Source: Paenisporosarcina antarctica
Lineage (GTDB): Bacteria > Bacillota > Bacilli > Bacillales_A > Planococcaceae
DNA: 64,000 bases
Direction: 5' to 3'
NCBI RefSeq assembly: GCF_004367585.1
Contig: NZ_CP038015.1
Location: forward strand, 3,168,001 to 3,232,000
Part shown: positions 1-64,000 of the stretch, in pieces
Layout: the number at the start of each line of letters is the position of its first letter
How positions within the stretch are numbered: position 1 is the first letter of the stretch
The notes under the pieces: generated by a model
The model's input: the letters and a program-made list of their open reading frames with translations, nothing else
Databases searched by the model: none
Told to the model about the DNA's origin: nothing
Translations under genes and position numbers: made by a program

Positions 1-418
1 ACTCCTTTGGTCTTTTGGTTGTTTTGTTCTTACATATACGGGGATTGAAAACTTGCTCTCATTAAATAAAATAAATATAGACCTTAATTTCACTAAGTAT
101 CTTCGTCTTAGACATTCATTAATATCAGGGTTCTTAATGGCATTATTAAATCCAATTACTATTCTCTTTTGGTTAGGAATTTATGGTTCTATTCTCGTTA
201 AGTCAACCGAAAGTGTTACAGGAATTCAAATAATTGTATCAAGCTTAGCTATCTTGGTTGGAATCATGTTATGGGATTTTATATTATCTTTTGTATCGGG
301 TAAAGCTCGTAAATTTTTATCCACTAAACTTTTAAAAATGGTCTCTCTCCTCTCTTCAATTTCTATGATTGGATTTGGTATTTACTTTGGAGTTCAAGCC
401 TATCACTCTCTATTTTAA
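1..418 (+). CDS. LysE-family amino-acid exporter, C-terminal part (cut by window start)
   Basis: The reading frame is open from base 2 to the stop at 416-418, so the gene starts before the window. The visible part is about 138 residues. It begins in a membrane segment followed by YTGIENLLSL, then has three more hydrophobic helices including a conserved-looking GFLMALLNPITILFW stretch. That N-P segment and the terminal helix (IGFGIYFGVQAYHSL) fit the LysE/RhtB exporter fold, which exports basic or other amino acids or small metabolites across the membrane. A TTG at 53 could be read as a start, but the family similarity continues upstream of it. The MFS gene follows after 32 bases on the same strand, so the two may be co-transcribed. 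The substrate cannot be told. Confidence 0.8.
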   Translation, partial: LLWSFGCFVLTYTGIENLLSLNKINIDLNFTKYLRLRHSLISGFLMALLNPITILFWLGIYGSILVKSTESVTGIQIIVSSLAILVGIMLWDFILSFVSGKARKFLSTKLLKMVSLLSSISMIGFGIYFGVQAYHSLF

Positions 419-450
419 TTTTTCTACTTTTACTTTTACATAAAATAAAA

Positions 451-1779
451 ATGAGCACTATTATGCATAAACAGGAAACGGAAGGAAACCATACTGATAG
501 TTCAAAAACATACCCAGGATTAATCGAGGTGCATGATGTGGATAAAGCTGGTACAAAAAATAAAGTAAGTGTTTGGTGTCTTGTAAGTCTGGCTTCAATC
601 CCTCTCGTTATGACACTAGGTAATTCAATGCTCATCCCAGTGTTGCCCATAATGGAAAAAAAGGTTGGGATTTCGTCTTTTCAATCAAGTATGATTATCA
701 CAAGCTATTCAGTAGCTGCAATTTTCCTAATACCCGTTGCGGGCTATTTATCAGACCGCTTAGGCAGGAAAGCTGTTATTCTACCTAGTTTAATTCTTGC
801 TTTAATTGGGGGACTAATTGCTGGATTTGCTTCATGGAAGATGGAAGACCCATATACCTGGATTATTATTGGGCGAGTTTTGCAAGGGATTGGAGCATCA
901 GGAGCTATGCCAATTGTTATGCCTCTTGTGGGGGATTTGTATAAAGATGATAATGTAAAAACAAGCTCCAGTTTAGGCGTTATAGAAACTTCAAACACGT
1001 TTGGAAAGGTACTAAGCCCAATCCTGGGATCCGTACTAGCCGCCTTTTTATGGTTTCTTCCCTTCTTCTCTATTTCTGCATTGAGTTTAATTTCAATTGC
1101 ACTTATTTTTTTCTTTGTTAAAGTACCAAAGGAAAAAGAAGAACCAGTAAAGTTTAAACAGTTTTTAAGTAATACGAAGGAAATTTTCAAGGTCGATGGA
1201 AAGTGGTTATTTACTGTATTCCTTAATGGGATACTTGTGATGTTGATTTTATTCAGCACCTTATTTTTTTTGTCAGAAAACCTTGAAAAAGTTCATGATA
1301 TAAAGGGGATTAAAAAAGGCTTTGTTTTAGCTGTCCCCCTATTATTCCTTTGTATCGCTTCTTTTATTACCGGTCGAAAAATTAAAGGGAGTTTGGCAAC
1401 AATGAAAAAACTAATGATTTTTTGCTTAATTACATTGTCCTCAAGTGTTGTTTTTGTTGGCTATACAAGCAAAAAATTAATACTTCTATTAGTGGTCACA
1501 AGTATAGTGGGAATAGCTATTGGGGCATTATTGCCTGTGCTAGATGCCGTAATAACCGAAAATGTGGATAAGGAAGAAAGAGGTACCGTTTCTTCATTCT
1601 ATAGCTCAGCACGATTTATTGGTGTGGCAGCAGGTCCTCCTATTATGTCGCTGGTAATGAAGAATTATCTTAATGTGAGTTATATTACCGCAGGTGTTAT
1701 GGGGCTTATTCTACTGTTCATTGTCCTCAAGTTCATTAAAGTGAATGAAATTGAACACAAAAATAATAAGGCACAATAA
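451..1779 (+). CDS. MFS drug-efflux transporter
   Basis: This 442-residue protein has about 40 hydrophilic N-terminal residues and then 12 predicted membrane segments. Motif A of the major facilitator superfamily appears as GYLSDRLGRKAV after helix 2, and GRVLQGIGASGAMPIVMPL gives the motif B/C-like region typical of drug:H+ antiporters of the Bacillus YwoG type. It probably exports toxic small molecules using the proton gradient. The ATG at 451 has no clear Shine-Dalgarno sequence; a second Met is four codons on, so the exact start is uncertain. It follows the LysE-type gene closely, and a strong hairpin lies 94 bases after the stop. The substrate is unknown. Confidence 0.85.
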   Translation: MSTIMHKQETEGNHTDSSKTYPGLIEVHDVDKAGTKNKVSVWCLVSLASIPLVMTLGNSMLIPVLPIMEKKVGISSFQSSMIITSYSVAAIFLIPVAGYLSDRLGRKAVILPSLILALIGGLIAGFASWKMEDPYTWIIIGRVLQGIGASGAMPIVMPLVGDLYKDDNVKTSSSLGVIETSNTFGKVLSPILGSVLAAFLWFLPFFSISALSLISIALIFFFVKVPKEKEEPVKFKQFLSNTKEIFKVDGKWLFTVFLNGILVMLILFSTLFFLSENLEKVHDIKGIKKGFVLAVPLLFLCIASFITGRKIKGSLATMKKLMIFCLITLSSSVVFVGYTSKKLILLLVVTSIVGIAIGALLPVLDAVITENVDKEERGTVSSFYSSARFIGVAAGPPIMSLVMKNYLNVSYITAGVMGLILLFIVLKFIKVNEIEHKNNKAQ

Positions 1780-1872
1780 GTGCTGGTTCTATTAATGATG
1801 GTCTAATGATTTAAGTTCAGTTGAAAAAGAATTTTCCAACCTGAGTCAATTTTGGTTTCAGGGACGCTCGGA

Positions 1873-1917
1873 AAAGACAGAGAGCCAAGTGGTGTTGTCA
1901 CTTGGCTCTCTGTCTTT
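1873..1917 (+). terminator. Rho-independent terminator after the MFS gene
   Basis: A perfect 16-bp stem (GACAGAGAGCCAAGTG with its complement) closes a 7-base loop and is followed by TTTCT. It can end transcription of the exporter pair. Confidence 0.85.
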
Positions 1918-2259
1918 CTGCACGTTTACATCTGTCGTTTTACTACAACCCAAACTCATATTCGTGGACGAGAGAAAGAATTATTATTTATTACTATCAA
2001 TATTGGGTCTCTTTCATTGAGGAACACTACAATAATTAGGAGATAATTGGTTAGTTGCCCCAGTCATGCTGAAAGTTGCCCCAGTCAAGACAATAGTTGC
2101 CCCAGTCAAACCTAAATTATAGGAAAGCACTTAAATTTGTGTACATTATTTACTAAAACACGTTAAAAGACCGAACAATAATTTCGTCTGTTCGATTTTG
2201 ATCTATGTAGATTTAAATTTTCATGCTAGATCTCTTACTTATTCTTATTAAAACCTATT
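1918..2259. other. Intergenic stretch with array C (21-bp period)
   Basis: About 340 bases without a credible gene. It holds the three-unit array at 2053-2108, described separately. The rest is AT-rich and I see no other structure. A 64-codon frame at 1852-2046 crosses the terminator and is not credible. Confidence 0.6.
2053..2108. repeat. Array C: three 14-bp cores at exact 21-bp spacing
   Basis: The core AGTTGCCCCAGTCA occurs identically at 2053, 2074 and 2095. The 7-base spacers all differ. It has the same geometry as the arrays at 6713, 34410, 42910, 43834 and 63611. The function is unknown. Confidence 0.9.
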
Positions 2260-2535
2260 TTATTTAGCTTTCAAACTAAAAAGTATAAGTAAGATTCCAC
2301 TAAAGAGACATATGATTCTTAACAAGGAGATTTTTTCAGTGAGACCATATAATCCAATACCTGTCGTAATGATCAACACAACTGGACCTACCAATGCAAG
2401 AAGAGAATTGATATACAAGGCTTTTTCTAGGTCATTTAGTTTAAACATCAATAACGCAGCCGATACCTCTATACTTCCTGAAAACAGTCTCAATATAACC
2501 ATCAAAAGTAATGCCTTTTCAATAAGAATAGCCAA
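2260..2535 (-). CDS. yqhV: YqhV-like DUF2619 membrane protein
   Basis: This small protein of about 91 residues has three hydrophobic segments. The middle part (LRLFSGSIEVSAALLMFK, then ALYINSLLALVGP) matches the DUF2619 family, whose Bacillus subtilis member YqhV has about 93 residues and no known function. A longer frame opens at 2553, but AGAGGGTGAAGCG sits just before the TTG at 2535, which I take as the start. It is monocistronic and convergent with nothing close by. Confidence 0.75.
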   Translation of the reverse strand: MAILIEKALLLMVILRLFSGSIEVSAALLMFKLNDLEKALYINSLLALVGPVVLIITTGIGLYGLTEKISLLRIICLFSGILLILFSLKAK

Positions 2536-2763
2536 CGCTTCACCCTCTATCATTCATTTTAAATAGTTTATTTAATATCCACTCCATGTAACAACACTAA
2601 ATCAATTCATTTCAAGTTACAGTTTTTCATAACTACTTCCCATGATGCTCATCTTCATCAAATTATGTTCTTCTTATAGTGTATGTATTCTCTTATACTT
2701 TTATCAGTATGATGTATTTGATAAATAGCAAGTATCCCCTTTTCACATCAAATGATATGCACA

Positions 2764-2802
2764 AAAAAAACACCTCTAGGAAATGATTTCCTAAGGTGTT
2801 TA
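2764..2802 (-). terminator. Terminator of the DUF3817 gene
   Basis: The stem AAACACCT...AGGTGTTT encloses a second stem TAGGAAA/TTTCCTA. On the minus strand it runs into a T-tract. The hairpin overlaps the stop codon of the gene above it. Confidence 0.8.
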
Positions 2803-3096
2803 CACTGTTTCTAGTTTTTGAAGTCGACGATCAAATAGTAAATTACCAAATGGTATGAAAGCAACGATAACCGCGATCACACTATAGAGAAATGGCCATT
2901 TCACAACAAAAGTCATATATGCAATGGCTAAACAATACGTTACAAATAAAAAGCCATGAATTGCCCCGACAACTGCTACTGCTTCTGGAAGACCAAAGAA
3001 ATATTTTAAAGGCATTGCCAAAAATACCAAAATTAATAACGAGCTACCTTCTAATAATCCCATGAAACGAAACCGCTTAAGTGGTTTTTTAATCAT
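2800..3096 (-). CDS. DUF3817 small integral membrane protein (YdzA-like)
   Basis: A 98-residue protein with three membrane helices. FRFMGLLEGSSLLILVFLAM at the N-terminus and the following GAIHGFLFVTY segment are the conserved blocks of DUF3817, where an E-G pair and a G-x-x-H-G motif sit inside helices. The function is unknown. AGGAGG lies 5 bases before the ATG, so the start is secure. Its stop codon is folded into its own terminator. It stands alone between two short genes of the same orientation. Confidence 0.8.
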   Translation of the reverse strand: MIKKPLKRFRFMGLLEGSSLLILVFLAMPLKYFFGLPEAVAVVGAIHGFLFVTYCLAIAYMTFVVKWPFLYSVIAVIVAFIPFGNLLFDRRLQKLETV

Positions 3097-3195
3097 ATTA
3101 TACCCTCCTACTTACTACATCACTTATTATAGAGAGCCTAAGGGTATGGTGTACAGTGAAATTATGACGTTATCTTATTTTTATTACCTTCATCT

Positions 3196-3711
3196 TCAAT
3201 GAATTGTCACAGGTATGTGAACCATTTTCTTCTCCACAACCGGAATCCAGATTTCTGAACGATAGTCTTCCTTACTGGCATCGTCATTCGTATATACTTC
3301 CAATTCAGGTGAACCACTCGGACGAAATGCACTTGCTGGGAACCATTCACTGTAGATCTTTTCCCACATCGATTGCATCGCTTGCGGCATTGGACCTACT
3401 ATGGCAAAAACGGCATACGTGGCAGCTGGTATGTCTAAGCGTTCATAACGATGTGGATTTTCTTCACCGTTATAAGCCGTCGCAATCCAATATTCCATTG
3501 TATTTTCAGCTGAATCCATCCCCCGGCAAACACCAAGCAACCCTTTCACTTCACCACTATTAAGTTCTACCAATTCATCATTTATTCCATTTTGATGAAC
3601 CTCATCCCACATCTTTGGAATTTCAATTTTATTTTCTCCATTGTCACATGAGAATGTTCGTTTCACACCAATAATTCGAAACTCTGGTTTTTCTTTAATT
3701 CGCACCTGCAT
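3196..3711 (-). CDS. GyrI-like / effector-binding domain protein
   Basis: A protein of about 171 residues made of a single GyrI-like small-molecule-binding domain, the ligand-binding half of AraC/MerR activators such as Rob and BmrR, with no DNA-binding domain. Typical features are the opening PEFRIIGVKRTF strand, ATYAVFAIVGPMPQAM and the late EVYTNDD...EIWIPV strand. Stand-alone versions bind hydrophobic drugs or act as hydrolases, inhibitors or buffers; which applies here is not visible. The frame opens with GTG at 3735, but AAAGGGG stands 8 bases before the ATG at 3711, so that start is preferred. Confidence 0.75.
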   Translation of the reverse strand: MQVRIKEKPEFRIIGVKRTFSCDNGENKIEIPKMWDEVHQNGINDELVELNSGEVKGLLGVCRGMDSAENTMEYWIATAYNGEENPHRYERLDIPAATYAVFAIVGPMPQAMQSMWEKIYSEWFPASAFRPSGSPELEVYTNDDASKEDYRSEIWIPVVEKKMVHIPVTIH

Positions 3712-3991
3712 TAGTAACGCCCCTTTCAATTTCACAAAGATGACTAAACAAATTTATAATTAGTGGAGAAGATTATTCTACTGCAATATTGCACCTACCC
3801 GATGAATATCATTATCTTATATCTATTTCGACACAACAGCCTGTATATTCCTGCTCATTCCTCCATTACATGCGAAAATTATAAAATAAGTTATATAAAC
3901 AGTTCAGTTGCCTCCACTAATACTCGTGACACACTAATCAAATTATGGTTAAATGACGTTAATCAATTTACTATAAAGGAGATTTTAATAG

Positions 3992-4321
3992 ATGCTCATT
4001 CATGGACACCTAGTGAAAGGAAATGATATCGACAAAGAGACTCGTTGCTTACATTATCATACTGAAATCGATCGAATTGCCATCAAATTTTATTGTTGCG
4101 ATACGTATTTTCCATGTTTTTCCTGTCATGAAGCTGAAGGTTGCGACACACCACAAGTCTGGCCAGTAGCTCAATTTCATAAAAAAGCCGTTTTGTGCGG
4201 TTCTTGCGGATATGAGCTTAGCGTAAATGAATATTTATCTTGTGAATCTTCATGTCCCTCATGCAAGAGTGCATTTAACCCAGGCTGCAGTCTCCATAAG
4301 CATTTATATTTTGAGGTTTAA
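3992..4321 (+). CDS. CHY zinc-finger protein
   Basis: A 109-residue protein rich in Cys and His. The order H-x-H (CLHYHTEIDRIAIKFYCC), CFSCHEAEGC, then CGSCGYEL and CESSCPSCKSAF is the metal-ligand pattern of CHY-type zinc fingers that bind two or three zinc ions. Bacterial stand-alone versions are uncharacterised; a role in protein import or redox sensing has been proposed for eukaryotic relatives. AAAGGAG lies 9 bases before the ATG. It is a monocistronic plus-strand gene with a hairpin downstream at 4367-4400. Confidence 0.8.
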   Translation: MLIHGHLVKGNDIDKETRCLHYHTEIDRIAIKFYCCDTYFPCFSCHEAEGCDTPQVWPVAQFHKKAVLCGSCGYELSVNEYLSCESSCPSCKSAFNPGCSLHKHLYFEV

Positions 4322-4366
4322 CAGGCATACCAATATGATTTAAATTAGCTCGCAAGAAAAATAGAA

Positions 4367-4400
4367 AAACCCAGTGAGAATTTATTTTGTCTCTGGGTTT
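4367..4400 (+). terminator. Hairpin after the CHY zinc-finger gene
   Basis: AAACCCAG-TGAGA pairs with TCTC-TGGGTTT around an AT loop. It can also act on the minus strand. Confidence 0.6.
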
Positions 4401-4415
4401 ATTTCATTAATATTC

Positions 4416-4550
4416 TCAACTCTCTAACGCCGCATCAACAAGCATTTTTGTATAGGGATGACGCGTTTCTGAAAAGCGATCTTCTGATAAAAATAAATCA
4501 ACCAAGACGCCTTCTTTTATAACTGCTTTTCGTTCGTCTATCTCCTCAGA
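4416..4550 (-). pseudogene. C-terminal remnant of an ABC-transporter ATPase (oligopeptide/nickel type)
   Basis: The minus strand encodes about 45 residues ending RHPYTKMLVDAALES and then a stop at 4416-4418. The R/K-HPYT-x-x-L motif is the hallmark C-terminal segment of Dpp/Opp/Nik-type ABC ATPases, which are normally around 260-330 residues. No Walker A, signature or start codon is present upstream; the frame is lost beyond 4550. I read this as the tail of a deleted importer gene. Confidence 0.5.
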
Positions 4551-4650
4551 TTAACAGTAGAATTCCTGCGCGTAGCCTTGCTAAAAATCTTGTGAAATAC
4601 TACAACTACACGTTTCCCTCTCCCTAATAAACGCCTTTCTAACACATAAA

Positions 4651-4684
4651 AAAAGCCCTCTTAAAAAATTAAAAGGGCTCTTTT
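4651..4684. terminator. Terminator-like hairpin
   Basis: AGCCCTCTT pairs with AAGGGCT, with A- and T-tracts on both sides. It lies between the ABC remnant and the next gene and may work in both directions. Confidence 0.6.
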
Positions 4685-4760
4685 GGTAATTTTTTTTGTT
4701 GTTATTGTATTAATTCCCATTATCATGTAAATACTTCTTTTAAAAGGGGAGTTGAACACA

Positions 4761-5042
4761 ATGCAAACTTATAACTCAATACCGTTTTGGAAGAACTCAC
4801 AAATGGCAGTTACTCGTTTTCTAGATCGAATGGAATTTGTTTTAGAAATTACATATACCAGTAAACATGTCAATGTCAGTGTTCATTACAACTTAGAATT
4901 GGAATGTATTGAAGATATTTTATTAGATAATCAAGTTTCTGTATTCCGATACTATCAAAATAAAGGAATGTTATACGAAATCCACGAACATTTAAATTCT
5001 ACTGATTTCAGCAAAACATTAGTGCCAGAATTTGCAAAGTAA
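4761..5042 (+). CDS. Hypothetical protein, 93 residues
   Basis: I do not recognise this small soluble protein. It has alternating polar and hydrophobic stretches (RMEFVLEITYTSKHVNVSV, then ECIEDILLDNQVSVFRYY) that suggest beta strands, with no membrane segment, signal or Cys cluster. AAAAGGGGAG precedes the ATG at 4761 by about 10 bases; a TTG three codons upstream is less well placed. The good ribosome site, the terminator at 5125 and its isolation between two hairpins support a real single gene. Confidence 0.6.
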   Translation: MQTYNSIPFWKNSQMAVTRFLDRMEFVLEITYTSKHVNVSVHYNLELECIEDILLDNQVSVFRYYQNKGMLYEIHEHLNSTDFSKTLVPEFAK

Positions 5043-5124
5043 TTAAGAGAACTTTAATTTACTAAGATGCTTTCCACTATTAACAAAACCTATTAAGAGT
5101 ATTAGAACTTGGCATTTTAGATTA

Positions 5125-5154
5125 AAACCACACAAGCAATTGCTTGTGTGGTTT
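5125..5154 (+). terminator. Terminator after the 93-residue gene
   Basis: A perfect 15-bp inverted repeat (AAACCACACAAGCAA and its complement) with T-rich flanks on both sides. Confidence 0.75.
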
Positions 5155-5260
5155 ATTGCGATGTATTGATTTTCCTCAATCATTAGTAATAAATATTGTG
5201 AGTGATCACCCATATCAGTGTAATAACGAATGAAATCCAATTTACAAATGCTTTTTCTAT

Positions 5261-5596
5261 CTATTTCATTTTACGGATAGTTAATTGCTTAGTTTGAGGA
5301 ATGACATTGATTTGATGATTACGTTTTGTATAAAAAACTGAAGCACCTTCTATCTCTCTTTTTTCCCACCCATTCACTTTAAGAACTATTTCATAGCCAA
5401 AGGGTATGCCTTTTTCTTCGGTTGCACGGGACCAATCATAGATTTTTGCATCCTCACTTTCTTGCAACAGTTCAGCACTTTTAGGTATTGGAAAGTTGTA
5501 AAAATCAGAAGAACGATAGGAAAAAAATGTAGACAAATATAAAGATCCTCCAACAACCAAAGTCATAGGTAAAAGCCAATTAACTACTCTCTTCAT
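5261..5596 (-). CDS. Hypothetical membrane-anchored protein, 111 residues
   Basis: It begins with one hydrophobic segment (VVNWLLPMTLVVGGSLYLSTFF) after a positively charged MKR. That predicts a single anchor with the remainder outside the membrane. The exterior part is a small beta-rich domain (YEIVLKVNGWEK, ASVFYTKRNHQINVIPQT). I do not recognise the family. GGGGGAG lies 5 bases before the ATG. Nothing close on this strand forms an operon with it. Confidence 0.6.
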   Translation of the reverse strand: MKRVVNWLLPMTLVVGGSLYLSTFFSYRSSDFYNFPIPKSAELLQESEDAKIYDWSRATEEKGIPFGYEIVLKVNGWEKREIEGASVFYTKRNHQINVIPQTKQLTIRKMK

Positions 5597-5894
5597 TTCA
5601 CTCCCCCGTCCTATCTACTTTAAATTTATATAGTAAGGAACATTATTTCGAACGAATTTATCTTTCAATTAACTGCTTTTTCTTTAATTTTCAGGATTAC
5701 TTCATTATATTCAGTAACTGTATCGATATAGACCTTCTCAGATTCTTTTAATATAATTTGATTTATTTGCTATGTATATTAAAATTCTTTTTATTCTGAT
5801 TTATTAACTATTATATCACGGAAATCAAGTAAAGAGTCTTAAATTATTATGATTTGAGACTCTTTACTTGTTTTAAATTACACGAGTGAACATC
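5597..5894. other. Intergenic, hairpin only
   Basis: About 300 AT-rich bases. The only structure is the long perfect hairpin at 5826-5870. Confidence 0.6.
5826..5870. terminator. Long hairpin between two minus-strand genes
   Basis: AAGTAAAGAGTCT pairs with AGACTCTTTACTT. The T-rich side is on the plus strand, so its use as a terminator for the upstream minus-strand gene is uncertain. Confidence 0.55.
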
Positions 5895-6521
5895 TCATGA
5901 ATCTCTTAGTTTTTTTAGCAATTTATCATGTTGTCTTGAAAAAATAAGTAACGCTATAATACTTCCTACTAAAGCAAATGTCATATCCCATTGTGCGTCC
6001 CAGATATCTCCTTGCATTCCTAAAAATTCTTTTGTCCCTTCTTCTCCATTCGTAAACTTAGTGCTCAACCATTCGATGATTTCATAAAATGCAGCCACGG
6101 CTAGCATAATACTAGTTGTGATGCTGAACAACCAAGCCCCTTTAGTTAGTTGTGTATTACGTATTAATATTTCTCTTACAACAATTGCACCTAAACCTTT
6201 TAGAAAATGACCAAAACGATCATAGTGATTTCGTTGTAAATCAAAAGTATTCTCAATCCAATTAAAAAGGGGAACATCATCGTAGGTGTAGTGACCTCCA
6301 ATAAACGTAAGAATTGATAAAATGGCTACTATAAAGTATGAGAGTACAGTTAGACGAAACCTATTGTAAGTTACAATTGCAATGATTATTACAACAACGC
6401 TAGGACCAACTTCCGCAATCCATGTCAAATATTCTGCCGGCTTATAAGCTGACCATATTAAAACTATGGTAACAATCGTGAGTAGGGAAAGATTAATCTT
6501 TGAACTAGTACCTAAATCCAC
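5895..6521 (-). CDS. DUF2238 / YjdF-family inner-membrane protein
   Basis: A protein of about 208 residues with six or seven membrane segments. NHYDRFGHFLKGLGAIVVREILIR and EFLGMQGDIWDAQWDM are the conserved blocks of the DUF2238 family (Escherichia coli YjdF), with several intramembrane D, H and R residues. The function is unknown. The frame opens at a GTG at 6530; AGAAGGGG sits 8 bases before a second GTG at 6521, which I prefer. It is a single gene with no clear partner. Confidence 0.75.
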   Translation of the reverse strand: MDLGTSSKINLSLLTIVTIVLIWSAYKPAEYLTWIAEVGPSVVVIIIAIVTYNRFRLTVLSYFIVAILSILTFIGGHYTYDDVPLFNWIENTFDLQRNHYDRFGHFLKGLGAIVVREILIRNTQLTKGAWLFSITTSIMLAVAAFYEIIEWLSTKFTNGEEGTKEFLGMQGDIWDAQWDMTFALVGSIIALLIFSRQHDKLLKKLRDS

Positions 6522-6712
6522 CGTTTTCACCCCTTCTGCCTAACAGTATGCGAAAAAACAGAATTTCTTAAACAGTAATCATATATAGAATTTTCATAGG
6601 AAATATCTCTTTCTCTTTTTTAGTAGCTGTTTTTTGGGAGCGACTCAAAAAAACTATTTTCTTAATTTAGAGATTTCCCAATACCGGACATAATCGACTT
6701 CCTTATTTTCTC

Positions 6713-6768
6713 TATTCCAACTTGGAGCATGATTTTTCCAACTTGAACCCCAAATTTTCCAACTGACC
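6713..6768 (-). repeat. Array A1: TTCCAACTT cores every 21 bp
   Basis: CCAAC begins at 6717, 6738 and 6759, exactly 21 bp apart. Read on the minus strand, each unit carries AGTTGGAAAA-type cores, and the order of units closely matches array A2 at 63611-63707. Confidence 0.9.
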
Positions 6769-7053
6769 AATGGCTCACCAGAATATTCATTGAAGAAGCC
6801 AGAAATTAATCGTACCTTTTGAAAAAGGAACACTATTTTCTTCAATTCTCGAGAAGATCTCTTTAATATCTTAGTCATTCTCTTAAAATTTATATACTTT
6901 TGGATTCACAAGTAGTTTGTCAGTCGTTTCCTTTTTTTGATTCAACTTATTAAGTCTTCAACTTTGACCACAATTTTTTCTATATTTATTATGTTTAAAT
7001 AGTAAAAAATTCACATTGACGTACCTATGAACGTTGATTTATTATATGATTAC

Positions 7054-7068
7054 CGTCTATTTAGCGAC
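7054..7068. promoter_or_regulatory. Candidate operator upstream of nhaC
   Basis: CGTCTATTTAGCGAC lies about 87 bases before the nhaC ATG. The same sequence with one change is at 11035-11049, just upstream of the regulator gene that ends at 9729. This suggests that regulator controls both promoters. Confidence 0.45.
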
Positions 7069-7154
7069 AATTTTAAATTATCTACACAATTCATAAATAG
7101 AGGTTTTTGTGTGTCGAACTGCACGATTGAAATTTGGGGTTGGGGGAAACAATT

Positions 7155-8576
7155 ATGAAAAAAGAAATGTCATTTAAGGTAGCAATTATTCCACTGGTTA
7201 TCATGATTGCAGTCATGTATTTTACGATTGTAAAACTTGAACAAGGACCGCATATTCCACTTATTGTTGGAACTTGCGTAGCAGCTCTCGTTGCATGGCG
7301 CAGTGGATATACATGGAAAGAAATTGAAGAAGCGATGTATAAAGGGATTCGTCTTGCATTACCCGCTGTCATTATCATCATTCTCGTTGGTTTAACAATT
7401 GGTTCTTGGATCGGTGGCGGCATTGTTGCGACGATGATTTATTATGGATTGAACATTATCACGCCATCACTGTTCCTTGTATCGATTACGGCAATATGTG
7501 CGATTGTATCATTAGCAATTGGGAGTTCATGGTCGACAATGGGGACAATTGGTGTCGCTGGTATGGGGATTGGATTAAGTATGGGTATCCCTGCACCGAT
7601 GATAGCTGGTGCAATTATTTCCGGGGCTTATTTCGGGGATAAGTTATCACCTCTTTCAGATACTACGAATCTAGCAGCTGGTTTAACGAATACAGATTTA
7701 TTTGTACATATCAAACATATGCTCTATACCACAATTCCAGGTATTACTATCGCATTAATAGTTTATTTCATCCTTGGTAGGAAGTTTGGTAAAGATGGGG
7801 TAGATACAGCTGATATCGGTCAAACTATAAGTGTTTTGAAGGAAAGCTTTGTTATTTCACCATTTCTGTTATTGATTCCTTTACTAGTTATTATCTTAGT
7901 TGCCAAAAAAGTACCTGCAATTCCAGCGTTAATAGTAGGAATTTTACTTGGATTCTTATCACAGATTATCATTCAAGGTGGATCCATATCAGGTGCTGTT
8001 GGCGCTCTTCAAAGCGGTTTCTCTATTGAAACCGGTAATGAAATGGTGGACAATTTGTTTAATCGAGGCGGATTGGACTCGATGATGTATACAGTTTCAA
8101 TGACGATTGTGGCCATGACTTTCGGGGGGATTCTTGAACATACAGGAATGCTTAAATCGATTGTCAATCAAATTTTAAAATATGCGAAGTCTGCTGGAAG
8201 TATTGTTGCTTCAACGGTTGTCTCGTGTTTTGCTACTAACGCTACTTGTTCAGAGCAATACATATCCATCGTGGTACCTGCACGGATGTATGCAAAAACG
8301 TACCGCGACAAAGGCCTTCACTCGAAAAATTTATCACGAGCGCTTGAAGATGGTGGAACTTTGACATCCGTTTTCATCCCATGGAATACTTGTGGTGTAT
8401 TCATTCTAGGCACACTCGGCGTTCATGCCTTTGACTATGCTCCCTATGCAGTTCTAAACTTTGCTGTTCCAATTATTTCAATCATTTATGCAATGACAGG
8501 ATTTACAATTGCTAAACTGTCAGAAGCTGAAATGATACAAGTAAGAAAAGAAGATGCAACAACTGTAGATGCTTAA
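7155..8576 (+). CDS. nhaC: NhaC-family Na+/H+ antiporter
   Basis: A 473-residue membrane protein with about a dozen helices. Typical NhaC-family blocks are GLTIGSWIGGGIVATMIYYG, then GSSWSTMGTIGVAGMGIG, and GAIISGAYFGDKLSPLSDTTNLA, where the D and the SPLSDTTNLA stretch are the strongest signature. A second SCFATNATCSEQYISIVVPARM block lies in the C-terminal half. NhaC proteins exchange Na+ for H+; the close relative MleN exchanges malate/H+ for lactate/Na+, and sequence alone does not separate them. A TTG seven codons upstream is possible, but the ATG at 7155 after TGGGGGAAACAATT is better. The gene is monocistronic with a strong terminator. Confidence 0.85.
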   Translation: MKKEMSFKVAIIPLVIMIAVMYFTIVKLEQGPHIPLIVGTCVAALVAWRSGYTWKEIEEAMYKGIRLALPAVIIIILVGLTIGSWIGGGIVATMIYYGLNIITPSLFLVSITAICAIVSLAIGSSWSTMGTIGVAGMGIGLSMGIPAPMIAGAIISGAYFGDKLSPLSDTTNLAAGLTNTDLFVHIKHMLYTTIPGITIALIVYFILGRKFGKDGVDTADIGQTISVLKESFVISPFLLLIPLLVIILVAKKVPAIPALIVGILLGFLSQIIIQGGSISGAVGALQSGFSIETGNEMVDNLFNRGGLDSMMYTVSMTIVAMTFGGILEHTGMLKSIVNQILKYAKSAGSIVASTVVSCFATNATCSEQYISIVVPARMYAKTYRDKGLHSKNLSRALEDGGTLTSVFIPWNTCGVFILGTLGVHAFDYAPYAVLNFAVPIISIIYAMTGFTIAKLSEAEMIQVRKEDATTVDA

Positions 8577-8598
8577 CAATAATAGTTTTTAAATTCGA

Positions 8599-8637
8599 AA
8601 AGGAAAGTTCACTAATATGTGAACTTTCCTTTTTTTC
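8599..8637 (+). terminator. Terminator of nhaC
   Basis: AAAGGAAAGTTCAC pairs perfectly with GTGAACTTTCCTTT around TAATAT and is followed by a T-tract. Confidence 0.9.
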
Positions 8638-8794
8638 ATTTACTTTCCTAAGCGGATCTTTGTCAAAAGACGTCGGTGAAGAATTTTAGTCGGCTATAAT
8701 TGATTGATTGATTTGTCATGGGACTGTCCAGAAAATTAGTAAAAATGACTTTTTATGGCAGGCTTTTTTTATGTAGTTTTTCAAGTATCCCGTT

Positions 8795-8940
8795 GCTTTC
8801 CGCGGGCACGACTTCAGCCTCCTCGTCGCGAAAAACACGTGCTCCTGCGGTTACTCGTCGCAAATGAATTGTGAACAATTCGTTTCCTGTGGGGTCTTCA
8901 GCTCGTGCTTTTTCCGCCGGAGTCGCCATCTTGCACTCCA
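8795..8940 (-). repeat. Dispersed mosaic repeat R1
   Basis: GC-rich element in an AT-rich region. Read on the minus strand it starts with GGCGACTCCGGCGGAAAAAG, then GAAGACCCCACAGG, then an inserted module (ACGAATTGTTCACAATTC, ACGAGTAACCGCAGGAGCAC), then GCGACGAGGAGGCT and a CCCGCGGAAAGC end. It is an inverted copy of R2, and both flank the transposase remnant. The short frame across it is not a gene. Confidence 0.85.
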
Positions 8941-9003
8941 AGCAACTAAAATTGGATAAGAATATATAAATTGCCTGATCCAGTGACATGCTTAAGAGTA
9001 GGA

Positions 9004-9410
9004 TTATGCTACTTTTGAGCGTAGTTGTTTTTGTTCGCTTTGTTTAACATCTGGTTTTAATTTAAAGGGTAAATAAAGACGGTTTTTGTAATTCCGGAAA
9101 TTTCTATATCCATAAGCGACACGATTCAATACGTTGATTTTATTGTTAGTCCCTTCAATTCTTTCGTTATTGTAAGGGTAAATAAAGCTGTTTTCTATGA
9201 ACGGAAGATGTTTTCTTAACGTTTTTAAAGGAGTAGCTTCCAGTAACGCTTCAGGCGACGGTATTTCTTCCTATTATCAGGTGGATCTGTTTTAAGTTTA
9301 TTCATAATAGTAATACGACATTTATTCATAGAGCGATTTCATTAATTGAACTAGATGAAATGGGTCAATGATAATATTCGCTTGCGATAACTCTATTCTC
9401 TTAGCTGATT
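9004..9410 (-). pseudogene. ISL3-family transposase remnant
   Basis: The minus strand encodes the C-terminal part of an ISL3-type transposase: IIIDPFHLVQLMKSLY, then after a frame change MNKCRITIMNKLKT, then after an in-frame stop PFIENSFIYPYNNERIEGTN and NNKINVLNRVAYGYRNFRNY up to a stop at 9004-9006. The EG-x-NNKIK-x-x-KR-x-AYGYRNF stretch is diagnostic of the family (catalytic E region). At least one frameshift and one stop are visible, and the N-terminal two thirds are missing. The break lies where repeat R2 begins, so the element is dead. Confidence 0.8.
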
Positions 9411-9584
9411 GCAGTGCAGAGCGGCGACTCCGGTGGGATTAGCGTGACAGGTGAAGACCCCACAGGAAACGAATTGTGCACAATTCGTTTGCGACGAGTA
9501 ACCGCAGGAGCATTGATTGTTTTCGCGACGAGGAGGCTCACCGCACGCACCACGGAACGCGTCCGCTCGGAACGGAAATCAACG
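9411..9584 (+). repeat. Dispersed mosaic repeat R2
   Basis: Plus-strand copy: GCGGCGACTCCGGTGGGA, GAAGACCCCACAGGAA, the palindrome AACGAATTGTGCACAATTCG, ACGAGTAACCGCAGGAGCA, GCGACGAGGAGGCTCA, and a CGCGTCCGCTCGGAACGGAA end. It has the same module order as R1. It abuts the broken end of the transposase remnant. Confidence 0.85.
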
Positions 9585-9728
9585 TGTATCAAGCTTTTTT
9601 GTTTCATAGATATTTATAAAAAAATAACATTAGTGAAATTCCATCCCTTTCTCCTGTTTTATCGAGAAGGAGATTTTATTTCACCAACGTCATATAGTGT
9701 ACAACCTCCCAACCAACATATAGTTTCT

Positions 9729-10997
9729 CTATTGATATATAGGCATATTGAGTTCGTAAACTGTTCTTGGTCGTCCTTGTTGATATGTCATTTCTTCTCC
9801 AACTACTTTTACATAACTGTGATCAACGAGTTTTTTAAGAATCCGTTCAGTAGAACGACGTGTTACCTGCAGATAATCTGCGAGGTCTGCCGCTGTAAAA
9901 TGAAGCATTTGTCTTGATTTACCAAATTCCATAATTTTCGAGAGATTTGCAGGGCTCAATTTCGTTTTCTTTGCCACTTCTAGGAATTCGGGTTGAGCCA
10001 CTATTAAACTATGTTGTTTTCGTTCATTAGGAAACGGTCCTTGTAATTCTTTTTTTTCAGTCAAGATGTATCCGCATTTTTCGTCACTATCTTTTTCAGC
10101 AAAATGAAGCGCTACTTTGGCATTTAAATCGGCTTCCGTAATTGTTATTCCGTAGCCAAATCCAATGAATATACTGTCTTGCCATTTATCAAAGAAATCC
10201 GCTAGTACATTTTGGTTCATCAAGGCTTCAATATCACCTTTAGTGCTATATAGGATAAATGATGTTTCATCCATCTGCTGAATGGATGCGTGAATTTCGA
10301 GTGCAAATGCTTCAACATATTTTAGTTGTAAACGATGTAAATGAGGGAATGAAATATAACCTACAGAAACTTGGGCAGATTTACTTCTATATAGTTCTGC
10401 TTGAGTTTTAGCTTCTTGCAATCCTCGGATCAACGTCAGTCTTGGATCTGCCATCTTTAGAGTAGGGATGCCCAAGTCTTCTAATCGCTGACAGACAGCA
10501 TGAACACTTGTTAAAGCTAAATCAATGGAACCTTTCTTCCAAAGTGTATGATGAAAATCGACTATTTTCTCCACATCAAAATGACTCTCTAACATCTCTC
10601 TATAATCCATAATGCGTAATGGCTTAACCTTGAAATTCATGTCGGACAATACATTTGTCACAATTGATGAATCCATAAGATCGATGGAAAGTCGCTTCAA
10701 AGAAATTTTATAATTATATAAAATAGACAGTAAAGAATAGGCGAATGCCATTTCATCTTGAGCTAAATAAAGCGAAGGAATTGTCAATTTCTCTCGCTCT
10801 CCTTTTGAAGAATAGTAAGGAAATGCGCCAGAATAAAAGACGATATCGCAAGGCTTTAAACTTCTGATAAGCTTACCCGCTTCACTCGGATCTTGATACA
10901 TATAAGGAACAATCTCAATACCAGAAATATTGGACCCTTCTATAAGAATTCTATCTATAAATTCTTCAGAACCTATTACAGCTATTTTTATTTTCAT
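9729..10997 (-). CDS. Transcriptional regulator with C-terminal winged helix and unidentified sensor region
   Basis: A 422-residue protein. The C-terminal 60 residues (TAADLADYLQVTRRSTERILKK, then GRPRTVYEL) form a winged-helix DNA-binding domain with a GRP wing. The N-terminal 170 residues look like a receiver or periplasmic-binding-like alpha/beta domain (MKIKIAVIGSEEFIDRI...). The central part (SVGYISFPHLHRLQLKY, FIGFGYGITITEADLNAKVAL) resembles a degenerate GGDEF/nucleotide-cyclase palm without its active-site motif. GAAGGAG precedes the ATG. The promoter carries a 15-bp element shared with nhaC, which suggests autoregulation and nhaC control. It lies downstream of the amino-acid ABC operon and could also act there. 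Exact family not recognised. Confidence 0.65.
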   Translation of the reverse strand: MKIKIAVIGSEEFIDRILIEGSNISGIEIVPYMYQDPSEAGKLIRSLKPCDIVFYSGAFPYYSSKGEREKLTIPSLYLAQDEMAFAYSLLSILYNYKISLKRLSIDLMDSSIVTNVLSDMNFKVKPLRIMDYREMLESHFDVEKIVDFHHTLWKKGSIDLALTSVHAVCQRLEDLGIPTLKMADPRLTLIRGLQEAKTQAELYRSKSAQVSVGYISFPHLHRLQLKYVEAFALEIHASIQQMDETSFILYSTKGDIEALMNQNVLADFFDKWQDSIFIGFGYGITITEADLNAKVALHFAEKDSDEKCGYILTEKKELQGPFPNERKQHSLIVAQPEFLEVAKKTKLSPANLSKIMEFGKSRQMLHFTAADLADYLQVTRRSTERILKKLVDHSYVKVVGEEMTYQQGRPRTVYELNMPIYQ

Positions 10998-11034
10998 ATT
11001 TCAACTCCTTCAATCATTATCTATATATATTAAA

Positions 11035-11049
11035 CGTCTATTTAACGAC
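11035..11049. promoter_or_regulatory. Candidate autoregulatory operator of the regulator gene
   Basis: CGTCTATTTAACGAC lies 38 bases before the ATG at 10997, within the likely promoter. It matches the nhaC-upstream element at 14 of 15 positions. Confidence 0.45.
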
Positions 11050-11111
11050 TAACATAACAATTTCGCGAGTAATTGAAAAGCAATTCGCACTATTCAATAA
11101 TTTTACACACA

Positions 11112-11150
11112 CTTAAATTCCAGCAATTATACTAACTGCTGGAATTTAAG
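11112..11150. terminator. Hairpin below the amino-acid ABC operon
   Basis: CTTAAATTCCAGCA pairs perfectly with TGCTGGAATTTAAG. There is no clear T-tract on the minus strand, so it may terminate weakly or protect the transcript end. Confidence 0.55.
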
Positions 11151-11208
11151 TATTGACTATACACTTGCCTTTTACATCTGAAACATATACTTACTACTTC
11201 AATTGTCT

Positions 11209-11958
11209 TTACTCTACTTTTGACAAAAACTTTCTAGTTCTCTCTTCTTTTGGAGACTGAAAAACTTGTTGTGACGTTCCTTCCTCAACAATTAATCCGT
11301 TATCCATAAAAACGACTCTGTCGGCGACATCTTTTGCAAAGTTCATTTCGTGTGTCACGATTACCATAGTCATTCCTTCTTGAGCCAAGTCTTTAATAAC
11401 CTGTAATACCTCTCGGACGAGCTCAGGATCAAGGGCGGAAGTAGGTTCATCAAAAAGCATGACCATTGGATTCAATGCTAGCGACCTTGCTATCGCCACT
11501 CTTTGCTGTTGACCACCTGACAATTGAACAGGATAGTGATCACAACGATCTCCAAGCCCAACTTTAATGAGTTGTAATTCAGCCAACTTTCTAGCCTCAT
11601 CTTTACTGGCTCCGTGTATGGCAATTGGACCTTCCATTACATTTTCTATGGCTGTTTTATGAGGAAACAGATTGAACGATTGAAAAACAAAACCAGTTCT
11701 TTTCCTTAATTCTCTTATCTCTTTCTTTCGTTTTCGATCTATTTTCCCACCTGCAATTACTCTGTATTCACCAATTTGAATGATTCCCTCAGTAGGCTCT
11801 TCTAAGAAATTTAAGCAACGTAACAAAGTTGATTTTCCAGAGCCACTTGGTCCCATTATGACGACGACTTCGCTTTTATTTATTTCCAAATCGATTCCTA
11901 GTAATACATCATTTAATCCAAAGCTTTTTTTCAAATTATGAATTTGAATAATACTCAT
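11209..11958 (-). CDS. Polar amino-acid ABC transporter ATPase (GlnQ type)
   Basis: A 249-residue cytoplasmic ATPase. Walker A is GPSGSGKST, the Q-loop is FQSFNLFPH, the signature is LSGGQQQR, and Walker B with catalytic Glu is [15 protein letters not shown], followed by the H-loop VTHEM. The whole length and the [20 protein letters not shown] insertion fit the PAAT/GlnQ branch. It powers the importer formed with the permease upstream; the operon order on the minus strand is binding lipoprotein, dehydrogenase, permease, ATPase. GAGGAG lies before the ATG. It is the last gene of the operon. Confidence 0.92.
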
Positions 11959-11993
11959 GGGTATCTCCTCACACTAGTATTTTTCAAATATTA

Positions 11994-12653
11994 TTAAGTT
12001 CGCACTAAGTATTTGGAAGTTTTGGTTTCCAATTTGTCTAATATAGTTGTGAAGAACGTAATTAACACCCAATAGATTGCAGCAGCTACTAAATAAATAG
12101 TAAGTGGTTCAAACGTTTTTGCAATGATCAAACTCGACATTTGCAATAATTCCGTAACCGTAATAACTGATACGAGTGAGGTATCTTTAATAAGCACGAT
12201 AAATGAGTTTGATAATGTAGGAATTGCGATTCGCAAGCTTTGAGGTAAAATAATTCGTAATAAAGCTTGTGAATAAGTCATCCCCATTGACATTGAGGCT
12301 TCCATTTGTCCATTATCAACAGCAAGTATTGATGCTCGAAAAGATTCAGATAGATAAGCACCTGCATTTAAACTTAAAGCCAATATCCCTGAAGATATCG
12401 GATCTAAAGCAATACCTATTTGAGGGAATCCATAGTAAATAACGAATATTTGTACAAGAAGTGGAGTTCCTCGGATAATAGATACGTAGGCACTAGCAAC
12501 TCCGTTTAAAATCCTTACTTTTACTATTCTTACGATTGCCGTAAAAAACCCAATCACCAGGGCGATAATAATAGATATTGCTGCCAAGAAAATAGTCATT
12601 AGCGTAGCTTTAAGTAGGGATGGCAATGAATCTATTATTATTGTTGCGTCCAT
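11994..12653 (-). CDS. Polar amino-acid ABC transporter permease (HisM/GlnP type)
   Basis: A 219-residue protein with five or six membrane helices. The ABC permease EAA loop is seen as YLSESFRASILAVDNGQMEASMSMGMTYSQAL, with the family signature IIRGTPLLVQIFVIYYGFP upstream. One gene is present, so the channel is presumably a homodimer. GGAGG lies 6 bases before the ATG, and the gene starts 43 bases after the dehydrogenase gene. Confidence 0.92.
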   Translation of the reverse strand: MDATIIIDSLPSLLKATLMTIFLAAISIIIALVIGFFTAIVRIVKVRILNGVASAYVSIIRGTPLLVQIFVIYYGFPQIGIALDPISSGILALSLNAGAYLSESFRASILAVDNGQMEASMSMGMTYSQALLRIILPQSLRIAIPTLSNSFIVLIKDTSLVSVITVTELLQMSSLIIAKTFEPLTIYLVAAAIYWVLITFFTTILDKLETKTSKYLVRT

Positions 12654-12696
12654 ATAACATCCTCCAGTCAGACAAGCTACAACATGGATACAAAAC

Positions 12697-13851
12697 TTAC
12701 TCTAAATTTTCCTCTTTGTAAGTAATTTCAATTCCTAAACTGTTTAATTCATCTAAAAATGGTTGAAAACGCTCCCTAACAATTAAGCTCTCTATTGGAA
12801 TAACACCAGTCTCGGTAATTTTTTTTAATGCAATCCATTTAGCCGTTAACGCTGCTGGAATAGCAGTCGTTTTAGCCATGGAAGTGATTTTCCGTTTATG
12901 ATCATATAAATCAACCATTTCCCATGTATGTTTGATTGATTTTCCAGCCTTGATCCCACTTACCTCTACCCTCATCACAGTAATATCTTCATTGGACGCC
13001 CCAATCATTTTTGGGGCTAGAATTCTTTCTGCAAAGGCTCGAGGAGTAGTCGTTATTCCATGAACTACAATAGGATTATTATCGAGAAATCCTAATTCAC
13101 TTAAAACATTCATTTTTACCCAATGCCCAGGATAGCGAACTGTTTTTTCATATAGATTTTTCACTCGATCCTTTAAAATGAATGCGGTACTATGAGCATC
13201 CGTAATAACCGATTCACAATCACCTACTGGATTTGGAAAAGTAATTTTTTCTAATCCAGAAAGAGGAGGGTACTCAACAAGCTCCCCGTTTTCAACTGCC
13301 ATGGCTGGTTTTGTATAGAGGCCCAAAACACTTTCAAGACGAAAAACAACTTGATACCATAGAGGCGGGACTGGATGTCTCGGAATACCGCCGCAACTCA
13401 TAACTGCATCGACAGCTTCATCTAACATCTCGATACCTTGCGCGGCTAGAAAATTCGTTATTCCTGGAGCAACCCCACAACCCGGTATAATTATGACTCC
13501 TGCCTCTTGTGCAATTTTATGCAATGCCATTTTATCTGTAAACCTAGACCCTACAAGATCCACTAAGTGACATTTTGATGCGATTGCAGCTTTTATAGCT
13601 ACCAGGCTCAAAGAATGCGGGAGACATGCTACCGCTACATCTGCACCTATTAACAATTTCGCGATTTCTTCTTCCGTTTCTAACGAGGCTATTTTCCCAA
13701 TCACTTTGGGGTTATTTGCTATGCCCAAACACTTATCAATGCTCTCTTGGTTTATGTCAATAACCGTTATTTTTTTTAAATCTTTAAACTTTGCAATTTC
13801 ACTGACTACTGTCGTACCAATCATTCCCGTCCCTAAAATGACGATATGCAA
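12697..13851 (-). CDS. Saccharopine/lysine 6-dehydrogenase family oxidoreductase
   Basis: A 384-residue NAD(P)-dependent enzyme. The N-terminal Rossmann fold opens with GTGMIG at residues 7-12. It is followed by the saccharopine-dehydrogenase C-terminal domain with IIPGCGVAPGITNFLA, GGIPRHPVPPLWYQVVFRLE and VRYPGHW. As I recall, lysine 6-dehydrogenase of Geobacillus has the same length and near-identical motif order (VAPG-x-x-N, GGIP, RY-x-GH), so oxidation of lysine or a related diamino acid at the epsilon position is the best guess. It starts at a TTG after GGGAGGGG. Its position between the binding protein and permease genes implies that the importer brings in its substrate. Confidence 0.8.
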   Translation of the reverse strand: MHIVILGTGMIGTTVVSEIAKFKDLKKITVIDINQESIDKCLGIANNPKVIGKIASLETEEEIAKLLIGADVAVACLPHSLSLVAIKAAIASKCHLVDLVGSRFTDKMALHKIAQEAGVIIIPGCGVAPGITNFLAAQGIEMLDEAVDAVMSCGGIPRHPVPPLWYQVVFRLESVLGLYTKPAMAVENGELVEYPPLSGLEKITFPNPVGDCESVITDAHSTAFILKDRVKNLYEKTVRYPGHWVKMNVLSELGFLDNNPIVVHGITTTPRAFAERILAPKMIGASNEDITVMRVEVSGIKAGKSIKHTWEMVDLYDHKRKITSMAKTTAIPAALTAKWIALKKITETGVIPIESLIVRERFQPFLDELNSLGIEITYKEENLE

Positions 13852-13942
13852 AATTACCGCCCCTCCCTATCCATGTTTTTACGGGTATTGAAATGATAAA
13901 ATAGAGGAATGAAATTTTCACTTTGATCCTTCATTAGTAAAA

Positions 13943-14764
13943 TTACATTTCTAAAGGCTCTGTTCCGAACCATTTTTTATAAATTTCAATGTATGTGCCA
14001 TCCTCTTTCATTTCACTTAATGCTTCATTTACCTCTGTAATAAAGTCTTCGTTTCCTTTATTAACTGCCATCCCAATTTCGTCTCTATTTACAATATCGC
14101 TCGCAATTTTTAAAGGAAGATTTTGTTCCTTAATATTGTAGCTAATTAACAACTGATCATTAATAATAACGTCTAATCGTTTATTCTTAAGATCTTGAAT
14201 ATAATCACTTACTGCTTTGTATAATATGACATCCGCACCATCGACGGTGTTTGCAACTTCTTCAAAAGTTGTCCCGCCGCCAACGCCAACTTTCTTCCCT
14301 TTAATATCCTCAAGTTTAGTAATATCGTTCGTTTCCTCGCGAGTGATTAATACCGAGCCAGTAATAACGTATGGGTCAGTAAAATCAACACTTTTTTTCC
14401 GTTCTTCTGTTACGGTCATTTGTCCAATAACAATATCGAATTTATCAGCTTTTAGACCACCAATTAAGCCATCCCACTTTGTCGCAATAAAATTGACTTC
14501 AACACCTAATCTTTTAGCAATTTCATTGGATATATCTACGTCAAAACCTTGGAAATCATCTTTGTCATCTAAGAAATTAAAAGGAGGGTATGTGCCTTCG
14601 AAAGCAACATTTAGTACTTTAGATTTCTCCATACGATCTAACACGGTTTTACTACTACTTTCTTTTCCAGCATTTACAGCAACCGTTTTTTCTTCTCCTC
14701 CGCAAGCTGCAATAATACTAATTACAAAAAGAGTGATAATAACTAAAATTAGATTCTTTTTCAT
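13943..14764 (-). CDS. Amino-acid ABC transporter substrate-binding lipoprotein
   Basis: A 273-residue lipoprotein with a signal peptide and lipobox ending IIAAC, Cys21 being the lipidated residue. The rest is a type 3 solute-binding domain (EGTYPPFNFLDDKDDFQGFD, GGLKADKFDIVIGQMTVTEE, MKEDGTYIEIYKKWF) typical of HisJ/GlnH proteins that bind polar amino acids. It captures the substrate outside the membrane for the permease-ATPase pair encoded downstream. AGAAGGGG precedes the ATG. It is the first gene of the operon; the promoter should lie in 14765-14900. Confidence 0.92.
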   Translation of the reverse strand: MKKNLILVIITLFVISIIAACGGEEKTVAVNAGKESSSKTVLDRMEKSKVLNVAFEGTYPPFNFLDDKDDFQGFDVDISNEIAKRLGVEVNFIATKWDGLIGGLKADKFDIVIGQMTVTEERKKSVDFTDPYVITGSVLITREETNDITKLEDIKGKKVGVGGGTTFEEVANTVDGADVILYKAVSDYIQDLKNKRLDVIINDQLLISYNIKEQNLPLKIASDIVNRDEIGMAVNKGNEDFITEVNEALSEMKEDGTYIEIYKKWFGTEPLEM

Positions 14765-15148
14765 CTGATTTTCCCCTTCTCTCTAAAATATTCTTATTTT
14801 TTCTTAATCAAATAAAAATAAGGGGGCCAACAGAATAAAATCCCATTTAACTCTCCTATAGTTAGATTCTACCAATCTCCCATATAAATGTATAGTCTGA
14901 ATTTACAGAAAAATATATTAATTTACAGTAATCCACATTATTTCACTAATTATTAGCTAAAATATATCCGATTATAACTGCACTTAATCTTTAGGAAGAA
15001 ATGGGATTTGGTTTTAGAATGCTCACTGCTTTTGTTTATGAGGGGTAAATCGATTACGGAGACTTAAGAATTAATCAAAGGACTTAATACGATTCGCGAA
15101 ATCTACTCTTGCCATTAACATCTCCCACCTTCTAAAATATGCACTTAT
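14765..15148. other. Intergenic upstream of the amino-acid operon
   Basis: About 380 AT-rich bases. The operon promoter must be here, but I could not fix -35/-10 boxes with confidence. No riboswitch-like structure (lysine, T-box) was recognisable by eye. Confidence 0.4.
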
Positions 15149-15292
15149 CATTTGCTTTATTCAGTTCATGATTTGCCATTTGAAGAAGCGAAAATTGCCT
15201 ACAAAACCATTCGTGATGTTGTTGTAATTACAAATAAACGACTAATCATCACCGACCGTCAAGGACTGACAGGTAAGCAAGTGGAAGTTTAA
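15149..15292 (+). pseudogene. Fragment of a bacterial PH-domain (YvbH-like) protein
   Basis: The plus-strand frame reads HLLYSVHDLPFEEAKIAY, then KTIRDVVVITNKRLIITDRQ and GLTGKQVEV before a stop at 15290-15292. The R-D-x-x-V-x-TNKRL-I-x-x-D-x-QG-TGK block is characteristic of bacterial PH domains of the YvbH/YozO group, which are about 120 residues or more. There is no start codon or ribosome site, and the C-terminal half is missing, so I read it as a broken copy. Confidence 0.55.
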
Positions 15293-15399
15293 TTACACTA
15301 TGCTCAACTAGAGAGCAAGCATTATTGAAACTCCTTCAATTATTCTGTAACATTTTTTTCGTTATTACAGTCTAATTATTGTAAAGAGGAGATATATAT

Positions 15400-16131
15400 A
15401 TGAAACGAAAGTGGATATTTATATTATTTTTAACCCTTATAGCCATTTTATTGGCAGGTTGTGGAACGACAAAAAATGATACGCAAGAAGATGTCAATGG
15501 TAGTGATAATGATAACGGAAATGAAATCGTTGCTGGATCAATCGTTCCAAATATTTCAGAAGGAATGCCAGAGAATAAGTATCATTACGTCTTTTCCCTT
15601 AAAAATAATACAACAGACGTAGTAACATTGAATATGAACTCGTCACAGTATTATGATTTTCATTTAAAGGATAATAAAGGTACAGTCGTTTACACCTATT
15701 CTGATGATAAGATGTTTACTCAGGCGTTAGAACAAAAGATAATTAAGCCAGGTGACTCTCTACTTATGGACTTGGATCTGACAGAAGGTCTATCCACATT
15801 AGAACCAGGAACCTACACAGTTGAAGCATGGTCAACTGCTAACGAAGCTGAAGACTGGATGGCCTCAACTGAAGTTACCTGGGATGGCGCGAAAAACGAA
15901 GATTCGTCAGCCGAAGAAAAGCTAGTGGTAGAGGAAGCTCGTGTAACGTATGTAGGACTTCAAGATTTGAACTCGATTGAAGTCACAAACGAACAAAATG
16001 AAACAGTAGCTATGAGACTGTCTGAGACAGCTAAACCGTTTTTTGATGACTTAGAAACAGGAGCAAAAATCACCGTCTTTTATGTCGTTATTGATGGACA
16101 AAAGGTGATTCAAACAGCCACTAAAGACTGA
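15400..16131 (+). CDS. BsuPI-domain lipoprotein
   Basis: A 243-residue lipoprotein with signal peptide and lipobox LLAGC (Cys21), then an acidic Asp/Asn-rich linker. Residues about 45-145 match the BsuPI intracellular proteinase inhibitor fold: YHYVFSLKNNTTDVVTLNMN, then SSQYYDFHLKDNKGTVVYTY, SDDKMFTQAL and PGTYTVEAWSTA. The C-terminal 75 residues form a separate small beta domain. Secreted BsuPI proteins are presumed protease inhibitors or structural modules; the activity here is not shown. AGAGGAG lies 9 bases before the ATG, and a strong terminator follows. Confidence 0.8.
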   Translation: MKRKWIFILFLTLIAILLAGCGTTKNDTQEDVNGSDNDNGNEIVAGSIVPNISEGMPENKYHYVFSLKNNTTDVVTLNMNSSQYYDFHLKDNKGTVVYTYSDDKMFTQALEQKIIKPGDSLLMDLDLTEGLSTLEPGTYTVEAWSTANEAEDWMASTEVTWDGAKNEDSSAEEKLVVEEARVTYVGLQDLNSIEVTNEQNETVAMRLSETAKPFFDDLETGAKITVFYVVIDGQKVIQTATKD

Positions 16132-16200
16132 CCGTACTCTATATAGTATCTTACGAAAAATAATGCTTTTCTTTTTATACTCATTCGTATTCGTAAACTC

Positions 16201-16241
16201 AAAAAAGGTTACACACAGTTCACTTGTGTGTAACCTTTTTT
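16201..16241. terminator. Bidirectional terminator between the lipoprotein and the TRAP operon
   Basis: AAAAAAGGTTACACACAGT pairs with ACTTGTGTGTAACCTTTTTT. A- and T-tracts on both sides let it serve the convergent plus and minus genes. Confidence 0.85.
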
Positions 16242-16313
16242 ACTACATATGAGAATCCCCCATCCTTGAAAAACCCCTACATTTAATAACCCTATAGTTC
16301 CTATTCAAATCAC

Positions 16314-17588
16314 TTAATTTGCAAGCCCCACCAAAAATAAGCTGATGCTCGGTATAAATGAAATGATAATAACATCAATTACCATAATTACGATGAATGG
16401 AACAATTGCTTTCATTAAACTTTCAAATTTTGTCCCAGCTATATTGGCTGCCACAAAAAGGTTTATTCCTACCGGTGGTGTAATAAAACCGATGGCCAAA
16501 TTAACAATCATGATAATACCAAAATGCACTAAGTCGATTCCCAATGCACTAACTATTGGCACAAGAATTGGTGTTAATATAATGATGGCAGCTGAAGTTT
16601 CCAAGAAAGCACCACAGATTAGCAATATAGCATTAATAATTAGTAGAGCGATAATCCAATTCGTAGTGACTCCAAGCATCGCTTCCGTTAATTCAGCAGG
16701 AATTCGTTGTCTCGTTAAAAAATATCCGAAAACAGAAGCACCAGCAATAATGAACATTATGACGGCTGTAATTACGACTGAAGATGAGAATATTTCCATT
16801 AAATCCTTAATTTTAATCTCTCGGTAAAATACCACTCCCACGATTAAGCCATATACAACCGCTACAACAGCCGCTTCAGTTGGTGTGAAAATGCCGCCAT
16901 ATATGCCGCCTAATATAATGACTGGCATTAACAAGGCTAATAAAGAATCTGCTAAAGCTTTAAAGAAATCCCTAAAATCAAATTTTTCTCCTCCACCATA
17001 CCCTTTTATTAGAGAAATGACATAAACCAAAATGATAAGTGAACCTACCACTAAAAGACCAGGTAGGATTCCCGCAATAAACAAACTGCTTACTGATACT
17101 CCAGCAGTGACACCATATAAAACAAGAGGGACGCTTGGAGGAATCATGACACCAATCGTTCCTCCAGCAGCTTGCACGGCCGTGGAAAAACTCTTATCGT
17201 ATCCTTTTTTAACCATCGCAGGTATTAACAGTCCTCCAACAGCCGCGGTAGTAGCTGCAGCTGAACCAGATATGGCCGCAAAAAAAGCACAAGCCACAAT
17301 GGATACAATAGCTAACCCTCCTTTGATTCGACCGAAAATGACGTTAGCCAGATGGATTAATCGTCTAGATATTCCTCCGCTCTCCATTAGCTTGCCGGCT
17401 AATATAAAGAAAGGGATAGCCATCAATGGAAAAGAATCTACCGAATTGAACATCCGCTGCATAATAACTATTAACGAAACGTTTCCGTCAATAAAAAATA
17501 TGAGTGCAGATGCCAAACCTAAAGCAACCGCAATCGGAACATTGATCAAAAATAAAACAATTAACAACACAAATAACAGTATCGCCAT
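16314..17588 (-). CDS. TRAP transporter large permease (DctM)
   Basis: A 424-residue protein with about 12 membrane helices. It opens IAVALGLASALIFFIDGN and contains SGSAAATTAAVGGLLIPAMVKKGYD and the repeated FTPTEAAVVAVVYGL and FITPPVGINLFVA blocks that mark DctM subunits. DctM is the ion-driven channel of tripartite importers for C4-dicarboxylates, sugar acids and 2-hydroxy acids. It lies 2 bases after the small permease gene, with a GGGGGTG ribosome site inside the junction. It is the last gene of a five-gene operon. Confidence 0.93.
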   Translation of the reverse strand: MAILLFVLLIVLFLINVPIAVALGLASALIFFIDGNVSLIVIMQRMFNSVDSFPLMAIPFFILAGKLMESGGISRRLIHLANVIFGRIKGGLAIVSIVACAFFAAISGSAAATTAAVGGLLIPAMVKKGYDKSFSTAVQAAGGTIGVMIPPSVPLVLYGVTAGVSVSSLFIAGILPGLLVVGSLIILVYVISLIKGYGGGEKFDFRDFFKALADSLLALLMPVIILGGIYGGIFTPTEAAVVAVVYGLIVGVVFYREIKIKDLMEIFSSSVVITAVIMFIIAGASVFGYFLTRQRIPAELTEAMLGVTTNWIIALLIINAILLICGAFLETSAAIIILTPILVPIVSALGIDLVHFGIIMIVNLAIGFITPPVGINLFVAANIAGTKFESLMKAIVPFIVIMVIDVIIISFIPSISLFLVGLAN

Positions 17589-17590
17589 GG

Positions 17591-18061
17591 TCAGACACCC
17601 CCGCTCTTATAGTCTTTAGTGAACTGAGATGCCATATTGACAATTAATATAAAGCCACTTAACGGAATGACTAAGTAAATAATCCCCATCGGTATTCTTA
17701 ATACCGGTGACAATTGCGACATGGATTGGATAGCCAAATCATATCCTTGAACAACCATTAACAAGAAAAACATGAGGCTCGCAATTGTCGCTATCACATA
17801 AAGAGCTTTTTGGAATGGAAGTGCAAACAACTTCACGAAAACCTCCATGCCGATATGGGCTTTCATTGACATGGCAAAAGCAGCACCTAAAAAAGTAAGC
17901 CATACCAGACAATATCTAGCCAATTCTTCCGTCCATGCTAGAGGTTGTTGTAATACAAACCGAAAAATAACTTGTAAAAAAACAGCAATAACCAATACCG
18001 CTAAAATCACATTTAGAAAATGTTTTATTGTTACATTCATATAGTTAATATATCTAGCCAT
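17591..18061 (-). CDS. TRAP transporter small permease (DctQ)
   Basis: A 156-residue protein with four membrane helices. The block QQPLAWTEELARYCLVWLTF followed by GAAFAMSMKAHIGMEVF is the DctQ signature. It partners the large permease in the membrane. GGAGGGAAG lies before the ATG. A stable hairpin in the gap upstream (18078-18107) probably lowers expression relative to the binding protein. Confidence 0.92.
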   Translation of the reverse strand: MARYINYMNVTIKHFLNVILAVLVIAVFLQVIFRFVLQQPLAWTEELARYCLVWLTFLGAAFAMSMKAHIGMEVFVKLFALPFQKALYVIATIASLMFFLLMVVQGYDLAIQSMSQLSPVLRIPMGIIYLVIPLSGFILIVNMASQFTKDYKSGGV

Positions 18062-18077
18062 ATCTTCCCTCCCATAT

Positions 18078-18107
18078 AAAAAAGAGAGAAAAATTCTCTC
18101 TTTTTTA
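18078..18107 (-). terminator. Intercistronic hairpin after dctP
   Basis: AAAAAAGAGAGAA pairs with TTCTCTCTTTTTT between the binding-protein and permease genes. Such partial terminators are common after solute-binding protein genes and set a high binding-protein to permease ratio. Confidence 0.7.
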
Positions 18108-18125
18108 TTACACGTATATTTTCAT

Positions 18126-19127
18126 TTATTGAGCGTCAAGAATACGATTCAACAATTCCTGATATTCAATTGTGTCATATACAGGCTTAACGGCCTCCTG
18201 GAAAGGTGTAAGGTCGACATCTTCAATAATTTCAACACCATTTTCTTTTAGTGTTTTAATTGATTCTTTTTCCATTTCAACAATGAGGTCGCGTTCTATC
18301 TCTCCAGCTTTCTGTCCTTCTTCAACAACAATGTCTCTCAATTCTTCAGGTAATTTGTCATACGTTTGTTTGCTCATCATGAATATAGCTACAGAATAGA
18401 CATGTCCAGTTAAAGTCATGTATTTTTGTTTCGCTTCATAGAGTTTGAACTGATCTGCAACGATTGCCGGATTTTCTTGTGCATCAACAACTCCTTGTTG
18501 AAGTGCAGTAATGGCTTCTGTCCATGCCATAGGCGTTGGTTGTGCCCCTAGTGCCTCAAATGCAGCAAGATGAATTGCGTTTTCCTGCGTTCTGATTTTT
18601 AGTCCTTTTAGATCTTCAGGAGTATTAACTGGTCGTATACCATTTGTGATATGACGATAACCGTTTTCCCCCCAAGAAAGACCCATGATTCCGTTTTCCT
18701 CCATCTTCGCAAATAACTCATTCCCAATTTCACCTTCTAGGACTTTTACTGCTGATTCGCGATTTTGGAAAATGAATGGAACATCGAGAACACCTAATTC
18801 AGGAACGAAATTGGTAACGGGTGCAGTTGAAGATACAACCAAATCAACCGTTCCCAGTGTCATTCCTTCAGTCAATTCTCGTTCTGCTCCAATTTCACTG
18901 TTAGCAAAAACTTCGATAATTACTTGCCCATTGGTACGCTCTTCCACATTTTTTGCCATTTCTAAAAATGCTAATTGGTAAGGGTGACTATCTGGCAACG
19001 AATGTCCCGCTTGTAATGTGTAAACTTTATCAGGATCCGCAGCCTTCTCATTACCCGAATCTCCGCACGCTGTTAACGTTAATGCAGCAGCTAGCATTAC
19101 TGAAATAAAACCGATTTTTCTTTTCAT
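18126..19127 (-). CDS. TRAP transporter solute-binding lipoprotein (DctP)
   Basis: A 333-residue lipoprotein with lipobox ALTLTAC (Cys21). It contains DctP-family blocks: LQAGHSLPDSHPYQLAFLEM, ERTNGQVIIEVFANSEIGAE, FIFQNRESAVKVLEG, LKIRTQENAIHLAAFEALGA and QGVVDAQENPA. The Arg of LKIRTQEN normally binds the carboxylate of the ligand, so an organic acid is expected. The substrate is probably the one acted on by the dehydratase and FAD enzyme encoded just upstream in the operon. GGGGGAAG precedes the ATG. Confidence 0.92.
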   Translation of the reverse strand: MKRKIGFISVMLAAALTLTACGDSGNEKAADPDKVYTLQAGHSLPDSHPYQLAFLEMAKNVEERTNGQVIIEVFANSEIGAERELTEGMTLGTVDLVVSSTAPVTNFVPELGVLDVPFIFQNRESAVKVLEGEIGNELFAKMEENGIMGLSWGENGYRHITNGIRPVNTPEDLKGLKIRTQENAIHLAAFEALGAQPTPMAWTEAITALQQGVVDAQENPAIVADQFKLYEAKQKYMTLTGHVYSVAIFMMSKQTYDKLPEELRDIVVEEGQKAGEIERDLIVEMEKESIKTLKENGVEIIEDVDLTPFQEAVKPVYDTIEYQELLNRILDAQ

Positions 19128-19157
19128 AATTCTTCCCCCAAGGTTTTATTAGTATCA

Positions 19158-20525
19158 TTAATTCATATTGAAAATTTTTCCGGGATTCAAAATATTATGT
19201 GGATCCAACGTCTTTTTCAATGCTTTCATTATGTGCAACGAATTCCCATGTTCAAGTGATTGATATTTCATTTTACCAATTCCTACTCCATGCTCCCCTG
19301 TACAAGTTCCACCTTTACTGAGGGCAAATTCTACTATATGACTATTAAAACTTTCTGCTCTTTTCATTTCCTCTTCATCATTCACATCTAGCATTAATAG
19401 AGCATGATAATTCCCATCTCCGACATGCCCGACTATACCGCCTGGTAATTCATACCTTGCCATTGCTTCTTTTGCCGACTCTATCCCGTTCGCCAATTCT
19501 GAAATAGGTAAGCAAACATCAGTTACCATCATCTTTTTACCTGGATGAGCTCGCATAACCGCATACGCAAGATTGTGGCGTGCTTCCCATAGTTGGTTAC
19601 GTGATTGCGAATCTTTTTCGAATTTAAATTCACTGCACTTATTATCTGCTAATATCTCTTTTGCAAATTCCATATCTTGCATTAAACCGGCTTCATTTCC
19701 ATGAAACTCCAAAAAGAGTGTCGGTACCTCAAGATAGTCCGTCCCGCTGTAGACATTTACCTGCGCAATGGATTGCTGATCTACTAATTCAATTCTTGCC
19801 ACCTGTATCCCAGCAGAAAGAATGCTGACTACCGCATCCACGGCTTGTCCAACCGTTTCAAAAGACGCCCTACCCGCAACAATCAGTTCAGGAATTCCAT
19901 ACACGCGCAAAGTCAATTCCGTAAAACACCCTAAGGTCCCCTCGGATCCTACGAATAATCCGTTCAAGTTATAACCTGATGAAGATTTGGCTGCCAAGTT
20001 ACCAGTATGCATGATTGTTCCATCAGCGAGAACGACTTCCATATCTCTTACTTGGTCACGCATAATGCCGTAACGGACAGAAGTTGTTCCACTGGCGTTC
20101 GTCGCTGCCATACCACCAAGTGTAGCGTCTGCTCCTGGATCAACAGAAAAAAACAAACCATGTTTTTTTAGTTCTTGATTTAGCTTAGAACGAGTAACAC
20201 CAGGTTGAACTTTCACTAAAAAATCAGTTGGAAAAACTTCAATAATAGTATCCATTAAAGAAAAATCGACCGTTATACCGCCGTTATAAGGGATCACATG
20301 TCCTTCCAAGCTAGTACCTAATCCAAAGGGAACAATCGGAATCTTGAATTTTTCGGCAATGTTCATGACTTTGCTGACTTCTTCCGCGCTAATAGGGAAC
20401 ACAACAGCATCTGGTAAAGACGGTCTATGATAAGATTCGTCTTTACTGTGCTGATCCAAAATCACTTCGTTTGTTGATACTCTTTCAGGAGAGAGAATTT
20501 TTTTTAGTTCCTCTAAATAACTCAC
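19158..20525 (-). CDS. FAD-linked 2-hydroxyacid oxidoreductase (GlcD/D-lactate dehydrogenase type)
   Basis: A protein of about 455 residues. The N-terminal FAD_binding_4 (PCMH) domain includes IVPFGLGTSLEGHVIPYNGG, then GADATLGGMAATNASGTTSV, then SSSGYNLNGLFVGSEGTLG. The C-terminal FAD-oxidase domain ends with GGTCTGEHGVGIGKMKY and LDPHNILNPGKIFN. The family oxidises D-2-hydroxy acids such as D-lactate, glycolate or 2-hydroxyglutarate. An ATG at 20543 lacks a ribosome site; AAGAGGAAG precedes the GTG at 20525, which I prefer. It lies between the dehydratase gene and the TRAP binding-protein gene, so it probably acts on an imported hydroxy acid. Confidence 0.85.
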   Translation of the reverse strand: MSYLEELKKILSPERVSTNEVILDQHSKDESYHRPSLPDAVVFPISAEEVSKVMNIAEKFKIPIVPFGLGTSLEGHVIPYNGGITVDFSLMDTIIEVFPTDFLVKVQPGVTRSKLNQELKKHGLFFSVDPGADATLGGMAATNASGTTSVRYGIMRDQVRDMEVVLADGTIMHTGNLAAKSSSGYNLNGLFVGSEGTLGCFTELTLRVYGIPELIVAGRASFETVGQAVDAVVSILSAGIQVARIELVDQQSIAQVNVYSGTDYLEVPTLFLEFHGNEAGLMQDMEFAKEILADNKCSEFKFEKDSQSRNQLWEARHNLAYAVMRAHPGKKMMVTDVCLPISELANGIESAKEAMARYELPGGIVGHVGDGNYHALLMLDVNDEEEMKRAESFNSHIVEFALSKGGTCTGEHGVGIGKMKYQSLEHGNSLHIMKALKKTLDPHNILNPGKIFNMN

Positions 20526-20561
20526 TCTGCTTCCTCTTTTCATTGATAACTATTATTTTAT

Positions 20562-22247
20562 TTAGCTAGTAAAGTAATCTGTAACGGCTCCTTTTGAAGA
20601 ACACGACACATTATGAGCATATTTTCCGAGCACGCCTTTTTTATAAAGTGGAGGGGCAACCCATTCTTTAAAGCGCTCTTCCAGTTCCGCATCCGTTACA
20701 TTCATAGATATCTCTTGTTCTTGCGAGTCTATCGTTATGAGATCGCCTTCTTTTACTAATGCAATTGGACCTCCAACTTGGGCTTCCGGTGCAATATGAC
20801 CAACGACTAGACCATGAGTCCCACCTGAAAATCTACCATCTGTAATCAAGGCCACTTTTTCACCCATTCCTTTTCCAACAAGAATGGCAGATATGGACAA
20901 CATTTCTGGCATTCCAGGTCCACCTTTTGGTCCTACATAACGGATGACTAAAACATCGCCTTCGTTAATCTCATTCGCCATAACTGCGAGCGTTGCTTCT
21001 TTTTCGGTATTAAATACTCTAGCAGGTCCAATATGGCGTTTCACTTTTACTCCAGATACTTTCGCAACGGCACCACTAGGTGATAGATTCCCTTTTATAA
21101 CAATTAATGGACCATCTTCTCTATACGGCTTGTCAAACGGCAGAATTACTTGCTGCCCTTCACTTAAACCTGGTGCATCTTTAAGGTTTTCAGCAACTGT
21201 TTTCCCTGTAACTGTCATACAGTCTCCGTGAAGATATCCTGCCTCTAGTAGAACCTTCATCACAGCTTGTACACCACCAGCTCGGTGTAAGTCTTCCATA
21301 ACATATTTCCCGCTTGGTTTTAAATCAGCAATATGTGGTGTTTTCTTTTGGATTTTGTTAAAGTCATCAATGGTCAAATCTACTTCAACAGAATGAGCAA
21401 TCGCTAGCAAATGCAGAACGGCATTTGTCGAGCCTCCAAGGGCCATAACGACAGTAATTGCATTTTCAAATGCTTCTTTTGTCATAATATCTTTTGGATA
21501 AATCTCCTGTTCAAGCAAGTTATGAACAGCCGCTCCAGCTGCTGCACAATCCTTCAATTTAGCTTCCGAAACTGCCGGATTTGAAGAACTTCCCGGTAAA
21601 CTCATGCCCATTGCCTCTGCTGCCGACGCCATGGTATTTGCAGTATACATACCTCCACATGACCCTGCTCCAGGACATGCACTGCATTCAATTTTCCGAA
21701 GTGTATCATCACTAATGTCTCCATTATTATGACGCCCTACCCCTTCAAAAACGGATACAATATCAATATTTTCTCCATTATGCACACCTGGCGAAATCGT
21801 TCCTCCATATACAAAAACTGCTGGCACCTCAGAATTTGCGATCGCGATTAAGCATCCTGGAATATTTTTATCACAGCCACCGATTGCAACAAGCCCATCT
21901 AAGCTTTCTGCCCCTACCACTGTCTCAATTGAATCCGCGATTACATCTCTACTTGGAAGTGAATATCTCATACCTTCCGTTCCCATTGAAATACCATCCG
22001 ATACGGTAATCGTATTAAAGATGAACGGAACCCCGCCCGCTTCTCTTGCACCTTTTTTCGCACTGACCGCTAAATCATGAATATGTATATTGCACGGAGT
22101 CACTTCACTCCAAGTACTAGCAACACCGATCATTGGCTTTTTGAAATCCTCATCTGTCACGCCAACTGCTCGTAACATTGCCCGATTTGGAGCTTTCATC
22201 GCTCCTTCACTGAACACTTTACTATTAATACGCAAATCTTTTTTCAT
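20562..22247 (-). CDS. ilvD: Dihydroxy-acid dehydratase family protein (IlvD)
   Basis: A 561-residue IlvD/Edd enzyme. Three cysteines that should ligate a [2Fe-2S] cluster are visible: C52 in PCNIH, C125 in [10 protein letters not shown] and C197 in [28 protein letters not shown] and the C-terminal [14 protein letters not shown] carry substrate and Mg-site residues. IlvD converts 2,3-dihydroxy-3-methyl acids to 2-keto acids in branched-chain amino-acid synthesis. Here no other ilv gene is present and the gene leads a TRAP/FAD-oxidoreductase operon, so a catabolic role on an imported polyhydroxy acid is equally possible. A candidate CcpA site lies about 160 bases upstream. Confidence 0.85.
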
Positions 22248-22407
22248 AATATACCCAACCCTTCCCCTACTATTAGTATTAGTATAGAGACATTTTCACA
22301 AAATTCAATGAATTAAATCACAAAATTAACTGATTTAAATAGTAAGCTAGTTTTTATATTTCACATCATCGAAGATTGCAAGATATAATTCACACATAAG
22401 AATTATT

Positions 22408-22423
22408 ATTGAAGCGCTTACAT
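22408..22423. promoter_or_regulatory. Candidate CcpA catabolite-response element
   Basis: ATTGAAGCGCTTACAT matches the 14-base cre core TGNAANCGNWWNCA except for one position, and has a perfect AAGCGCTT centre. It lies between the dehydratase/TRAP operon and cstA, both plausible carbon-repressed targets. Confidence 0.55.
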
Positions 22424-22742
22424 ATGCATACTATATGACATCTCAATAAAGTTCGTCATTGTAAATTCACAAACTCATAGGAAGTTTACTAGTTATTAAT
22501 GGGAATGTGGATAAAAAATATTTTTTGTACAAAAATAGAAATCATCTGAAGATGTAATTTCAATCACACTTTTGTTGCTAGTTGAATCGCTTCTATTAAT
22601 AGAATATTGGCTAAATGATATCCCGTTTTCACATGAAATTTTACATTTAATCCATTAGTAAAACTTACTTTATTTACTATTTTTTAATGTAAATATTTCT
22701 AATATTTACATTACCATTTTTTTGCTATACCATTGTAGTAAG

Positions 22743-22758
22743 TTATTAAACGCTTACA
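22743..22758. promoter_or_regulatory. Weak cre-like site before cstA
   Basis: The right half CGCTTACA matches the cre consensus, while the left half has two mismatches. It is about 70 bases before the cstA start. Confidence 0.3.
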
Positions 22759-22827
22759 TTATTCTACGTTTTATAGAATATCTTGTATAACATGAGACAA
22801 CCATACTTTATAAAGGAGGAATATATT

Positions 22828-24567
22828 TTGAATGCCATTGCAATAGCAGCAATTAGTCTTTTCATATTCGTTATCGGTTATCGATTTTATTCAAAGTTTC
22901 TTGCAGAAAAAATATTCCGTTTAGATCCGAACTATGTCACCCCTGCACATCGTTTTAAAGATGGGGTAGATTTTGTTCCAACGAATAGATTTGTCCTTTG
23001 GGGTCATCACTTCACTTCAGTCGCTGGTGCCGCACCAATTCTAGGTCCTGCAATAGCCGTCTATTGGGGTTGGCTTCCGGCAATCATTTGGGTGGTTCTT
23101 GGTACCGTATTCGCCGCTGGAGTACACGACTTTGGAACACTAGTTATTTCAGTAAGAAATAAAGGCCAATCGATTGGAACACTAGCAAATAAACTTATTG
23201 GTCAACGAGCAAAAATATTGTTTTTATTCATCATTCTTATTCTTGTTCTAATGGTGAACGCTGTATTTGCATGGGTTATTGCCAATTTATTTATTACATT
23301 CCCATCAAGTGTATTACCAGTATTTATCCAAATCCCATTAGCACTTTGGATTGGGCATATCGTTTATAAAAAGAATTCAAAAATGCTTGTTCCTTCTTTG
23401 ATTGCTCTTGCTATTATGTATTTTGTAGCCATCATTTCTGCTAAAGTTGGTTTCTTACAAATCGACCTTGTGAAATATATGGGCGGAGCAGACGCAGCAG
23501 GAATCTTCGGGCTAGGTGCAGTTTCCACCGCATTCTTTATTTGGATCATCATCTTAATGGTGTATGTGTATATTGCTTCTACACTACCTGTTTGGAGACT
23601 ATTACAACCACGTGACTTTATAAACTCCCACCAACTTATTGTTGGATTAGGCATTTTGTATCTAGGATTATTATTCACCAACCCACCAATTACTGCTCCA
23701 ATGACAAACCCTGGCGCAGATGATGTTTCTTGGTTCCCGCTACTATTCATTACAATTGCTTGTGGAGCAATTTCTGGTTTCCACGGACTTGTGTCATCAG
23801 GCACTTCGTCTAAACAGTTAAATAAAGAAACTGATGCGCGTTTTGTTGGTTATGCAGGTGCTGTTGGTGAAGGTGTCCTTGCACTAATTTCCATTATTGC
23901 TGTTATTACATTGTTCCCAACAAAAGAAGACTTCTTAGCAACTTATAGCAGTTTCGGTGCGGCTAGTGCTGGTGGACTTGGTACCTTTGTTAAAGGCGCA
24001 AGTCAACTTGCAGCTGGACTAGGAATTCCTGTTGAAGTGGCTGCAACGATTGTCTCAGTTATTGTCGTAAGTTTTGCAGCTACAACTCTTGATACATCCG
24101 TTCGACTTATGCGCTATATTATTGCTGAGCTTGGCGTTGAATACAAAGTACCTGTTATAGCTAAAACACATGTAGCAACAACGATTGCTGTTGTTGCAAG
24201 TTCTGCTCTTGTACTAATTCCTGAAGGACCAAATGGATTTGGATCTGGTGGATTCCTGCTATGGCCGTTATTCGGTACTGCCAATCAATTACTTGCTGGA
24301 ATAAGTTTACTCCTTATCACAATTTGGCTGAAGAGACTTGGTCGAAATTACTTAGTTACACTCATACCAATGATTTTCATTTTATTCATGACATTATGGG
24401 CTATGATTCAGCAAGTCGTTTTCCAGTGGGCGTTCTGGGGAAGTAACTCAAGTCCTCTTCTCTTTATTTTCGGAGCGATTATTATGGGGTTTGCTATTTG
24501 GATTATCCTAACAGCCATCTCATCATTGAGAAGTACTGATAACACGAAAATTGATTTAGACGATTAA
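22828..24567 (+). CDS. cstA: CstA carbon-starvation peptide/pyruvate transporter
   Basis: A 579-residue membrane protein with about 16 helices. CstA-family blocks include DGVDFVPTNRFVLWGHHFTSVA, then GAAPILGPAIAVYWGWLPA, GVHDFGTLVISVRNKGQSI, and FHGLVSSGTSSKQLNKETDA. CstA proteins take up peptides or pyruvate under carbon limitation. The frame could be extended 15 codons upstream, but AAAGGAGGA stands 7 bases before the TTG at 22828, making that the start. It is followed by the cory-CC-star and ArsA-like genes, a recurrent trio. Confidence 0.92.
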   Translation: MNAIAIAAISLFIFVIGYRFYSKFLAEKIFRLDPNYVTPAHRFKDGVDFVPTNRFVLWGHHFTSVAGAAPILGPAIAVYWGWLPAIIWVVLGTVFAAGVHDFGTLVISVRNKGQSIGTLANKLIGQRAKILFLFIILILVLMVNAVFAWVIANLFITFPSSVLPVFIQIPLALWIGHIVYKKNSKMLVPSLIALAIMYFVAIISAKVGFLQIDLVKYMGGADAAGIFGLGAVSTAFFIWIIILMVYVYIASTLPVWRLLQPRDFINSHQLIVGLGILYLGLLFTNPPITAPMTNPGADDVSWFPLLFITIACGAISGFHGLVSSGTSSKQLNKETDARFVGYAGAVGEGVLALISIIAVITLFPTKEDFLATYSSFGAASAGGLGTFVKGASQLAAGLGIPVEVAATIVSVIVVSFAATTLDTSVRLMRYIIAELGVEYKVPVIAKTHVATTIAVVASSALVLIPEGPNGFGSGGFLLWPLFGTANQLLAGISLLLITIWLKRLGRNYLVTLIPMIFILFMTLWAMIQQVVFQWAFWGSNSSPLLFIFGAIIMGFAIWIILTAISSLRSTDNTKIDLDD

Positions 24568-24583
24568 TAAACGTTTTATTTAA

Positions 24584-24620
24584 TGAGGAAAAGGATCATT
24601 TTTTCATGATTCTTTTCCTC
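24584..24620 (+). terminator. Hairpin between cstA and the cory-CC-star gene
   Basis: GAGGAAAAGGATCAT pairs with ATGATTCTTTTCCTC (one G-T mispair). It probably attenuates read-through from cstA to the downstream pair. Confidence 0.6.
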
Positions 24621-24646
24621 TATTAATTAAGAAGAGGTGAATACAA

Positions 24647-24907
24647 ATGATGTTGGATAAAGTGAAACAACTTATCGCTTTTTACGAGGAAGTATTAAGC
24701 ATGCCACATCGACAGGAAATCGCTAGGGAGTTGAGAAATGAAGACGATTTATTTCTTCTGCTACTTTACTCAGAAATGATTGGCATTCCAAACCCTGTTT
24801 ATTACTACACACTTGAGCTTTACCCCTACATGATTGAGAAATTTCATGATTGGCACTTAAGAATGGGGATGGAAAAATCACCTATGACAGGTATTCGTTG
24901 TTGTTAG
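24647..24907 (+). CDS. cory-CC-star family small protein
   Basis: An 86-residue protein that ends in Cys-Cys. Its central NPVYYYTLELYPYMIEKFHDWH and the C-terminal CC just before the stop define the cory-CC-star family, which is nearly always encoded beside an ArsA-like ATPase and often CstA. It is highly helical and charged, with no membrane anchor. The tail cysteines may bind a metal or form a ligand for the ATPase; the role is unknown. AGAGGTG precedes the ATG. Confidence 0.8.
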   Translation: MMLDKVKQLIAFYEEVLSMPHRQEIARELRNEDDLFLLLLYSEMIGIPNPVYYYTLELYPYMIEKFHDWHLRMGMEKSPMTGIRCC

Positions 24908-24940
24908 GACAAGCTCATTTTCACAGAAAGGAGAATTGCC

Positions 24941-25864
24941 ATGGAAGTGTTAAATAAAAGCATTATTTTTGTAGGCGGTAAAGGTGGTGTTGGTAAATCA
25001 ACTTCTGCTGCTGCTATTGCATGGAAATTAGCTCAACAAGGGTATCGAACCCTTCTAGTTTCAACCGATCCTGCTCACAATGTTGGGGATATTTTCAATC
25101 AAAATATCGGTGGAAAAACCGTTGAGATTTCTAAAAATCTCCATGCGCTTGAAATCGATCCTGAAATAGAAACAGATAAATATATTAAAGGTGTTAAAGA
25201 AAATATTAAAGGTATTGTTCATTCTGGCATGATGGAAGAAGTTCATCGTCAGCTTGATACGGCGAAAGCTTCTCCAGGTGCCGATGAAGCTGCCTTATTT
25301 GATAAATTGATTTCAATTATTTTAGAAGAACGTGCTAACTTCGATAAATTGGTATTTGATACGGCACCTACTGGTCACACCATTCGCCTTCTCACACTGC
25401 CTGAGTTAATGGGTGTGTGGATTAATGGATTACTTGAAAAGCGCAAGAAAACCAACGAAAATTATTCAGCACTATTAAATGATGGTGAACCGGTTGAAGA
25501 TCCTATTTATGAAGTATTAAAAACTAGACAAGAGAGATTTTCCAAGGCAAGAGACATTTTATTAAGTGAAAAAGAGACAGGATTTATCTTTGTTTTGAAT
25601 CCAGAACGTCTTCCAATTTTAGAGACACAAAAAGCTATTGAATTACTTCATAAATATGATTTACACGTCAAAACCTTAATCATCAATAAAGTATTACCAG
25701 AAGAAGTAGATGGTGCTTTTTTCCAAGAACGTAAAAAGCATGAGAGAAAGTATACTCAATTGATTACAGATACATTTACAAAACAACAATTAATATATAT
25801 CCCATTATTCTCACAAGACATCGTTAGCAAAAATCACCTGGAATTGTTTAGTAAGTATTTTTGA
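24941..25864 (+). CDS. ArsA/GET3-family ATPase
   Basis: A 307-residue deviant-Walker P-loop ATPase: GGKGGVGKST at residues 12-21 with the signature Lys, STDPAHNVGDIF (switch I), and FDTAPTGHTIRLLTLPE (switch II). ArsA proteins drive arsenite export, and GET3 proteins target tail-anchored membrane proteins. No arsB or arsR is nearby, so arsenic export is unlikely; linkage to cstA and a CC-tailed protein suggests membrane-protein targeting or assembly, perhaps of CstA itself. AAAGGAG lies before the ATG. A strong terminator follows. Confidence 0.88.
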   Translation: MEVLNKSIIFVGGKGGVGKSTSAAAIAWKLAQQGYRTLLVSTDPAHNVGDIFNQNIGGKTVEISKNLHALEIDPEIETDKYIKGVKENIKGIVHSGMMEEVHRQLDTAKASPGADEAALFDKLISIILEERANFDKLVFDTAPTGHTIRLLTLPELMGVWINGLLEKRKKTNENYSALLNDGEPVEDPIYEVLKTRQERFSKARDILLSEKETGFIFVLNPERLPILETQKAIELLHKYDLHVKTLIINKVLPEEVDGAFFQERKKHERKYTQLITDTFTKQQLIYIPLFSQDIVSKNHLELFSKYF

Positions 25865-25872
25865 AAACCCAG

Positions 25873-25906
25873 AAAAAAAAGCCACAATAAACTTTGTGGC
25901 TTTTTT
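25873..25906 (+). terminator. Terminator of the cstA-cory-arsA operon
   Basis: AAAAAAAAGCCACAA pairs with TTGTGGCTTTTTT around a short loop, with T-tract. Confidence 0.9.
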
Positions 25907-26054
25907 GTATTTCGTTTATTCATGTACTTTATTTCAATTTTCAAACAACTAGAGTTAACTAGCGTTAAGTAACACTTGCAATCATGCAAGACCACTATTG
26001 GAAAAATCTATAGGTTTTTTGCTATACTAGTACAAACTAATAAAGGAGGCGATT

Positions 26055-27611
26055 TTGCTGAATAGAGATATTTGGAAAAATCCAGTATTTACAATTTCAT
26101 CGGCAGTGATCTTCGTGCTCGTTATTTTGGGTGCCACAATTCCTGCCAAATTTGATAGTGTAGCAAAATCACTATTTTCTATTACAACCGTCAATTTCGG
26201 TTGGTTTTATTTGTTGGCCGTCTTTATTATAATTATTTTTTTGATTGGCTTAGCTATTAGCAAATACGGAACAATTCGACTCGGAGGAGATGATGAACGA
26301 CCAGAGTTTCCATTCTTCACATGGATTGCCATGCTGTTCTCCGCTGGTTTTGGTGTAGGTCTCGTGTTCTGGGGAGTTGCAGAGCCTATGAGTCATTTCT
26401 TCGCGTCACCACTTCCGGGTGCAGAAGCTCAGACGGAACAAGCAGCTCGTATCGCTATGGGCTATTCTTTCTTCCATTGGGGTGTTAGTCAGTGGTCCGT
26501 CTTTGCAATTGTCGGTTTAGTTATGGGCTTTTTACAATATCGAAAGAAACAGAACGGTCTCGTATCCACAGCTTTAGAACCTATAACAGGAACCAACAGT
26601 TCGGTGAAAGTCGGCATCGATTCATTTGCCGTAATAGCAACTGTAATGGGAATCGCAACTTCATTAGGACTTGGAATTCTTCAAATTAATGGCGGATTGG
26701 ATGCTGTCTTTAATACGGGTACTTCGTTTTCCGTACAACTTATCATTATTCTTGTGATATTTGTTGCTTATATGATTTCATCCTCAACTGGATTAAATAA
26801 GGGAATTCGCTATCTCAGTAATCTCAATTTAGGAATCGCCCTGATACTAATGGCGTTTGTGTTTATTGCAGGACCTACAGTATTCATTCTTGAAACATTT
26901 ACGTTGGCAATTGGTGATTACTTTACAAATTTCATTCAATACAGCCTAAGGTTACAACCTTATCAGCAAGGAACATGGGTCAGGGATTGGACAATTTTCT
27001 ACTGGGCATGGGCGATTGCATGGTCTCCATTTGTTGGAGCATTCGTAGCCCGTGTTTCGAGAGGACGCACAATCCGTGAATTCATAGTTGGTGTCATAGT
27101 TATTCCTCCAGCTATTGCATGTCTTTGGATTGCAGTGTTCGGTGGTACAGCTTTGTGGAACGACTTGAACAAACAAACAGGGATTGCGGAGGCTGTTAAT
27201 GCAGATTTAACTTCAGCTCTCTTTCAAACGTATATGCATTTGCCTTTAACCACGATATTGTCAGTGTTATCGATTATCTTAATTTTCACGTTCCTTGTCA
27301 CCTCCGCTGACTCAGCAACTTATATTTTAGCAAGCATGACGACGAATGGGAGCCTCTTACCACCAATATTTGCAAAACTTGTTTGGGGCTTCTTGATGTC
27401 GGCAATTGCAGGTGTCCTGTTATTTGCGGGTGGACTAGAAGCACTCCAGACGGCATCTCTAATTTCTGCCTTGCCATTTACGGTGTTATTACTTTTGCTC
27501 ATCATCTCAATTAGTAAACTGCTGAAGAAAGAACCAATCCCGATTCGGAAAGCAGATTTACGAAGATTTGAGCGTTTGCAAAAAGCTAGTAAGAAAAAAG
27601 AAGATAAATAG
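26055..27611 (+). CDS. BCCT-family glycine-betaine/choline transporter
   Basis: A 518-residue protein with 12 helices. The betaine-carnitine-choline family motif is present as AMLFSAGFGVGLVFWGVAEP and the Trp-rich segment near DWTIFYWAWAIAWSPFVGAFVARVSRGRTIREF. Members import quaternary ammonium compounds with Na+ for osmoprotection or as carbon sources. The start is a TTG after AAAGGAGG. It stands alone between two strong terminators. The exact ligand is not visible; OpuD-like osmolyte uptake is the likeliest role. Confidence 0.9.
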   Translation: MLNRDIWKNPVFTISSAVIFVLVILGATIPAKFDSVAKSLFSITTVNFGWFYLLAVFIIIIFLIGLAISKYGTIRLGGDDERPEFPFFTWIAMLFSAGFGVGLVFWGVAEPMSHFFASPLPGAEAQTEQAARIAMGYSFFHWGVSQWSVFAIVGLVMGFLQYRKKQNGLVSTALEPITGTNSSVKVGIDSFAVIATVMGIATSLGLGILQINGGLDAVFNTGTSFSVQLIIILVIFVAYMISSSTGLNKGIRYLSNLNLGIALILMAFVFIAGPTVFILETFTLAIGDYFTNFIQYSLRLQPYQQGTWVRDWTIFYWAWAIAWSPFVGAFVARVSRGRTIREFIVGVIVIPPAIACLWIAVFGGTALWNDLNKQTGIAEAVNADLTSALFQTYMHLPLTTILSVLSIILIFTFLVTSADSATYILASMTTNGSLLPPIFAKLVWGFLMSAIAGVLLFAGGLEALQTASLISALPFTVLLLLLIISISKLLKKEPIPIRKADLRRFERLQKASKKKEDK

Positions 27612-27615
27612 AAAT

Positions 27616-27650
27616 AAAAAAGCCGATTCTTATAGAATCGGCTTTTTTTC
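27616..27650. terminator. Bidirectional terminator between the BCCT gene and purU
   Basis: AAAAAAGCCGATTCT pairs with AGAATCGGCTTTTTTT. It sits between convergent genes. Confidence 0.9.
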
Positions 27651-27707
27651 ATATTTTCACACTTCGTGGGAATGCTGAGTTTGTTGTATGTCAATTGAGC
27701 AATCTAT

Positions 27708-28607
27708 TTAAAACACAATGGTTTTATTGCCATCTACGATGATACGATCCTCAAGATGCCATTTAACCGATCGTGCCAGCACACTGCGCTCGATGGAACG
27801 ACCTATTTTTTTCATTCCGTCGATATTATCTCTATGATCAACGCGCATCGTATCTTGTTCAATGATTGGACCTTCATCTAAATCGTTCGTGACGTAATGA
27901 GAAGTTGCACCAATTAGCTTAACACCTCGTTGGTAAGCACGATCATACGGACGTGCGCCAACAAAGGCTGGTAAGAACGAATGATGGATGTTAATAATAC
28001 GATTTGGGTTAGCTTCTACAAATGCAGGAGTCAATATTTGCATGTAACGAGCTAGGACAATCAATTCGACTGCATATGCTTCCAATAATTTCATTTGATG
28101 AGTCTCCACATCTTGGCGGTTTTCTCGACTTGCTGGAATATGTACGAATGGAATGTCAAAGCTCTCAACCAACTCTCTGGCATCCTCATGGTTGCTAATA
28201 ACTAAAACGATATCCGTCATCAAGTCACCACTTTGCCATTCAAAGAGAAGCTCTCGAATACAGTGAAGCTCTTTAGATACAAAAATAGACATACGTTTCA
28301 CATCTGATGGAAACGTCATTTTCCATTCCATCGAGAATTTCTCAGCAATCCCTAAAAATCTAGTTTTAATTTCTTCCTTTTGATCCGGGAGAGATGGACA
28401 ATCAAATTCGATGCGTATAAAGAAGTTACCACTTTCATGATTAGTTGAATACTGGCTAGACTCTATAATATTCGCATTGTATTGAAATAAAAAGCGTGAA
28501 ATAGACGCAATAATGCCCGGCTGATCAGGACAACGAATCAATAAACAACCTCGATTTTTTCGTTGTATCTTGTATTGCTGCAGTTGTGTATCAATGTCCC
28601 TCGTCAT
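27708..28607 (-). CDS. purU: Formyltetrahydrofolate deformylase
   Basis: A 299-residue enzyme with an N-terminal ACT domain (LLIRCPDQPGIIASISRFLF) and a C-terminal formyltransferase domain. The catalytic Asn-His-Asp set is visible in NIHHSFLPAFVGARPYDRAY and GATSHYVTNDLDEGPIIEQD. It hydrolyses 10-formyl-THF to formate and THF, feeding purine synthesis and balancing one-carbon pools. GAAGGAGG precedes the ATG. It is a single gene downstream of aceA on the same strand, separated by the aceA terminator. Confidence 0.93.
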   Translation of the reverse strand: MTRDIDTQLQQYKIQRKNRGCLLIRCPDQPGIIASISRFLFQYNANIIESSQYSTNHESGNFFIRIEFDCPSLPDQKEEIKTRFLGIAEKFSMEWKMTFPSDVKRMSIFVSKELHCIRELLFEWQSGDLMTDIVLVISNHEDARELVESFDIPFVHIPASRENRQDVETHQMKLLEAYAVELIVLARYMQILTPAFVEANPNRIINIHHSFLPAFVGARPYDRAYQRGVKLIGATSHYVTNDLDEGPIIEQDTMRVDHRDNIDGMKKIGRSIERSVLARSVKWHLEDRIIVDGNKTIVF

Positions 28608-28798
28608 ATGTTTCCTCCTTCAGGCTATTGCCCTTGTTAAAAAAGATTATTAGATACGATACTATGCGATTTAGATTCAGAATGATAGAGGGACAACGTA
28701 TTTTTTTCGTTTCGTGTGTGGATATCTTTAATTCTTAGTAACTTATCTCTTATTCAGCAGTGTTTATCTGACATCCCTTAATATTTATCTGTAAATTC

Positions 28799-28838
28799 AA
28801 AAAAAAGCCTTTTCTCGAAGCTTTCTCAAGAAAAGGCT
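28799..28838 (-). terminator. Terminator of aceA
   Basis: AGCCTTTTCTTGAGAAAG pairs with CTTTCTCGAGAAAAGGCT-type sequence and runs into a T-tract on the minus strand. Confidence 0.85.
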
Positions 28839-28879
28839 AATTAATATAAATTCCTACCAGATTAAATGATTACTAGATT

Positions 28880-30163
28880 TTATGCTTTTTGAAACTGTTC
28901 CGTTTCAGTTGAACCTTTTAAAGCAGTTGTAGATGATGTTCCACCTGAAATAACAAGTGAAACTTCGTCAAAGTAACCTGTTCCAACTTCACGTTGGTGA
29001 CGAGTTGCTGTGTAGCCACTTTCTTCAGCAGCGAACTCAGCTTCTTGTAACTCAGAATAAGCAGCCATTCCTGATTCTTTGTAGCGTTTAGCAAGATCGA
29101 ACATTCCGTAGTTAAGAACATGGAATCCTGCAAGTGTTACGAATTGGAATTTGTAACCCATTTGACCAAGTTGTTGTTGGAAAGTTGCAATCGTTTCTTG
29201 GTCCAATTTCTTTTTCCAGTTAAACGATGGTGAGCAATTGTATGCTAGAAGCTTGCCAGGGAATTTTGCGTGAATTGCATCAGCAAACTTTTGTGCTTCT
29301 TCAATACTTGGCTCAGATGTTTCACACCAGATAAGATCTGCATATGGTGCATACGCTAGGCCACGAGAGATTGCTTGATCAATACCATCATTTGTATGAT
29401 AGAAACCTTCTGGCGTGCGTTCTCCTGTAATAAATTGGTGGTCATACGGATCAACATCACTTGTGATTAAATTAGCTGCATTTGCATCTGTACGAGCAAT
29501 AATAATTGTTGGCACGCCCATAACGTCAGCCGCTAATCGTGCAGAAATCAAATTGCGTACCGCTGTTTGAGTAGGTAGTAATACCTTACCACCTAAGTGA
29601 CCACATTTCTTTTCAGAAGATAACTGATCTTCTAAATGTACACCGCCAGCTCCTGCTTCAATCATCGATTTAGTTAGTTCAAACACGTTAAGTGTTCCAC
29701 CAAAACCAGCTTCCATATCTGCTACGATTGGAGCGAACCAATACGTATCTCCATTACCTTCTGCTTGCTGAATTTGATCAGCACGTTGTAACGTTTGGTT
29801 AATTCTTTTTACTACCTGAGGTACACTATTGCTCGGATATAAGCTTTGGTCTGGATACATATGACCTGAAAGATTGGCATCTGCCGCTACTTGCCATCCA
29901 CTTAAGTAAATAGCTTTTAAACCTGCTTTAACTTGTTGCATAGCTTGATTTCCTGTTAAAGCGCCAAGTGCATTTACATAGTCTTCTGTGTTTACTAGAT
30001 CCCATAGTCGATTAGCACCTAAAGTTGCAAGTGTTTGTTCAACAACGATTGATCCTCTTAGCTTCACTACATCTTCAGCTGTGTATGGTCGTTCTACACC
30101 GTTCCAGCGATCTTGAGTCCAGCTCTCCGTTAATTGTTCAGCTTGTAATTTGCGATTTGTCAT
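28880..30163 (-). CDS. aceA: Isocitrate lyase
   Basis: A 427-residue enzyme carrying the ICL signature [10 protein letters not shown] at residues 185-194, with Cys187 as the catalytic base, and the DADANLSG / [10 protein letters not shown] substrate loops. It splits isocitrate into succinate and glyoxylate, the first step of the glyoxylate shunt. AAAGGGAGAG precedes the ATG. Two TGTTATATAACA-type sites 30 bp apart lie just upstream, matching those at the malate synthase gene, so both shunt enzymes are likely co-regulated although not in one transcript. Confidence 0.95.
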
Positions 30164-30190
30164 TTTTTATTCTCTCCCTTTATATGAATT

Positions 30191-30232
30191 TGTTATACTA
30201 CATAATGATGCTATATGTTTTGTTATATAACA
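30191..30232. promoter_or_regulatory. Paired operator upstream of aceA
   Basis: TGTTATATAACA (30221-30232, perfect 12-bp palindrome) and TGTTATACTACA (30191-30202, 10 of 12 match), starts 30 bp apart. The same pair architecture is found at 30575-30617 and 32878-32920. Confidence 0.7.
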
Positions 30233-30247
30233 GCTAAGTCAAAAAAA

Positions 30248-30544
30248 TTAATCTAGAAAGGCACAACACTGAATCGCTTCTTTGAAACTCGTGTAATCCT
30301 GTCCGCATGCACGACACATATTTACAGGTTCAGTTTCTTCTTTTCTAAAGATAACTACTTGCTTAACTTCTTGTGGCTCTATTGCCCATTCTCCTGAGGA
30401 TGTTTTAACTAAGCTATGTGCTTCGTTCCCGTATACAAAAAGGGTACCCTCAAGTTCTTCATCCGTCTTGCCAGCCAAAACATTTTGATTAATCCACTTT
30501 TCAATCATTTCTCTACTTGGCTTTACGGCTTGTTGTAGTCTCAT
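30248..30544 (-). CDS. Small Cys-rich protein between aceA and malate synthase G genes
   Basis: A 98-residue soluble protein that I do not recognise. The C-terminus has C-x-x-C (CRACGQDY) followed by CC (AIQCCAFLD), a possible zinc or redox site. The front is helical (SREMIEKWINQN), followed by a small beta region (GTLFVYGNEAHSLVKTSSGEW). ATGGAGG stands 8 bases before the ATG. It has its own pair of TGTTATATAACA-like sites, so it belongs to the same regulon as aceA and glcB and might modulate or mature one of those enzymes. Confidence 0.65.
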   Translation of the reverse strand: MRLQQAVKPSREMIEKWINQNVLAGKTDEELEGTLFVYGNEAHSLVKTSSGEWAIEPQEVKQVVIFRKEETEPVNMCRACGQDYTSFKEAIQCCAFLD

Positions 30545-30574
30545 CTGAATTCCTCCATTTATTTATTGTTAATC

Positions 30575-30617
30575 TAATATATAACAGTAATTAATTATAT
30601 GCAACTGTTTTATAACA
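30575..30617. promoter_or_regulatory. Paired operator upstream of the 98-residue gene
   Basis: TGTTTTATAACA (30606-30617, 11 of 12 match) inside a longer palindrome AACTGTT-TTAT-AACAGTT, and TAATATATAACA (30575-30586, 10 of 12). Starts are 31 bp apart. Confidence 0.65.
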
Positions 30618-30694
30618 GTTGCATATATTTTTTTTTTTTTATAACTAATCATTTTCTGCAGTTTAAAACGCTAACACTATATAACTACCAGTCA

Positions 30695-32860
30695 CTACTT
30701 TGTAGCAAATATACGCGCCTTAAACTCTTGGCGTCTACGATGTAAAATAGGTTCAGTGTATCCGCTTGGCTGGCTTTCCCCTTCAAAGATAAGTTCACAG
30801 GCTGCTTGGAAAGCAATAGATTCGTCAAAATTAACTGACATAGGTTGATATAGTGGATCTGTACTGTTTTGTTCATCAACAACTTTAGCCATTCTCTTTA
30901 ACGTTTCTAGTATTTGATTTTTTGTACATACACCATGATGAAGCCAATTTGTCATATGCTGACTTGAAATACGCAGTGTCGCTCTGTCTTCCATTAACCC
31001 AATATTATGAATATCAGGAACCTTTGAACAGCCAACACCATGCTCTACCCAACGGACCACGTAACCAAGAAGCCCTTGCGCATTGTTATCAAGCTCTTGT
31101 TGGATGTCACTCGTTGACCATTCGCCCGCAGCTAGTGGCAGCGTTAAAATATCAGTACTTCTATCTTTTATCTCACTTATTAAGCTTTGTTGAATACTCG
31201 TAACAGACAATTGATGGTAGTGTAGAGCGTGCAAAGTTGCTGCAGTTGGAGATGGTACCCAGGCTGTATTTCCTCCCGCTTGTAAATGACCAATTTTCTG
31301 TTCTAACATATCCTTCATGAGATCAGGCATCGCCCACATACCTTTGCCGATTTGCGCACGTCCTTGAAGCCCACAAGTTAAACCTGTGTCTACATTTGAT
31401 TTTTCATAGGACTGAAGCCATCTGGAGTTTTTCATCTCACTTTTACGAATTACTGGACCAGCCTGCATCGAAGTATGAATTTCATCTCCCGTTCGATCCA
31501 AAAATCCTGTGTTAATGAAAACAATTCGTTCTTTCACTTCACGTATACAGTTTTCAAGATTTAATGATGTTCTTCGTTCTTCATCCATTACACCAATTTT
31601 CACCGTATAACGGTCAAGGCCAAGAAGATCTTCTACCCGATTAAACAACTCATTGGCAAATGCAACTTCTGCTGAGCCATGCATTTTCGGCTTCACGATA
31701 TATACAGAACCCTTTTCGGAATTACTATGAATTCCTTTATTTAATATTTCATGTTTGGCAAGTAAACTAGTAATCACGGTATCTATAATTCCTTCTGGAA
31801 CTTCCTGATCTTGTTGATCTAAAATCATATTAGATGTCATTAAATGACCAACATTGCGCACAAGTAATAGTGAACGCCCACGTAAAATAATTTCTGCCCC
31901 ACTTACCGTGTGATACTTTCTATCACCATCTAACGTTCTGGTTACATCACGCTGACCCTTTTTAAATGTTGCAGTTAAGGTTCCATTCATAAGCCCTAGC
32001 CAATTTTGATACACACATACTTTGTCTTCTGCATCAACTGCTGTCACTGAATCCTCGCAATCCATAATTGTCGTTAAAGCAGATTCAATTAGTAAGTCTT
32101 TTACACCAGCTAGATCTGTCTTTCCAATTGGATGATATCGATCAAATTGCATCTCTACATGCAACCCATTGTTTTGAAGTAGAATTGTTGTTGGAGAAGC
32201 CTTATCTCCATTAAATCCGATAAATTTAGATGGCTCTTGTAAAACAGTTTTCTCGCTACCTTGAATAATGACAAGTTGATCCTGTTCAATTCGATATTCA
32301 GTCGAAAGAGTGTGCGTCCCTTTCTCTAAAGGAGCAACTTGATCTAAAAATTTACGTGCAAAGTCAACAACTTTTTGTCCTCTAACTGGATTATATGTAG
32401 CTCCTTTTACCGCGCCATTTTGTTCATCAATTGCATCTGTTCCATAAAGAGCATCATATAAGCTTCCCCACCTCGCATTTGCTGCATTAATGGCATAGCG
32501 CGCATTATTGACTGGTACAACAAGCTGAGGTCCTGCCTGTATGGTAATTTCATCATCTACATTTATAGTATTAATCTTAAAGGACTCTCCTTTAGCCTCC
32601 CAATAACCAATATCTTTTAAAAACGACTCATAATTTTCTCGGTTTTCAGACCAACTATTTTGCTTATGCCATTGATCAATTTTTTCCTGGAACTCATTTC
32701 TAGTCGTTAACAGTTCTCGGTTCTTTGGGCTCATTTCCTCAATGAGCTTACTAAACCCCAACCAAAATGACTCACTAGAAACTTCGCTACCTGGCAATGC
32801 CTCTTCTTCAACAAACTGATAAAATTCTCTTGCGATTTTCAAACCATTTTTTCTAATCAC
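30695..32860 (-). CDS. glcB: Malate synthase G (copy 1, glyoxylate shunt)
   Basis: A 721-residue malate synthase G. Conserved blocks: [20 protein letters not shown], then [54 protein letters not shown] and [20 protein letters not shown] with the catalytic Asp. It condenses glyoxylate with acetyl-CoA to malate. The frame could open 11 codons upstream inside the operator, but AGAGGGG lies 7 bases before the GTG at 32860, which I take as the start. The operator then sits 18 bases upstream. A second malate synthase G is encoded at 55661-57841 in the glycolate operon. Confidence 0.93.
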   Translation of the reverse strand: MIRKNGLKIAREFYQFVEEEALPGSEVSSESFWLGFSKLIEEMSPKNRELLTTRNEFQEKIDQWHKQNSWSENRENYESFLKDIGYWEAKGESFKINTINVDDEITIQAGPQLVVPVNNARYAINAANARWGSLYDALYGTDAIDEQNGAVKGATYNPVRGQKVVDFARKFLDQVAPLEKGTHTLSTEYRIEQDQLVIIQGSEKTVLQEPSKFIGFNGDKASPTTILLQNNGLHVEMQFDRYHPIGKTDLAGVKDLLIESALTTIMDCEDSVTAVDAEDKVCVYQNWLGLMNGTLTATFKKGQRDVTRTLDGDRKYHTVSGAEIILRGRSLLLVRNVGHLMTSNMILDQQDQEVPEGIIDTVITSLLAKHEILNKGIHSNSEKGSVYIVKPKMHGSAEVAFANELFNRVEDLLGLDRYTVKIGVMDEERRTSLNLENCIREVKERIVFINTGFLDRTGDEIHTSMQAGPVIRKSEMKNSRWLQSYEKSNVDTGLTCGLQGRAQIGKGMWAMPDLMKDMLEQKIGHLQAGGNTAWVPSPTAATLHALHYHQLSVTSIQQSLISEIKDRSTDILTLPLAAGEWSTSDIQQELDNNAQGLLGYVVRWVEHGVGCSKVPDIHNIGLMEDRATLRISSQHMTNWLHHGVCTKNQILETLKRMAKVVDEQNSTDPLYQPMSVNFDESIAFQAACELIFEGESQPSGYTEPILHRRRQEFKARIFATK

Positions 32861-32877
32861 ATGATCGCCCCTCTTTT

Positions 32878-32920
32878 TGTTATATAACAGCAATTATATT
32901 TTATATATTATTATATAACA
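32878..32920. promoter_or_regulatory. Paired operator upstream of malate synthase G copy 1
   Basis: TGTTATATAACA (32878-32889, perfect) and TATTATATAACA (32909-32920, 11 of 12), starts 31 bp apart. The perfect site lies close to the ribosome site, as expected for repression. Confidence 0.7.
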
Positions 32921-33058
32921 ACCCTTTTTAATGAATATTCTAAAAAGTATTTTATGTCCTGTAAGATATTTTAATGGAATTATCCTCCAATAATTTGTAC
33001 TAATTAAATAAGTGCGATACGATAAATGGAAAATAATTCTTTGAAATGATGTGATATC

Positions 33059-34264
33059 ATGCCCTCCTCTACTCCTTACACAATCAAAGATCGAGGTTTC
33101 TGGCGTATTGTAGCTGGATTACTATTAGCCTCACTTTTTATCTTTGCGGCACTCTATACAGTCCAGCCTTTATTGCCCGTTTTTGTAGATGAATTTGATG
33201 TAACGGTTGCCACAGCAAGTCTATCTATATCACTGACGGTTATCGGATTAATTATAGGACTTGTTTTACTTGGCTTTTTGTCAGATCGCTATGGACGCAC
33301 ACTTTCTATCAAATTTTCTTTGCTGTTTGCTGCGTTTCCATTCTTTCTCATCCCATTCTTTGATTCATTTGAGTTGCTGCTATTGTTTAGATTGATTCAA
33401 GGATTCGCCCTTGCAGGAGTACCTGCTGCGGCAATTGCATACATGGCCGAAGAAATCGATCGGCGCCACGTTGGATTTGCTATGGGGCTTTATATTGCTA
33501 GCAATGCTCTTGGCGGTTTAATTGGACGAGTAGTGACAGGATTTATAACGGACCACTCTTCGTGGGAAACTACTTTTAATATCCTTGGGATCAGCGGAGT
33601 TGTTTTATTTGGAGCGGTATTTTTTCTACTCCCTGCATCAAGACGATTTACTTCAGATGATTTGCTCTTATCGGACGACCTAAAAGGATTTCTTGTACAC
33701 TTAAAAAATCCTTTATTGTTGTCAATCTTCGGTTTCGGCATCATTTTGCAGCTTTCATTTACAGGAATCTGGACTTTCATGCCTTTTCATTTGCAGAATC
33801 CTCCATTCAACCTATCCCTTCAAGAACTGTCAATGCTGTATTTTGCTTATGGCTTCGGGGTAGTGGGCTCGCCAATCGCTGGGAATTTAGCAATCCGCTT
33901 CGGTCTTGACCGTATTCGATTCATTGCCATTTTAACTTTATCATTAGGGGCATTCCTAACCATTTTCAGCTCTTTCGCAGTTATTGCAATAGGACTTTGC
34001 TTGAATTGTCTCGGATTTTTCATTGCCCATTCGCTTACAGCTACAACCGTGAGCCAAAAAGCGATGCATCATAAAGGCAGTGCTTCAAGCCTATACTTAG
34101 TCGCGTATTATGTGGGTGTAGCAGCAGGAAGCTCACTTCTTAGCCCAATTTGGACGAACTTCGGTTGGATAGGTATAGTAGCATTCGCGTCCTTACTTCC
34201 CATTTTTTATTTATTTGTCACTATTTTTATGTTTCCAACTAATAAAAAAGAAGCTTTCCTCTAG
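33059..34264 (+). CDS. MFS transporter (YnfM/YybF-like)
   Basis: A 401-residue protein with 12 membrane segments. Motif A is GFLSDRYGRTLSIK, and RLIQGFALAGVPAAAIAYMAEE is the motif seen in the YnfM/YybF efflux branch, whose substrates include small drugs and sugars. The ribosome site is weak (GATGTGA before the ATG). The gene is divergent from malate synthase G across 200 bases that carry the paired operator, so shared control is possible. Its terminator begins inside the coding end. The substrate is unknown. Confidence 0.8.
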   Translation: MPSSTPYTIKDRGFWRIVAGLLLASLFIFAALYTVQPLLPVFVDEFDVTVATASLSISLTVIGLIIGLVLLGFLSDRYGRTLSIKFSLLFAAFPFFLIPFFDSFELLLLFRLIQGFALAGVPAAAIAYMAEEIDRRHVGFAMGLYIASNALGGLIGRVVTGFITDHSSWETTFNILGISGVVLFGAVFFLLPASRRFTSDDLLLSDDLKGFLVHLKNPLLLSIFGFGIILQLSFTGIWTFMPFHLQNPPFNLSLQELSMLYFAYGFGVVGSPIAGNLAIRFGLDRIRFIAILTLSLGAFLTIFSSFAVIAIGLCLNCLGFFIAHSLTATTVSQKAMHHKGSASSLYLVAYYVGVAAGSSLLSPIWTNFGWIGIVAFASLLPIFYLFVTIFMFPTNKKEAFL

Positions 34265-34281
34265 TAGGAAGCTTCTTTTTT
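34247..34281 (+). terminator. Terminator overlapping the MFS stop codon
   Basis: AAAGAAGCTTTCCT pairs with AGGAAGCTTCTTTTT; the TAG stop lies in the loop region. Confidence 0.85.
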
Positions 34282-34673
34282 GATATTACTTCAAGCCTTC
34301 TGGAAACTGAAAATATCGGTACCCCAGATCAGGCTACTTTGAATACCCTGATGGTTTTGATGGCGGTTTCAATGCAGAATCACTATTTACATCTATCTCA
34401 GCCACTGAGTTTATTCCTGTTCATTTTGATTTATTCCCGTTAGCATGTGTTTTATTCCTGTTCGAACGCAGTTTATTCCTGTTCAAATTGATTTATTCCC
34501 ATTCGCCCAATTTATTCCACAAAAATACCCCGAAACACAAGTGTGTAGGGGCTAATTTGTTTAGTTTTCGCTGCGCTACTATCGGTTCTGTAAGTGCTCT
34601 CCAAAGATAGTAGGGTACATTTGTCTAAAAGTGAAAAGTGCCATCTAGCTCATTAGTACATAATGTTTAATGA
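34282..34673. other. Intergenic region with array B
   Basis: About 390 bases. It holds the six-unit array at 34410-34519 and a weak hairpin (CTACTATC with GATAGTAG, 34576-34614). No credible gene. Confidence 0.6.
34410..34519. repeat. Array B: TTTATTCCTGTTC cores about every 20-21 bp
   Basis: TTATTCC begins at 34411, 34431, 34452, 34473, 34493 and 34512. The core TTTATTCC(C/T)(G/A)TTC is conserved in most units, and the sequence between cores differs. Spacing is 19-21 bp, slightly less regular than the other arrays. Confidence 0.85.
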
Positions 34674-36077
34674 TTAAAGTTTTCTTTTATTTATTTTCTC
34701 ATTGTGTTGATAGGCTAAAGGCACTTTAGTAATATTGCTTGTTACTTCATCCAAAGCCACTAAATCCTCGATATTGACATCCGTAATGGACGTTTTACCA
34801 AGAGATTGAACGGCTGTTTTCATCTCATCCACAAAGGAAAGGAAAAACTTTTCGAGATAAATAGCTGCTTCTTCTTCATCGAATTTATCTTTCAACTTAC
34901 CGGAATCAAAGGTCAATTGTGTGGGTGGCTCAAAGGGCATGCTTTTCATTAATTGAGTATGAGTCATCGCCCATAGCGGAGCTGATCCCATATAAACAGC
35001 ATTCGCACCAAGAGCAAGTGCTTTAAAACAATCTCCTGGTGTAAAGAATCCGCCTCCAACGAGCAGACTTATTTTATCTTTAACCTTTCTTTTCTGTAAA
35101 TATTGAACAGCGCGTGACAAAGCATATATCGTTGGAAGTCCAAAATCGTCTTCTAGTATTGGTGCAGACCCTTTCGAGCCACCTTGACCACCATCTATAG
35201 AAATAAAGTCCACTTCAGCATGGATACAGCTTTCCATGTCTTCTTCAAGCTTATGTCCAACACAAATTTTAACACCTATCGGGACACCACCTGTCACTTC
35301 TCGAAGATATTTCACTAGCGGTTTAAGATCATCTTTGTGATTAATTTCTTTGTGTCGCGAGGGAATTATGGCATTGTCCCCTGGCTTTATTCCCATGATT
35401 TCTCTGGATCTTCCCTTCAAAGCTTCAGGCAAAATTTCAGAGGCCGCAGAAGCGTGAGCCCCTTGCCCAATATGAATTTCAATGGCATCCCCTTGTTTTA
35501 AAATCTCATGCTCTTTTGACCATTTTGCTTTCCCATATTGGATAATCAGATACTTGGCATTTTTACGGTCTTCTGGTAAATATCCACCTTCTCCTGCATT
35601 CGTTGCCGTCCCCACAGCAGCAGTCCCTTTTGCAAATGCAATTCTTACTTTCTCACTGACTCCAACCCCATAGCCCATAGCGCCAAGTAAAATTGGGATG
35701 TCTAATCTTAATGGTTTATTGGCACAGGGTCCTATTACTATTTTTGTATCAATATAAGTGGTTTCTGAAGTTGGTAAAGTAGCAAGTTGCGCGGGAGAAA
35801 AAATAAGTCCATCAAAATTCAAGAATTTTCGTGCCGTACCAAAGGGTCTTTCAATGGTTTTTCCTGATTCTGCTCGCAAACTATTTTCAACATTTGTGAT
35901 TGGGGAAAATCGTCTAGATGCCGTAACAACTTCCCATATATTTTCTTCATAGCTCTCCGTCATTATAAGTTTTGTAACATGTCCAAAAACCCATTTTATG
36001 AGAGGTCGAACGAGTACCAGAATTAATAAGAGCGATGAAATGATTCCTGCAAGTAATCCCATTATGAAGACATACAA
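34674..36077 (-). CDS. Membrane-anchored FMN-binding glutamate-synthase-like protein (copy 2)
   Basis: A protein of about 467 residues. One N-terminal membrane helix (LYVFIMGLLAGIISSLLLIL) is followed by a TIM-barrel GltB-like domain: LLGAMGYGVGVSEKVRIAFA, VDFISIDGGQGGSKGSAPIL, LVGGGFFTPGDCFKALALGA and GANAVYMGSAPLWAM. These match the FMN site of glutamate synthase, but the glutaminase domain and the Fe-S Cys cluster of true GltB are not seen, as in Bacillus YerD. The reaction is unknown; an FMN-dependent dehydrogenase at the membrane is likely. The start was set at the TTG at 36077 after AAGGGTGTGGAG; longer starts exist. It is a tandem near-copy of the next gene, which has the same length. 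Confidence 0.8.
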   Translation of the reverse strand: MYVFIMGLLAGIISSLLLILVLVRPLIKWVFGHVTKLIMTESYEENIWEVVTASRRFSPITNVENSLRAESGKTIERPFGTARKFLNFDGLIFSPAQLATLPTSETTYIDTKIVIGPCANKPLRLDIPILLGAMGYGVGVSEKVRIAFAKGTAAVGTATNAGEGGYLPEDRKNAKYLIIQYGKAKWSKEHEILKQGDAIEIHIGQGAHASAASEILPEALKGRSREIMGIKPGDNAIIPSRHKEINHKDDLKPLVKYLREVTGGVPIGVKICVGHKLEEDMESCIHAEVDFISIDGGQGGSKGSAPILEDDFGLPTIYALSRAVQYLQKRKVKDKISLLVGGGFFTPGDCFKALALGANAVYMGSAPLWAMTHTQLMKSMPFEPPTQLTFDSGKLKDKFDEEEAAIYLEKFFLSFVDEMKTAVQSLGKTSITDVNIEDLVALDEVTSNITKVPLAYQHNEKINKRKL

Positions 36078-36351
36078 ATACTCCACACCCTTAAAACAAA
36101 TTTTATGTACTGGTATATAGATGAGTTTCCCCATCATACTTTATTCCCACTAGTAGAGTTGTCCAGCACGATTAAGAAAGTCACCACAATAAACACAAAT
36201 CATTTATTCAAAGTGATCATGATTGATGACCTTAACTGCAGTGCAATTAGTAGAATTACCCACTCGTTGTCACGATCATTCGCCTCTTAAAAATAAATTA
36301 CTCCCTCCTAGCTCATTAGGAATTAGAGAGGGTATACTATATGTTTTCTCT

Positions 36352-37755
36352 TTAAAATCTTCTATTGTTTGTTTTCTGATTGTGTTGATACGCTAAAGGT
36401 ATTTTAGTAATATGGCTTGTTAACTCATCTATGGCCACTAAATCCTCCGTATTAACCTCCGTAATGGACGTTTTACCAAGAGATTGAACGGCTGTTTTCA
36501 TCTCATCCACAAAGGAAAGAAAAAACTTTTCGAGACTTTTAGCTCCTTCTTCTTCATCAAATTTATCTTTCAACTTACCGGAATCAAATGTCAATTGTGT
36601 GGGTGGCTCAAATGGCATGGTTTTTAATAACTGTGTATGATTCATCGCCCAAAGCGGCGCCGTTCCCATATAAACTGCATTGGCACCAAGAGCAAGTGCT
36701 TTAAAACAATCTCCTGGTGTAAAGAAACCTCCTCCAACCAACAGACTTATTTTATCTTTAACCTTTCTTTTTTCTAAATATTGAATAGCGCGCGACAAAG
36801 CATATATCGTCGGAAGTCCAAAGTCGTCTTCTAGGATTGGTGCAGATCCATGGGTGCCCGCTTGACCACCATCTATAGAAATAAAGTCCACTTCAGCGTT
36901 GATGCAGCTTTCCATATCTTCTTCAAGCTTATTACCAGCACAAATTTTAACACCTATTGGAACACCACCGGTCACTTCTCGAAGATGTTTCACAAGTGGT
37001 TTAAGGTCATCTTTGTGATTAATTTCTTTGTGTCGCGATGGGATAACAGCATTTTCACTTGGATTTAATCCCATGATTCCTCTTGATTTCCCCTTTAATT
37101 TTTCGGGTGAAATTTCATATGGCGCAGAAGCTTCCGCCCCTTGACCAATATGAATTTCAATGGCGTCCCCTTGTTTTAAAATCTCCGGCTCTTTTGACCA
37201 TTTTGCTTTACCATATTGAATAATTAGGTACTTGGCATTTTTACGGTCTTCTGGTAAAAATCCACCTTTTCCTGTATTCGTTGCCGTGCCTACAGCAGCC
37301 GTCCCTTTTGCCATAGCAATCCTTACTTTCTCACTAACTCCAACCCCATAGCCCATCGCGCCCAGTAAAATAGGAATGTCTAACCTTAATGGTTTTTTGG
37401 CACAGGGCCCTATCACTATTTTTGTATCAATATAAATGGTTTCAGAAGTTGGTAGTGTTGCAAGTTGCGCGGGAGTAAAAATAAGTCCATCAAAATTCAG
37501 GAATTTTCGTGCCGTACCAAAGGGTCTTTCAATGGTTTTTCCTGATTCTGCTCGCAAACTATTTTCAACATTAGTGATGGGATGAAAACGTCTAGAAGCC
37601 GTAACAACCTCCCATATATTTTCTTCATAGCTCTCCGTCATTATAAGTTTTGTAATATATCCGAAAACCCATTTTATGAGAGGTCGAACAAATACTAAAA
37701 CTAATACGAGCGATATAATGATTCCTGCAAGCAATCCAATTATGAAGACATACAA
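36352..37755 (-). CDS. Membrane-anchored FMN-binding glutamate-synthase-like protein (copy 1)
   Basis: Also about 467 residues with the same anchor helix and GltB-like barrel (LLGAMGYGVGVSEKV, VDFISIDGGQAGTHGSAPIL, LVGGGFFTPGDCFKAL, GTAPLWAM). It is very similar to the protein encoded at 34674-36077 along the full length. The similarity continues into the upstream DNA (AATTTTATGTACTGG, then ATATAGATGAGTTT), so a whole transcription unit was duplicated. Differences cluster at the loop after the TIM-barrel middle (GAEASAPYEISPEKLKGKS versus GAHASAASEILPEALKGRS) and near the C-terminus. The TTG at 37755 is the preferred start by analogy. The function is unknown. Confidence 0.8.
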   Translation of the reverse strand: MYVFIIGLLAGIIISLVLVLVFVRPLIKWVFGYITKLIMTESYEENIWEVVTASRRFHPITNVENSLRAESGKTIERPFGTARKFLNFDGLIFTPAQLATLPTSETIYIDTKIVIGPCAKKPLRLDIPILLGAMGYGVGVSEKVRIAMAKGTAAVGTATNTGKGGFLPEDRKNAKYLIIQYGKAKWSKEPEILKQGDAIEIHIGQGAEASAPYEISPEKLKGKSRGIMGLNPSENAVIPSRHKEINHKDDLKPLVKHLREVTGGVPIGVKICAGNKLEEDMESCINAEVDFISIDGGQAGTHGSAPILEDDFGLPTIYALSRAIQYLEKRKVKDKISLLVGGGFFTPGDCFKALALGANAVYMGTAPLWAMNHTQLLKTMPFEPPTQLTFDSGKLKDKFDEEEGAKSLEKFFLSFVDEMKTAVQSLGKTSITEVNTEDLVAIDELTSHITKIPLAYQHNQKTNNRRF

Positions 37756-37885
37756 AAACCTCACACCCTTAAAATACAAATTTTATGTACTGGCATATAG
37801 ATGAGTTTTCCCATGATTTTCATGCTTTATTCCACTAGTAAAATCGGACAAAATATAGAAAAGAATAATCCTCTCTAAGACAAGA

Positions 37886-37914
37886 AAAAGCGGCTGAGAT
37901 GTAATATCAGCCGC
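37886..37914 (-). terminator. Terminator of pbpC
   Basis: GCGGCTGA pairs with TCAGCCGC and is followed on the minus strand by TTTTTCTT. Confidence 0.8.
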
Positions 37915-37969
37915 GGTAAAGGTTCTATAGTATGTTCAAAATACATCTGAAACATTCAAAACACTGTTA

Positions 37970-39985
37970 CTAATTGTGTTTTTCAAATACAGTTGAGGCA
38001 AGTTCCGCGACGTAAGCACTGCCGCCATTATCTTCCACACTTTCGATCATCATCGCAAGTATAAATGTGGGGTTTTCGGAGTTATACGCAACAAAAAATC
38101 CATTTTGCTTGCCATCAACTTCTCCTGCTGCTTTTAATTCAGTTGTACCCGTTTTTCCAGCGAGTGGTATGGATGGAAGATTGGCCTCCTGTGCATAGCC
38201 ATCCACGACAACATTACGTAAGCTTGTCCGTAAAATTGCTGCATTTTCAGCGCTCAAAAGTCCGTCTTTCCACACTTGCCCTTTTTCATCAGCTAGTAAT
38301 AACGTAGGCTTGTACATCACACCGTCCGTTATAAAGACTTCATACATCGAAGCAAGATGGACAATATTTGTCAACATCTCCCCTTGTCCAAACGATGTAT
38401 CTGCAAGTTGTCCGAGTGAACCTAGCTTACCATCCGTTGAAATCTGTGAAGGTTTCAAGTAAGAGACAAACGGAACTTCTTCACCAAATCCGAAATTATT
38501 TAGTCCCTCCACAAATGTATTGCTTCCCATATCAAGCGCTTGTTGCGCAAAATAAATATTGTCAGAATAAACGAGTGCTTTGTTCAAATCAATCGGATTT
38601 GGTGCTTCATCATGGACTCGCGTTACCCGGTAGTTGCCCCAGGATTCCTCCTTTTGCCATGACTTCCCATTAATCGTTAACCCTTTTGCCGGGTCAAGTG
38701 TTCCTGCTTCCATACCAATTGCAGCAGTCATCGGTTTTAATGTTGAACCTGGTGCATAAGTTCTTGTAAATCTTGCTAACAACGGATTTAGAGGGTTTTC
38801 CTGAAGTTCCTTGTATCTATCTCCACTAATACCCAACATCATTTCACTCGGATCAAACCCCGGTGAACTGACAAGAGTAAGCATTTCGCCGGTTTTCGGA
38901 TCTACAGCAGCACTATTTCCTGCTTCACCTTTCATGGCTTCATAAGTAGTTTTCTGCAACTCTGCATCAATCGTCAACGATATCGTTTCCCCGTCTACAG
39001 CTGATTTTTCAGCAACGGTAATTGTCTTAGCTTCTTTTTCAGGTGGCTGGATGTAAATACGCACTCCGCTCGTACCACGAAGTTTATCTTCCAGTAATTG
39101 CTCCATCCCTTCACGGCCTATGAGGTCAGCTTCTGTATATCCTTTGTCTTTTCGCTTCTCCAATTGTTCAGCTGTAATAACTCCGATATAACCAGATAAA
39201 TGGGACAATGCTTCTCCGTAAGGATACTCACGCATCGGTGTCTCTCTGTATGTGACTCCTGAGATTTCAATGGCCTGTTCCAATAATACGGTTTCATGTT
39301 TCGCTACTTTTGATATCGGCACAAAATCAGCCGGTCTTACCCACCCCTGGTTTAACTGACGCTCAATATACTCAACAGATGTACCTAATAGCTTTGCCAG
39401 CTTCGTCTTACTTGCTTCATCCGTGAATTTTTCTGGCACAACGCCTACTTCTTCCCCTTTACCATTTATCGCAATGGGTAGTCCGTTTCGGTCAAGAATT
39501 CCCCCCCGAGCCGGCTTACTGGTATAAATACCTACCGCATCCTTCTCTCCAAGTTCAGGGAAAATGAATGATGTATCCCACTCCACAAACCAATTTTCTG
39601 TTTCATCATGAGTTTCGTAGATCCACGTCATCGTTTTCTCGAATTCCACTGGTCCAGCAACTGTATCCATTTTCACTTGAACATCAAATTTTGCCGGCTC
39701 TTTGGTGTTCCATTCCGTATCTTCGTCAGGTTTCTTATATGTTACTTCTACGTTTTCGATAGAAAAATCACTATGTATTTTTTCTTGGCGCGCCACAAAG
39801 TTTTCGGTCTCAAATACATCTTTCGTCCCTTTGTTTAGATAGTCGCTATACATGTCAGCGAATTCCCCTTCATTCCAGTGGACTACGTATTCTGCCAACC
39901 GATCCTCTGGTGTCACCTTCTCTTGACAACCTGATAGGAGAATAATAAATAAAATGGAGAGAACTCCAGTTAATTTTTTGTACAT
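37970..39985 (-). CDS. pbpC: Class B penicillin-binding protein with MecA-like N-terminus (PbpC type)
   Basis: A 671-residue lipoprotein with lipobox LLSGC (Cys20). The NTF2-like MecA_N domain (EDRLAEYVVHWNEGEFADMY) is followed by the PBP dimerisation domain (RGGILDRNGLPIAINGKGEE) and a transpeptidase domain. Catalytic motifs are visible: SxxK in APGSTLKPMTAAIG, SxN in YSDNIYFAQ and KTG in AGKTGTTELK. This is the architecture of Bacillus subtilis PbpC (PBP3) and staphylococcal MecA, low-affinity transpeptidases of septal peptidoglycan. The frame opens 29 codons upstream, but GGAGGG precedes the ATG at 39985. It is a single gene. Confidence 0.9.
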   Translation of the reverse strand: MYKKLTGVLSILFIILLSGCQEKVTPEDRLAEYVVHWNEGEFADMYSDYLNKGTKDVFETENFVARQEKIHSDFSIENVEVTYKKPDEDTEWNTKEPAKFDVQVKMDTVAGPVEFEKTMTWIYETHDETENWFVEWDTSFIFPELGEKDAVGIYTSKPARGGILDRNGLPIAINGKGEEVGVVPEKFTDEASKTKLAKLLGTSVEYIERQLNQGWVRPADFVPISKVAKHETVLLEQAIEISGVTYRETPMREYPYGEALSHLSGYIGVITAEQLEKRKDKGYTEADLIGREGMEQLLEDKLRGTSGVRIYIQPPEKEAKTITVAEKSAVDGETISLTIDAELQKTTYEAMKGEAGNSAAVDPKTGEMLTLVSSPGFDPSEMMLGISGDRYKELQENPLNPLLARFTRTYAPGSTLKPMTAAIGMEAGTLDPAKGLTINGKSWQKEESWGNYRVTRVHDEAPNPIDLNKALVYSDNIYFAQQALDMGSNTFVEGLNNFGFGEEVPFVSYLKPSQISTDGKLGSLGQLADTSFGQGEMLTNIVHLASMYEVFITDGVMYKPTLLLADEKGQVWKDGLLSAENAAILRTSLRNVVVDGYAQEANLPSIPLAGKTGTTELKAAGEVDGKQNGFFVAYNSENPTFILAMMIESVEDNGGSAYVAELASTVFEKHN

Positions 39986-40371
39986 GTCAATCCCTCCAAA
40001 TAAATGAAATTTTCTAGTTACTTTATCAATTAATAGTAACATATACCCTATGTAAATGTTGTATATTGACAATTAGTACGCACTAAAAGGGTAGTCAATA
40101 AACACTCAATTACTAGAGATATTGTGAATATAATTTAAATTTATCATTCCAGTTCCCGACTCTTATCCATGTAAGAAATAGATTTGAAATTAGTCAATTT
40201 CTAATGAACTTGCTTGAAGATATCGGATAATATAGATAGTTTGTTGAAGTTAAGCGGTCATGTATACGTGACAAAAAAATGTTAGAATATATACATATTA
40301 CTTTGTATTAAGAATTGAAAAATATACTATATTTCACCAATATTCTATCAATTAAAAGGGGTGGAAACAAC
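39986..40371. other. Divergent intergenic region of pbpC and rsbQ
   Basis: About 385 AT-rich bases with promoters for both genes. A plausible -10 (TAGAAT) with upstream GTGACA lies at about 40268-40290 before rsbQ. I saw no clear sigma-B consensus (GTTTAA / GGGTAT). Confidence 0.4.
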
Positions 40372-41172
40372 ATGAATACAGATATATTGAAACGTAATCG
40401 AGTAAATGTTAGTGGAAATGGATCTAAGACGATTGTCTTTGCTCATGGGTTTGGTTGTGATCAACTAGTATGGAATGAAGTTGCTCCATTTTTTAAAAAG
40501 GATTATAAAGTAGTTTTGTTTGATTATGTGGGTTCAGGCAATAGTGATAAATCGCAGTATTCCACGGAACGTTATAATTCGCTTCAAGGTTATGCACAGG
40601 ATTTAATTGAAGTTTGTGATGCACTTAATTTAACGAATATTGTGTTTGTAGGACATTCAGTAAGTAGTATGATTGGGGTTCTAGCTTCTAATGAACGACC
40701 AGATTTGATGGAGAAATTAATTATGATTAGCCCTTCTCCACATTATCTAAATGAATCTCATTATCGCGGTGGTTTTGAAAAATCTGATATTGATGAACTA
40801 CTTGATATGATGGAAAAGAACTATAAAGAGTGGGCAAAGTATTTAGCCCCTGTAGCTATGGGAAATGAAGAAAGACCCGGATTGACAAAAGACTTTGAGA
40901 AACAGTTATGTTCAAATGACCCAGTGATTGCTAGACAGTTTGCGGAAGTAACATTTTCTTCTGATGTACGTAATGAGCTTTATAAGGTGGCAACACCTAC
41001 GTTGATTTTGCAAACAGAAAATGATGCCATTGCACCAGTTGAAGTAGGAGAGTTTGTACACTGGAAAATTTCTAATAGTGAGTTTGTTCTCATGCAAGCA
41101 ACAGGTCATAATCCACATATTACCTACCCCGAGGAAACAGTTACTTGTATTAAAGCATTTTTGGCAAAGTAG
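40372..41172 (+). CDS. rsbQ: RsbQ-like alpha/beta hydrolase
   Basis: A 266-residue alpha/beta hydrolase. The catalytic triad is Ser96 in GHSVSS, Asp near 218 in LQTENDAIAP and His246 in ATGHNPH, essentially the positions known in Bacillus subtilis RsbQ (96, 219, 247). Blocks AHGFGCDQLVWNEVAPFF, LFDYVGSGNSDKS and CSNDPVIARQFAEVTF are near-identical to RsbQ as I recall it. RsbQ hydrolyses an unknown hydrophobic metabolite and thereby activates the PAS domain of its partner RsbP. Here the downstream gene, 14 bases on, encodes an RsbP-like PAS sensor with a GGDEF output. A frame opening at 40315 lacks a ribosome site; AAAAGGGGTGG precedes the ATG at 40372. Confidence 0.9.
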   Translation: MNTDILKRNRVNVSGNGSKTIVFAHGFGCDQLVWNEVAPFFKKDYKVVLFDYVGSGNSDKSQYSTERYNSLQGYAQDLIEVCDALNLTNIVFVGHSVSSMIGVLASNERPDLMEKLIMISPSPHYLNESHYRGGFEKSDIDELLDMMEKNYKEWAKYLAPVAMGNEERPGLTKDFEKQLCSNDPVIARQFAEVTFSSDVRNELYKVATPTLILQTENDAIAPVEVGEFVHWKISNSEFVLMQATGHNPHITYPEETVTCIKAFLAK

Positions 41173-41186
41173 ATGGGAGTCTTAAT

Positions 41187-42128
41187 ATGGAAGAACAGCT
41201 GAATTTAGCACCCTTTGGTTATTTGGTGATGGATACAAGGTTGCGAATTTTAGATACGAATCAAACGTTACAAGATTGGATTAACTTACAAGATACCCCA
41301 AGCCATATGCATGATCTCTTGACAATCGCATCACGCATTTATTTTCAAACGTACTTTCCCCCTTCAATTAAGATGCATGGCAAAGTAAATGAAATGTATT
41401 TAACTTTGAAGGCTGGAAACGAAAAAATACCAATATTGATGAATGCAGTGGTTCGAAACCAGCAATATGAATGTGTATTTGTACAAATGAAAGAGCGAGA
41501 TGAGTATGAAAATGAACTTCTTTTAGCGAAACGAAGTGCTGAAAAAATTCGTCAAGATACTGAGGATGCGTTTAAGAAATTACAAGGGTTAATGGAATCA
41601 GTCGAAGGTAAGCAACAAGAATTGTTGGAAATGAATACTCAGCTACAAGAGTTAGTAACAACAGACCCATTAACTGGATTGAAAAATCGACGCTTTCTAA
41701 ATACGAAACTTCTGGAATACGTGGAGATTGCGAAGATCGAACAATCACCTTTCTCCTTGTTATTAATCGATGTCGATTACTTTAAACGTGTTAATGATAC
41801 GTATGGTCATCCAACTGGTGATGCGGTGTTGCAAGAGTTGTCTTGGAAGCTTCAAAGTGAAGCAAGAGATTCTGATATTGTTGCGCGTATGGGTGGAGAA
41901 GAGTTCATAATCATTCTTCCATATACGAACAAAAAAGAGGCTCAAGTCATTGCAGAGCGAATTCGGTTAAATATTGACCATGGAAATTGGGAAAATACGA
42001 GGATAACAGTCAGTATTGGCGTTACTACATACGAAATAAATGACAATGCCAATAATTTAATTTCAAGAGCTGACGAAGCTCTTTATCAATCGAAAAAAGA
42101 TGGAAGAAATCGTGTATCTATATGTTAA
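41187..42128 (+). CDS. RsbP-like PAS sensor fused to GGDEF diguanylate cyclase
   Basis: A 313-residue protein. Residues 1-105 form a PAS domain (LNLAPFGYLVMDTRLRILDT, IYFQTYFPPSIKMHGKVNEM), and about 105-158 a coiled coil (EYENELLLAKRSAEKI). Both resemble the N-terminal half of RsbP. The GGDEF domain starts at TTDPLTGLKNRRF (159-171), with metal Asp in DVDYFKRVNDTYGH, the active-site GGEEF at 236-240, and an RxxD inhibitory site (R227-D230) five residues before it. It should make c-di-GMP with product feedback. GATGGGAG precedes the ATG. The pair with rsbQ suggests that an RsbQ product switches the cyclase on. A strong terminator ends the unit. Confidence 0.9.
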   Translation: MEEQLNLAPFGYLVMDTRLRILDTNQTLQDWINLQDTPSHMHDLLTIASRIYFQTYFPPSIKMHGKVNEMYLTLKAGNEKIPILMNAVVRNQQYECVFVQMKERDEYENELLLAKRSAEKIRQDTEDAFKKLQGLMESVEGKQQELLEMNTQLQELVTTDPLTGLKNRRFLNTKLLEYVEIAKIEQSPFSLLLIDVDYFKRVNDTYGHPTGDAVLQELSWKLQSEARDSDIVARMGGEEFIIILPYTNKKEAQVIAERIRLNIDHGNWENTRITVSIGVTTYEINDNANNLISRADEALYQSKKDGRNRVSIC

Positions 42129-42134
42129 TTTAAT

Positions 42135-42180
42135 AAAAAGACGGATTTAAATTCAAGTTTGAATTTAAATCCGTCTTTTA
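42135..42180. terminator. Terminator after the PAS-GGDEF gene
   Basis: A perfect stem of about 19 bp (AAAGACGGATTTAAATTCAA and complement) with T-tract. It also serves the minus-strand LacI remnant. Confidence 0.9.
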
Positions 42181-42184
42181 TTAT

Positions 42185-42605
42185 TTATTTCACTGATTTT
42201 CTCTCAATCAGTTCGGTAGAGAGCTTGTAATAAGGATTCACAATTTGACCTGATAGCTGTTGCAAAATTAGATGCATAGCTAATGCTCCAGCTTCATATT
42301 TCGGCTGTCTTACGGTCGTTAATGGAGGTGTCGTGAATTCAGCTAATTGAATGTCATCATACCCAATGATAGAGACGTCTTTTGGTACATTAATTTTGTT
42401 TTCTCTAAAGGCTTGTATTCCACCCACAGCCATCTCATCGTTTGCATAAAATACCCCACTCGGCAAGTTCCCTTGAGCAATAAGTATTTTAGTTGCGAGA
42501 TAACCACCATCTCTAGTGAAATCTCCTTGCAAGCACCATTTAGAATGATGAATCAGATGATTTTCACTAATCGCAGCTAAATACCCCTTACTCCCCTGCT
42601 CTAAC
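42185..42605 (-). pseudogene. LacI-family regulator, C-terminal half only
   Basis: The minus-strand frame encodes about 140 residues of the sugar-binding domain: SKGYLAAISENHLIHHSKW, LQGDFTRDGGYLATK, GVFYANDEMAVGGIQAFREN, VSIIGYDDIQLAEFTTPPLT and a normal C-terminus. LacI proteins have about 330 residues with an N-terminal helix-turn-helix; that half and any start with a ribosome site are missing, and the frame breaks near 42605. The sequence kept is well conserved, so loss of the front is probably recent. No sugar genes are nearby. Confidence 0.8.
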
Positions 42606-42680
42606 TAACCCGGCAGCCTCAATAAAATTTGGTTACAACTTCTTCTCTTTTCCCTAAAGGAAATCCTGCGTCCGTTATGC

Positions 42681-42760
42681 GTCCGCCGCCGCTCTCGTAC
42701 AACTTTCAGATCCATAGCGTTTTAAGTTTGGTTCACTAAATAATGAGCACTGATTTCTCA
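42681..42760. repeat. Degenerate direct repeat, copy 1
   Basis: GCGTCCGCCGCCGCTC, TAGCGTTTTAAGTTTGGTTC, then ACTAAATAATGAGCACTGA. It aligns with the segment at 43121-43195 in the same order. Confidence 0.55.
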
Positions 42761-42761
42761 T

Positions 42762-42799
42762 AAAGGAACTGCCGAAGATACAATTTCGGCAGCTTCCTT
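42762..42799 (+). terminator. Strong hairpin without an obvious gene
   Basis: AAGGAA-CTGCCGAA pairs with TTCGGCAG-CTTCCTT and is followed by CATTCTTTTT. It may be the terminator of a deleted gene. Confidence 0.6.
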
Positions 42800-42909
42800 C
42801 ATTCTTTTTAGTATCTGCAATCCCACAAATCTAGATAGTGGAGATTCGCCATCTTTCACGTGCCTTTTCTTAGTGAAAACGGATGGCAATAGTGTCGAGC
42901 GAAGGCTCA

Positions 42910-42993
42910 GTTGCAATTATTAGCTGTGACGTTATAAAAATTATCATTCTCGTTGTAATTATCCTACTTCACGTTGTAATAGTTAAATTACGG
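42910..42993. repeat. Array E: GTTGTAAT-type cores at exact 21-bp spacing
   Basis: GTTGCAA, GTTATAA, GTTGTAA and GTTGTAA start at 42910, 42931, 42952 and 42973, exactly 21 bp apart. It is more degenerate than arrays A and C. Confidence 0.75.
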
Positions 42994-43120
42994 AATGTTT
43001 TTATCGCTACTCTATCAATGATATCCTTTCTCTCGCCGAGTGCTCGAGGGTGCAAAGAAAATTTGCACTACTATATCGACTATAGTTTCTGAATCGCTAT
43101 GGATGGTAATTCACCGGTCG

Positions 43121-43195
43121 TTGTACGTCCGCCGCTCCCTAAAATTTAAATGTACTTAGTGTTTTGAGTTTACTTAACTAAAGAATGGACACTGA
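43121..43195. repeat. Degenerate direct repeat, copy 2
   Basis: ACGTCCGCCGCTCC, TTAGTGTTTTGAGTTTACTT, then ACTAAAGAATGGACACTGA. It is about 440 bp from copy 1 in the same orientation. Confidence 0.55.
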
Positions 43196-43430
43196 CTTCG
43201 CTCTGTTTCTGATACAAGCTCAGGATAGCGATCATGTCCTTTTTACAAAAGAAAAGCAATTGATTTTCTTTCTGCGACTTTACTAGCATAGGTGAAGCAA
43301 CAACTTACAGAATTAGTTGATATAGTTAAGTGTTTTTCCATTGCACACACCTATGACTACTAATCTTTTTTAATTACAACATCTATAGTGATCATCTCCT
43401 CGCATATACTTCAAAAAGGAGGTTGTACAA

Positions 43431-43577
43431 TTGGCATATTATTTGTCGGTCACGATAGGATTTGTTATGTGCTTGGGAATGGTCGTCGGATTTTTTGTAT
43501 ATTACCTTTCATTAGGACTTGGTTCTAATGATTCAACTAAAGTGGATCCCTTAGAGTCTGATCAAAAAATTTCATGA
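43431..43577 (+). CDS. Small membrane protein, 48 residues
   Basis: AAAAGGAGG stands 8 bases before a TTG start. The product begins MAYYLSVTIGFVMCLGMVVG, a hydrophobic segment continuing FFVYYLSLGLG, then a short polar acidic tail (SNDSTKVDPLESDQKIS). One membrane helix is predicted with the tail on one side. I do not recognise it; many Bacillales carry such orphan helix proteins. The excellent ribosome site is the main evidence. The protein is too short for routine gene calling. Confidence 0.6.
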   Translation: MAYYLSVTIGFVMCLGMVVGFFVYYLSLGLGSNDSTKVDPLESDQKIS

Positions 43578-43914
43578 AATTCCATTGTTTGATTACCGTC
43601 ACTTCCCTAATATTTCTCTCACAAAATTCTCATTTTTCAATATGAATTAGAGCCGCTGAAGAATCTTAATCAGCGGCCATTTACATTCCACATTTCATTG
43701 AATAAGTATCTAAACTCTGCTGAATTAAATGCTAAGCAAACTCATATACCTGAATTCCCGAAGTCAACGGCAATAAAAATATAAACTTTATCGATTTATA
43801 GTTCGAGCAAAACGTGGGGGAAGATATTTTGTGCAACCTGGCGAGTCATAGCGGCAACCTAGCGCACTGTTCAGTCAACCTGAACCAGCTCGGCGCACCT
43901 ATCCATTATATTTA
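43578..43914. other. Intergenic region with array D
   Basis: About 340 bases. It holds a weak hairpin GCCGCTGA/TCAGCGGC at 43652-43677 and array D. No gene seen. Confidence 0.55.
43834..43900. repeat. Array D: CAACCT cores at exact 21-bp spacing
   Basis: CAACCT begins at 43834, 43855 and 43876 (21 bp apart), and a variant ends at 43900. Cores are GCAACCTGGCG, GCAACCTAGCG and TCAACCTGAAC. It is more GC-rich than its surroundings. Confidence 0.8.
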
Positions 43915-43963
43915 AGTAGAAAGAGGCTCATTTCCGGTTTGGAAACGAGCCTCTTTCTACTTA
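43915..43963 (-). terminator. Terminator of the ABC exporter operon
   Basis: AAGTAGAAAGAGGCTC pairs perfectly with GAGCCTCTTTCTACTT. The stop codon of the last gene lies at its edge. Confidence 0.85.
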
Positions 43964-45823
43964 ACCTGCTACTTTTTCAGTAAATTGACTATTGTATAGA
44001 TCTGCGTAGAAACCATTTTCTTCTAAAAGTTCTGTATGTGTACCTTGCTCGATTACTTTTCCTTGATCCATCACAAGAATCAAATCCGCATCCTTAATAG
44101 TTGATAGACGATGGGCAATGACAAAACTAGTCCGCCCTTCCATCAATCGATTCATCGCCTTTTGAATAAACACTTCAGTCCGTGTGTCCACACTTGAAGT
44201 CGCCTCATCGAGTATCATGATTGGCGGGTTTGCTAAAACAGCTCGCGCGATTGTCAGAAGCTGCTTTTGTCCTTGTGAAATGTTAGAGGCTTCTTCGTTT
44301 AAGACTGTTTCATAGCTATCAGGTAGTGTTCGAATGAAATGATCAGCATGAGCAGTTCGAGCGGCTGCGAAAATCTCTTCGTCTGTTGCGCCAGTTTTGC
44401 CATATGCAATATTATCTTTTATCGTTCCATTAAATAGCCAAGTATCTTGAAGCACCATTCCAAAACTCTTTCGAAGATCACTCCTAGACATATTGCGTGT
44501 ATCTAGCCCGTCGATCAAAATCTTACCCCCATTCAGCTCATAAAAACGCATCAAGAGATTAATCATGGTCGTTTTCCCAGCACCTGTAGGTCCTACTATT
44601 GCGACCGTTTGTCCAGACAAGACATCAATATTCATATCTTTAATTAGTAAGTCTTGTTCGTATCCAAAATCGACATGTTCGAATGCAACAGCACCCACTG
44701 CTCTTTCCAAACGTACTGAAGTAATTTCTTTTGTTTCTTCTTCTTCATCGAGCAACTCAAAGACACGTTCAGCTGCCGCAACCGTTGACTGAATAATATT
44801 TGCGATATTAGCTGTTTGTGTGATGGGCTGAGTGAATTGTTTTGAATAAGTAATAAATGCTTGAATATCACCTATTGAGATAGCACGTTGGGTTACTAAT
44901 ATCCCTCCAACGACGCTTATCAGGACATAGCTCAAATTTCCAATAAAGAACATCATAGGCATGATGATCCCCGAAATAAACTGCGCTTTAGTTCCCGCTT
45001 TATACAATTCTTCATTAACCAAATTAAATTTGGCACCAGACTTTTTCTCATGTCCAAATGCTTTAACGATTTGGTGTCCTGTATACATTTCTTCAATATG
45101 TCCATTTAATTCACCGAGGGTGCGTTGTTGATCGGCAAAATGTTTTTGGGATCTTTTCAAAATGGGTTTAATGACAAATATTGAAAGCGGTAAACTCACA
45201 ATTGAAATTAGCGTCAATAAAGGACTAATCGTAAGCATCATGATGATAATTCCCACAATCGTTACAATGGAAGTGATGAACTGCGTCAAGCTTTGTTGAA
45301 GCGTGCTGCCAATTGTATCAATGTCATTGGTCATTCGGCTAAGGGTTTCTCCATTCGGGTTTCCATCAAAGTATTGAAGAGGCAGTTTCTCCAGCTTTTT
45401 ATTAACATCTTCACGAAGGTCATAAACCGTATCTTGAGCAACACTAGACATAATATATTGTTGTACGTAACTGAATAGACTACTTAAAACATACAGGCCA
45501 ACAAGTAGTAAAAGAATCTGTCCAATTTTATCAAAGTTAATGGTCGCTCCAGATGTTCCTTGAAATTTCCCGTATGCCCCTTCAAATAATTCTGTAATTG
45601 CCGTCCCCATAATTTTTGGTCCAGCAATCATAAAAACCGTACTTAATATAGCTGCGAAGAACACGGCAATCAATTTGTTACGTCGTGGTTTTAAATAAGT
45701 TAAAAGACGTCTCAATGTTCCTTTAAAATTCTTAGCTTTTTGTCCCATCATCATCATGTTACCGCCACCAGGACCTTGCCCCATCGGTCCAGCATTTTGA
45801 GGTGGTTTCTTTAATTTACTCAT
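43961..45823 (-). CDS. Heterodimeric ABC exporter subunit B (canonical Walker B)
   Basis: A 620-residue half-transporter. A Gly/Met-rich N-terminal tail (GPMGQGPGGGNMMMMGQ) is followed by six helices and an ATPase domain. Walker A is GPTGAGKTT, and Walker B with catalytic Glu is IMILDEATSSVDTRTE, but the signature is ISQGQKQ instead of LSGGQ. The partner upstream shows the opposite pattern. This complementary asymmetry is that of heterodimeric multidrug exporters such as BmrCD and LmrCD. It overlaps the previous gene by 4 bases (ATGA), indicating translational coupling. Confidence 0.9.
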   Translation of the reverse strand: MSKLKKPPQNAGPMGQGPGGGNMMMMGQKAKNFKGTLRRLLTYLKPRRNKLIAVFFAAILSTVFMIAGPKIMGTAITELFEGAYGKFQGTSGATINFDKIGQILLLLVGLYVLSSLFSYVQQYIMSSVAQDTVYDLREDVNKKLEKLPLQYFDGNPNGETLSRMTNDIDTIGSTLQQSLTQFITSIVTIVGIIIMMLTISPLLTLISIVSLPLSIFVIKPILKRSQKHFADQQRTLGELNGHIEEMYTGHQIVKAFGHEKKSGAKFNLVNEELYKAGTKAQFISGIIMPMMFFIGNLSYVLISVVGGILVTQRAISIGDIQAFITYSKQFTQPITQTANIANIIQSTVAAAERVFELLDEEEETKEITSVRLERAVGAVAFEHVDFGYEQDLLIKDMNIDVLSGQTVAIVGPTGAGKTTMINLLMRFYELNGGKILIDGLDTRNMSRSDLRKSFGMVLQDTWLFNGTIKDNIAYGKTGATDEEIFAAARTAHADHFIRTLPDSYETVLNEEASNISQGQKQLLTIARAVLANPPIMILDEATSSVDTRTEVFIQKAMNRLMEGRTSFVIAHRLSTIKDADLILVMDQGKVIEQGTHTELLEENGFYADLYNSQFTEKVAG

Positions 45824-47544
45824 GCTATTTCCTCCTCTGAAAGCTGTGATAGGGCGATTTCACGGTAAATTTCATTGGTGTCAAGTAACTCTTGATGTGT
45901 TCCCATACCGACAATATGTCCTTCGTCTAACACAATGATTCGGTCAGCTTCGACGACAGTACTAACACGTTGCGCAACGAGCAATACCGTCGCATCTTTT
46001 GTTTCATCTTTTAATGCTGCGCGAAGTTTGGCGTCAGTCTTGAAATCAAGTGCTGAAAAGCTATCATCAAATATATAGATATCCGGTTTTCTAATGAGTG
46101 CTCTCGCTATAGACAGTCGTTGTTTTTGTCCTCCTGATAAGTTAGAGCCGCCTTGCTCAATTTCTGCTTTATAGCCGTCTTTCATCTTATTGATAAACTC
46201 TTCTGCTTGCGCTGTACGTGCCGCATGCTCAATTTCATCATGTGTGGCATTTTGTTTTCCAAAGAGAATATTATCAGCAATCGTACCCGTAAAGAGAATG
46301 GATTTTTGTGGAACGAAGCCAATTTTCGAACGAACTTCATCTTGTGAAGCCTTACGAATATCCACACCATTGACACGAATCACGCCATTCGAAATATCAT
46401 AAAAGCGTGGTATTAAATTGACGAGAGTTGATTTACCGGATCCAGTTCCACCGATAATTGCAGTTATTTCACCAGGTTTTGCAGTAAAACTAATATCAGA
46501 CAACGCTGGTTTCTCTGCTCCTGGGTAACTGAATGTCACATGTTCAAATTCTAGAGTACCTTGTTCAAGGTCCGCCTTTTGTGTTCCCTCATCAAGGAAT
46601 GCTGGTTTCATCTCAAGCACTTCGTTTATCCTCTTTGCTGAAACGGCTGCTCGTGGAATCATAACGAACATCATGGACGCCATCACTAATGCAAACATAA
46701 TTTGCATGACATATTGAATAAAAGCCATCAAGTCACCTATTTGCATAGCGCCATTATTAATTCGGATGCCACCAAACCAAATAATACCGACAACCGTTAA
46801 GTTCATAACTAGCATCATTACAGGCATTAAAAATGCCATTATTTTATTAACTTGAATCGACACATCTGTTAAATCTCTATTTGCTTTCTTAAGTCGAACT
46901 TTCTCTTCGCCTTCACGGTTAAATGCACGAATAACTCGAATCCCCGTTAAATTTTCACGTAAAACTAAGTTTAAACGGTCCAAACGTTGTTGCACCAGTT
47001 GAAATAGAGGAACCCCTTTTTTTAGAATAAGGAGGATCGTACCAATTAGCACAGGCATTGCGGCAACAATAACGAGTGTTAATTTAGCGTCTTTTGATAC
47101 TGCCATAATAATCCCACCTACTAACATAATAGGTGCACTAATCACCATACGAAGCATCATAATAACTACTTGCTGAACTTGAGTAATGTCATTTGTCGTC
47201 CTTGTAATTAGTGAAGCTGTTCCCACTTCGTCAAATTCTTGCAATGAAAATTTCGCAACATGATTAAATACTTTTTGACGAATATCGCGTCCCATTCCCA
47301 TAGCTGCTTTAGAAGAATAATAACTTGCGATAATGGAGGCAGTAGCGCCAAGTAAAGAAACCAACAGCATAAATCCACCAATTCTCCAAATATAGGGGAT
47401 GTCTCCTATTACGACACCTTTATCAATAATGTCACCCATTAGAGTAGGCAAAAAGAGGTCCGACATGGATTGAATAAAGACTAGACCAATAACTGCTAAA
47501 ACAAGCCACTTATATACGGATAAGTGTTTCAGTAATTTAATCAC
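45820..47544 (-). CDS. Heterodimeric ABC exporter subunit A (degenerate catalytic site)
   Basis: A 574-residue half-transporter with six helices and an ATPase domain. Walker A is GGTGSGKST and the signature is a normal LSGGQKQR, but Walker B ends IYIFDDSFSALD with Asp where the catalytic Glu should be. Together with subunit B, one composite ATP site is intact and one is degenerate. Likely substrates are drugs or lipids. It starts at a GTG overlapping the MarR stop (GTGA) by 4 bases, and its own end overlaps the next gene by 4. Confidence 0.9.
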   Translation of the reverse strand: MIKLLKHLSVYKWLVLAVIGLVFIQSMSDLFLPTLMGDIIDKGVVIGDIPYIWRIGGFMLLVSLLGATASIIASYYSSKAAMGMGRDIRQKVFNHVAKFSLQEFDEVGTASLITRTTNDITQVQQVVIMMLRMVISAPIMLVGGIIMAVSKDAKLTLVIVAAMPVLIGTILLILKKGVPLFQLVQQRLDRLNLVLRENLTGIRVIRAFNREGEEKVRLKKANRDLTDVSIQVNKIMAFLMPVMMLVMNLTVVGIIWFGGIRINNGAMQIGDLMAFIQYVMQIMFALVMASMMFVMIPRAAVSAKRINEVLEMKPAFLDEGTQKADLEQGTLEFEHVTFSYPGAEKPALSDISFTAKPGEITAIIGGTGSGKSTLVNLIPRFYDISNGVIRVNGVDIRKASQDEVRSKIGFVPQKSILFTGTIADNILFGKQNATHDEIEHAARTAQAEEFINKMKDGYKAEIEQGGSNLSGGQKQRLSIARALIRKPDIYIFDDSFSALDFKTDAKLRAALKDETKDATVLLVAQRVSTVVEADRIIVLDEGHIVGMGTHQELLDTNEIYREIALSQLSEEEIA

Positions 47545-48029
47545 TTCTTACACTCCCCTTGTTCAAGTTCTGGTGCTTCTGCCTCCAGATAAGTTGTGAT
47601 TTGTTGATGAGATTCAAGCAAATCTTCATATTGATTTTTAGTTAGCATTTCACTTACAGATTGGAATACTTGATGAATTCCTCCCTCTTGTTGATGAATC
47701 GTGCAAATAAGCCTTTCTCCTTTTTTCGTGAGTGACAACAACGTCTCCCTGCGATTCCCTTCGACTTGTTGCCGGTTAATCAAACCCTCTCGAACGAGTC
47801 CATCGACTCCCTGACTAAGTGTACTTTTAGGTAGAAATGTTTTTTCTCCAACTGTCTTTTGTGTCATTTGCTTGTGGAGTGTAATTGCCATCAGTATTGA
47901 AAATTGTGGAACTGATAAATCATTTTCTATCGCTGACTTTTGGACGAGTCGTATCAAGTTCTTTTGTACGTTCCAAAACGAGCTTAATAATTGTGTTGAT
48001 TGCATCAATTTTTGATTTTCATTATTCAA
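47541..48029 (-). CDS. MarR-family regulator of the ABC exporter
   Basis: A 162-residue winged-helix protein. KTFLPKSTLSQGVDGLVREGL carries the recognition helix, and NRRETLLSLTKKGERLI the wing. MarR proteins repress efflux genes and release DNA when bound by a drug. The start is a TTG after TGGAGA. It is the first gene of a three-gene operon with 4-base overlaps, so it almost surely controls the exporter and itself. The upstream stretch at 48057-48093 with repeated GTTC/GAAC pieces is a possible operator. Confidence 0.88.
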   Translation of the reverse strand: MNNENQKLMQSTQLLSSFWNVQKNLIRLVQKSAIENDLSVPQFSILMAITLHKQMTQKTVGEKTFLPKSTLSQGVDGLVREGLINRQQVEGNRRETLLSLTKKGERLICTIHQQEGGIHQVFQSVSEMLTKNQYEDLLESHQQITTYLEAEAPELEQGECKK

Positions 48030-48447
48030 TTGAATATCTCCATTTCTTTATTTCAAAATAGTTCGTAATTGAACAGTTCATATATGTTCTATTAAATTTA
48101 CATCTATTATTCTACATAGTCAATCTGGATGTTTATACACGAATGTTGATTAAAACGAATACATAATCCATTTAATTTTTTCACGCTGGTTGCACTTCTA
48201 ACTAGATATGCTTTTAATAGGATATCCCCTAGAAATCACGACTTCATGAATCCCTTGAAGTTTCGATTGGACGCAGTTTAATAAATAAAATGACACTAAA
48301 ACAACCTAACTTGGATAAATTAATAAGAAAAATCGAGCAAAGAAAGCATCAATTTATAAAAAATTTTCCACTTTCTTCTCTCTATAAATAGACCTACTCT
48401 TAGTGGGTAGATCTATAGTTTTTTTATTGAATTTAATTAATATCATT
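48030..48447. other. Intergenic upstream of the MarR operon
   Basis: About 420 AT-rich bases. It holds the likely MarR operator (repeats of AGTTC and GAACA near 48057-48093) and a hairpin at 48387-48427 (TAGACCTAC with GTAGATCTA and a plus-strand T-tract). No gene seen. Confidence 0.5.
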
Positions 48448-49773
48448 TCAGTTTTTTTTCAAGAATTCCTCGAAATTCGTTAAATTGTTAGTGGTAGTAG
48501 CCACGCTACATAGCGCCCGATAGAATTGCTGGCTATCATGTTCAAAAAGAAATAGATTTTCAAAACCTTGTGCGCTGTATACTGCAAAATCCCAAACTGA
48601 TTGATAATCGCTTGGATGTAGCGATTTAGCCATTTGATCTAAAACATCTAAAATATCCGTTGAAGCAATCACATTATCTTTTGCATAGTGTCTAATATAT
48701 CCTAGTCCACTGTACAAATAGTGATTAAAGTCTCTTTTTTGAAGAATTAATCGAAGGTTATTCTCATCATCTACTAAATAGCGAGAGTTGTCAGTTACTC
48801 GTGAAATAGAAACAAGAACTTCACCGATTTGGTAAATCGCTGTCTTTGCTGTCTTAGGATCATAATTCCCTAGTGCTCTAACCGCAACCTCGACTAGTTT
48901 ATTAATGCTGAATTCAATATCTTGATCTTCTGTTTGTCTCTTTCCAATCCTAAAAAGAGTCAAATATTTATCTTCTTGGATGGAATACTCATGCTTATTC
49001 CAGTAGGTTAGAATTGGTGTGGTTTCAAAGACGTAGTTCCCAATTGTGTACTCAAAGTTAATGACAATGTCATCTTCTTGAGCTTTTCTAATCATCATGA
49101 TGAAATCCACATGCTGAATGTAACCTGATTTACCTGCTTTAATCTGACTACCCATTCCTTCCCTTATTTGTTCATCTGTATCTTTGAAATCTTTTACTTT
49201 AAAGACATCTAATTCTTTTTTCAATGTACTGTTGATAATGTTCAAAGCTTCTTTTTTTATGTCATCTGTCATTTGATTCACACGTAACCACGCGACTGCA
49301 TGATTAATAAAGAAGATAAAAGTTCCCATCGACAAAATAGCTAATATGGTGGCTACTAGAGGTACTGCAAAATAATATTCAGCGATCCTTTTATTGAGAA
49401 AAAGGAAGGATAATAACACATATATAAAGCTACCAGTAAAAATTCCTAACACACGTTGTGTAGCTTTGCTTGCCATGAAATTTCTAAGCGTACGAGGGGA
49501 AAACTGTCCAGAAAATGTCGCAAAAACAACCAATACTAAATTAAATGTGAATATTGTCAGCGATAAGTTCGCAAGAGTAAGAGTACTTACAAGAGAAAGT
49601 GTTAGTTCATAATCTACGGCAAATAAAGGCCTCATTCGATCGCCTAAGTTGTAGTTTAAGTCCGCAACTAATGATACGCTTAATAAAACAGTGGAATAAA
49701 AGACGTAAAGAACAGGTGTAAACCATAAGTTAGACTGAATCTGATTGATTAGATCTTTTTCTGACATCCTCAT
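48448..49773 (-). CDS. DUF2254 membrane protein
   Basis: A protein of about 441 residues. Four membrane helices occupy the N-terminal 190 residues (LWFTPVLYVFYSTVLLSVSL, TLTLANLSLTIFTFNLVLVV). The segment FATFSGQFSPRTLRNFMASK is the most conserved DUF2254 block. The C-terminal half is a large cytoplasmic domain (FSINKLVEVAVRALG, LYSGLGYIRHYAKD). The function is unknown. The frame opens at 49911, but GAAGGGACAATAA precedes the ATG at 49773, and homology begins there. Monocistronic. Confidence 0.8.
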   Translation of the reverse strand: MRMSEKDLINQIQSNLWFTPVLYVFYSTVLLSVSLVADLNYNLGDRMRPLFAVDYELTLSLVSTLTLANLSLTIFTFNLVLVVFATFSGQFSPRTLRNFMASKATQRVLGIFTGSFIYVLLSFLFLNKRIAEYYFAVPLVATILAILSMGTFIFFINHAVAWLRVNQMTDDIKKEALNIINSTLKKELDVFKVKDFKDTDEQIREGMGSQIKAGKSGYIQHVDFIMMIRKAQEDDIVINFEYTIGNYVFETTPILTYWNKHEYSIQEDKYLTLFRIGKRQTEDQDIEFSINKLVEVAVRALGNYDPKTAKTAIYQIGEVLVSISRVTDNSRYLVDDENNLRLILQKRDFNHYLYSGLGYIRHYAKDNVIASTDILDVLDQMAKSLHPSDYQSVWDFAVYSAQGFENLFLFEHDSQQFYRALCSVATTTNNLTNFEEFLKKN

Positions 49774-50079
49774 ATTTATTGTCCCTTCTAAAGAAGCCTT
49801 CATTGTGGTGGATCTAAATTTAATGTATATAGGAGTTAGCGTACCCAATGAAATGTGGGAAATACCTAAAAATGCATAAAGGAACAGTGTGGAAGCGCAA
49901 TCAGCATACAAATCATGAAGCCAATTGCCACCATGCGAAATAATGCTTGTTTAGACACTAACTTATAACAAATACGATAAAATACTGTCTGCATAAAGGA
50001 TTTTTCATAGAATAAGCAGTATGTACGGAGAAATTGTTGTTTTTTTGTTATAGTAGAAATAAAATGTGGGAGGTTTAAC
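49774..50079. other. Divergent intergenic region
   Basis: About 300 AT-rich bases between the DUF2254 gene and yajQ. It holds their promoters. No repeats or structures were recognised. Confidence 0.4.
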
Positions 50080-50571
50080 ATGGCTAAAGATAGTTCATTT
50101 GATATTGTTTCAGAAGTTGATTTTTCAGAAGTTACAAACGCAGTCACGTTGGCGCAGAAAGAAATTAAAACACGGTATGACTTTAAAGGAAGTATAAGTA
50201 GTATTACGTTAGATAAAGAAGAGATTGTGCTTGTTTCCGATGATGAATATAAGCTAGAGCAGTTGAAGGATGTTTTAATTAGCAAGTTGATTCAACGTAA
50301 TGTATCAATCAAAAACATTGAATATGGCAAACTCGACGGTGCTTCTGGAGGAAATGTTCGCCAACGCACTAAATTAATTCAAGGTATTGATAAAGACCTA
50401 GCAAGAGACATTATCGCTCTCATTAAGAACAGTGGCGTTAAAGTTAAAACTCAAATTCAAGATGATCAAATCCGTGTGACAGGCAAAAACCGTGATGACC
50501 TTCAAGCCATTATTTTAGCGGTAAGACAAGCTGACATGCCGATTGATATCCAGTTCATTAATTACAGATAG
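50080..50571 (+). CDS. yajQ: YajQ-family nucleotide/c-di-GMP-binding protein
   Basis: A 163-residue protein of two tandem ferredoxin-like domains. [20 protein letters not shown], then KTRYDFKGS near the N-terminus and [15 protein letters not shown] at the C-terminus are the family signatures. In Xanthomonas, YajQ (XC_3703) binds c-di-GMP and modulates transcription; elsewhere it binds nucleotides. A GGDEF protein encoded at 41187 gives a possible c-di-GMP source, but the link is only inferred. GGGAGG precedes the ATG. It is followed by a GC-rich terminator. Confidence 0.92.
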
Positions 50572-50600
50572 TCAGGAATCCTAGATACTATTGAAATAAA

Positions 50601-50628
50601 CGGTTCGCTCTCGGGCGAACTTTTTTTA
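50601..50628 (+). terminator. Terminator of yajQ
   Basis: GGTTCGCTC pairs with GGGCGAAC and is followed by seven T residues. Confidence 0.9.
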
Positions 50629-51208
50629 CGGGAATTTATTGAGTTTCCTTTAATCTTGGGACCGCAACATGTGAAGAAGTAAATATAAAAAGCCAAGGGA
50701 TTGTCCCCTGGCCTCTGAAAAACTTACATTTTAAAATTTGTAAGTGTGTTTAAATTGAAAGCGGCGACATTTCGTTCTATTTCGGACGAAATGTCGCCGT
50801 TTCTTTCTTATTGCCCCTTTAGCTGGGGAATTCCCCTTTAATCGATTCATCAAATTGATACACGGCTTTTCTAACATTTTTCGATTTTTTCATTAAAAAT
50901 TCTTTCGCCGATTTTTGGTTATAGCGTGCTTTTGTATGCGTATTTCCTAGACAAATTGAGGAAAGGATTGTTAATTCAGATTGAAAAACCGGCACATTCT
51001 GTTAGATTTTGAACAGATAAAGGAACCTCACCTTTTTAAGATGAAAGAATATATATACAAGTGATTGAAGTGGAAGGCGGCGACTCCGGCGGGAAAAGCG
51101 AGACAGACGAGACCCCGCAGGTAGCGCAAGCGGACGAGGAGGCTTGGCGCTCGCCCCGCGGAAAGCGTCCGCCTGAAACGGAAATCACCGGTACTAGCCC
51201 ATAAAAAA
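50629..51208. other. Intergenic region with hairpins, an unidentified reading-frame remnant and repeat R3
   Basis: It holds hairpins at 50690-50713 (GCCAAGGGA/TCCCCTGGC) and 50762-50799 (CGGCGACATTTCGT with complement, then T-rich) and repeat R3. On the minus strand, 50819-51002 is open for about 60 codons without a start; it reads VPVFQSELTILSSICLG, KARYNQKSAKEFLMKKS and ends KGEFPS. I cannot identify it; it may be the tail of a deleted gene. Confidence 0.45.
51069..51190 (+). repeat. Dispersed mosaic repeat R3 (without insert)
   Basis: AAGGCGGCGACTCCGGCGGG, AAAAGCGAGACAGACGAGAC, CCCGCAGG, GCGGACGAGGAGGCT and CCCGCGGAAAGCGTCCGCCT. It is the shortest of the four copies and lacks the hairpin module of R1, R2 and R4, so it is probably the ancestral form. 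Confidence 0.85.
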
Positions 51209-51241
51209 AGAGTGCTATAACGCCAGTTCGTTATAACACTC
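51209..51241 (-). terminator. Terminator of lldP
   Basis: GAGTGCTATAACG pairs with CGTTATAACACTC around CCAGTT, followed by CTTTTTTTAT on the minus strand. Confidence 0.85.
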
Positions 51242-51304
51242 GCTAAGAAATATTAAATTGTCTTTTTTAGTGGCCATGTTATTAATACATTCTTTAAAGT
51301 ACTG

Positions 51305-53095
51305 TCAAACTGCCTTGCGCAATTCTTTTGGTTTTTTGATTTCCAATAAATCTGTTCTCTTACGGTTAGTTGCAATAATGTAAATAGCAATACAAGCAAT
51401 GAGAACGGCAATAAATGTACCTAGATTAAAGATACCTTTTTGTGAGTACCATACAATTGAGTATCCAATGGATCCTGTTAACAGAGCATAGTACACAAAT
51501 GGTAGGAATGTTTTCCGGATAATATCGCCTTCTTTTCCTACTAAACCTACTACTGCAGACGCTGCTACTACGTTATGCACAGCAATCATATTTCCTGCCG
51601 CTCCACCAACGGCTTGGAGAGCCACGATCCATGTAGCGTCAACGCCCATCTGTGATCCTACATCAAATTGGAATAAGGAGAACATCATATTACTTACCGT
51701 ATTACTTCCAGCAATAAAGGCACCTAATCCACCAATAAATGTAGCGAAGAACGGCCAAAAATCACCAGCTAGTGCTACTGCACCATTTGCTAATTCAATT
51801 GGCATTCTATCAAACCCAGCTGCTCCACCACCCGTGTTTAAAAATACTTGAACCATTGGAACTGTGAAAATAAGGGCTGTCGATGCGGCAATCATCGTTT
51901 TACCAGACTGAGTCCAAGCACGTTTGTATGAGCTCAAATTCATCCCGTGAAGGAAGTATGTGATTAAGGAAACAGCAATAAAGATTGTACCTGGCAAATA
52001 CAATGGCTGAAAGCTTGATGTAATGCCCGAATCAAAAATATTCTCAAACTTTACTGTCCATGATTGCGCCCACCCAAGAAATGGTAGCGTTTTCAATCTT
52101 GTTAACACTAAGAATAATCCGATTAAAATATAAGGTGTCCATGCACGAATCATGCTCATGCTTCCACTCTTATGTGTGATATCTTTGATTTCAAGCTGAC
52201 CAACCCATTCAGGATTCCACTTTGATTTTTCTTCAAAATCCCATATTTCATCTTTAGGAGGCATAAGGAAACCTTTTTTTGCTGCAAAGACGACAATTAC
52301 TAAGCCAACTAATCCCCCAATCATGGATGGGAACTCAGGACCAAGAACATTTGCTACAATTACATAAGGAATGGTCATGGAAAAAGCTGCAAACAATGCA
52401 AACTTCCAAACCTTAATTCCTTCGCTAAACGATTTATTTTTACCAAAAAATCCTGTCATCAATGCTACTACAATAAGTGGAACGAGTGTTCCAGCAATCA
52501 TATGAAGAATTGCCACTTGCCCACCAATCGCGGTGACTAGTGCAAGAAAGTTATCTGTGATACTTGCATCTGCAGATAATCCTGTCTGGATTCCAACGAG
52601 TATTGGAGTTCCAACAGCACCGAAGGATACTGGTGTGCTCTGAATAATCATTCCCGCAACAACAGCTGGCATAGCTGGAAACCCTAATCCGACCAATAAC
52701 GGAACTGCCACTGCAGCAGGTGTACCGAATCCTGCAGATCCTTCTATAAATGAGCCAAACAGCCAAGCAATAATGATAACCTGAATGCGTCGATCTTCAG
52801 AAATATCTGTAAATCCCTGGCGAATCCTTTTAATTCCTCCACTTTCTTGCAGTGTGTTTAACAGCAAGATAGCACCAAAAATAATGAATAATAAAGTCCC
52901 TGCTACAACAAGGCCATTAATACTTGCTGCTGCAACAGTTGCACCCGGCACTTTCCATATAAATAACGCGAGTACAATTGCGACCAAATAAGAAATGGGC
53001 ATGGCTTTACTTGCGGGCCATCTAAGACCAACTAAAAAAATTGCTACTACTAAAATAGGTAAAAGTGATAAGAACGCTAACATCCCAGTACTCAT
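51305..53095 (-). CDS. lldP: L-lactate permease family transporter (LldP/GlcA)
   Basis: A 596-residue protein with about 14 membrane helices. Typical blocks: [60 protein letters not shown] and [20 protein letters not shown]. LldP and its paralogue GlcA import lactate and glycolate with protons. Lying downstream of the CdaR-type regulator and the glycolate oxidase operon, glycolate is a plausible substrate. GAAAGGGG precedes the ATG. The 450-base gap upstream should hold its own promoter. Confidence 0.9.
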
Positions 53096-53543
53096 TTACA
53101 TTTCCCCTTTCAAGAGTGTGCATATGTCATACACATAGATTAATATCTTTTTGCATGAATCTCATTATTAGTTATAAGAATATTCAGGTAATTAATCCGA
53201 GAAGTGAAAGACTATTAAAGGCAGCATCTTACACGCACTGTACTTTTTCTTAAACACCTTCCTTAAATGATGTGACCACTTCTGTCTCTCACTCCTTTCA
53301 TAATAGGTTACATTTCTGGTTGAAGAATGTTATAAATTCCTAAATTGATTCTTCTATCTATCAACTTATTTTTTAAAACCTGGCGCCTCAATTAAAACCT
53401 CAATTGCTGACAGCAGGATACATATATAATGATATTATTTAAATAGTCAGACTACTATAGGGTGATGACCATATTTATTCATTAATTATTTACAATTTTT
53501 GTCCAATAATACAAAAAACACTATTATATATAAGGGTAATCCA
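53096..53543. other. Intergenic region upstream of lldP
   Basis: About 450 AT-rich bases. It must contain the lldP promoter and possibly a CdaR-type binding site. I see no terminator, repeat or gene and cannot assign an operator. Confidence 0.4.
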
Positions 53544-54635
53544 TTACTTTTTTGATAACATGCAAATTGCTGTATAAATCATCGTTAAATCCTTCTTATC
53601 ATTTAAATCAATTCCTAGCATCATTTCAATCTTATTTAAACGATATTTTAATGTGTTTTTATGAATATGTAATTCTTCTGCTATTTCGTGGAGAGAACCT
53701 TTCTTATGAAGCCATACTTCCAGGTTGTGCAATAATTCTTCTTCTGCAAGAAGTGGAGCAATCGTGCGACTTAAAAATTCGTCCTGAATCTCTTCTGGAA
53801 TAGAATAATAGAGTAATTCAAGTTTTAAATCTTCCTCGAAAATAATTTTCTCTTGTCTTTCAGATACATCTACTGCCATTTCGGCTTGTAGAAATGATTT
53901 TGGAAGCTGATGAAAAGTATTTATTTCTCCCACTCCAATATTCACTTTTTGTTTAGTAATTTTCAGTATTTTTACTGATAAACTTTCTAATCCTACTAAC
54001 AATTGTTCTTTAGGAATAGTAGGAATCAATAAAACAAGTTTTTCCATTCCCCAACGTACGATTTTCAATTTAGGATGGATCGTTTGAATATGTAGCAAGT
54101 TCTCAATAAAAGTGATGTCAAATTGTTTATATGTTTGAATGACAGCCACACGTGTATACAGTAATGGGTCAATATCCAATAATGTAGCGCGTTTATCAAT
54201 CGAATCGATACTAGCTTCTGTCATAAATAAATCAAACACAAAAAATTCAATTTCACGAAAAACACGTTCTCTTTGTTCCCGCATGATAAACTCTGTAACA
54301 AAAAGTTCCGATACTTTCCTCACGAGCTTTGCATACTTCTCAATCTCTAGTGGCTTCCCCGTAATCCCTATAACTCCAATCGGCGTATCGGAAATAACAA
54401 TAGGCAAAACAATTCCTTGTCTGACTCCTTGAAGTTTCTCACACATATCCTTCGTTATATGAAGTTCCTTGCGATTTTCCATCGAAATAAACGCACCTTC
54501 ATGATACGTATTTAAACGTGATGAATCCTTAATCGCAATCACAATTCCCTTTTTATCAGTCACAATCACGCTCTGCTCAATTAAGCTTGCAAGCTCGAGC
54601 ACAATTTGTTTCCCCAGCACCTGTAAATCAAACAC
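53544..54635 (-). CDS. CdaR-type sugar-diacid/hydroxy-acid regulator
   Basis: A protein of about 363 residues. The N-terminal diacid-recognition domain (SVIVTDKKGIVIAIKDSSRL, LQGVRQGIVLPIVISDTPIG, VIGITGKPLEIEKYAKLV) is typical of CdaR. A degenerate GGDEF-like middle is followed by the C-terminal PucR-type helix-turn-helix (LHEIAEELHIHKNTLKYRLN). CdaR activates genes for glucarate, galactarate and glycerate use. Here it lies between lldP and the FAH/malate synthase genes, so its likely ligand is a glycolate- or glycerate-like acid. GGAGGG lies 7 bases before the GTG at 54635, preferred over the GTG at 54653. Confidence 0.85.
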   Translation of the reverse strand: MFDLQVLGKQIVLELASLIEQSVIVTDKKGIVIAIKDSSRLNTYHEGAFISMENRKELHITKDMCEKLQGVRQGIVLPIVISDTPIGVIGITGKPLEIEKYAKLVRKVSELFVTEFIMREQRERVFREIEFFVFDLFMTEASIDSIDKRATLLDIDPLLYTRVAVIQTYKQFDITFIENLLHIQTIHPKLKIVRWGMEKLVLLIPTIPKEQLLVGLESLSVKILKITKQKVNIGVGEINTFHQLPKSFLQAEMAVDVSERQEKIIFEEDLKLELLYYSIPEEIQDEFLSRTIAPLLAEEELLHNLEVWLHKKGSLHEIAEELHIHKNTLKYRLNKIEMMLGIDLNDKKDLTMIYTAICMLSKK

Positions 54636-54671
54636 CTTCTCACCCTCCGTCACCTTTTAAAACAATAAAAT

Positions 54672-54712
54672 AGTTTACCTGAAATACTTTTTTGAAAGAA
54701 TTCAGGTAAACT
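54672..54712 (-). terminator. Hairpin between the FAH gene and the CdaR-type gene
   Basis: AGTTTACCTGAA pairs with TTCAGGTAAACT. No strong T-tract on the minus strand, so it may only attenuate. Confidence 0.55.
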
Positions 54713-54726
54713 TATGCTAAAAAATA

Positions 54727-55509
54727 TTATCGGGTTTTTGCTTCAACTTTTGCTGCAATAAACGTATTTCGAAGAGACCCAATTTCCTTGATTTCACAAT
54801 TAATGACATCTCCTTCGCCTACTAGCTCTGCACCAACAGGGCTACCTGTTAAGATCACATCGCCTGGTTTAAGTGTCATTACTTTTGTAAGATAAGAAAG
54901 CATTTTGCGAATTGGGATAATCATTAAGTCAGTCTCGCTATTTTGTTTTTCCATATCATTCAGTCTCGCTTCTACTTTGACTGCAAAAGGATCAAGCTCT
55001 GTTTCAATAACAGGACCTAGTGGAGTGAATGTGTCAAACGATTTACCAATTGTCCAATGTCCATCTTGATGGAAAAACTGGGGTGCTGTGACGTCGTTTC
55101 CAACGGTATAACCAAATACATAATCTAAAATTTCTGATTCAGATACATTTTTAGCTTCTTTTCCAATCACTACCGCTAATTCTGACTCGAATTTCACTTG
55201 TTGTATTCCCTCTGGTATGACAATATCCTCTTCCGGTCCAATGACGGATGAAACTGGTTTAAAGAAAAAGACTGGAATTTCCGGCAATACACTTGGAATA
55301 TCAGCTATTTTGGTTACGTAGTTTGCACCAATCCCGATAATCTGGTTCGGCTCTAATGGTGCTAATAATTTCACTTCATTTACAGAAAACTCCTTACCTG
55401 TAAACTCCCAATCACCAAATATATTACCCTTTATTTCTTTCACCTTATCCTCAATCAAAACTCCTTTATATATAGATGAATCCTTTACCTTAAATCTAGC
55501 AAATTTCAT
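54727..55509 (-). CDS. Fumarylacetoacetate hydrolase family protein
   Basis: A 260-residue FAH-fold enzyme. Metal ligands are visible as E-x-E in FESELAVVIGKEAKN and the following VFGYTVGNDVTAPQFFHQDG; LTGSPVGAELVGEGDVI is the conserved C-terminal loop. Members cleave or decarboxylate 2-keto acids (oxaloacetate decarboxylase, acylpyruvase, 2-hydroxyhepta-dienedioate isomerase). In this glyoxylate/malate setting, an oxaloacetate or keto-acid decarboxylase role is attractive but unproven. The frame opens with TTG six codons upstream; AAAGGAG precedes the ATG at 55509, 7 bases away. Confidence 0.8.
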   Translation of the reverse strand: MKFARFKVKDSSIYKGVLIEDKVKEIKGNIFGDWEFTGKEFSVNEVKLLAPLEPNQIIGIGANYVTKIADIPSVLPEIPVFFFKPVSSVIGPEEDIVIPEGIQQVKFESELAVVIGKEAKNVSESEILDYVFGYTVGNDVTAPQFFHQDGHWTIGKSFDTFTPLGPVIETELDPFAVKVEARLNDMEKQNSETDLMIIPIRKMLSYLTKVMTLKPGDVILTGSPVGAELVGEGDVINCEIKEIGSLRNTFIAAKVEAKTR

Positions 55510-55660
55510 TTTAGTGCTCCTTTTCAACTAACTTTTTTTGTACATTAATATACTTTGCATATAGCCTTTATTGCAGGAAAAACATGAGTAGATAAGGCAT
55601 CCCAATTCAATAGAATGCCTAGTTACCTTCTTCATCTGCTACTTAGTAAGTCCAATTTGA

Positions 55661-57841
55661 TTATTGTTTTATCGCTAATTTTGCTTTCGCTTCGAGACGT
55701 CGACGATGCAAGATTGGCTCAGTGTAACCACTCGGCTGTGCGTACCCTTGGAATACAAGTTCGGAAGCTGCCTGGAATGCTACTGAATCTTCATAGTCTT
55801 TAGCCATAGGCAGGTAATTAGAGTCTCCAGCGTTTTGCTCATCCACTACTTTCGCCATCCGCTCTAACGTTTCCACCACCTGTTCATTCGTACAAACTCC
55901 GTGGTGCAACCAGTTTGCCATGTGCTGGCTAGAAATACGCAGTGTCGCTCGGTCTTCCATTAGCCCTACATTATTGATGTCGGGCACTGTAGAACAGCCA
56001 ATTCCCTGCTCAACCCAACGAACAACATAACCAAGGATACCTTGAGCATTATTATCCAGTTCTTGCTGAATTTCTTCAGCACTCCATTGAGGGTTTATTT
56101 CAACTGGAATAGTCAAAATATCATCTCGTAGATTTTCTTTTGAATTTTTCGCAAGCTCATTTTGTACCTTTGTTACGTCCACTTGGTGATAATGCAGAGC
56201 GTGTATCGCTGCGGCAGTGGGAGATGGAACCCATGCAGTGTTTGCACCTGCTTGTAAGTGTCCTACTTTTTGCTCTAGCATATTTTTCATCAGGTCCGGC
56301 ATTGCCCACATTCCTTTACCAATTTGGGCACGGCCTTGAAAACCACTAGCGAGACCCGTAATTACATTCGATTTTTCATAGCCCTGTAGCCATTTAGAAG
56401 ATTTCATTTCGTTTTTACGAATCATTGGACCTGCTTCCATCGATGTATGCATTTCATCGCCCGTTCGATCTAAGAACCCGGTATTAATAAACACAACTCG
56501 GTCTTTTACCTCACGAATACAATTCTTTAAGTTCAACGAAGTTCGTCGTTCTTCATCCATTACACCAATTTTAAGGGTATTTCTTTCCATCCCAAGTAAA
56601 TCTTCAACCCGCTCAAATAACTGATTTGCAAAGGCTACTTCTTCTGAACCATGCATTTTAGGCTTGACGATATATACAGAACCCTTAGAAGAGTTTTGGT
56701 ATACACCATTGTTTAATAAAGAATGCTTTGCAAGCAAGCTCGTGATGACACTATCCAAAATGCCTTCCTGGATCTCATCACCGTTGTGATCTAAAATTGC
56801 ATTATTTGTCATTAAATGACCTACATTTCGGGCAAACATAAGTGATCGTCCTGACAATGTAAATTCTTCGCCGCTTGGAGAAGAGTAGCTGCGATCAGGA
56901 TTAAGTGTCCGCTTAAACAATTTTTTATTTTTTGTGAATTCGGCAGTTAAATCGCCTCTCATTAATCCAAGCCAGTTACGATACACTAGCACCTTATCTT
57001 CAGCGTCAACAGCTGTTACGGAGTCTTCGCAATCCATGATTGTTGTTAAAGCTGCTTCCAATAAAATATCTTTAACACCCGCTCCATCCGTTTTACCAAT
57101 CGGATGACTGCTGTCTACCTGAATCTCAAAATGTATGCCATTATTTTTTAACAGAATAGCTGATGGACTTTGTGATTTTCCTTGATAGCCAGAAAATTTC
57201 TCCTCATCTTTCAAACCAGTTTGATCTCCATTGACAAGAGTAACGGACAACTTTCCATCGACGATGCTATAAAGCACAGCGTCTTTATGAGAAGAACCTA
57301 CTAATGGGACGGCTTGATCCAGAAATTCCCTTGCATACTGTATTACCTTTTCACCACGAACTGGATTATAGCCATCTCCGGTTTGTGAGTCTCCATCTTG
57401 ACTGATGACATCTGTTCCATATAAGGCATCGTAAAGGCTACTCCAGCGAGCGTTAGCTGCATTAATCGCATAACGCGCATTATTTACTGGAACTACTAGC
57501 TGAGGTCCCGCTTGAACAGCAACTTCATCATCGACAGATTCAGACGTAATCTGAAAATCATCTACTTCTGGTTCTAGATAGCCAATCTCTTCCAAAAATG
57601 ATTTATACTTGCTCAAATTAAACTCTTTATTTTCAATATGCCATCCACTTATTTTATGTTGAATTTCTTCTCGTTTAGCTAATAATTCTTTGTTCTTTGG
57701 AGTTAAGTCATGGACAAGCTTTGAAAAGCCGGACCAGAAAAGCTCTTTTTCTATTCCGCTTCCTGGAAGAGCCTCTGAATTAATAAAATCATAGAGAATG
57801 GGCGCCACTTGAAGATTACTTTCTTTTACATAGTTTACCAT
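55661..57841 (-). CDS. glcB: Malate synthase G (copy 2, glycolate operon)
   Basis: A 726-residue protein with the same blocks as the copy at 30695 ([60 protein letters not shown]). It joins glyoxylate from GlcDEF with acetyl-CoA. It lies 51 bases after glcD with AAAGGAGG before the ATG, so it belongs to the glc operon. No TGTTATATAACA site is present upstream, so the two paralogues are under different controls. The N-terminal 100 residues differ most from copy 1. Confidence 0.93.
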
Positions 57842-57892
57842 TTTATAATTTCCTCCTTTAAAATACCTGTTTTTATTTTTGACTAGTTAACT

Positions 57893-59350
57893 TTAAGAAA
57901 AGACCGCTTCTTTCATCACTCTCTTAACTTCCCCACAGCGTCCTGGTGTAGGGAATAATTTTCCAGCATTTAATAGATTATGTGGGTTGAACACTTCTCG
58001 GATATTTGTCTGTGCGATAATTTCTTCATCCTTGAATACAAAACGCATTTCTTCTCTTTTCTCGATTCCAACTCCATGCTCACCAGTAATCGTTCCACCA
58101 ACATCGGCACATGCTTGTAGACAAGCACTTCCTGCCTCGATTGCCTTTTCAGTTTGTCCTGCAACCCTAGCATCAAATAATACAAGCGGATGAAGGTTGC
58201 CATCGCCAGCATGAAAAATATTAGCAATACGTAGACCTGATTCTTTACTAATTTGATTGATTTTGTTTAACACTTCAGGCAGTTTACTTCTAGGAATAAC
58301 GCCATCTTGTACTAAATAATCCGGTGAAATCGCGCCCATTGCGCCAAATCCAGTTTTTCGATTTGCCCACCAGCTCGCTCTTTCCTCTTCATCCTTAGCT
58401 GCTCTTACTTCACGAACGTTTCTGTTCGTGCAAACTTCGAGGATTTGATTAATTTGCTCATCAATCCCTGCTGAAATTCCATCCACTTCTATCAGCAAAA
58501 CTGCCTCGATGTCCTTAGGATGCCCAACAGGAAAGGCGGCTGCTTCAACACCCTCGATTGCTGTTTTATCCATCATTTCAAGAGCTGCAGGAACTATGCC
58601 TGCTGAGATAATATCAGACACCGCCTGACTTCCATCGGCAACACTATCAAAATAAGCAAGCACTGTTTTCTTGCCTTCAGGATTTTTCAAAATGCGCACG
58701 GTTATTTTAGTGACAATCCCCAAAGTACCTTCCGAACCCGTTAGGAGACCAAGTAAATCGTAGCCTGGCGCATCAGGGATTCCATTCTCCCCTAATTCGA
58801 TAATTTCTCCATTCGGCAAGACAACTTCTAATCCAAGAATATGGTTTGTTGTAACTCCATATTTGAGACAGTGCGCTCCGCCTGCATTCTCGGCTACGTT
58901 CCCACCAATTGTGCAGCAAGATTGGCTTGAAGGATCTGGTGCATAATAATACCCTTTGTCAGAGATTGAGTTTGTTAACTTAAGGTTGATGTAACCTGGC
59001 TCCACGACTGCGCGCCTGTTCTCTAAATCCACACTTAACAGCTTCTTCATTTTGACTAAGCTAATAATAACCTCTCCATTTAGTGGAGTTGCTCCTCCAC
59101 TAAGACCCGTACCTGCTCCGCGGGCAAGGAAAGGAAGCTGATTGTCAGAACAGTACTTTACGAGCTTGGCCACTTCCTGTGTATCTTTTGGGAACACCAC
59201 TGCTTTAGGTGAATGCTTATGAATGGTAAACCCATCGCATTCATACGCTAGCAAATCTTCCATATGATATAGAATAGAACGTGCACTTCCAACAATAGTG
59301 GCTAGATTATTTATATGTTTATCCTTTGTTTCAATCCCTTTTACTGCCAA
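57893..59350 (-). CDS. glcD: Glycolate oxidase subunit GlcD
   Basis: A 485-residue FAD protein. The PCMH FAD-binding domain contains FLARGAGTGLSGGATPLNGE, CCTIGGNVAENAGGAHCLKY and GLLTGSEGTLGIVTKITVRI. The C-terminal domain ends GGTITGEHGVGIEKREEM and FNPHNLLNAGKLFP. GlcD is the catalytic flavoprotein of glycolate oxidase. The frame runs 40 codons further upstream inside glcF, but GGAGGGGGGAGAG precedes the TTG at 59350, giving a 10-base overlap with the end of glcF. This overlap implies coupled translation in the order E-F-D, unlike the D-E-F order of Escherichia coli. Confidence 0.92.
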   Translation of the reverse strand: MAVKGIETKDKHINNLATIVGSARSILYHMEDLLAYECDGFTIHKHSPKAVVFPKDTQEVAKLVKYCSDNQLPFLARGAGTGLSGGATPLNGEVIISLVKMKKLLSVDLENRRAVVEPGYINLKLTNSISDKGYYYAPDPSSQSCCTIGGNVAENAGGAHCLKYGVTTNHILGLEVVLPNGEIIELGENGIPDAPGYDLLGLLTGSEGTLGIVTKITVRILKNPEGKKTVLAYFDSVADGSQAVSDIISAGIVPAALEMMDKTAIEGVEAAAFPVGHPKDIEAVLLIEVDGISAGIDEQINQILEVCTNRNVREVRAAKDEEERASWWANRKTGFGAMGAISPDYLVQDGVIPRSKLPEVLNKINQISKESGLRIANIFHAGDGNLHPLVLFDARVAGQTEKAIEAGSACLQACADVGGTITGEHGVGIEKREEMRFVFKDEEIIAQTNIREVFNPHNLLNAGKLFPTPGRCGEVKRVMKEAVFS

Positions 59351-60720
59351 TTCTCTCCCCCCTCTAAACCATCCTCTTTTTGATACGCCCAATCCAATAG
59401 TTGAATTGTATGAACTACTTTTTGATTTCTTCCGTACTTCTCTACGCCCATTGCCATCTGTAGCATGCAACCGGGATTTCCCATTGAAATCATCTCGACA
59501 TCTTCAGGGACATTCTTCATCTTATTTTCCAGGACATCTCCTGCCATTTCCGGATTCGTAATGTTGTAAATACCAGCACTTCCACAGCATCGATCTGCGT
59601 TTGGCATATGGACCATTTCGACACCTGGAATATTTAGGAGAATGTCCCGCGGTTCCTGACGTACACCTTGACCATGTGCTAAATGACAAGCATCGTGGTA
59701 GGTAATACGTTTGTTTAGTTGTGCTTTTGGTTTTTCATAACCCGTGTCATGAAGGTATTTAGTAATGTCTTCTACTTTTGCTGAAAAAACTTGGGCTTTT
59801 TCATGCCATTCTGGTTCTTCTTCCCTGAACAGTTCTGCATATTCCTTCAACATGCAGCCACATCCAGCAGCATTCACAATTATTTTCCCTGAATCTTTGA
59901 ATGCTTCTATATTCTGCTTCGCAAGTTTTCTTCCTGTGTCACGGTCTCCAGCATGAACGTGAAGTGCACCACAGCATGTTTGGTTTTGCGGAATTTTTAC
60001 ATCATTTCCGTTGCGTGTTAAGACATTGATCGTCGATTCATTAATATCACTAAACATGACATCCATTACACAACCAGTTAATAATGCCACTTCGTTCTTA
60101 CTTTCACCCTTAGCTTTAACAACACTTTGATTTTTATATTTTTCACGAACTGATTGGTTTACTTTTGGCATGATCGCTTCCATTTCGACCAAATGCTTAG
60201 GCATAACTTTAATCAGCTTTGTTTTTCGAACAATTTTTTGAATGCCACTTTTTTGATAAAACCTCAGAAAGCTACCGAGTGTATTTAGTCGATTTTGATG
60301 AGGAAACAGGCCCTGAAGAAAGAATTTACTTACTACACCTTTCATGCCTGTTAATGGCATCGCCTGACGAATTTGACCGCGTGCCTCTTCAATCAATCCA
60401 CCTACATCGACATTTGCAGGGCAAGCCGTTGTACATGCGCGACAGTCAAGACAAGCAAAAACAGAATTCGCAAATTGCTTATTTACTTCCATCTTCCCTT
60501 CCGCCACTGATTTAATGAGATGGACACGTCCACGCGGAGAATGTTGCTCCTGTCCGGTGAGTTCATAGGTAGGGCAAGATTCCAAACACATTCCACAATG
60601 GGTACAGTCTGCCCATTTATTTTCGTCTGGTTTATCTCTCCAAAGATAGTTGCTTAAACTTAAACTTTTGTCTGTTTGACATGCTGGAACTTTTAGTAAA
60701 TCAAGTTCTTGTACACTCAT
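59341..60720 (-). CDS. glcF: Glycolate oxidase iron-sulfur subunit GlcF
   Basis: A 459-residue protein with two 4Fe-4S motifs: C39-x2-C42-x2-C45-x3-C49 in CTHCGMCLESCP, and C90-x2-C93-x2-C96-x3-C100 in CLDCRACTTACP. Two CCG domains follow (CCGALHVHAGD, and CCGSAGIYNITNPEM near the C-terminus). It passes electrons from GlcD/GlcE to the quinone pool. GAGGGATAT lies just before the ATG, two bases after the glcE stop, and the gene end overlaps glcD. Confidence 0.93.
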   Translation of the reverse strand: MSVQELDLLKVPACQTDKSLSLSNYLWRDKPDENKWADCTHCGMCLESCPTYELTGQEQHSPRGRVHLIKSVAEGKMEVNKQFANSVFACLDCRACTTACPANVDVGGLIEEARGQIRQAMPLTGMKGVVSKFFLQGLFPHQNRLNTLGSFLRFYQKSGIQKIVRKTKLIKVMPKHLVEMEAIMPKVNQSVREKYKNQSVVKAKGESKNEVALLTGCVMDVMFSDINESTINVLTRNGNDVKIPQNQTCCGALHVHAGDRDTGRKLAKQNIEAFKDSGKIIVNAAGCGCMLKEYAELFREEEPEWHEKAQVFSAKVEDITKYLHDTGYEKPKAQLNKRITYHDACHLAHGQGVRQEPRDILLNIPGVEMVHMPNADRCCGSAGIYNITNPEMAGDVLENKMKNVPEDVEMISMGNPGCMLQMAMGVEKYGRNQKVVHTIQLLDWAYQKEDGLEGGENWQ

Positions 60721-60722
60721 TT

Positions 60723-62048
60723 TTATATCCCTCCAACGAATCGTTTAGGATTAAGAATCTTGTTTGGATCAACCTTTGATTTAATTCCTTCTAGTAAAAA
60801 CAAATAGGAAGGTTTATCCCCCCAAACATCCACTTTCTGACGGAGAGTTAAAGGCAAATGCTTCACAACCACGTAACCACCAAGCTTAGTAACAACTTCT
60901 CGTAGGTGATGAATGGCTAGTACGATATCATCGCTAGAACCTATTAGATTTACTTGGCATAATCCATGACCAAGTCCCCCATGCGCCTCCACCATTAAAT
61001 CGAAAGGATTCTTTAAGAGCTCGCTTTCTTTTATCACCTGAAGAACATCGAAGTTAACTACCCCAATTTTCAAAGCTGCCTCAATTTTCTTTCCTGAAAG
61101 TACGTCGGCACCGTTTGGACAGATTGTGTAAAACTGATTCCAAAATATGTGGGCTTGTTGTTGGGAAAGAATGCTCATATTTGTATCGGAAGGCTGCATA
61201 CTTTTGACAAATTCTTCTTGATAATGGACCGAACTTTCAACATCCTCAAAACTCATTGCTAATGTATAAGTAAATTGACCAGTTAGCTTTTCTGCTAAAG
61301 AAGGGCTTAATAGTTCTAGAGTGACTGGTTCCATCGTTGAATCTAATAGACTTTTTGAAAATGTTCTGATCTCATCAAGATTTCCTTTTGGGAAATATAG
61401 TAGAATAAGACTTTCAAATTTTGCGAGCGGACGAAGCTTTACAGTTACCTCTGAAACAACTCCAAGTGTTCCCATTGCACCGATAAAAATTTTGTTCATA
61501 TCATAACCAGCAACATTTTTCACGACTTTACCACCTGAACGAATGATACTGCCATCTGGATATATATTTCTAAGTCCAATTACTACATCCCGGGAAGAAC
61601 CATATCCAAGCCGTTTGGGACCGCTTTCATTTGCTACAATGATTCCTCCAATCGTGGCAAACTCAGGCCACGCAGGATCTAGTGATATTTGTTGCTTGTG
61701 GATCGCTAAGTATTCTTGCAGTTGTTTAAAGGGTGTTCCGGCCTTGACGGTCAGGGTCATGTCACCTACTTCATGCTCGACAATTCCTTTATGATTGACC
61801 ATTGAGAGAAGGATATCAGCAGATTCAGTTAAGCCACCAAATCCTCTTTTCGTTCCTCCACCCATCACTGATATTTTTTTCCCATGAGTGTTGGCGTACT
61901 TTAAGATAGCCGCAATCTCTTCTTCTGAAGTTGGATAAACGGTAACCTGCCCCCCGTTACCAAGTGGATGATTTACATCTTCTCCACCTTTAATTTGTTC
62001 CTCAGAAATAATTGATTTCAAGTCTGTTAAAAGATCTGTAACGTTCAA
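60723..62048 (-). CDS. glcE: Glycolate oxidase FAD-binding subunit GlcE-like
   Basis: A 441-residue FAD_binding_4 protein: ISVMGGGTKRGFGGL, then SLDPAWPEFATIGGIIVANE, SGPKRLGYGSSRDVVIGLRN and AGYDMNKIFIGAMGTLGVVS. It is longer than Escherichia coli GlcE (about 350 residues) but carries the GlcE-type PCMH core and ends KVDPNKILNPKRFVGG. It forms the glycolate oxidase complex with GlcD and GlcF. It starts with TTG, with GGAGGTG 8 bases before it. It is the first enzyme gene of the operon, 83 bases after the GntR-type regulator gene. Confidence 0.88.
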   Translation of the reverse strand: MNVTDLLTDLKSIISEEQIKGGEDVNHPLGNGGQVTVYPTSEEEIAAILKYANTHGKKISVMGGGTKRGFGGLTESADILLSMVNHKGIVEHEVGDMTLTVKAGTPFKQLQEYLAIHKQQISLDPAWPEFATIGGIIVANESGPKRLGYGSSRDVVIGLRNIYPDGSIIRSGGKVVKNVAGYDMNKIFIGAMGTLGVVSEVTVKLRPLAKFESLILLYFPKGNLDEIRTFSKSLLDSTMEPVTLELLSPSLAEKLTGQFTYTLAMSFEDVESSVHYQEEFVKSMQPSDTNMSILSQQQAHIFWNQFYTICPNGADVLSGKKIEAALKIGVVNFDVLQVIKESELLKNPFDLMVEAHGGLGHGLCQVNLIGSSDDIVLAIHHLREVVTKLGGYVVVKHLPLTLRQKVDVWGDKPSYLFLLEGIKSKVDPNKILNPKRFVGGI

Positions 62049-62131
62049 AATACAAACACCTCCACTTGTTTTTTCATAGCAAACGCTCGTTCTTTATATT
62101 CTACTAACATTCGTTTAACTGACATTCTTTC

Positions 62132-62836
62132 CTATTTACGCGATGACTGTTGCAAAATGTGGCTTTGCAACATCTCCTCTTCAACAAAATTCAAATGTTC
62201 GCTCATCATCCTATGTGCTTTAGCCGATTCTCTTTCTTTAATTGCTTCATAGATTTGAAGATGTTGGTTATCTATCTGTTTAACCGTGTCAGGGTTTTTC
62301 TGTATGTATTGATGAAAATCAATCATTGCTTTTTTGGTCGTGGCAGAGATAAATTGCATGAACTGTATTAAAATTTCATTACCTGTAGATTTAGCCATCG
62401 CCATATGAAATTGGTAATCAGATTCCCATTTATTCACTGATTGGTTGTAAATACACTCCTCCATCTTCAGCAAATCCTGCTCCGATCTGTGAATTGCAGA
62501 TTTTTCAGCTATTCCAGTTTCTAAAATTTTTCTTACTTGAAATAGCTCGATGATTTCTTTAGAGCTTGGAAGCAATAGATGATAGTTAAATAATTTTGAC
62601 GGATCAAACTCACAAATATACGTTCCTTCTCCCTGCTTCACGTACACGATTCCTTTTCCACTTAGTGTTGTGATTGCATCTCTTACAGAAGAACGTCCAA
62701 CCCCAAACAAATCACAAAGCTCACGAACTGATGGCAGCATCTCCCCAGCCTTAAACGATCCCTTTTCAATTAGCTTTTCAATTTCTTCTGCAACCGTTTG
62801 AGACACTTTCTTTGTAGTAATCTTTTCAACATTCAC
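62132..62836 (-). CDS. GntR/FadR-family (FCD) regulator of the glycolate operon
   Basis: A protein of about 234 residues. The N-terminal winged helix (FKAGEMLPSVRELCDLFGVG, SSVRDAITTLSGKGIVYVKQ) is followed by an all-helical FCD domain with the metal-binding D/H residues (FQVRKILETGIAEKSAIH, WESDYQFHMAMAKSTGNEIL, QIDNQHLQIYEAI). This is the LldR/GlcC/PdhR type that senses lactate, glycolate or pyruvate. GGTGGG precedes the GTG at 62836. A perfect 20-bp palindrome lies 24 bases upstream. It heads the glcEFD-glcB transcription unit, so autoregulation and control of the whole operon are likely. Confidence 0.88.
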   Translation of the reverse strand: MNVEKITTKKVSQTVAEEIEKLIEKGSFKAGEMLPSVRELCDLFGVGRSSVRDAITTLSGKGIVYVKQGEGTYICEFDPSKLFNYHLLLPSSKEIIELFQVRKILETGIAEKSAIHRSEQDLLKMEECIYNQSVNKWESDYQFHMAMAKSTGNEILIQFMQFISATTKKAMIDFHQYIQKNPDTVKQIDNQHLQIYEAIKERESAKAHRMMSEHLNFVEEEMLQSHILQQSSRK

Positions 62837-62859
62837 GAAATATCCCACCTATTCTTCCG

Positions 62860-62879
62860 CTTGTCACATATGTGACAAG
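62860..62879. promoter_or_regulatory. GntR-type operator
   Basis: CTTGTCACATATGTGACAAG is a perfect 20-bp palindrome. The core TTGTCACATATGTGACAA fits the FadR/LldR-subfamily pattern (T-GT-N-AC-A half-sites). It lies just upstream of the FCD regulator gene. Confidence 0.8.
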
Positions 62880-63078
62880 TGGAATCTTTCCATAATTAAA
62901 ACACTTAACTATACAAATATCAATAGTTTTTTGAATTTAATAAATATTTAGTGAATTTTAATTGGAATTTGTTTTGGTTTATGTTTAAGAAAACACAGGT
63001 AAAGTTTTCCAGGTATTTAAGAAAGAACCGATAATTTAATTATCAGTTTAAAAGGATATTTCTTATAGTAATAACCTT

Positions 63079-63257
63079 GATTTCCGTTACAGTCGGACGC
63101 TTTCCGCGGGCGGTCCGTGAGCCTCCTCGTCGCAAGCTCCTGCGGGGTCTCACTAGACTCGCTTTTCCCGCTGGAAAGATATTGGACGAACTGTAATTCG
63201 TCCAATATCCTTGCGACGAGTAACCGCAGGAGCACATGTTTTCTCGCCGCCTTTCAC
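63079..63257 (-). repeat. Dispersed mosaic repeat R4 with inverted insert
   Basis: Read on the minus strand: AAGGCGGCGAG, then an insert, then GCGGGAAAAGCGAGTC, GAGACCCCGCAGGAGC, GACGAGGAGGCTCA and CCCGCGGAAAGCGTCC. The insert contains ACGAGTAACCGCAGGAGCAC in the opposite orientation to its position in R1/R2, joined to a hairpin ATATTGGACGAA/TTCGTCCAATAT. Confidence 0.85.
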
Positions 63258-63610
63258 TACAATCATTCCCCTGTTTAAAAATAAATATAAAAAATCATCC
63301 TATCTACTAAAACCAAAGTACCCACACCCATATTTAGTGGACTATTTTTTATGTCTAATTCATTACTAAAAAAAGATAGATCACTGAACAAAATTCACTT
63401 CCACTGAGGAAACTTGCGATTTTAAAAAGGAAGTCACGAATTCGAATTAACGAGAGTCACATCAAAAATAAATTTTGTTTTAGCATGTTAGTTTCCATAT
63501 ATTAAAAACACCATGAACACTAGGTTCGAGAAGTGAAGAAAATATCGTTACTTTTTCATAACCCACGTTGAAAATTGTGGATTTTTTATTGATACTACTG
63601 GTGAGCGATT

Positions 63611-63707
63611 GGTCAGTTGGAAAATTTAGTGCTCACGTTGGAAAAATGATGGGCCAAGTTAGAATTTTTGGACGCCAAGTTGGAAAAATCCCTCTCCAAG
63701 TTGGAAT
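63611..63707 (+). repeat. Array A2: AGTTGGAAAAAT cores at exact 21-bp spacing
   Basis: GTTGG (or GTTAG) begins at 63616, 63637, 63658, 63679 and 63700, always 21 bp apart. The consensus core is CAAGTTGGAAAAAT; the remaining bases vary. Three units match array A1 at 6713-6768 (reverse strand). Confidence 0.92.
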
Positions 63708-63789
63708 ATATAAAATATGGAAATTATTTGTCTTATTTTTCTAGACAAGTTCTAAGGGGAGTACCAAATCTATATTTTCTTATCTCATT

Positions 63790-63837
63790 AAAAAAAAGAC
63801 CTTTCAGCAGTTCAATTGAACTCCCAAAAGGTCTTTT
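63790..63837. terminator. Long terminator-like hairpin
   Basis: AAAAGACCTTT pairs with AAAGGTCTTTT; the loop contains a second palindrome AGTTCAATTGAACT. It probably ends a gene outside or lost from the window. Confidence 0.6.
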
Positions 63838-64000
63838 GAAATTACAAATGATAGTATTTCAGAAAATTCTCGAATCGTGTGGAAAGGTCCTTCTTCATTC
63901 GTTAAACAGCAACATCAAGAATATTGATTGTCCATCTCTTTAACCATCGTCCTACCCGAATAAGTCAGCGGGAGCTTCAACATAACAAACTTATTTAATT

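Follow-up and report, generated by a model that had tools for sequence, protein, structure and literature searches.

Helix-phased 21-bp repeat arrays near gene ends in Paenisporosarcina and other Bacilli, candidate sites for a protein roadblock behind terminators

Introduction

The genome of Paenisporosarcina antarctica carries short intergenic arrays in which a core recurs every 21 bp, and arrays of the same design occur in several genera of Bacilli. Helical phasing of the arrays is well supported, and the sequence of the core changes by lineage while the 21-bp geometry persists. The result is a non-coding element with a strict geometric rule, present in tens of copies in some genomes. Our tentative reading is that the arrays are predicted sites for a cooperative DNA-binding protein that would block RNA polymerase at the ends of transcription units; we infer the protein, its cooperativity, the roadblock and the effect on transcription alike.

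Results

Array A2 and the other arrays of the window

The window is the whole stretch of DNA analysed, 64,000 nucleotides (C1:3168001-3232000) of a 3.97-Mb genome. Its type array, A2, has five cores on the + strand with starts at 63615, 63636, 63657, 63678 and 63699, a spacing of exactly 21 bp; the original prediction had this period right, free of indels, and placed each start one base too high. The cores at 63636 (CGTTGGAA) and 63657 (AGTTAGAA) are degenerate, and the fifth is a terminal core, AGTTGGAATATA, followed by AAATATGGAAA. Unit-by-unit comparison bears out the prediction that the spacers carry different bases in each unit. The features of the window are as follows.

2034–2050, + strand: class-B leader AATTAGGAGATAATTGG, kept before most class-B arrays of the genus
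2051–2113, + strand: class-B array of three AGTTGCCCCAGTC units
6715–6764, − strand: class-E array of three cores, AGTTGGAAAAAT, with A2-like flanks, in a divergent gap
34406–34503, − strand: class-C array of AACAGGAATAAA cores (+ strand reading TTTATTCCTGTTC), between convergent ORFs
42897–42908, + strand: class-A leader, a small inverted repeat GAGC-GAAG-GCTC
42910–42979, + strand: class-A array of CGTTGTAATTAT cores, some degenerate
43834–43879, − strand: weak sixth array, three GTTG (CAGGTTG) in 21-bp steps
63600–63614, + strand: A2 leader GGTGAGCGATTGGTC, immediately 5′ of the first core
63615–63710, + strand: array A2, class E, five AGTTGGAA-type cores in 21-bp steps
63792–63837, no strand assigned: terminator-like hairpin (AAAAGACCTTT...AAAGGTCTTTT), past the stop (63915) of a − strand ORF and about 90 bp from A2

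The five further arrays expected besides A2 are thus all present, four clear and one weak, and all lie between longer ORFs. Tandem Repeats Finder reports the 2053 array as the only one of period 21 in the window. A lag-22 segment at 4621-4692 was rejected as an array, being a terminator-like stretch. A stretch near CATTGAGGAACACTACA directly precedes the class-B array (window 2010-2033) and is found again, as its reverse complement, before a class-A array elsewhere (L102).

To the left of A2, a − strand ORF whose translation reads like a putative GntR-type regulator turns its 5′ end towards the array. The ORF to the right, also on the − strand, is the one that stops at 63915 and is followed by the 63792-63837 hairpin. 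Given this layout of hairpin and ORFs, A2 sits past the terminator of the right-hand gene, in a tandem gap and opposed in direction; its orientation is against both neighbouring genes. Between A2 and its left neighbour (63090-63245) there is a GC-rich segment, CTTTCCGCGGGCGGTCCGTGAGCCTCCTCG...GGAGCACATG, which we take to resemble another dispersed intergenic repeat of Bacilli. Leaders similar to that of A2 precede the remaining class-E copies, and the A2 leader can be aligned by eye with leaders of the CGTTGTAAT and AGTTGCCCC classes.

Five core classes in one genome

Five core classes can be told apart in the Paenisporosarcina genome: A (CGTTGTAAT(W)AT), B (AGTTGCCCCAGT), C (AACAGGAATAAA), D (AAGCSGAWTAAA) and E (AGTTGGAAAAAT, that of A2). 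Units comprise a core of 12-13 bp and a spacer of about 8 bp, mostly 3-6 units making an array, at dozens of loci. A pattern of three GTTG at 21-bp steps yields 100 overlapping matches in this genome, a few of which look coding; the reversed control for this pattern is identical to it and hence uninformative. Among 25 class A/E arrays, 18 have four units and a terminal core, six have four cores and one has three. Their leaders take forms such as GAGCG..GCTCA or GGTGAGC..TTGGTCA, and a tail like AGTTAAATTATGGAA is frequent. The leaders of A, B and E are mutually alignable by eye, as are those of C and D.

Class-A spacers are alike by position (TGGCTGTCAC, GGAAGGTGAC, AGACCTCCAC and CGYGATCCAC), so the class-A copies represent one dispersed element. 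The proposal that only the core is conserved accordingly holds in A2 and fails in the CGTTGTAAT class. At several loci (L097, L053/L121, L134, L193, L207, L287, L311 and L226) a whole array plus flank is tandemly duplicated, with copies about 140-560 bp apart, or about 1.2 kb in L226.

A scan of lags singles out 21 bp

A scan of 464 kb of the genome, composed of the window and 20 further 20-kb stretches and with 5,000 bases masked, found 12 intergenic segments at lag 21, partly non-independent (L053 alone consists of near-identical tandem copies about 237 bp apart), against 0-4 segments at each of the other 39 lags from 10 to 49. At lag 21, 20 shuffles of the non-coding part gave 0 or 1 segment. 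In intergenic DNA of the 20 stretches (L038-L057) and the window, lags 37, 41 and 42 gave 4, 3 and 4 segments; 42 is twice 21, and lag 37 is without explanation. Averaged over all non-coding DNA, the match at lag 21 is 0.2874, as against 0.2896, 0.2862 and 0.2853 at lags 12, 18 and 24. This mean is barely raised, so the autocorrelation suggested as a check would pick out nothing at lag 21; the signal resides in discrete arrays.

Cores keep helical phase and carry a signal suggestive of duplex-DNA recognition

In the arrays that we fetched, 548 of 627 core-to-core steps of up to 70 bp are of 21 bp; because the loci were mostly found with 21-bp patterns, it is the exceptions and not the 548 that count as evidence. 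Of the other 79 steps, 37 are of 42 bp, and the remainder are of 19 (15), 20 (nine), 22 (three), 40 (two) and 41 bp (three), with 18, 30 and 39 bp accounting for five together. The steps of 19, 20 and 22 bp, 27 in all, break a codon frame and nearly keep the helical face. The arrays have the geometry of phased, iteron-type arrays, with steps of about 21 bp or near a multiple of it on one face. One class-B-like array (L273, from genome G030) has units that apparently alternate between 21 and 20 bp.

The triplet that follows the core is far from random in three lineages. For 84 distinct units of genus g8, AAA (16) and TTT (25) sum to 41 where independent columns predict 12.9, and the mixtures ATT/TAA/TTA/ATA/TAT number 0 against 30.3 expected on the same basis. 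The 127 distinct units from Psychrobacillus (g5) contain 44 AAA and 32 TTT (76 versus 28.9 expected) and 16 of the mixtures (59.3 expected), and 53 Paenisporosarcina (g1) class-E units contain none of these mixtures. AAT is tolerated in all three sets. Class A lacks the rule (TTA 23, 14.5 expected), and class B is without columns of this kind. AAA and TTT are one A-tract read from either strand, which would imply a preference for groove shape, and the toggle between them suggests recognition of duplex DNA. Of the two explanations originally proposed, selection that keeps a distance of two helical turns (cooperative binding by a protein being the example given) fits best: phase is held to within 1-2 bp, the exceptions break the frame and the AAA/TTT toggle recurs.

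Coding and RNA structure

As 21 bp is seven codons, the arrays could be genes, or remnants of genes, for small peptides built on a 7-residue repeat, an origin that we hold to be extremely improbable. We compared stop codons in 83 class-B, 71 class-A, 53 Paenisporosarcina class-E and 68 Psychrobacillus class-E units with column-shuffled versions, and no frame is depleted of stops across all four sets. In the TTG frame there are fewer stops in class A (98 versus 104) and Paenisporosarcina class E (7 versus 12.6), while one class-B frame has an excess (10 versus 5.6). The best case for coding comes from class B, whose leader AATTAGGAGRNAATTGG resembles a ribosome-binding site followed by TTG as start codon (2034-2050, L264-L279). 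Past that TTG, 19 of 25 copies read MVSCPNxxKSCPYxx-like and stay open through the array with the frame kept. Against this, stops in the class-B frame number 13 where column-shuffled units have 13.8 (a comparison of low power), five of the 25 copies stop within the array (L280 already in unit one, and a TGA recurs in each of its units) and L273 changes frame inside it. Classes A and E carry stops in the corresponding frame, every forward frame of the g14 unit AGTTGGTAGATAAAACGTGA contains a stop, and spacings of 19, 20 and 22 bp occur. We hold the Cys-rich class-B peptide to be a coincidence, although these counts do not disprove it as a gene product. A heptad-repeat protein gene was likewise rejected: class B is mostly open in one frame, and a conserved frame, stop depletion and spacing in multiples of three are not general. 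The coding relic that was to overturn the prediction thus finds no support.

The second proposed explanation, a regular RNA motif, fares little better. Such a motif, acting in read-through RNA and on one strand, for instance to bind a protein or load Rho, would suit the location of arrays at 3′ ends, and class-B and g4 arrays that precede a terminator should, to judge by position, be transcribed. Mean fold z-scores are +0.26 for class B (20 of 25 arrays), +0.38 for class A (20/20), +0.09 for Psychrobacillus class E (20/23) and −2.39 for Paenisporosarcina class E (15/15, ten of them below −2), so one set of four folds better than shuffles; A2 plus flanks has a z of −0.36. The class-E value may be attributable to the self-complementary CCAAGTTGG repeated in each unit, palindromes that may suffice to produce it. 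Only one of 14 predicted pairs in the class-A consensus fold has a two-sided change, and Rfam has zero matches in the window. Outside Paenisporosarcina class E, folding does not exceed that of shuffles, and covariation in the class-A alignment is next to none. The interchange of AAA and TTT is also hard to reconcile with a single-stranded motif. Inspection by eye finds the antisense of Psychrobacillus units rich in C and poor in G, a composition shared with Rho sites, and the C-rich face of class B on the opposite strand; the Rho-site idea fits the Psychrobacillus antisense only and was dropped. Overall, an RNA motif is very unlikely.

The design recurs with other cores in other lineages

The proposed scan of relatives for 21-bp recurrence bore fruit: the same design, with lineage-specific cores, is present in many genera of the family and in some other families of Bacilli. 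Of the 151 genomes that represent the family, 16 (in genera g1, g5 and g8) have three GTTGKAA cores at 21 bp; three AGTTG cores occur in 81 of 261 genomes, with at least ten matches to the AGTTG pattern, inspected in part, in some genome of g1, g4, g5, g6, g8, g11, g14 and g17. The taxonomy used places Paenisporosarcina, the genus of the window, and Psychrobacillus in one family; NCBI has them in Caryophanaceae and Bacillaceae. Cores are AGTTGGGCRTAAA or AGTTGGGARTAAA in g8, GTTGGNNGATAAA in g14, GTTGTGCAAAA in g17, CGTTGA(C/T) in G067 (g4) and GTTGAGCG in G155 and G217. Many matches are single and may be chance matches in coding sequence, and we counted them as arrays only in genomes with several; the reversed control of the AGTTG scan is itself array-like in G217, G155, G067 and G003.

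In a class-wide sample 51 of 299 genomes match, mostly with one match each. Putative arrays outside the family, identified by pattern matches alone, occur in G440, G431, G448, G352, G495 and G511; AGTTGGTCGTAAA and AGTTGCCAGTAAA are examples of their cores. Among at least 80 loci matched in another scan, most of those inspected from outside Paenisporosarcina and Psychrobacillus proved to be simple AGTTGGA heptamers or repeats lying in long frames, and we set these aside. Several loci of Oceanospirillaceae DT_73 and the Osedax symbiont Rs2 (L124, L129, L132, L140, L142 and others) carry AGTTGGA heptamer repeats, which seem unrelated to the arrays.

Arrays favour gene 3′ ends and lie close behind hairpins in several genera

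For genomic context we used simple ORF calls on 104 arrays (107 loci were given, 104 having two flanking ORFs) from 11 genomes and six genera. These comprise 47 in convergent gaps, 52 in tandem gaps (36 co-oriented with the genes, 16 opposed) and five in divergent gaps; the gaps at the same loci that lack an array and measure 150 bp or more, a small baseline of 46, comprise nine convergent, 23 tandem and 14 divergent. The shift from divergent to convergent is significant (p = 8e-6), and stays so (p = 9e-5) without G151 and G105, close relatives and hence non-independent of G152 and G181, respectively; the counts are then 32 convergent, 24 co-oriented, 11 opposed and four divergent. The co-orientation bias in tandem gaps behaves similarly (36 versus 16, p = 0.008; 24 versus 11, p = 0.04 without close relatives). 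In the genome of the window (G000), class A/E arrays number ten convergent, 12 tandem and three divergent, and class-B chains six, six and one.

By a simple, crude terminator detector, 61 of the 104 arrays have a forward terminator upstream at no more than 150 bp, and 40 have a reverse one downstream. Where a forward terminator was found in G152, G181, G064 and G067 (26 of 48 arrays), the nearest hairpin ends 10-30 bp before the array in 15, against 3.9 of 26 for a uniform distribution (p = 6e-7). The close relatives G151 and G105 have the hairpin end at this distance in 12 of 21. This short distance is seen in g5, g8 and g17, and in g14 if degenerate units count: there the hairpin is often 52-57 bp from the first exact core, with two degenerate units, found by eye, between them. 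A near-identical hairpin, leader and array recur at five loci in G165 and two in G161 of this genus. In part of g4 and of class B the order is reversed, with the array right after the stop codon and the terminator downstream of it. Within Paenisporosarcina, a terminator pointing at the array lies no more than 160 bp away on either side in 15 of 25 class A/E arrays, and within the same distance in 13 of 27 class-B arrays, a set that includes other species. The tight hairpin distance is absent from g1 arrays, whose link to terminators is loose.

Chromosome-organising sites would offer another account of this placement, in which a nucleoid protein able to bend or bridge DNA would occupy the phased A-tracts and cores, and gene ends would simply be where such sites do no harm. 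The A-tract preference, the helical phase and the avoidance of divergent gaps all agree with such sites, yet the 10-30 bp distance behind hairpins and the co-orientation bias in tandem gaps (36 versus 16) would go unexplained, and class A does without the AAA/TTT rule. We consider this account improbable.

A Rho match above the cut-off was obtained for 150 of 151 genomes. The arrays are therefore no substitute for Rho, and its replacement by arrays was rejected on the ground that Rho is nearly universal. In one genome (G095, contamination 7%), two rho matches with identical scores lie 3.3 kb apart (G095:C3:721223 and 724564).

Orthologous arrays change fastest in their spacers

Psychrobacillus sp. 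NEAU-3TGS (G151) and P. lasiicapitis (G152) allow orthologous arrays to be compared at 47 loci. Whole units come and go: five cores in L302 face two in L320, five in L288 face two in L315, and three in L301 face five in L319. Over ten orthologous pairs, chosen for alignable units, 61 of 192 free spacer sites differ (32%), compared with 26 of 128 in W columns, nine of 96 in the last three columns and 13 of 336 in cores, or 11 of 176 in cores after correction for detection, in which one doubly exact core pair per array, usable for detection, was left out (4-6%). Flanks of 140 bp differ at 346 of 2678 sites, or 166 of 2195 in 16 flanks once four badly aligning ones of the 20 are removed (8-13%). 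In the pair L286/L327, with 95% of flank positions shared, ten of 18 free sites differ and none of 32 core sites. Spacer change therefore outpaces that of flanks (p = 6e-20) and that of cores (p = 2e-10). Cores slower than flanks were not found in these ten pairs: the raw difference (13/336 versus 346/2678) falls away after flank and detection correction (11/176 versus 166/2195, p = 0.65). Their constancy relative to spacers makes the selection on cores implied by the original prediction likely, but slower change than in the flanks cannot be demonstrated once detection bias is removed. For class-B orthologs of G011, G072 and G030, the differences would be explicable by unit loss.

Minisatellites, that is, neutral tandem repeats made by slippage or by conversion between arrays and since diverged, would gain and lose units in 21-bp steps as here. 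Their cores need be no slower than flanks, which is what the corrected counts give, and long arrays of near-identical units do exist in G155 and G217. Slippage nevertheless predicts many unit lengths where the unbiased scan of this genome returns only 21; spacers within an array are mostly unrelated while the cores are alike; and the placement at 3′ ends and behind hairpins is unaccounted for. Such an origin is distinctly improbable.

The main rival to the roadblock reading is selfish spread, somewhat unlikely in our estimate, whereby non-autonomous repeats target terminators or 3′-end sites, the 21-bp units serve as sites for a mobilising enzyme and the harm done by insertion is the sole reason why promoters are free of arrays. 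Class A/E copies in G000 are dispersed with leader and tail in common, the g14 cassettes (five G165 and two G161 loci) look as if copied whole, and array-plus-flank blocks are tandemly duplicated. The scarcity of arrays in divergent gaps is consistent with purifying selection against damaging insertion, and cores that change no slower than flanks are consistent with elements without a cell function. Movement is rare, however: for 21 of 23 loci in G152 and 22 of 24 in G151, the flanks identify a matching locus in the other species, an orthologous persistence that speaks for low mobility of any mobile element. The g5 terminators, moreover, taken with one row for each of the 47 loci (49 rows in all), look gene-specific by eye and yet often stand at an equal distance from the array.

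Discussion

A protein roadblock is the reading that we tentatively prefer. Each 21-bp unit would be one putative site, made of a directly read core (AGTTGGAA in A2), an A-tract and about six free bases. With sites on the same helix face every two turns, 3-6 protein molecules would line up cooperatively. Transcription units would keep their arrays at the 3′ end, in several genera immediately after an intrinsic terminator, where the bound row would meet RNA polymerase pausing in the U-tract, hold it and favour release; the row would also stop polymerase arriving from the opposite side. Hairpin, T-run and protein roadblock would together serve bacteria as a fail-safe or an insulator. During its pause in the U-tract, polymerase occupies some 18-20 bp of DNA in front of the active site, and it would there run into a protein sitting on a core 10-30 bp past the hairpin. 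Counting against the roadblock reading are A2 itself, tandem, opposed and about 90 bp from its hairpin, and the 6715 array in its divergent gap.

The ingredients have precedents. In the text available for PMC12366685, Pol I termination is described as the joint action of a roadblock protein, a T-rich stretch and an RNA hairpin. Proteins bound to DNA block bacterial polymerase, according to the accessible part of a review (PMC10310618), which also carries the suggestion that roadblocks join canonical termination in delimiting transcription units.

It is possible, and we hold it with less assurance, that the arrays constitute an unrecognised transcription-unit boundary of Bacilli, in which helix-phased arrays placed after intrinsic terminators would be read by a fast-evolving protein family, cores would be replaced by lineage with the 21-bp geometry retained and several orthogonal protein-core pairs would coexist in a cell. 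Such a boundary would be the prokaryotic equivalent of roadblock termination. Cores differ by lineage and five kinds occur in one genome, so a single conserved protein cannot read them all.

If the roadblock reading is true, intrinsic termination in these bacteria is more than a hairpin and a U-tract, and the arrays are substrates for studying release aided by a downstream protein and the blocking of convergent transcription. If they are selfish, they are repeats whose conserved property is a helical period and not a sequence. Whichever reading holds, the change of core between lineages makes protein–DNA co-evolution directly testable.

Comparison with known systems

Our searches of the open literature turned up no description of such an element, in line with the original remark that no named element of this form was known to its author. 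As a class of element, the arrays match no named kind that we considered and seem nameless.

REP/BIME, BOX and other small dispersed intergenic repeats are short, multi-copy and built of fixed sequence modules. The arrays are likewise short, intergenic and multi-copy, but what they keep is the helical period, while their sequence varies by lineage. CRISPR and TIGR arrays pair a conserved repeat with a variable spacer and lose units in whole steps. The repeat-spacer design is common to both; here, however, a core of 12-13 bp alternates with a spacer of about 8 bp, there is no general fold and the class-A spacers are largely shared by position. CRISPR proper, with repeats of more than 20 bp and unique spacers of similar length, was rejected on these dimensions and on the occurrence of dozens of short arrays. 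Plasmid-origin iterons are direct repeats of about two helical turns with a conserved core, bound cooperatively and located beside a Rep gene. Two-turn direct repeats with a core are what the arrays share with them; the arrays are instead scattered at gene 3′ ends, and plasmid iterons were rejected on location, the arrays lying at dozens of loci between ORFs along the main contig, as judged by position.

As a mechanism, the arrays would resemble roadblock terminators. Those of Pol I use Sal boxes with TTF-I, or Reb1/Nsi1 sites. Both they, as portrayed in the available portion of PMC12366685, and the arrays have a T-rich stretch and hairpin with protein sites downstream, putative ones in the case of the arrays. 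Pol I terminators are eukaryotic, serve one type of gene and use known proteins, whereas the arrays are bacterial, occupy tens of loci per genome, keep a 21-bp phase and would bind a putative protein. Measured against the spacing of Sal boxes and Reb1 sites, the short distance is found in g5, g8 and g17 (in g14 with degenerate units), is unclear in g1 and has its order reversed in part of g4. Among bacterial roadblock proteins (LacI, PurR, CcpA, CodY, Fis and others, in the accessible part of PMC10310618), a DNA-bound protein stops the elongating polymerase, as would happen at the arrays; the sites described in that part lie downstream of transcription starts, whereas the arrays are phased and placed at transcription-unit ends.
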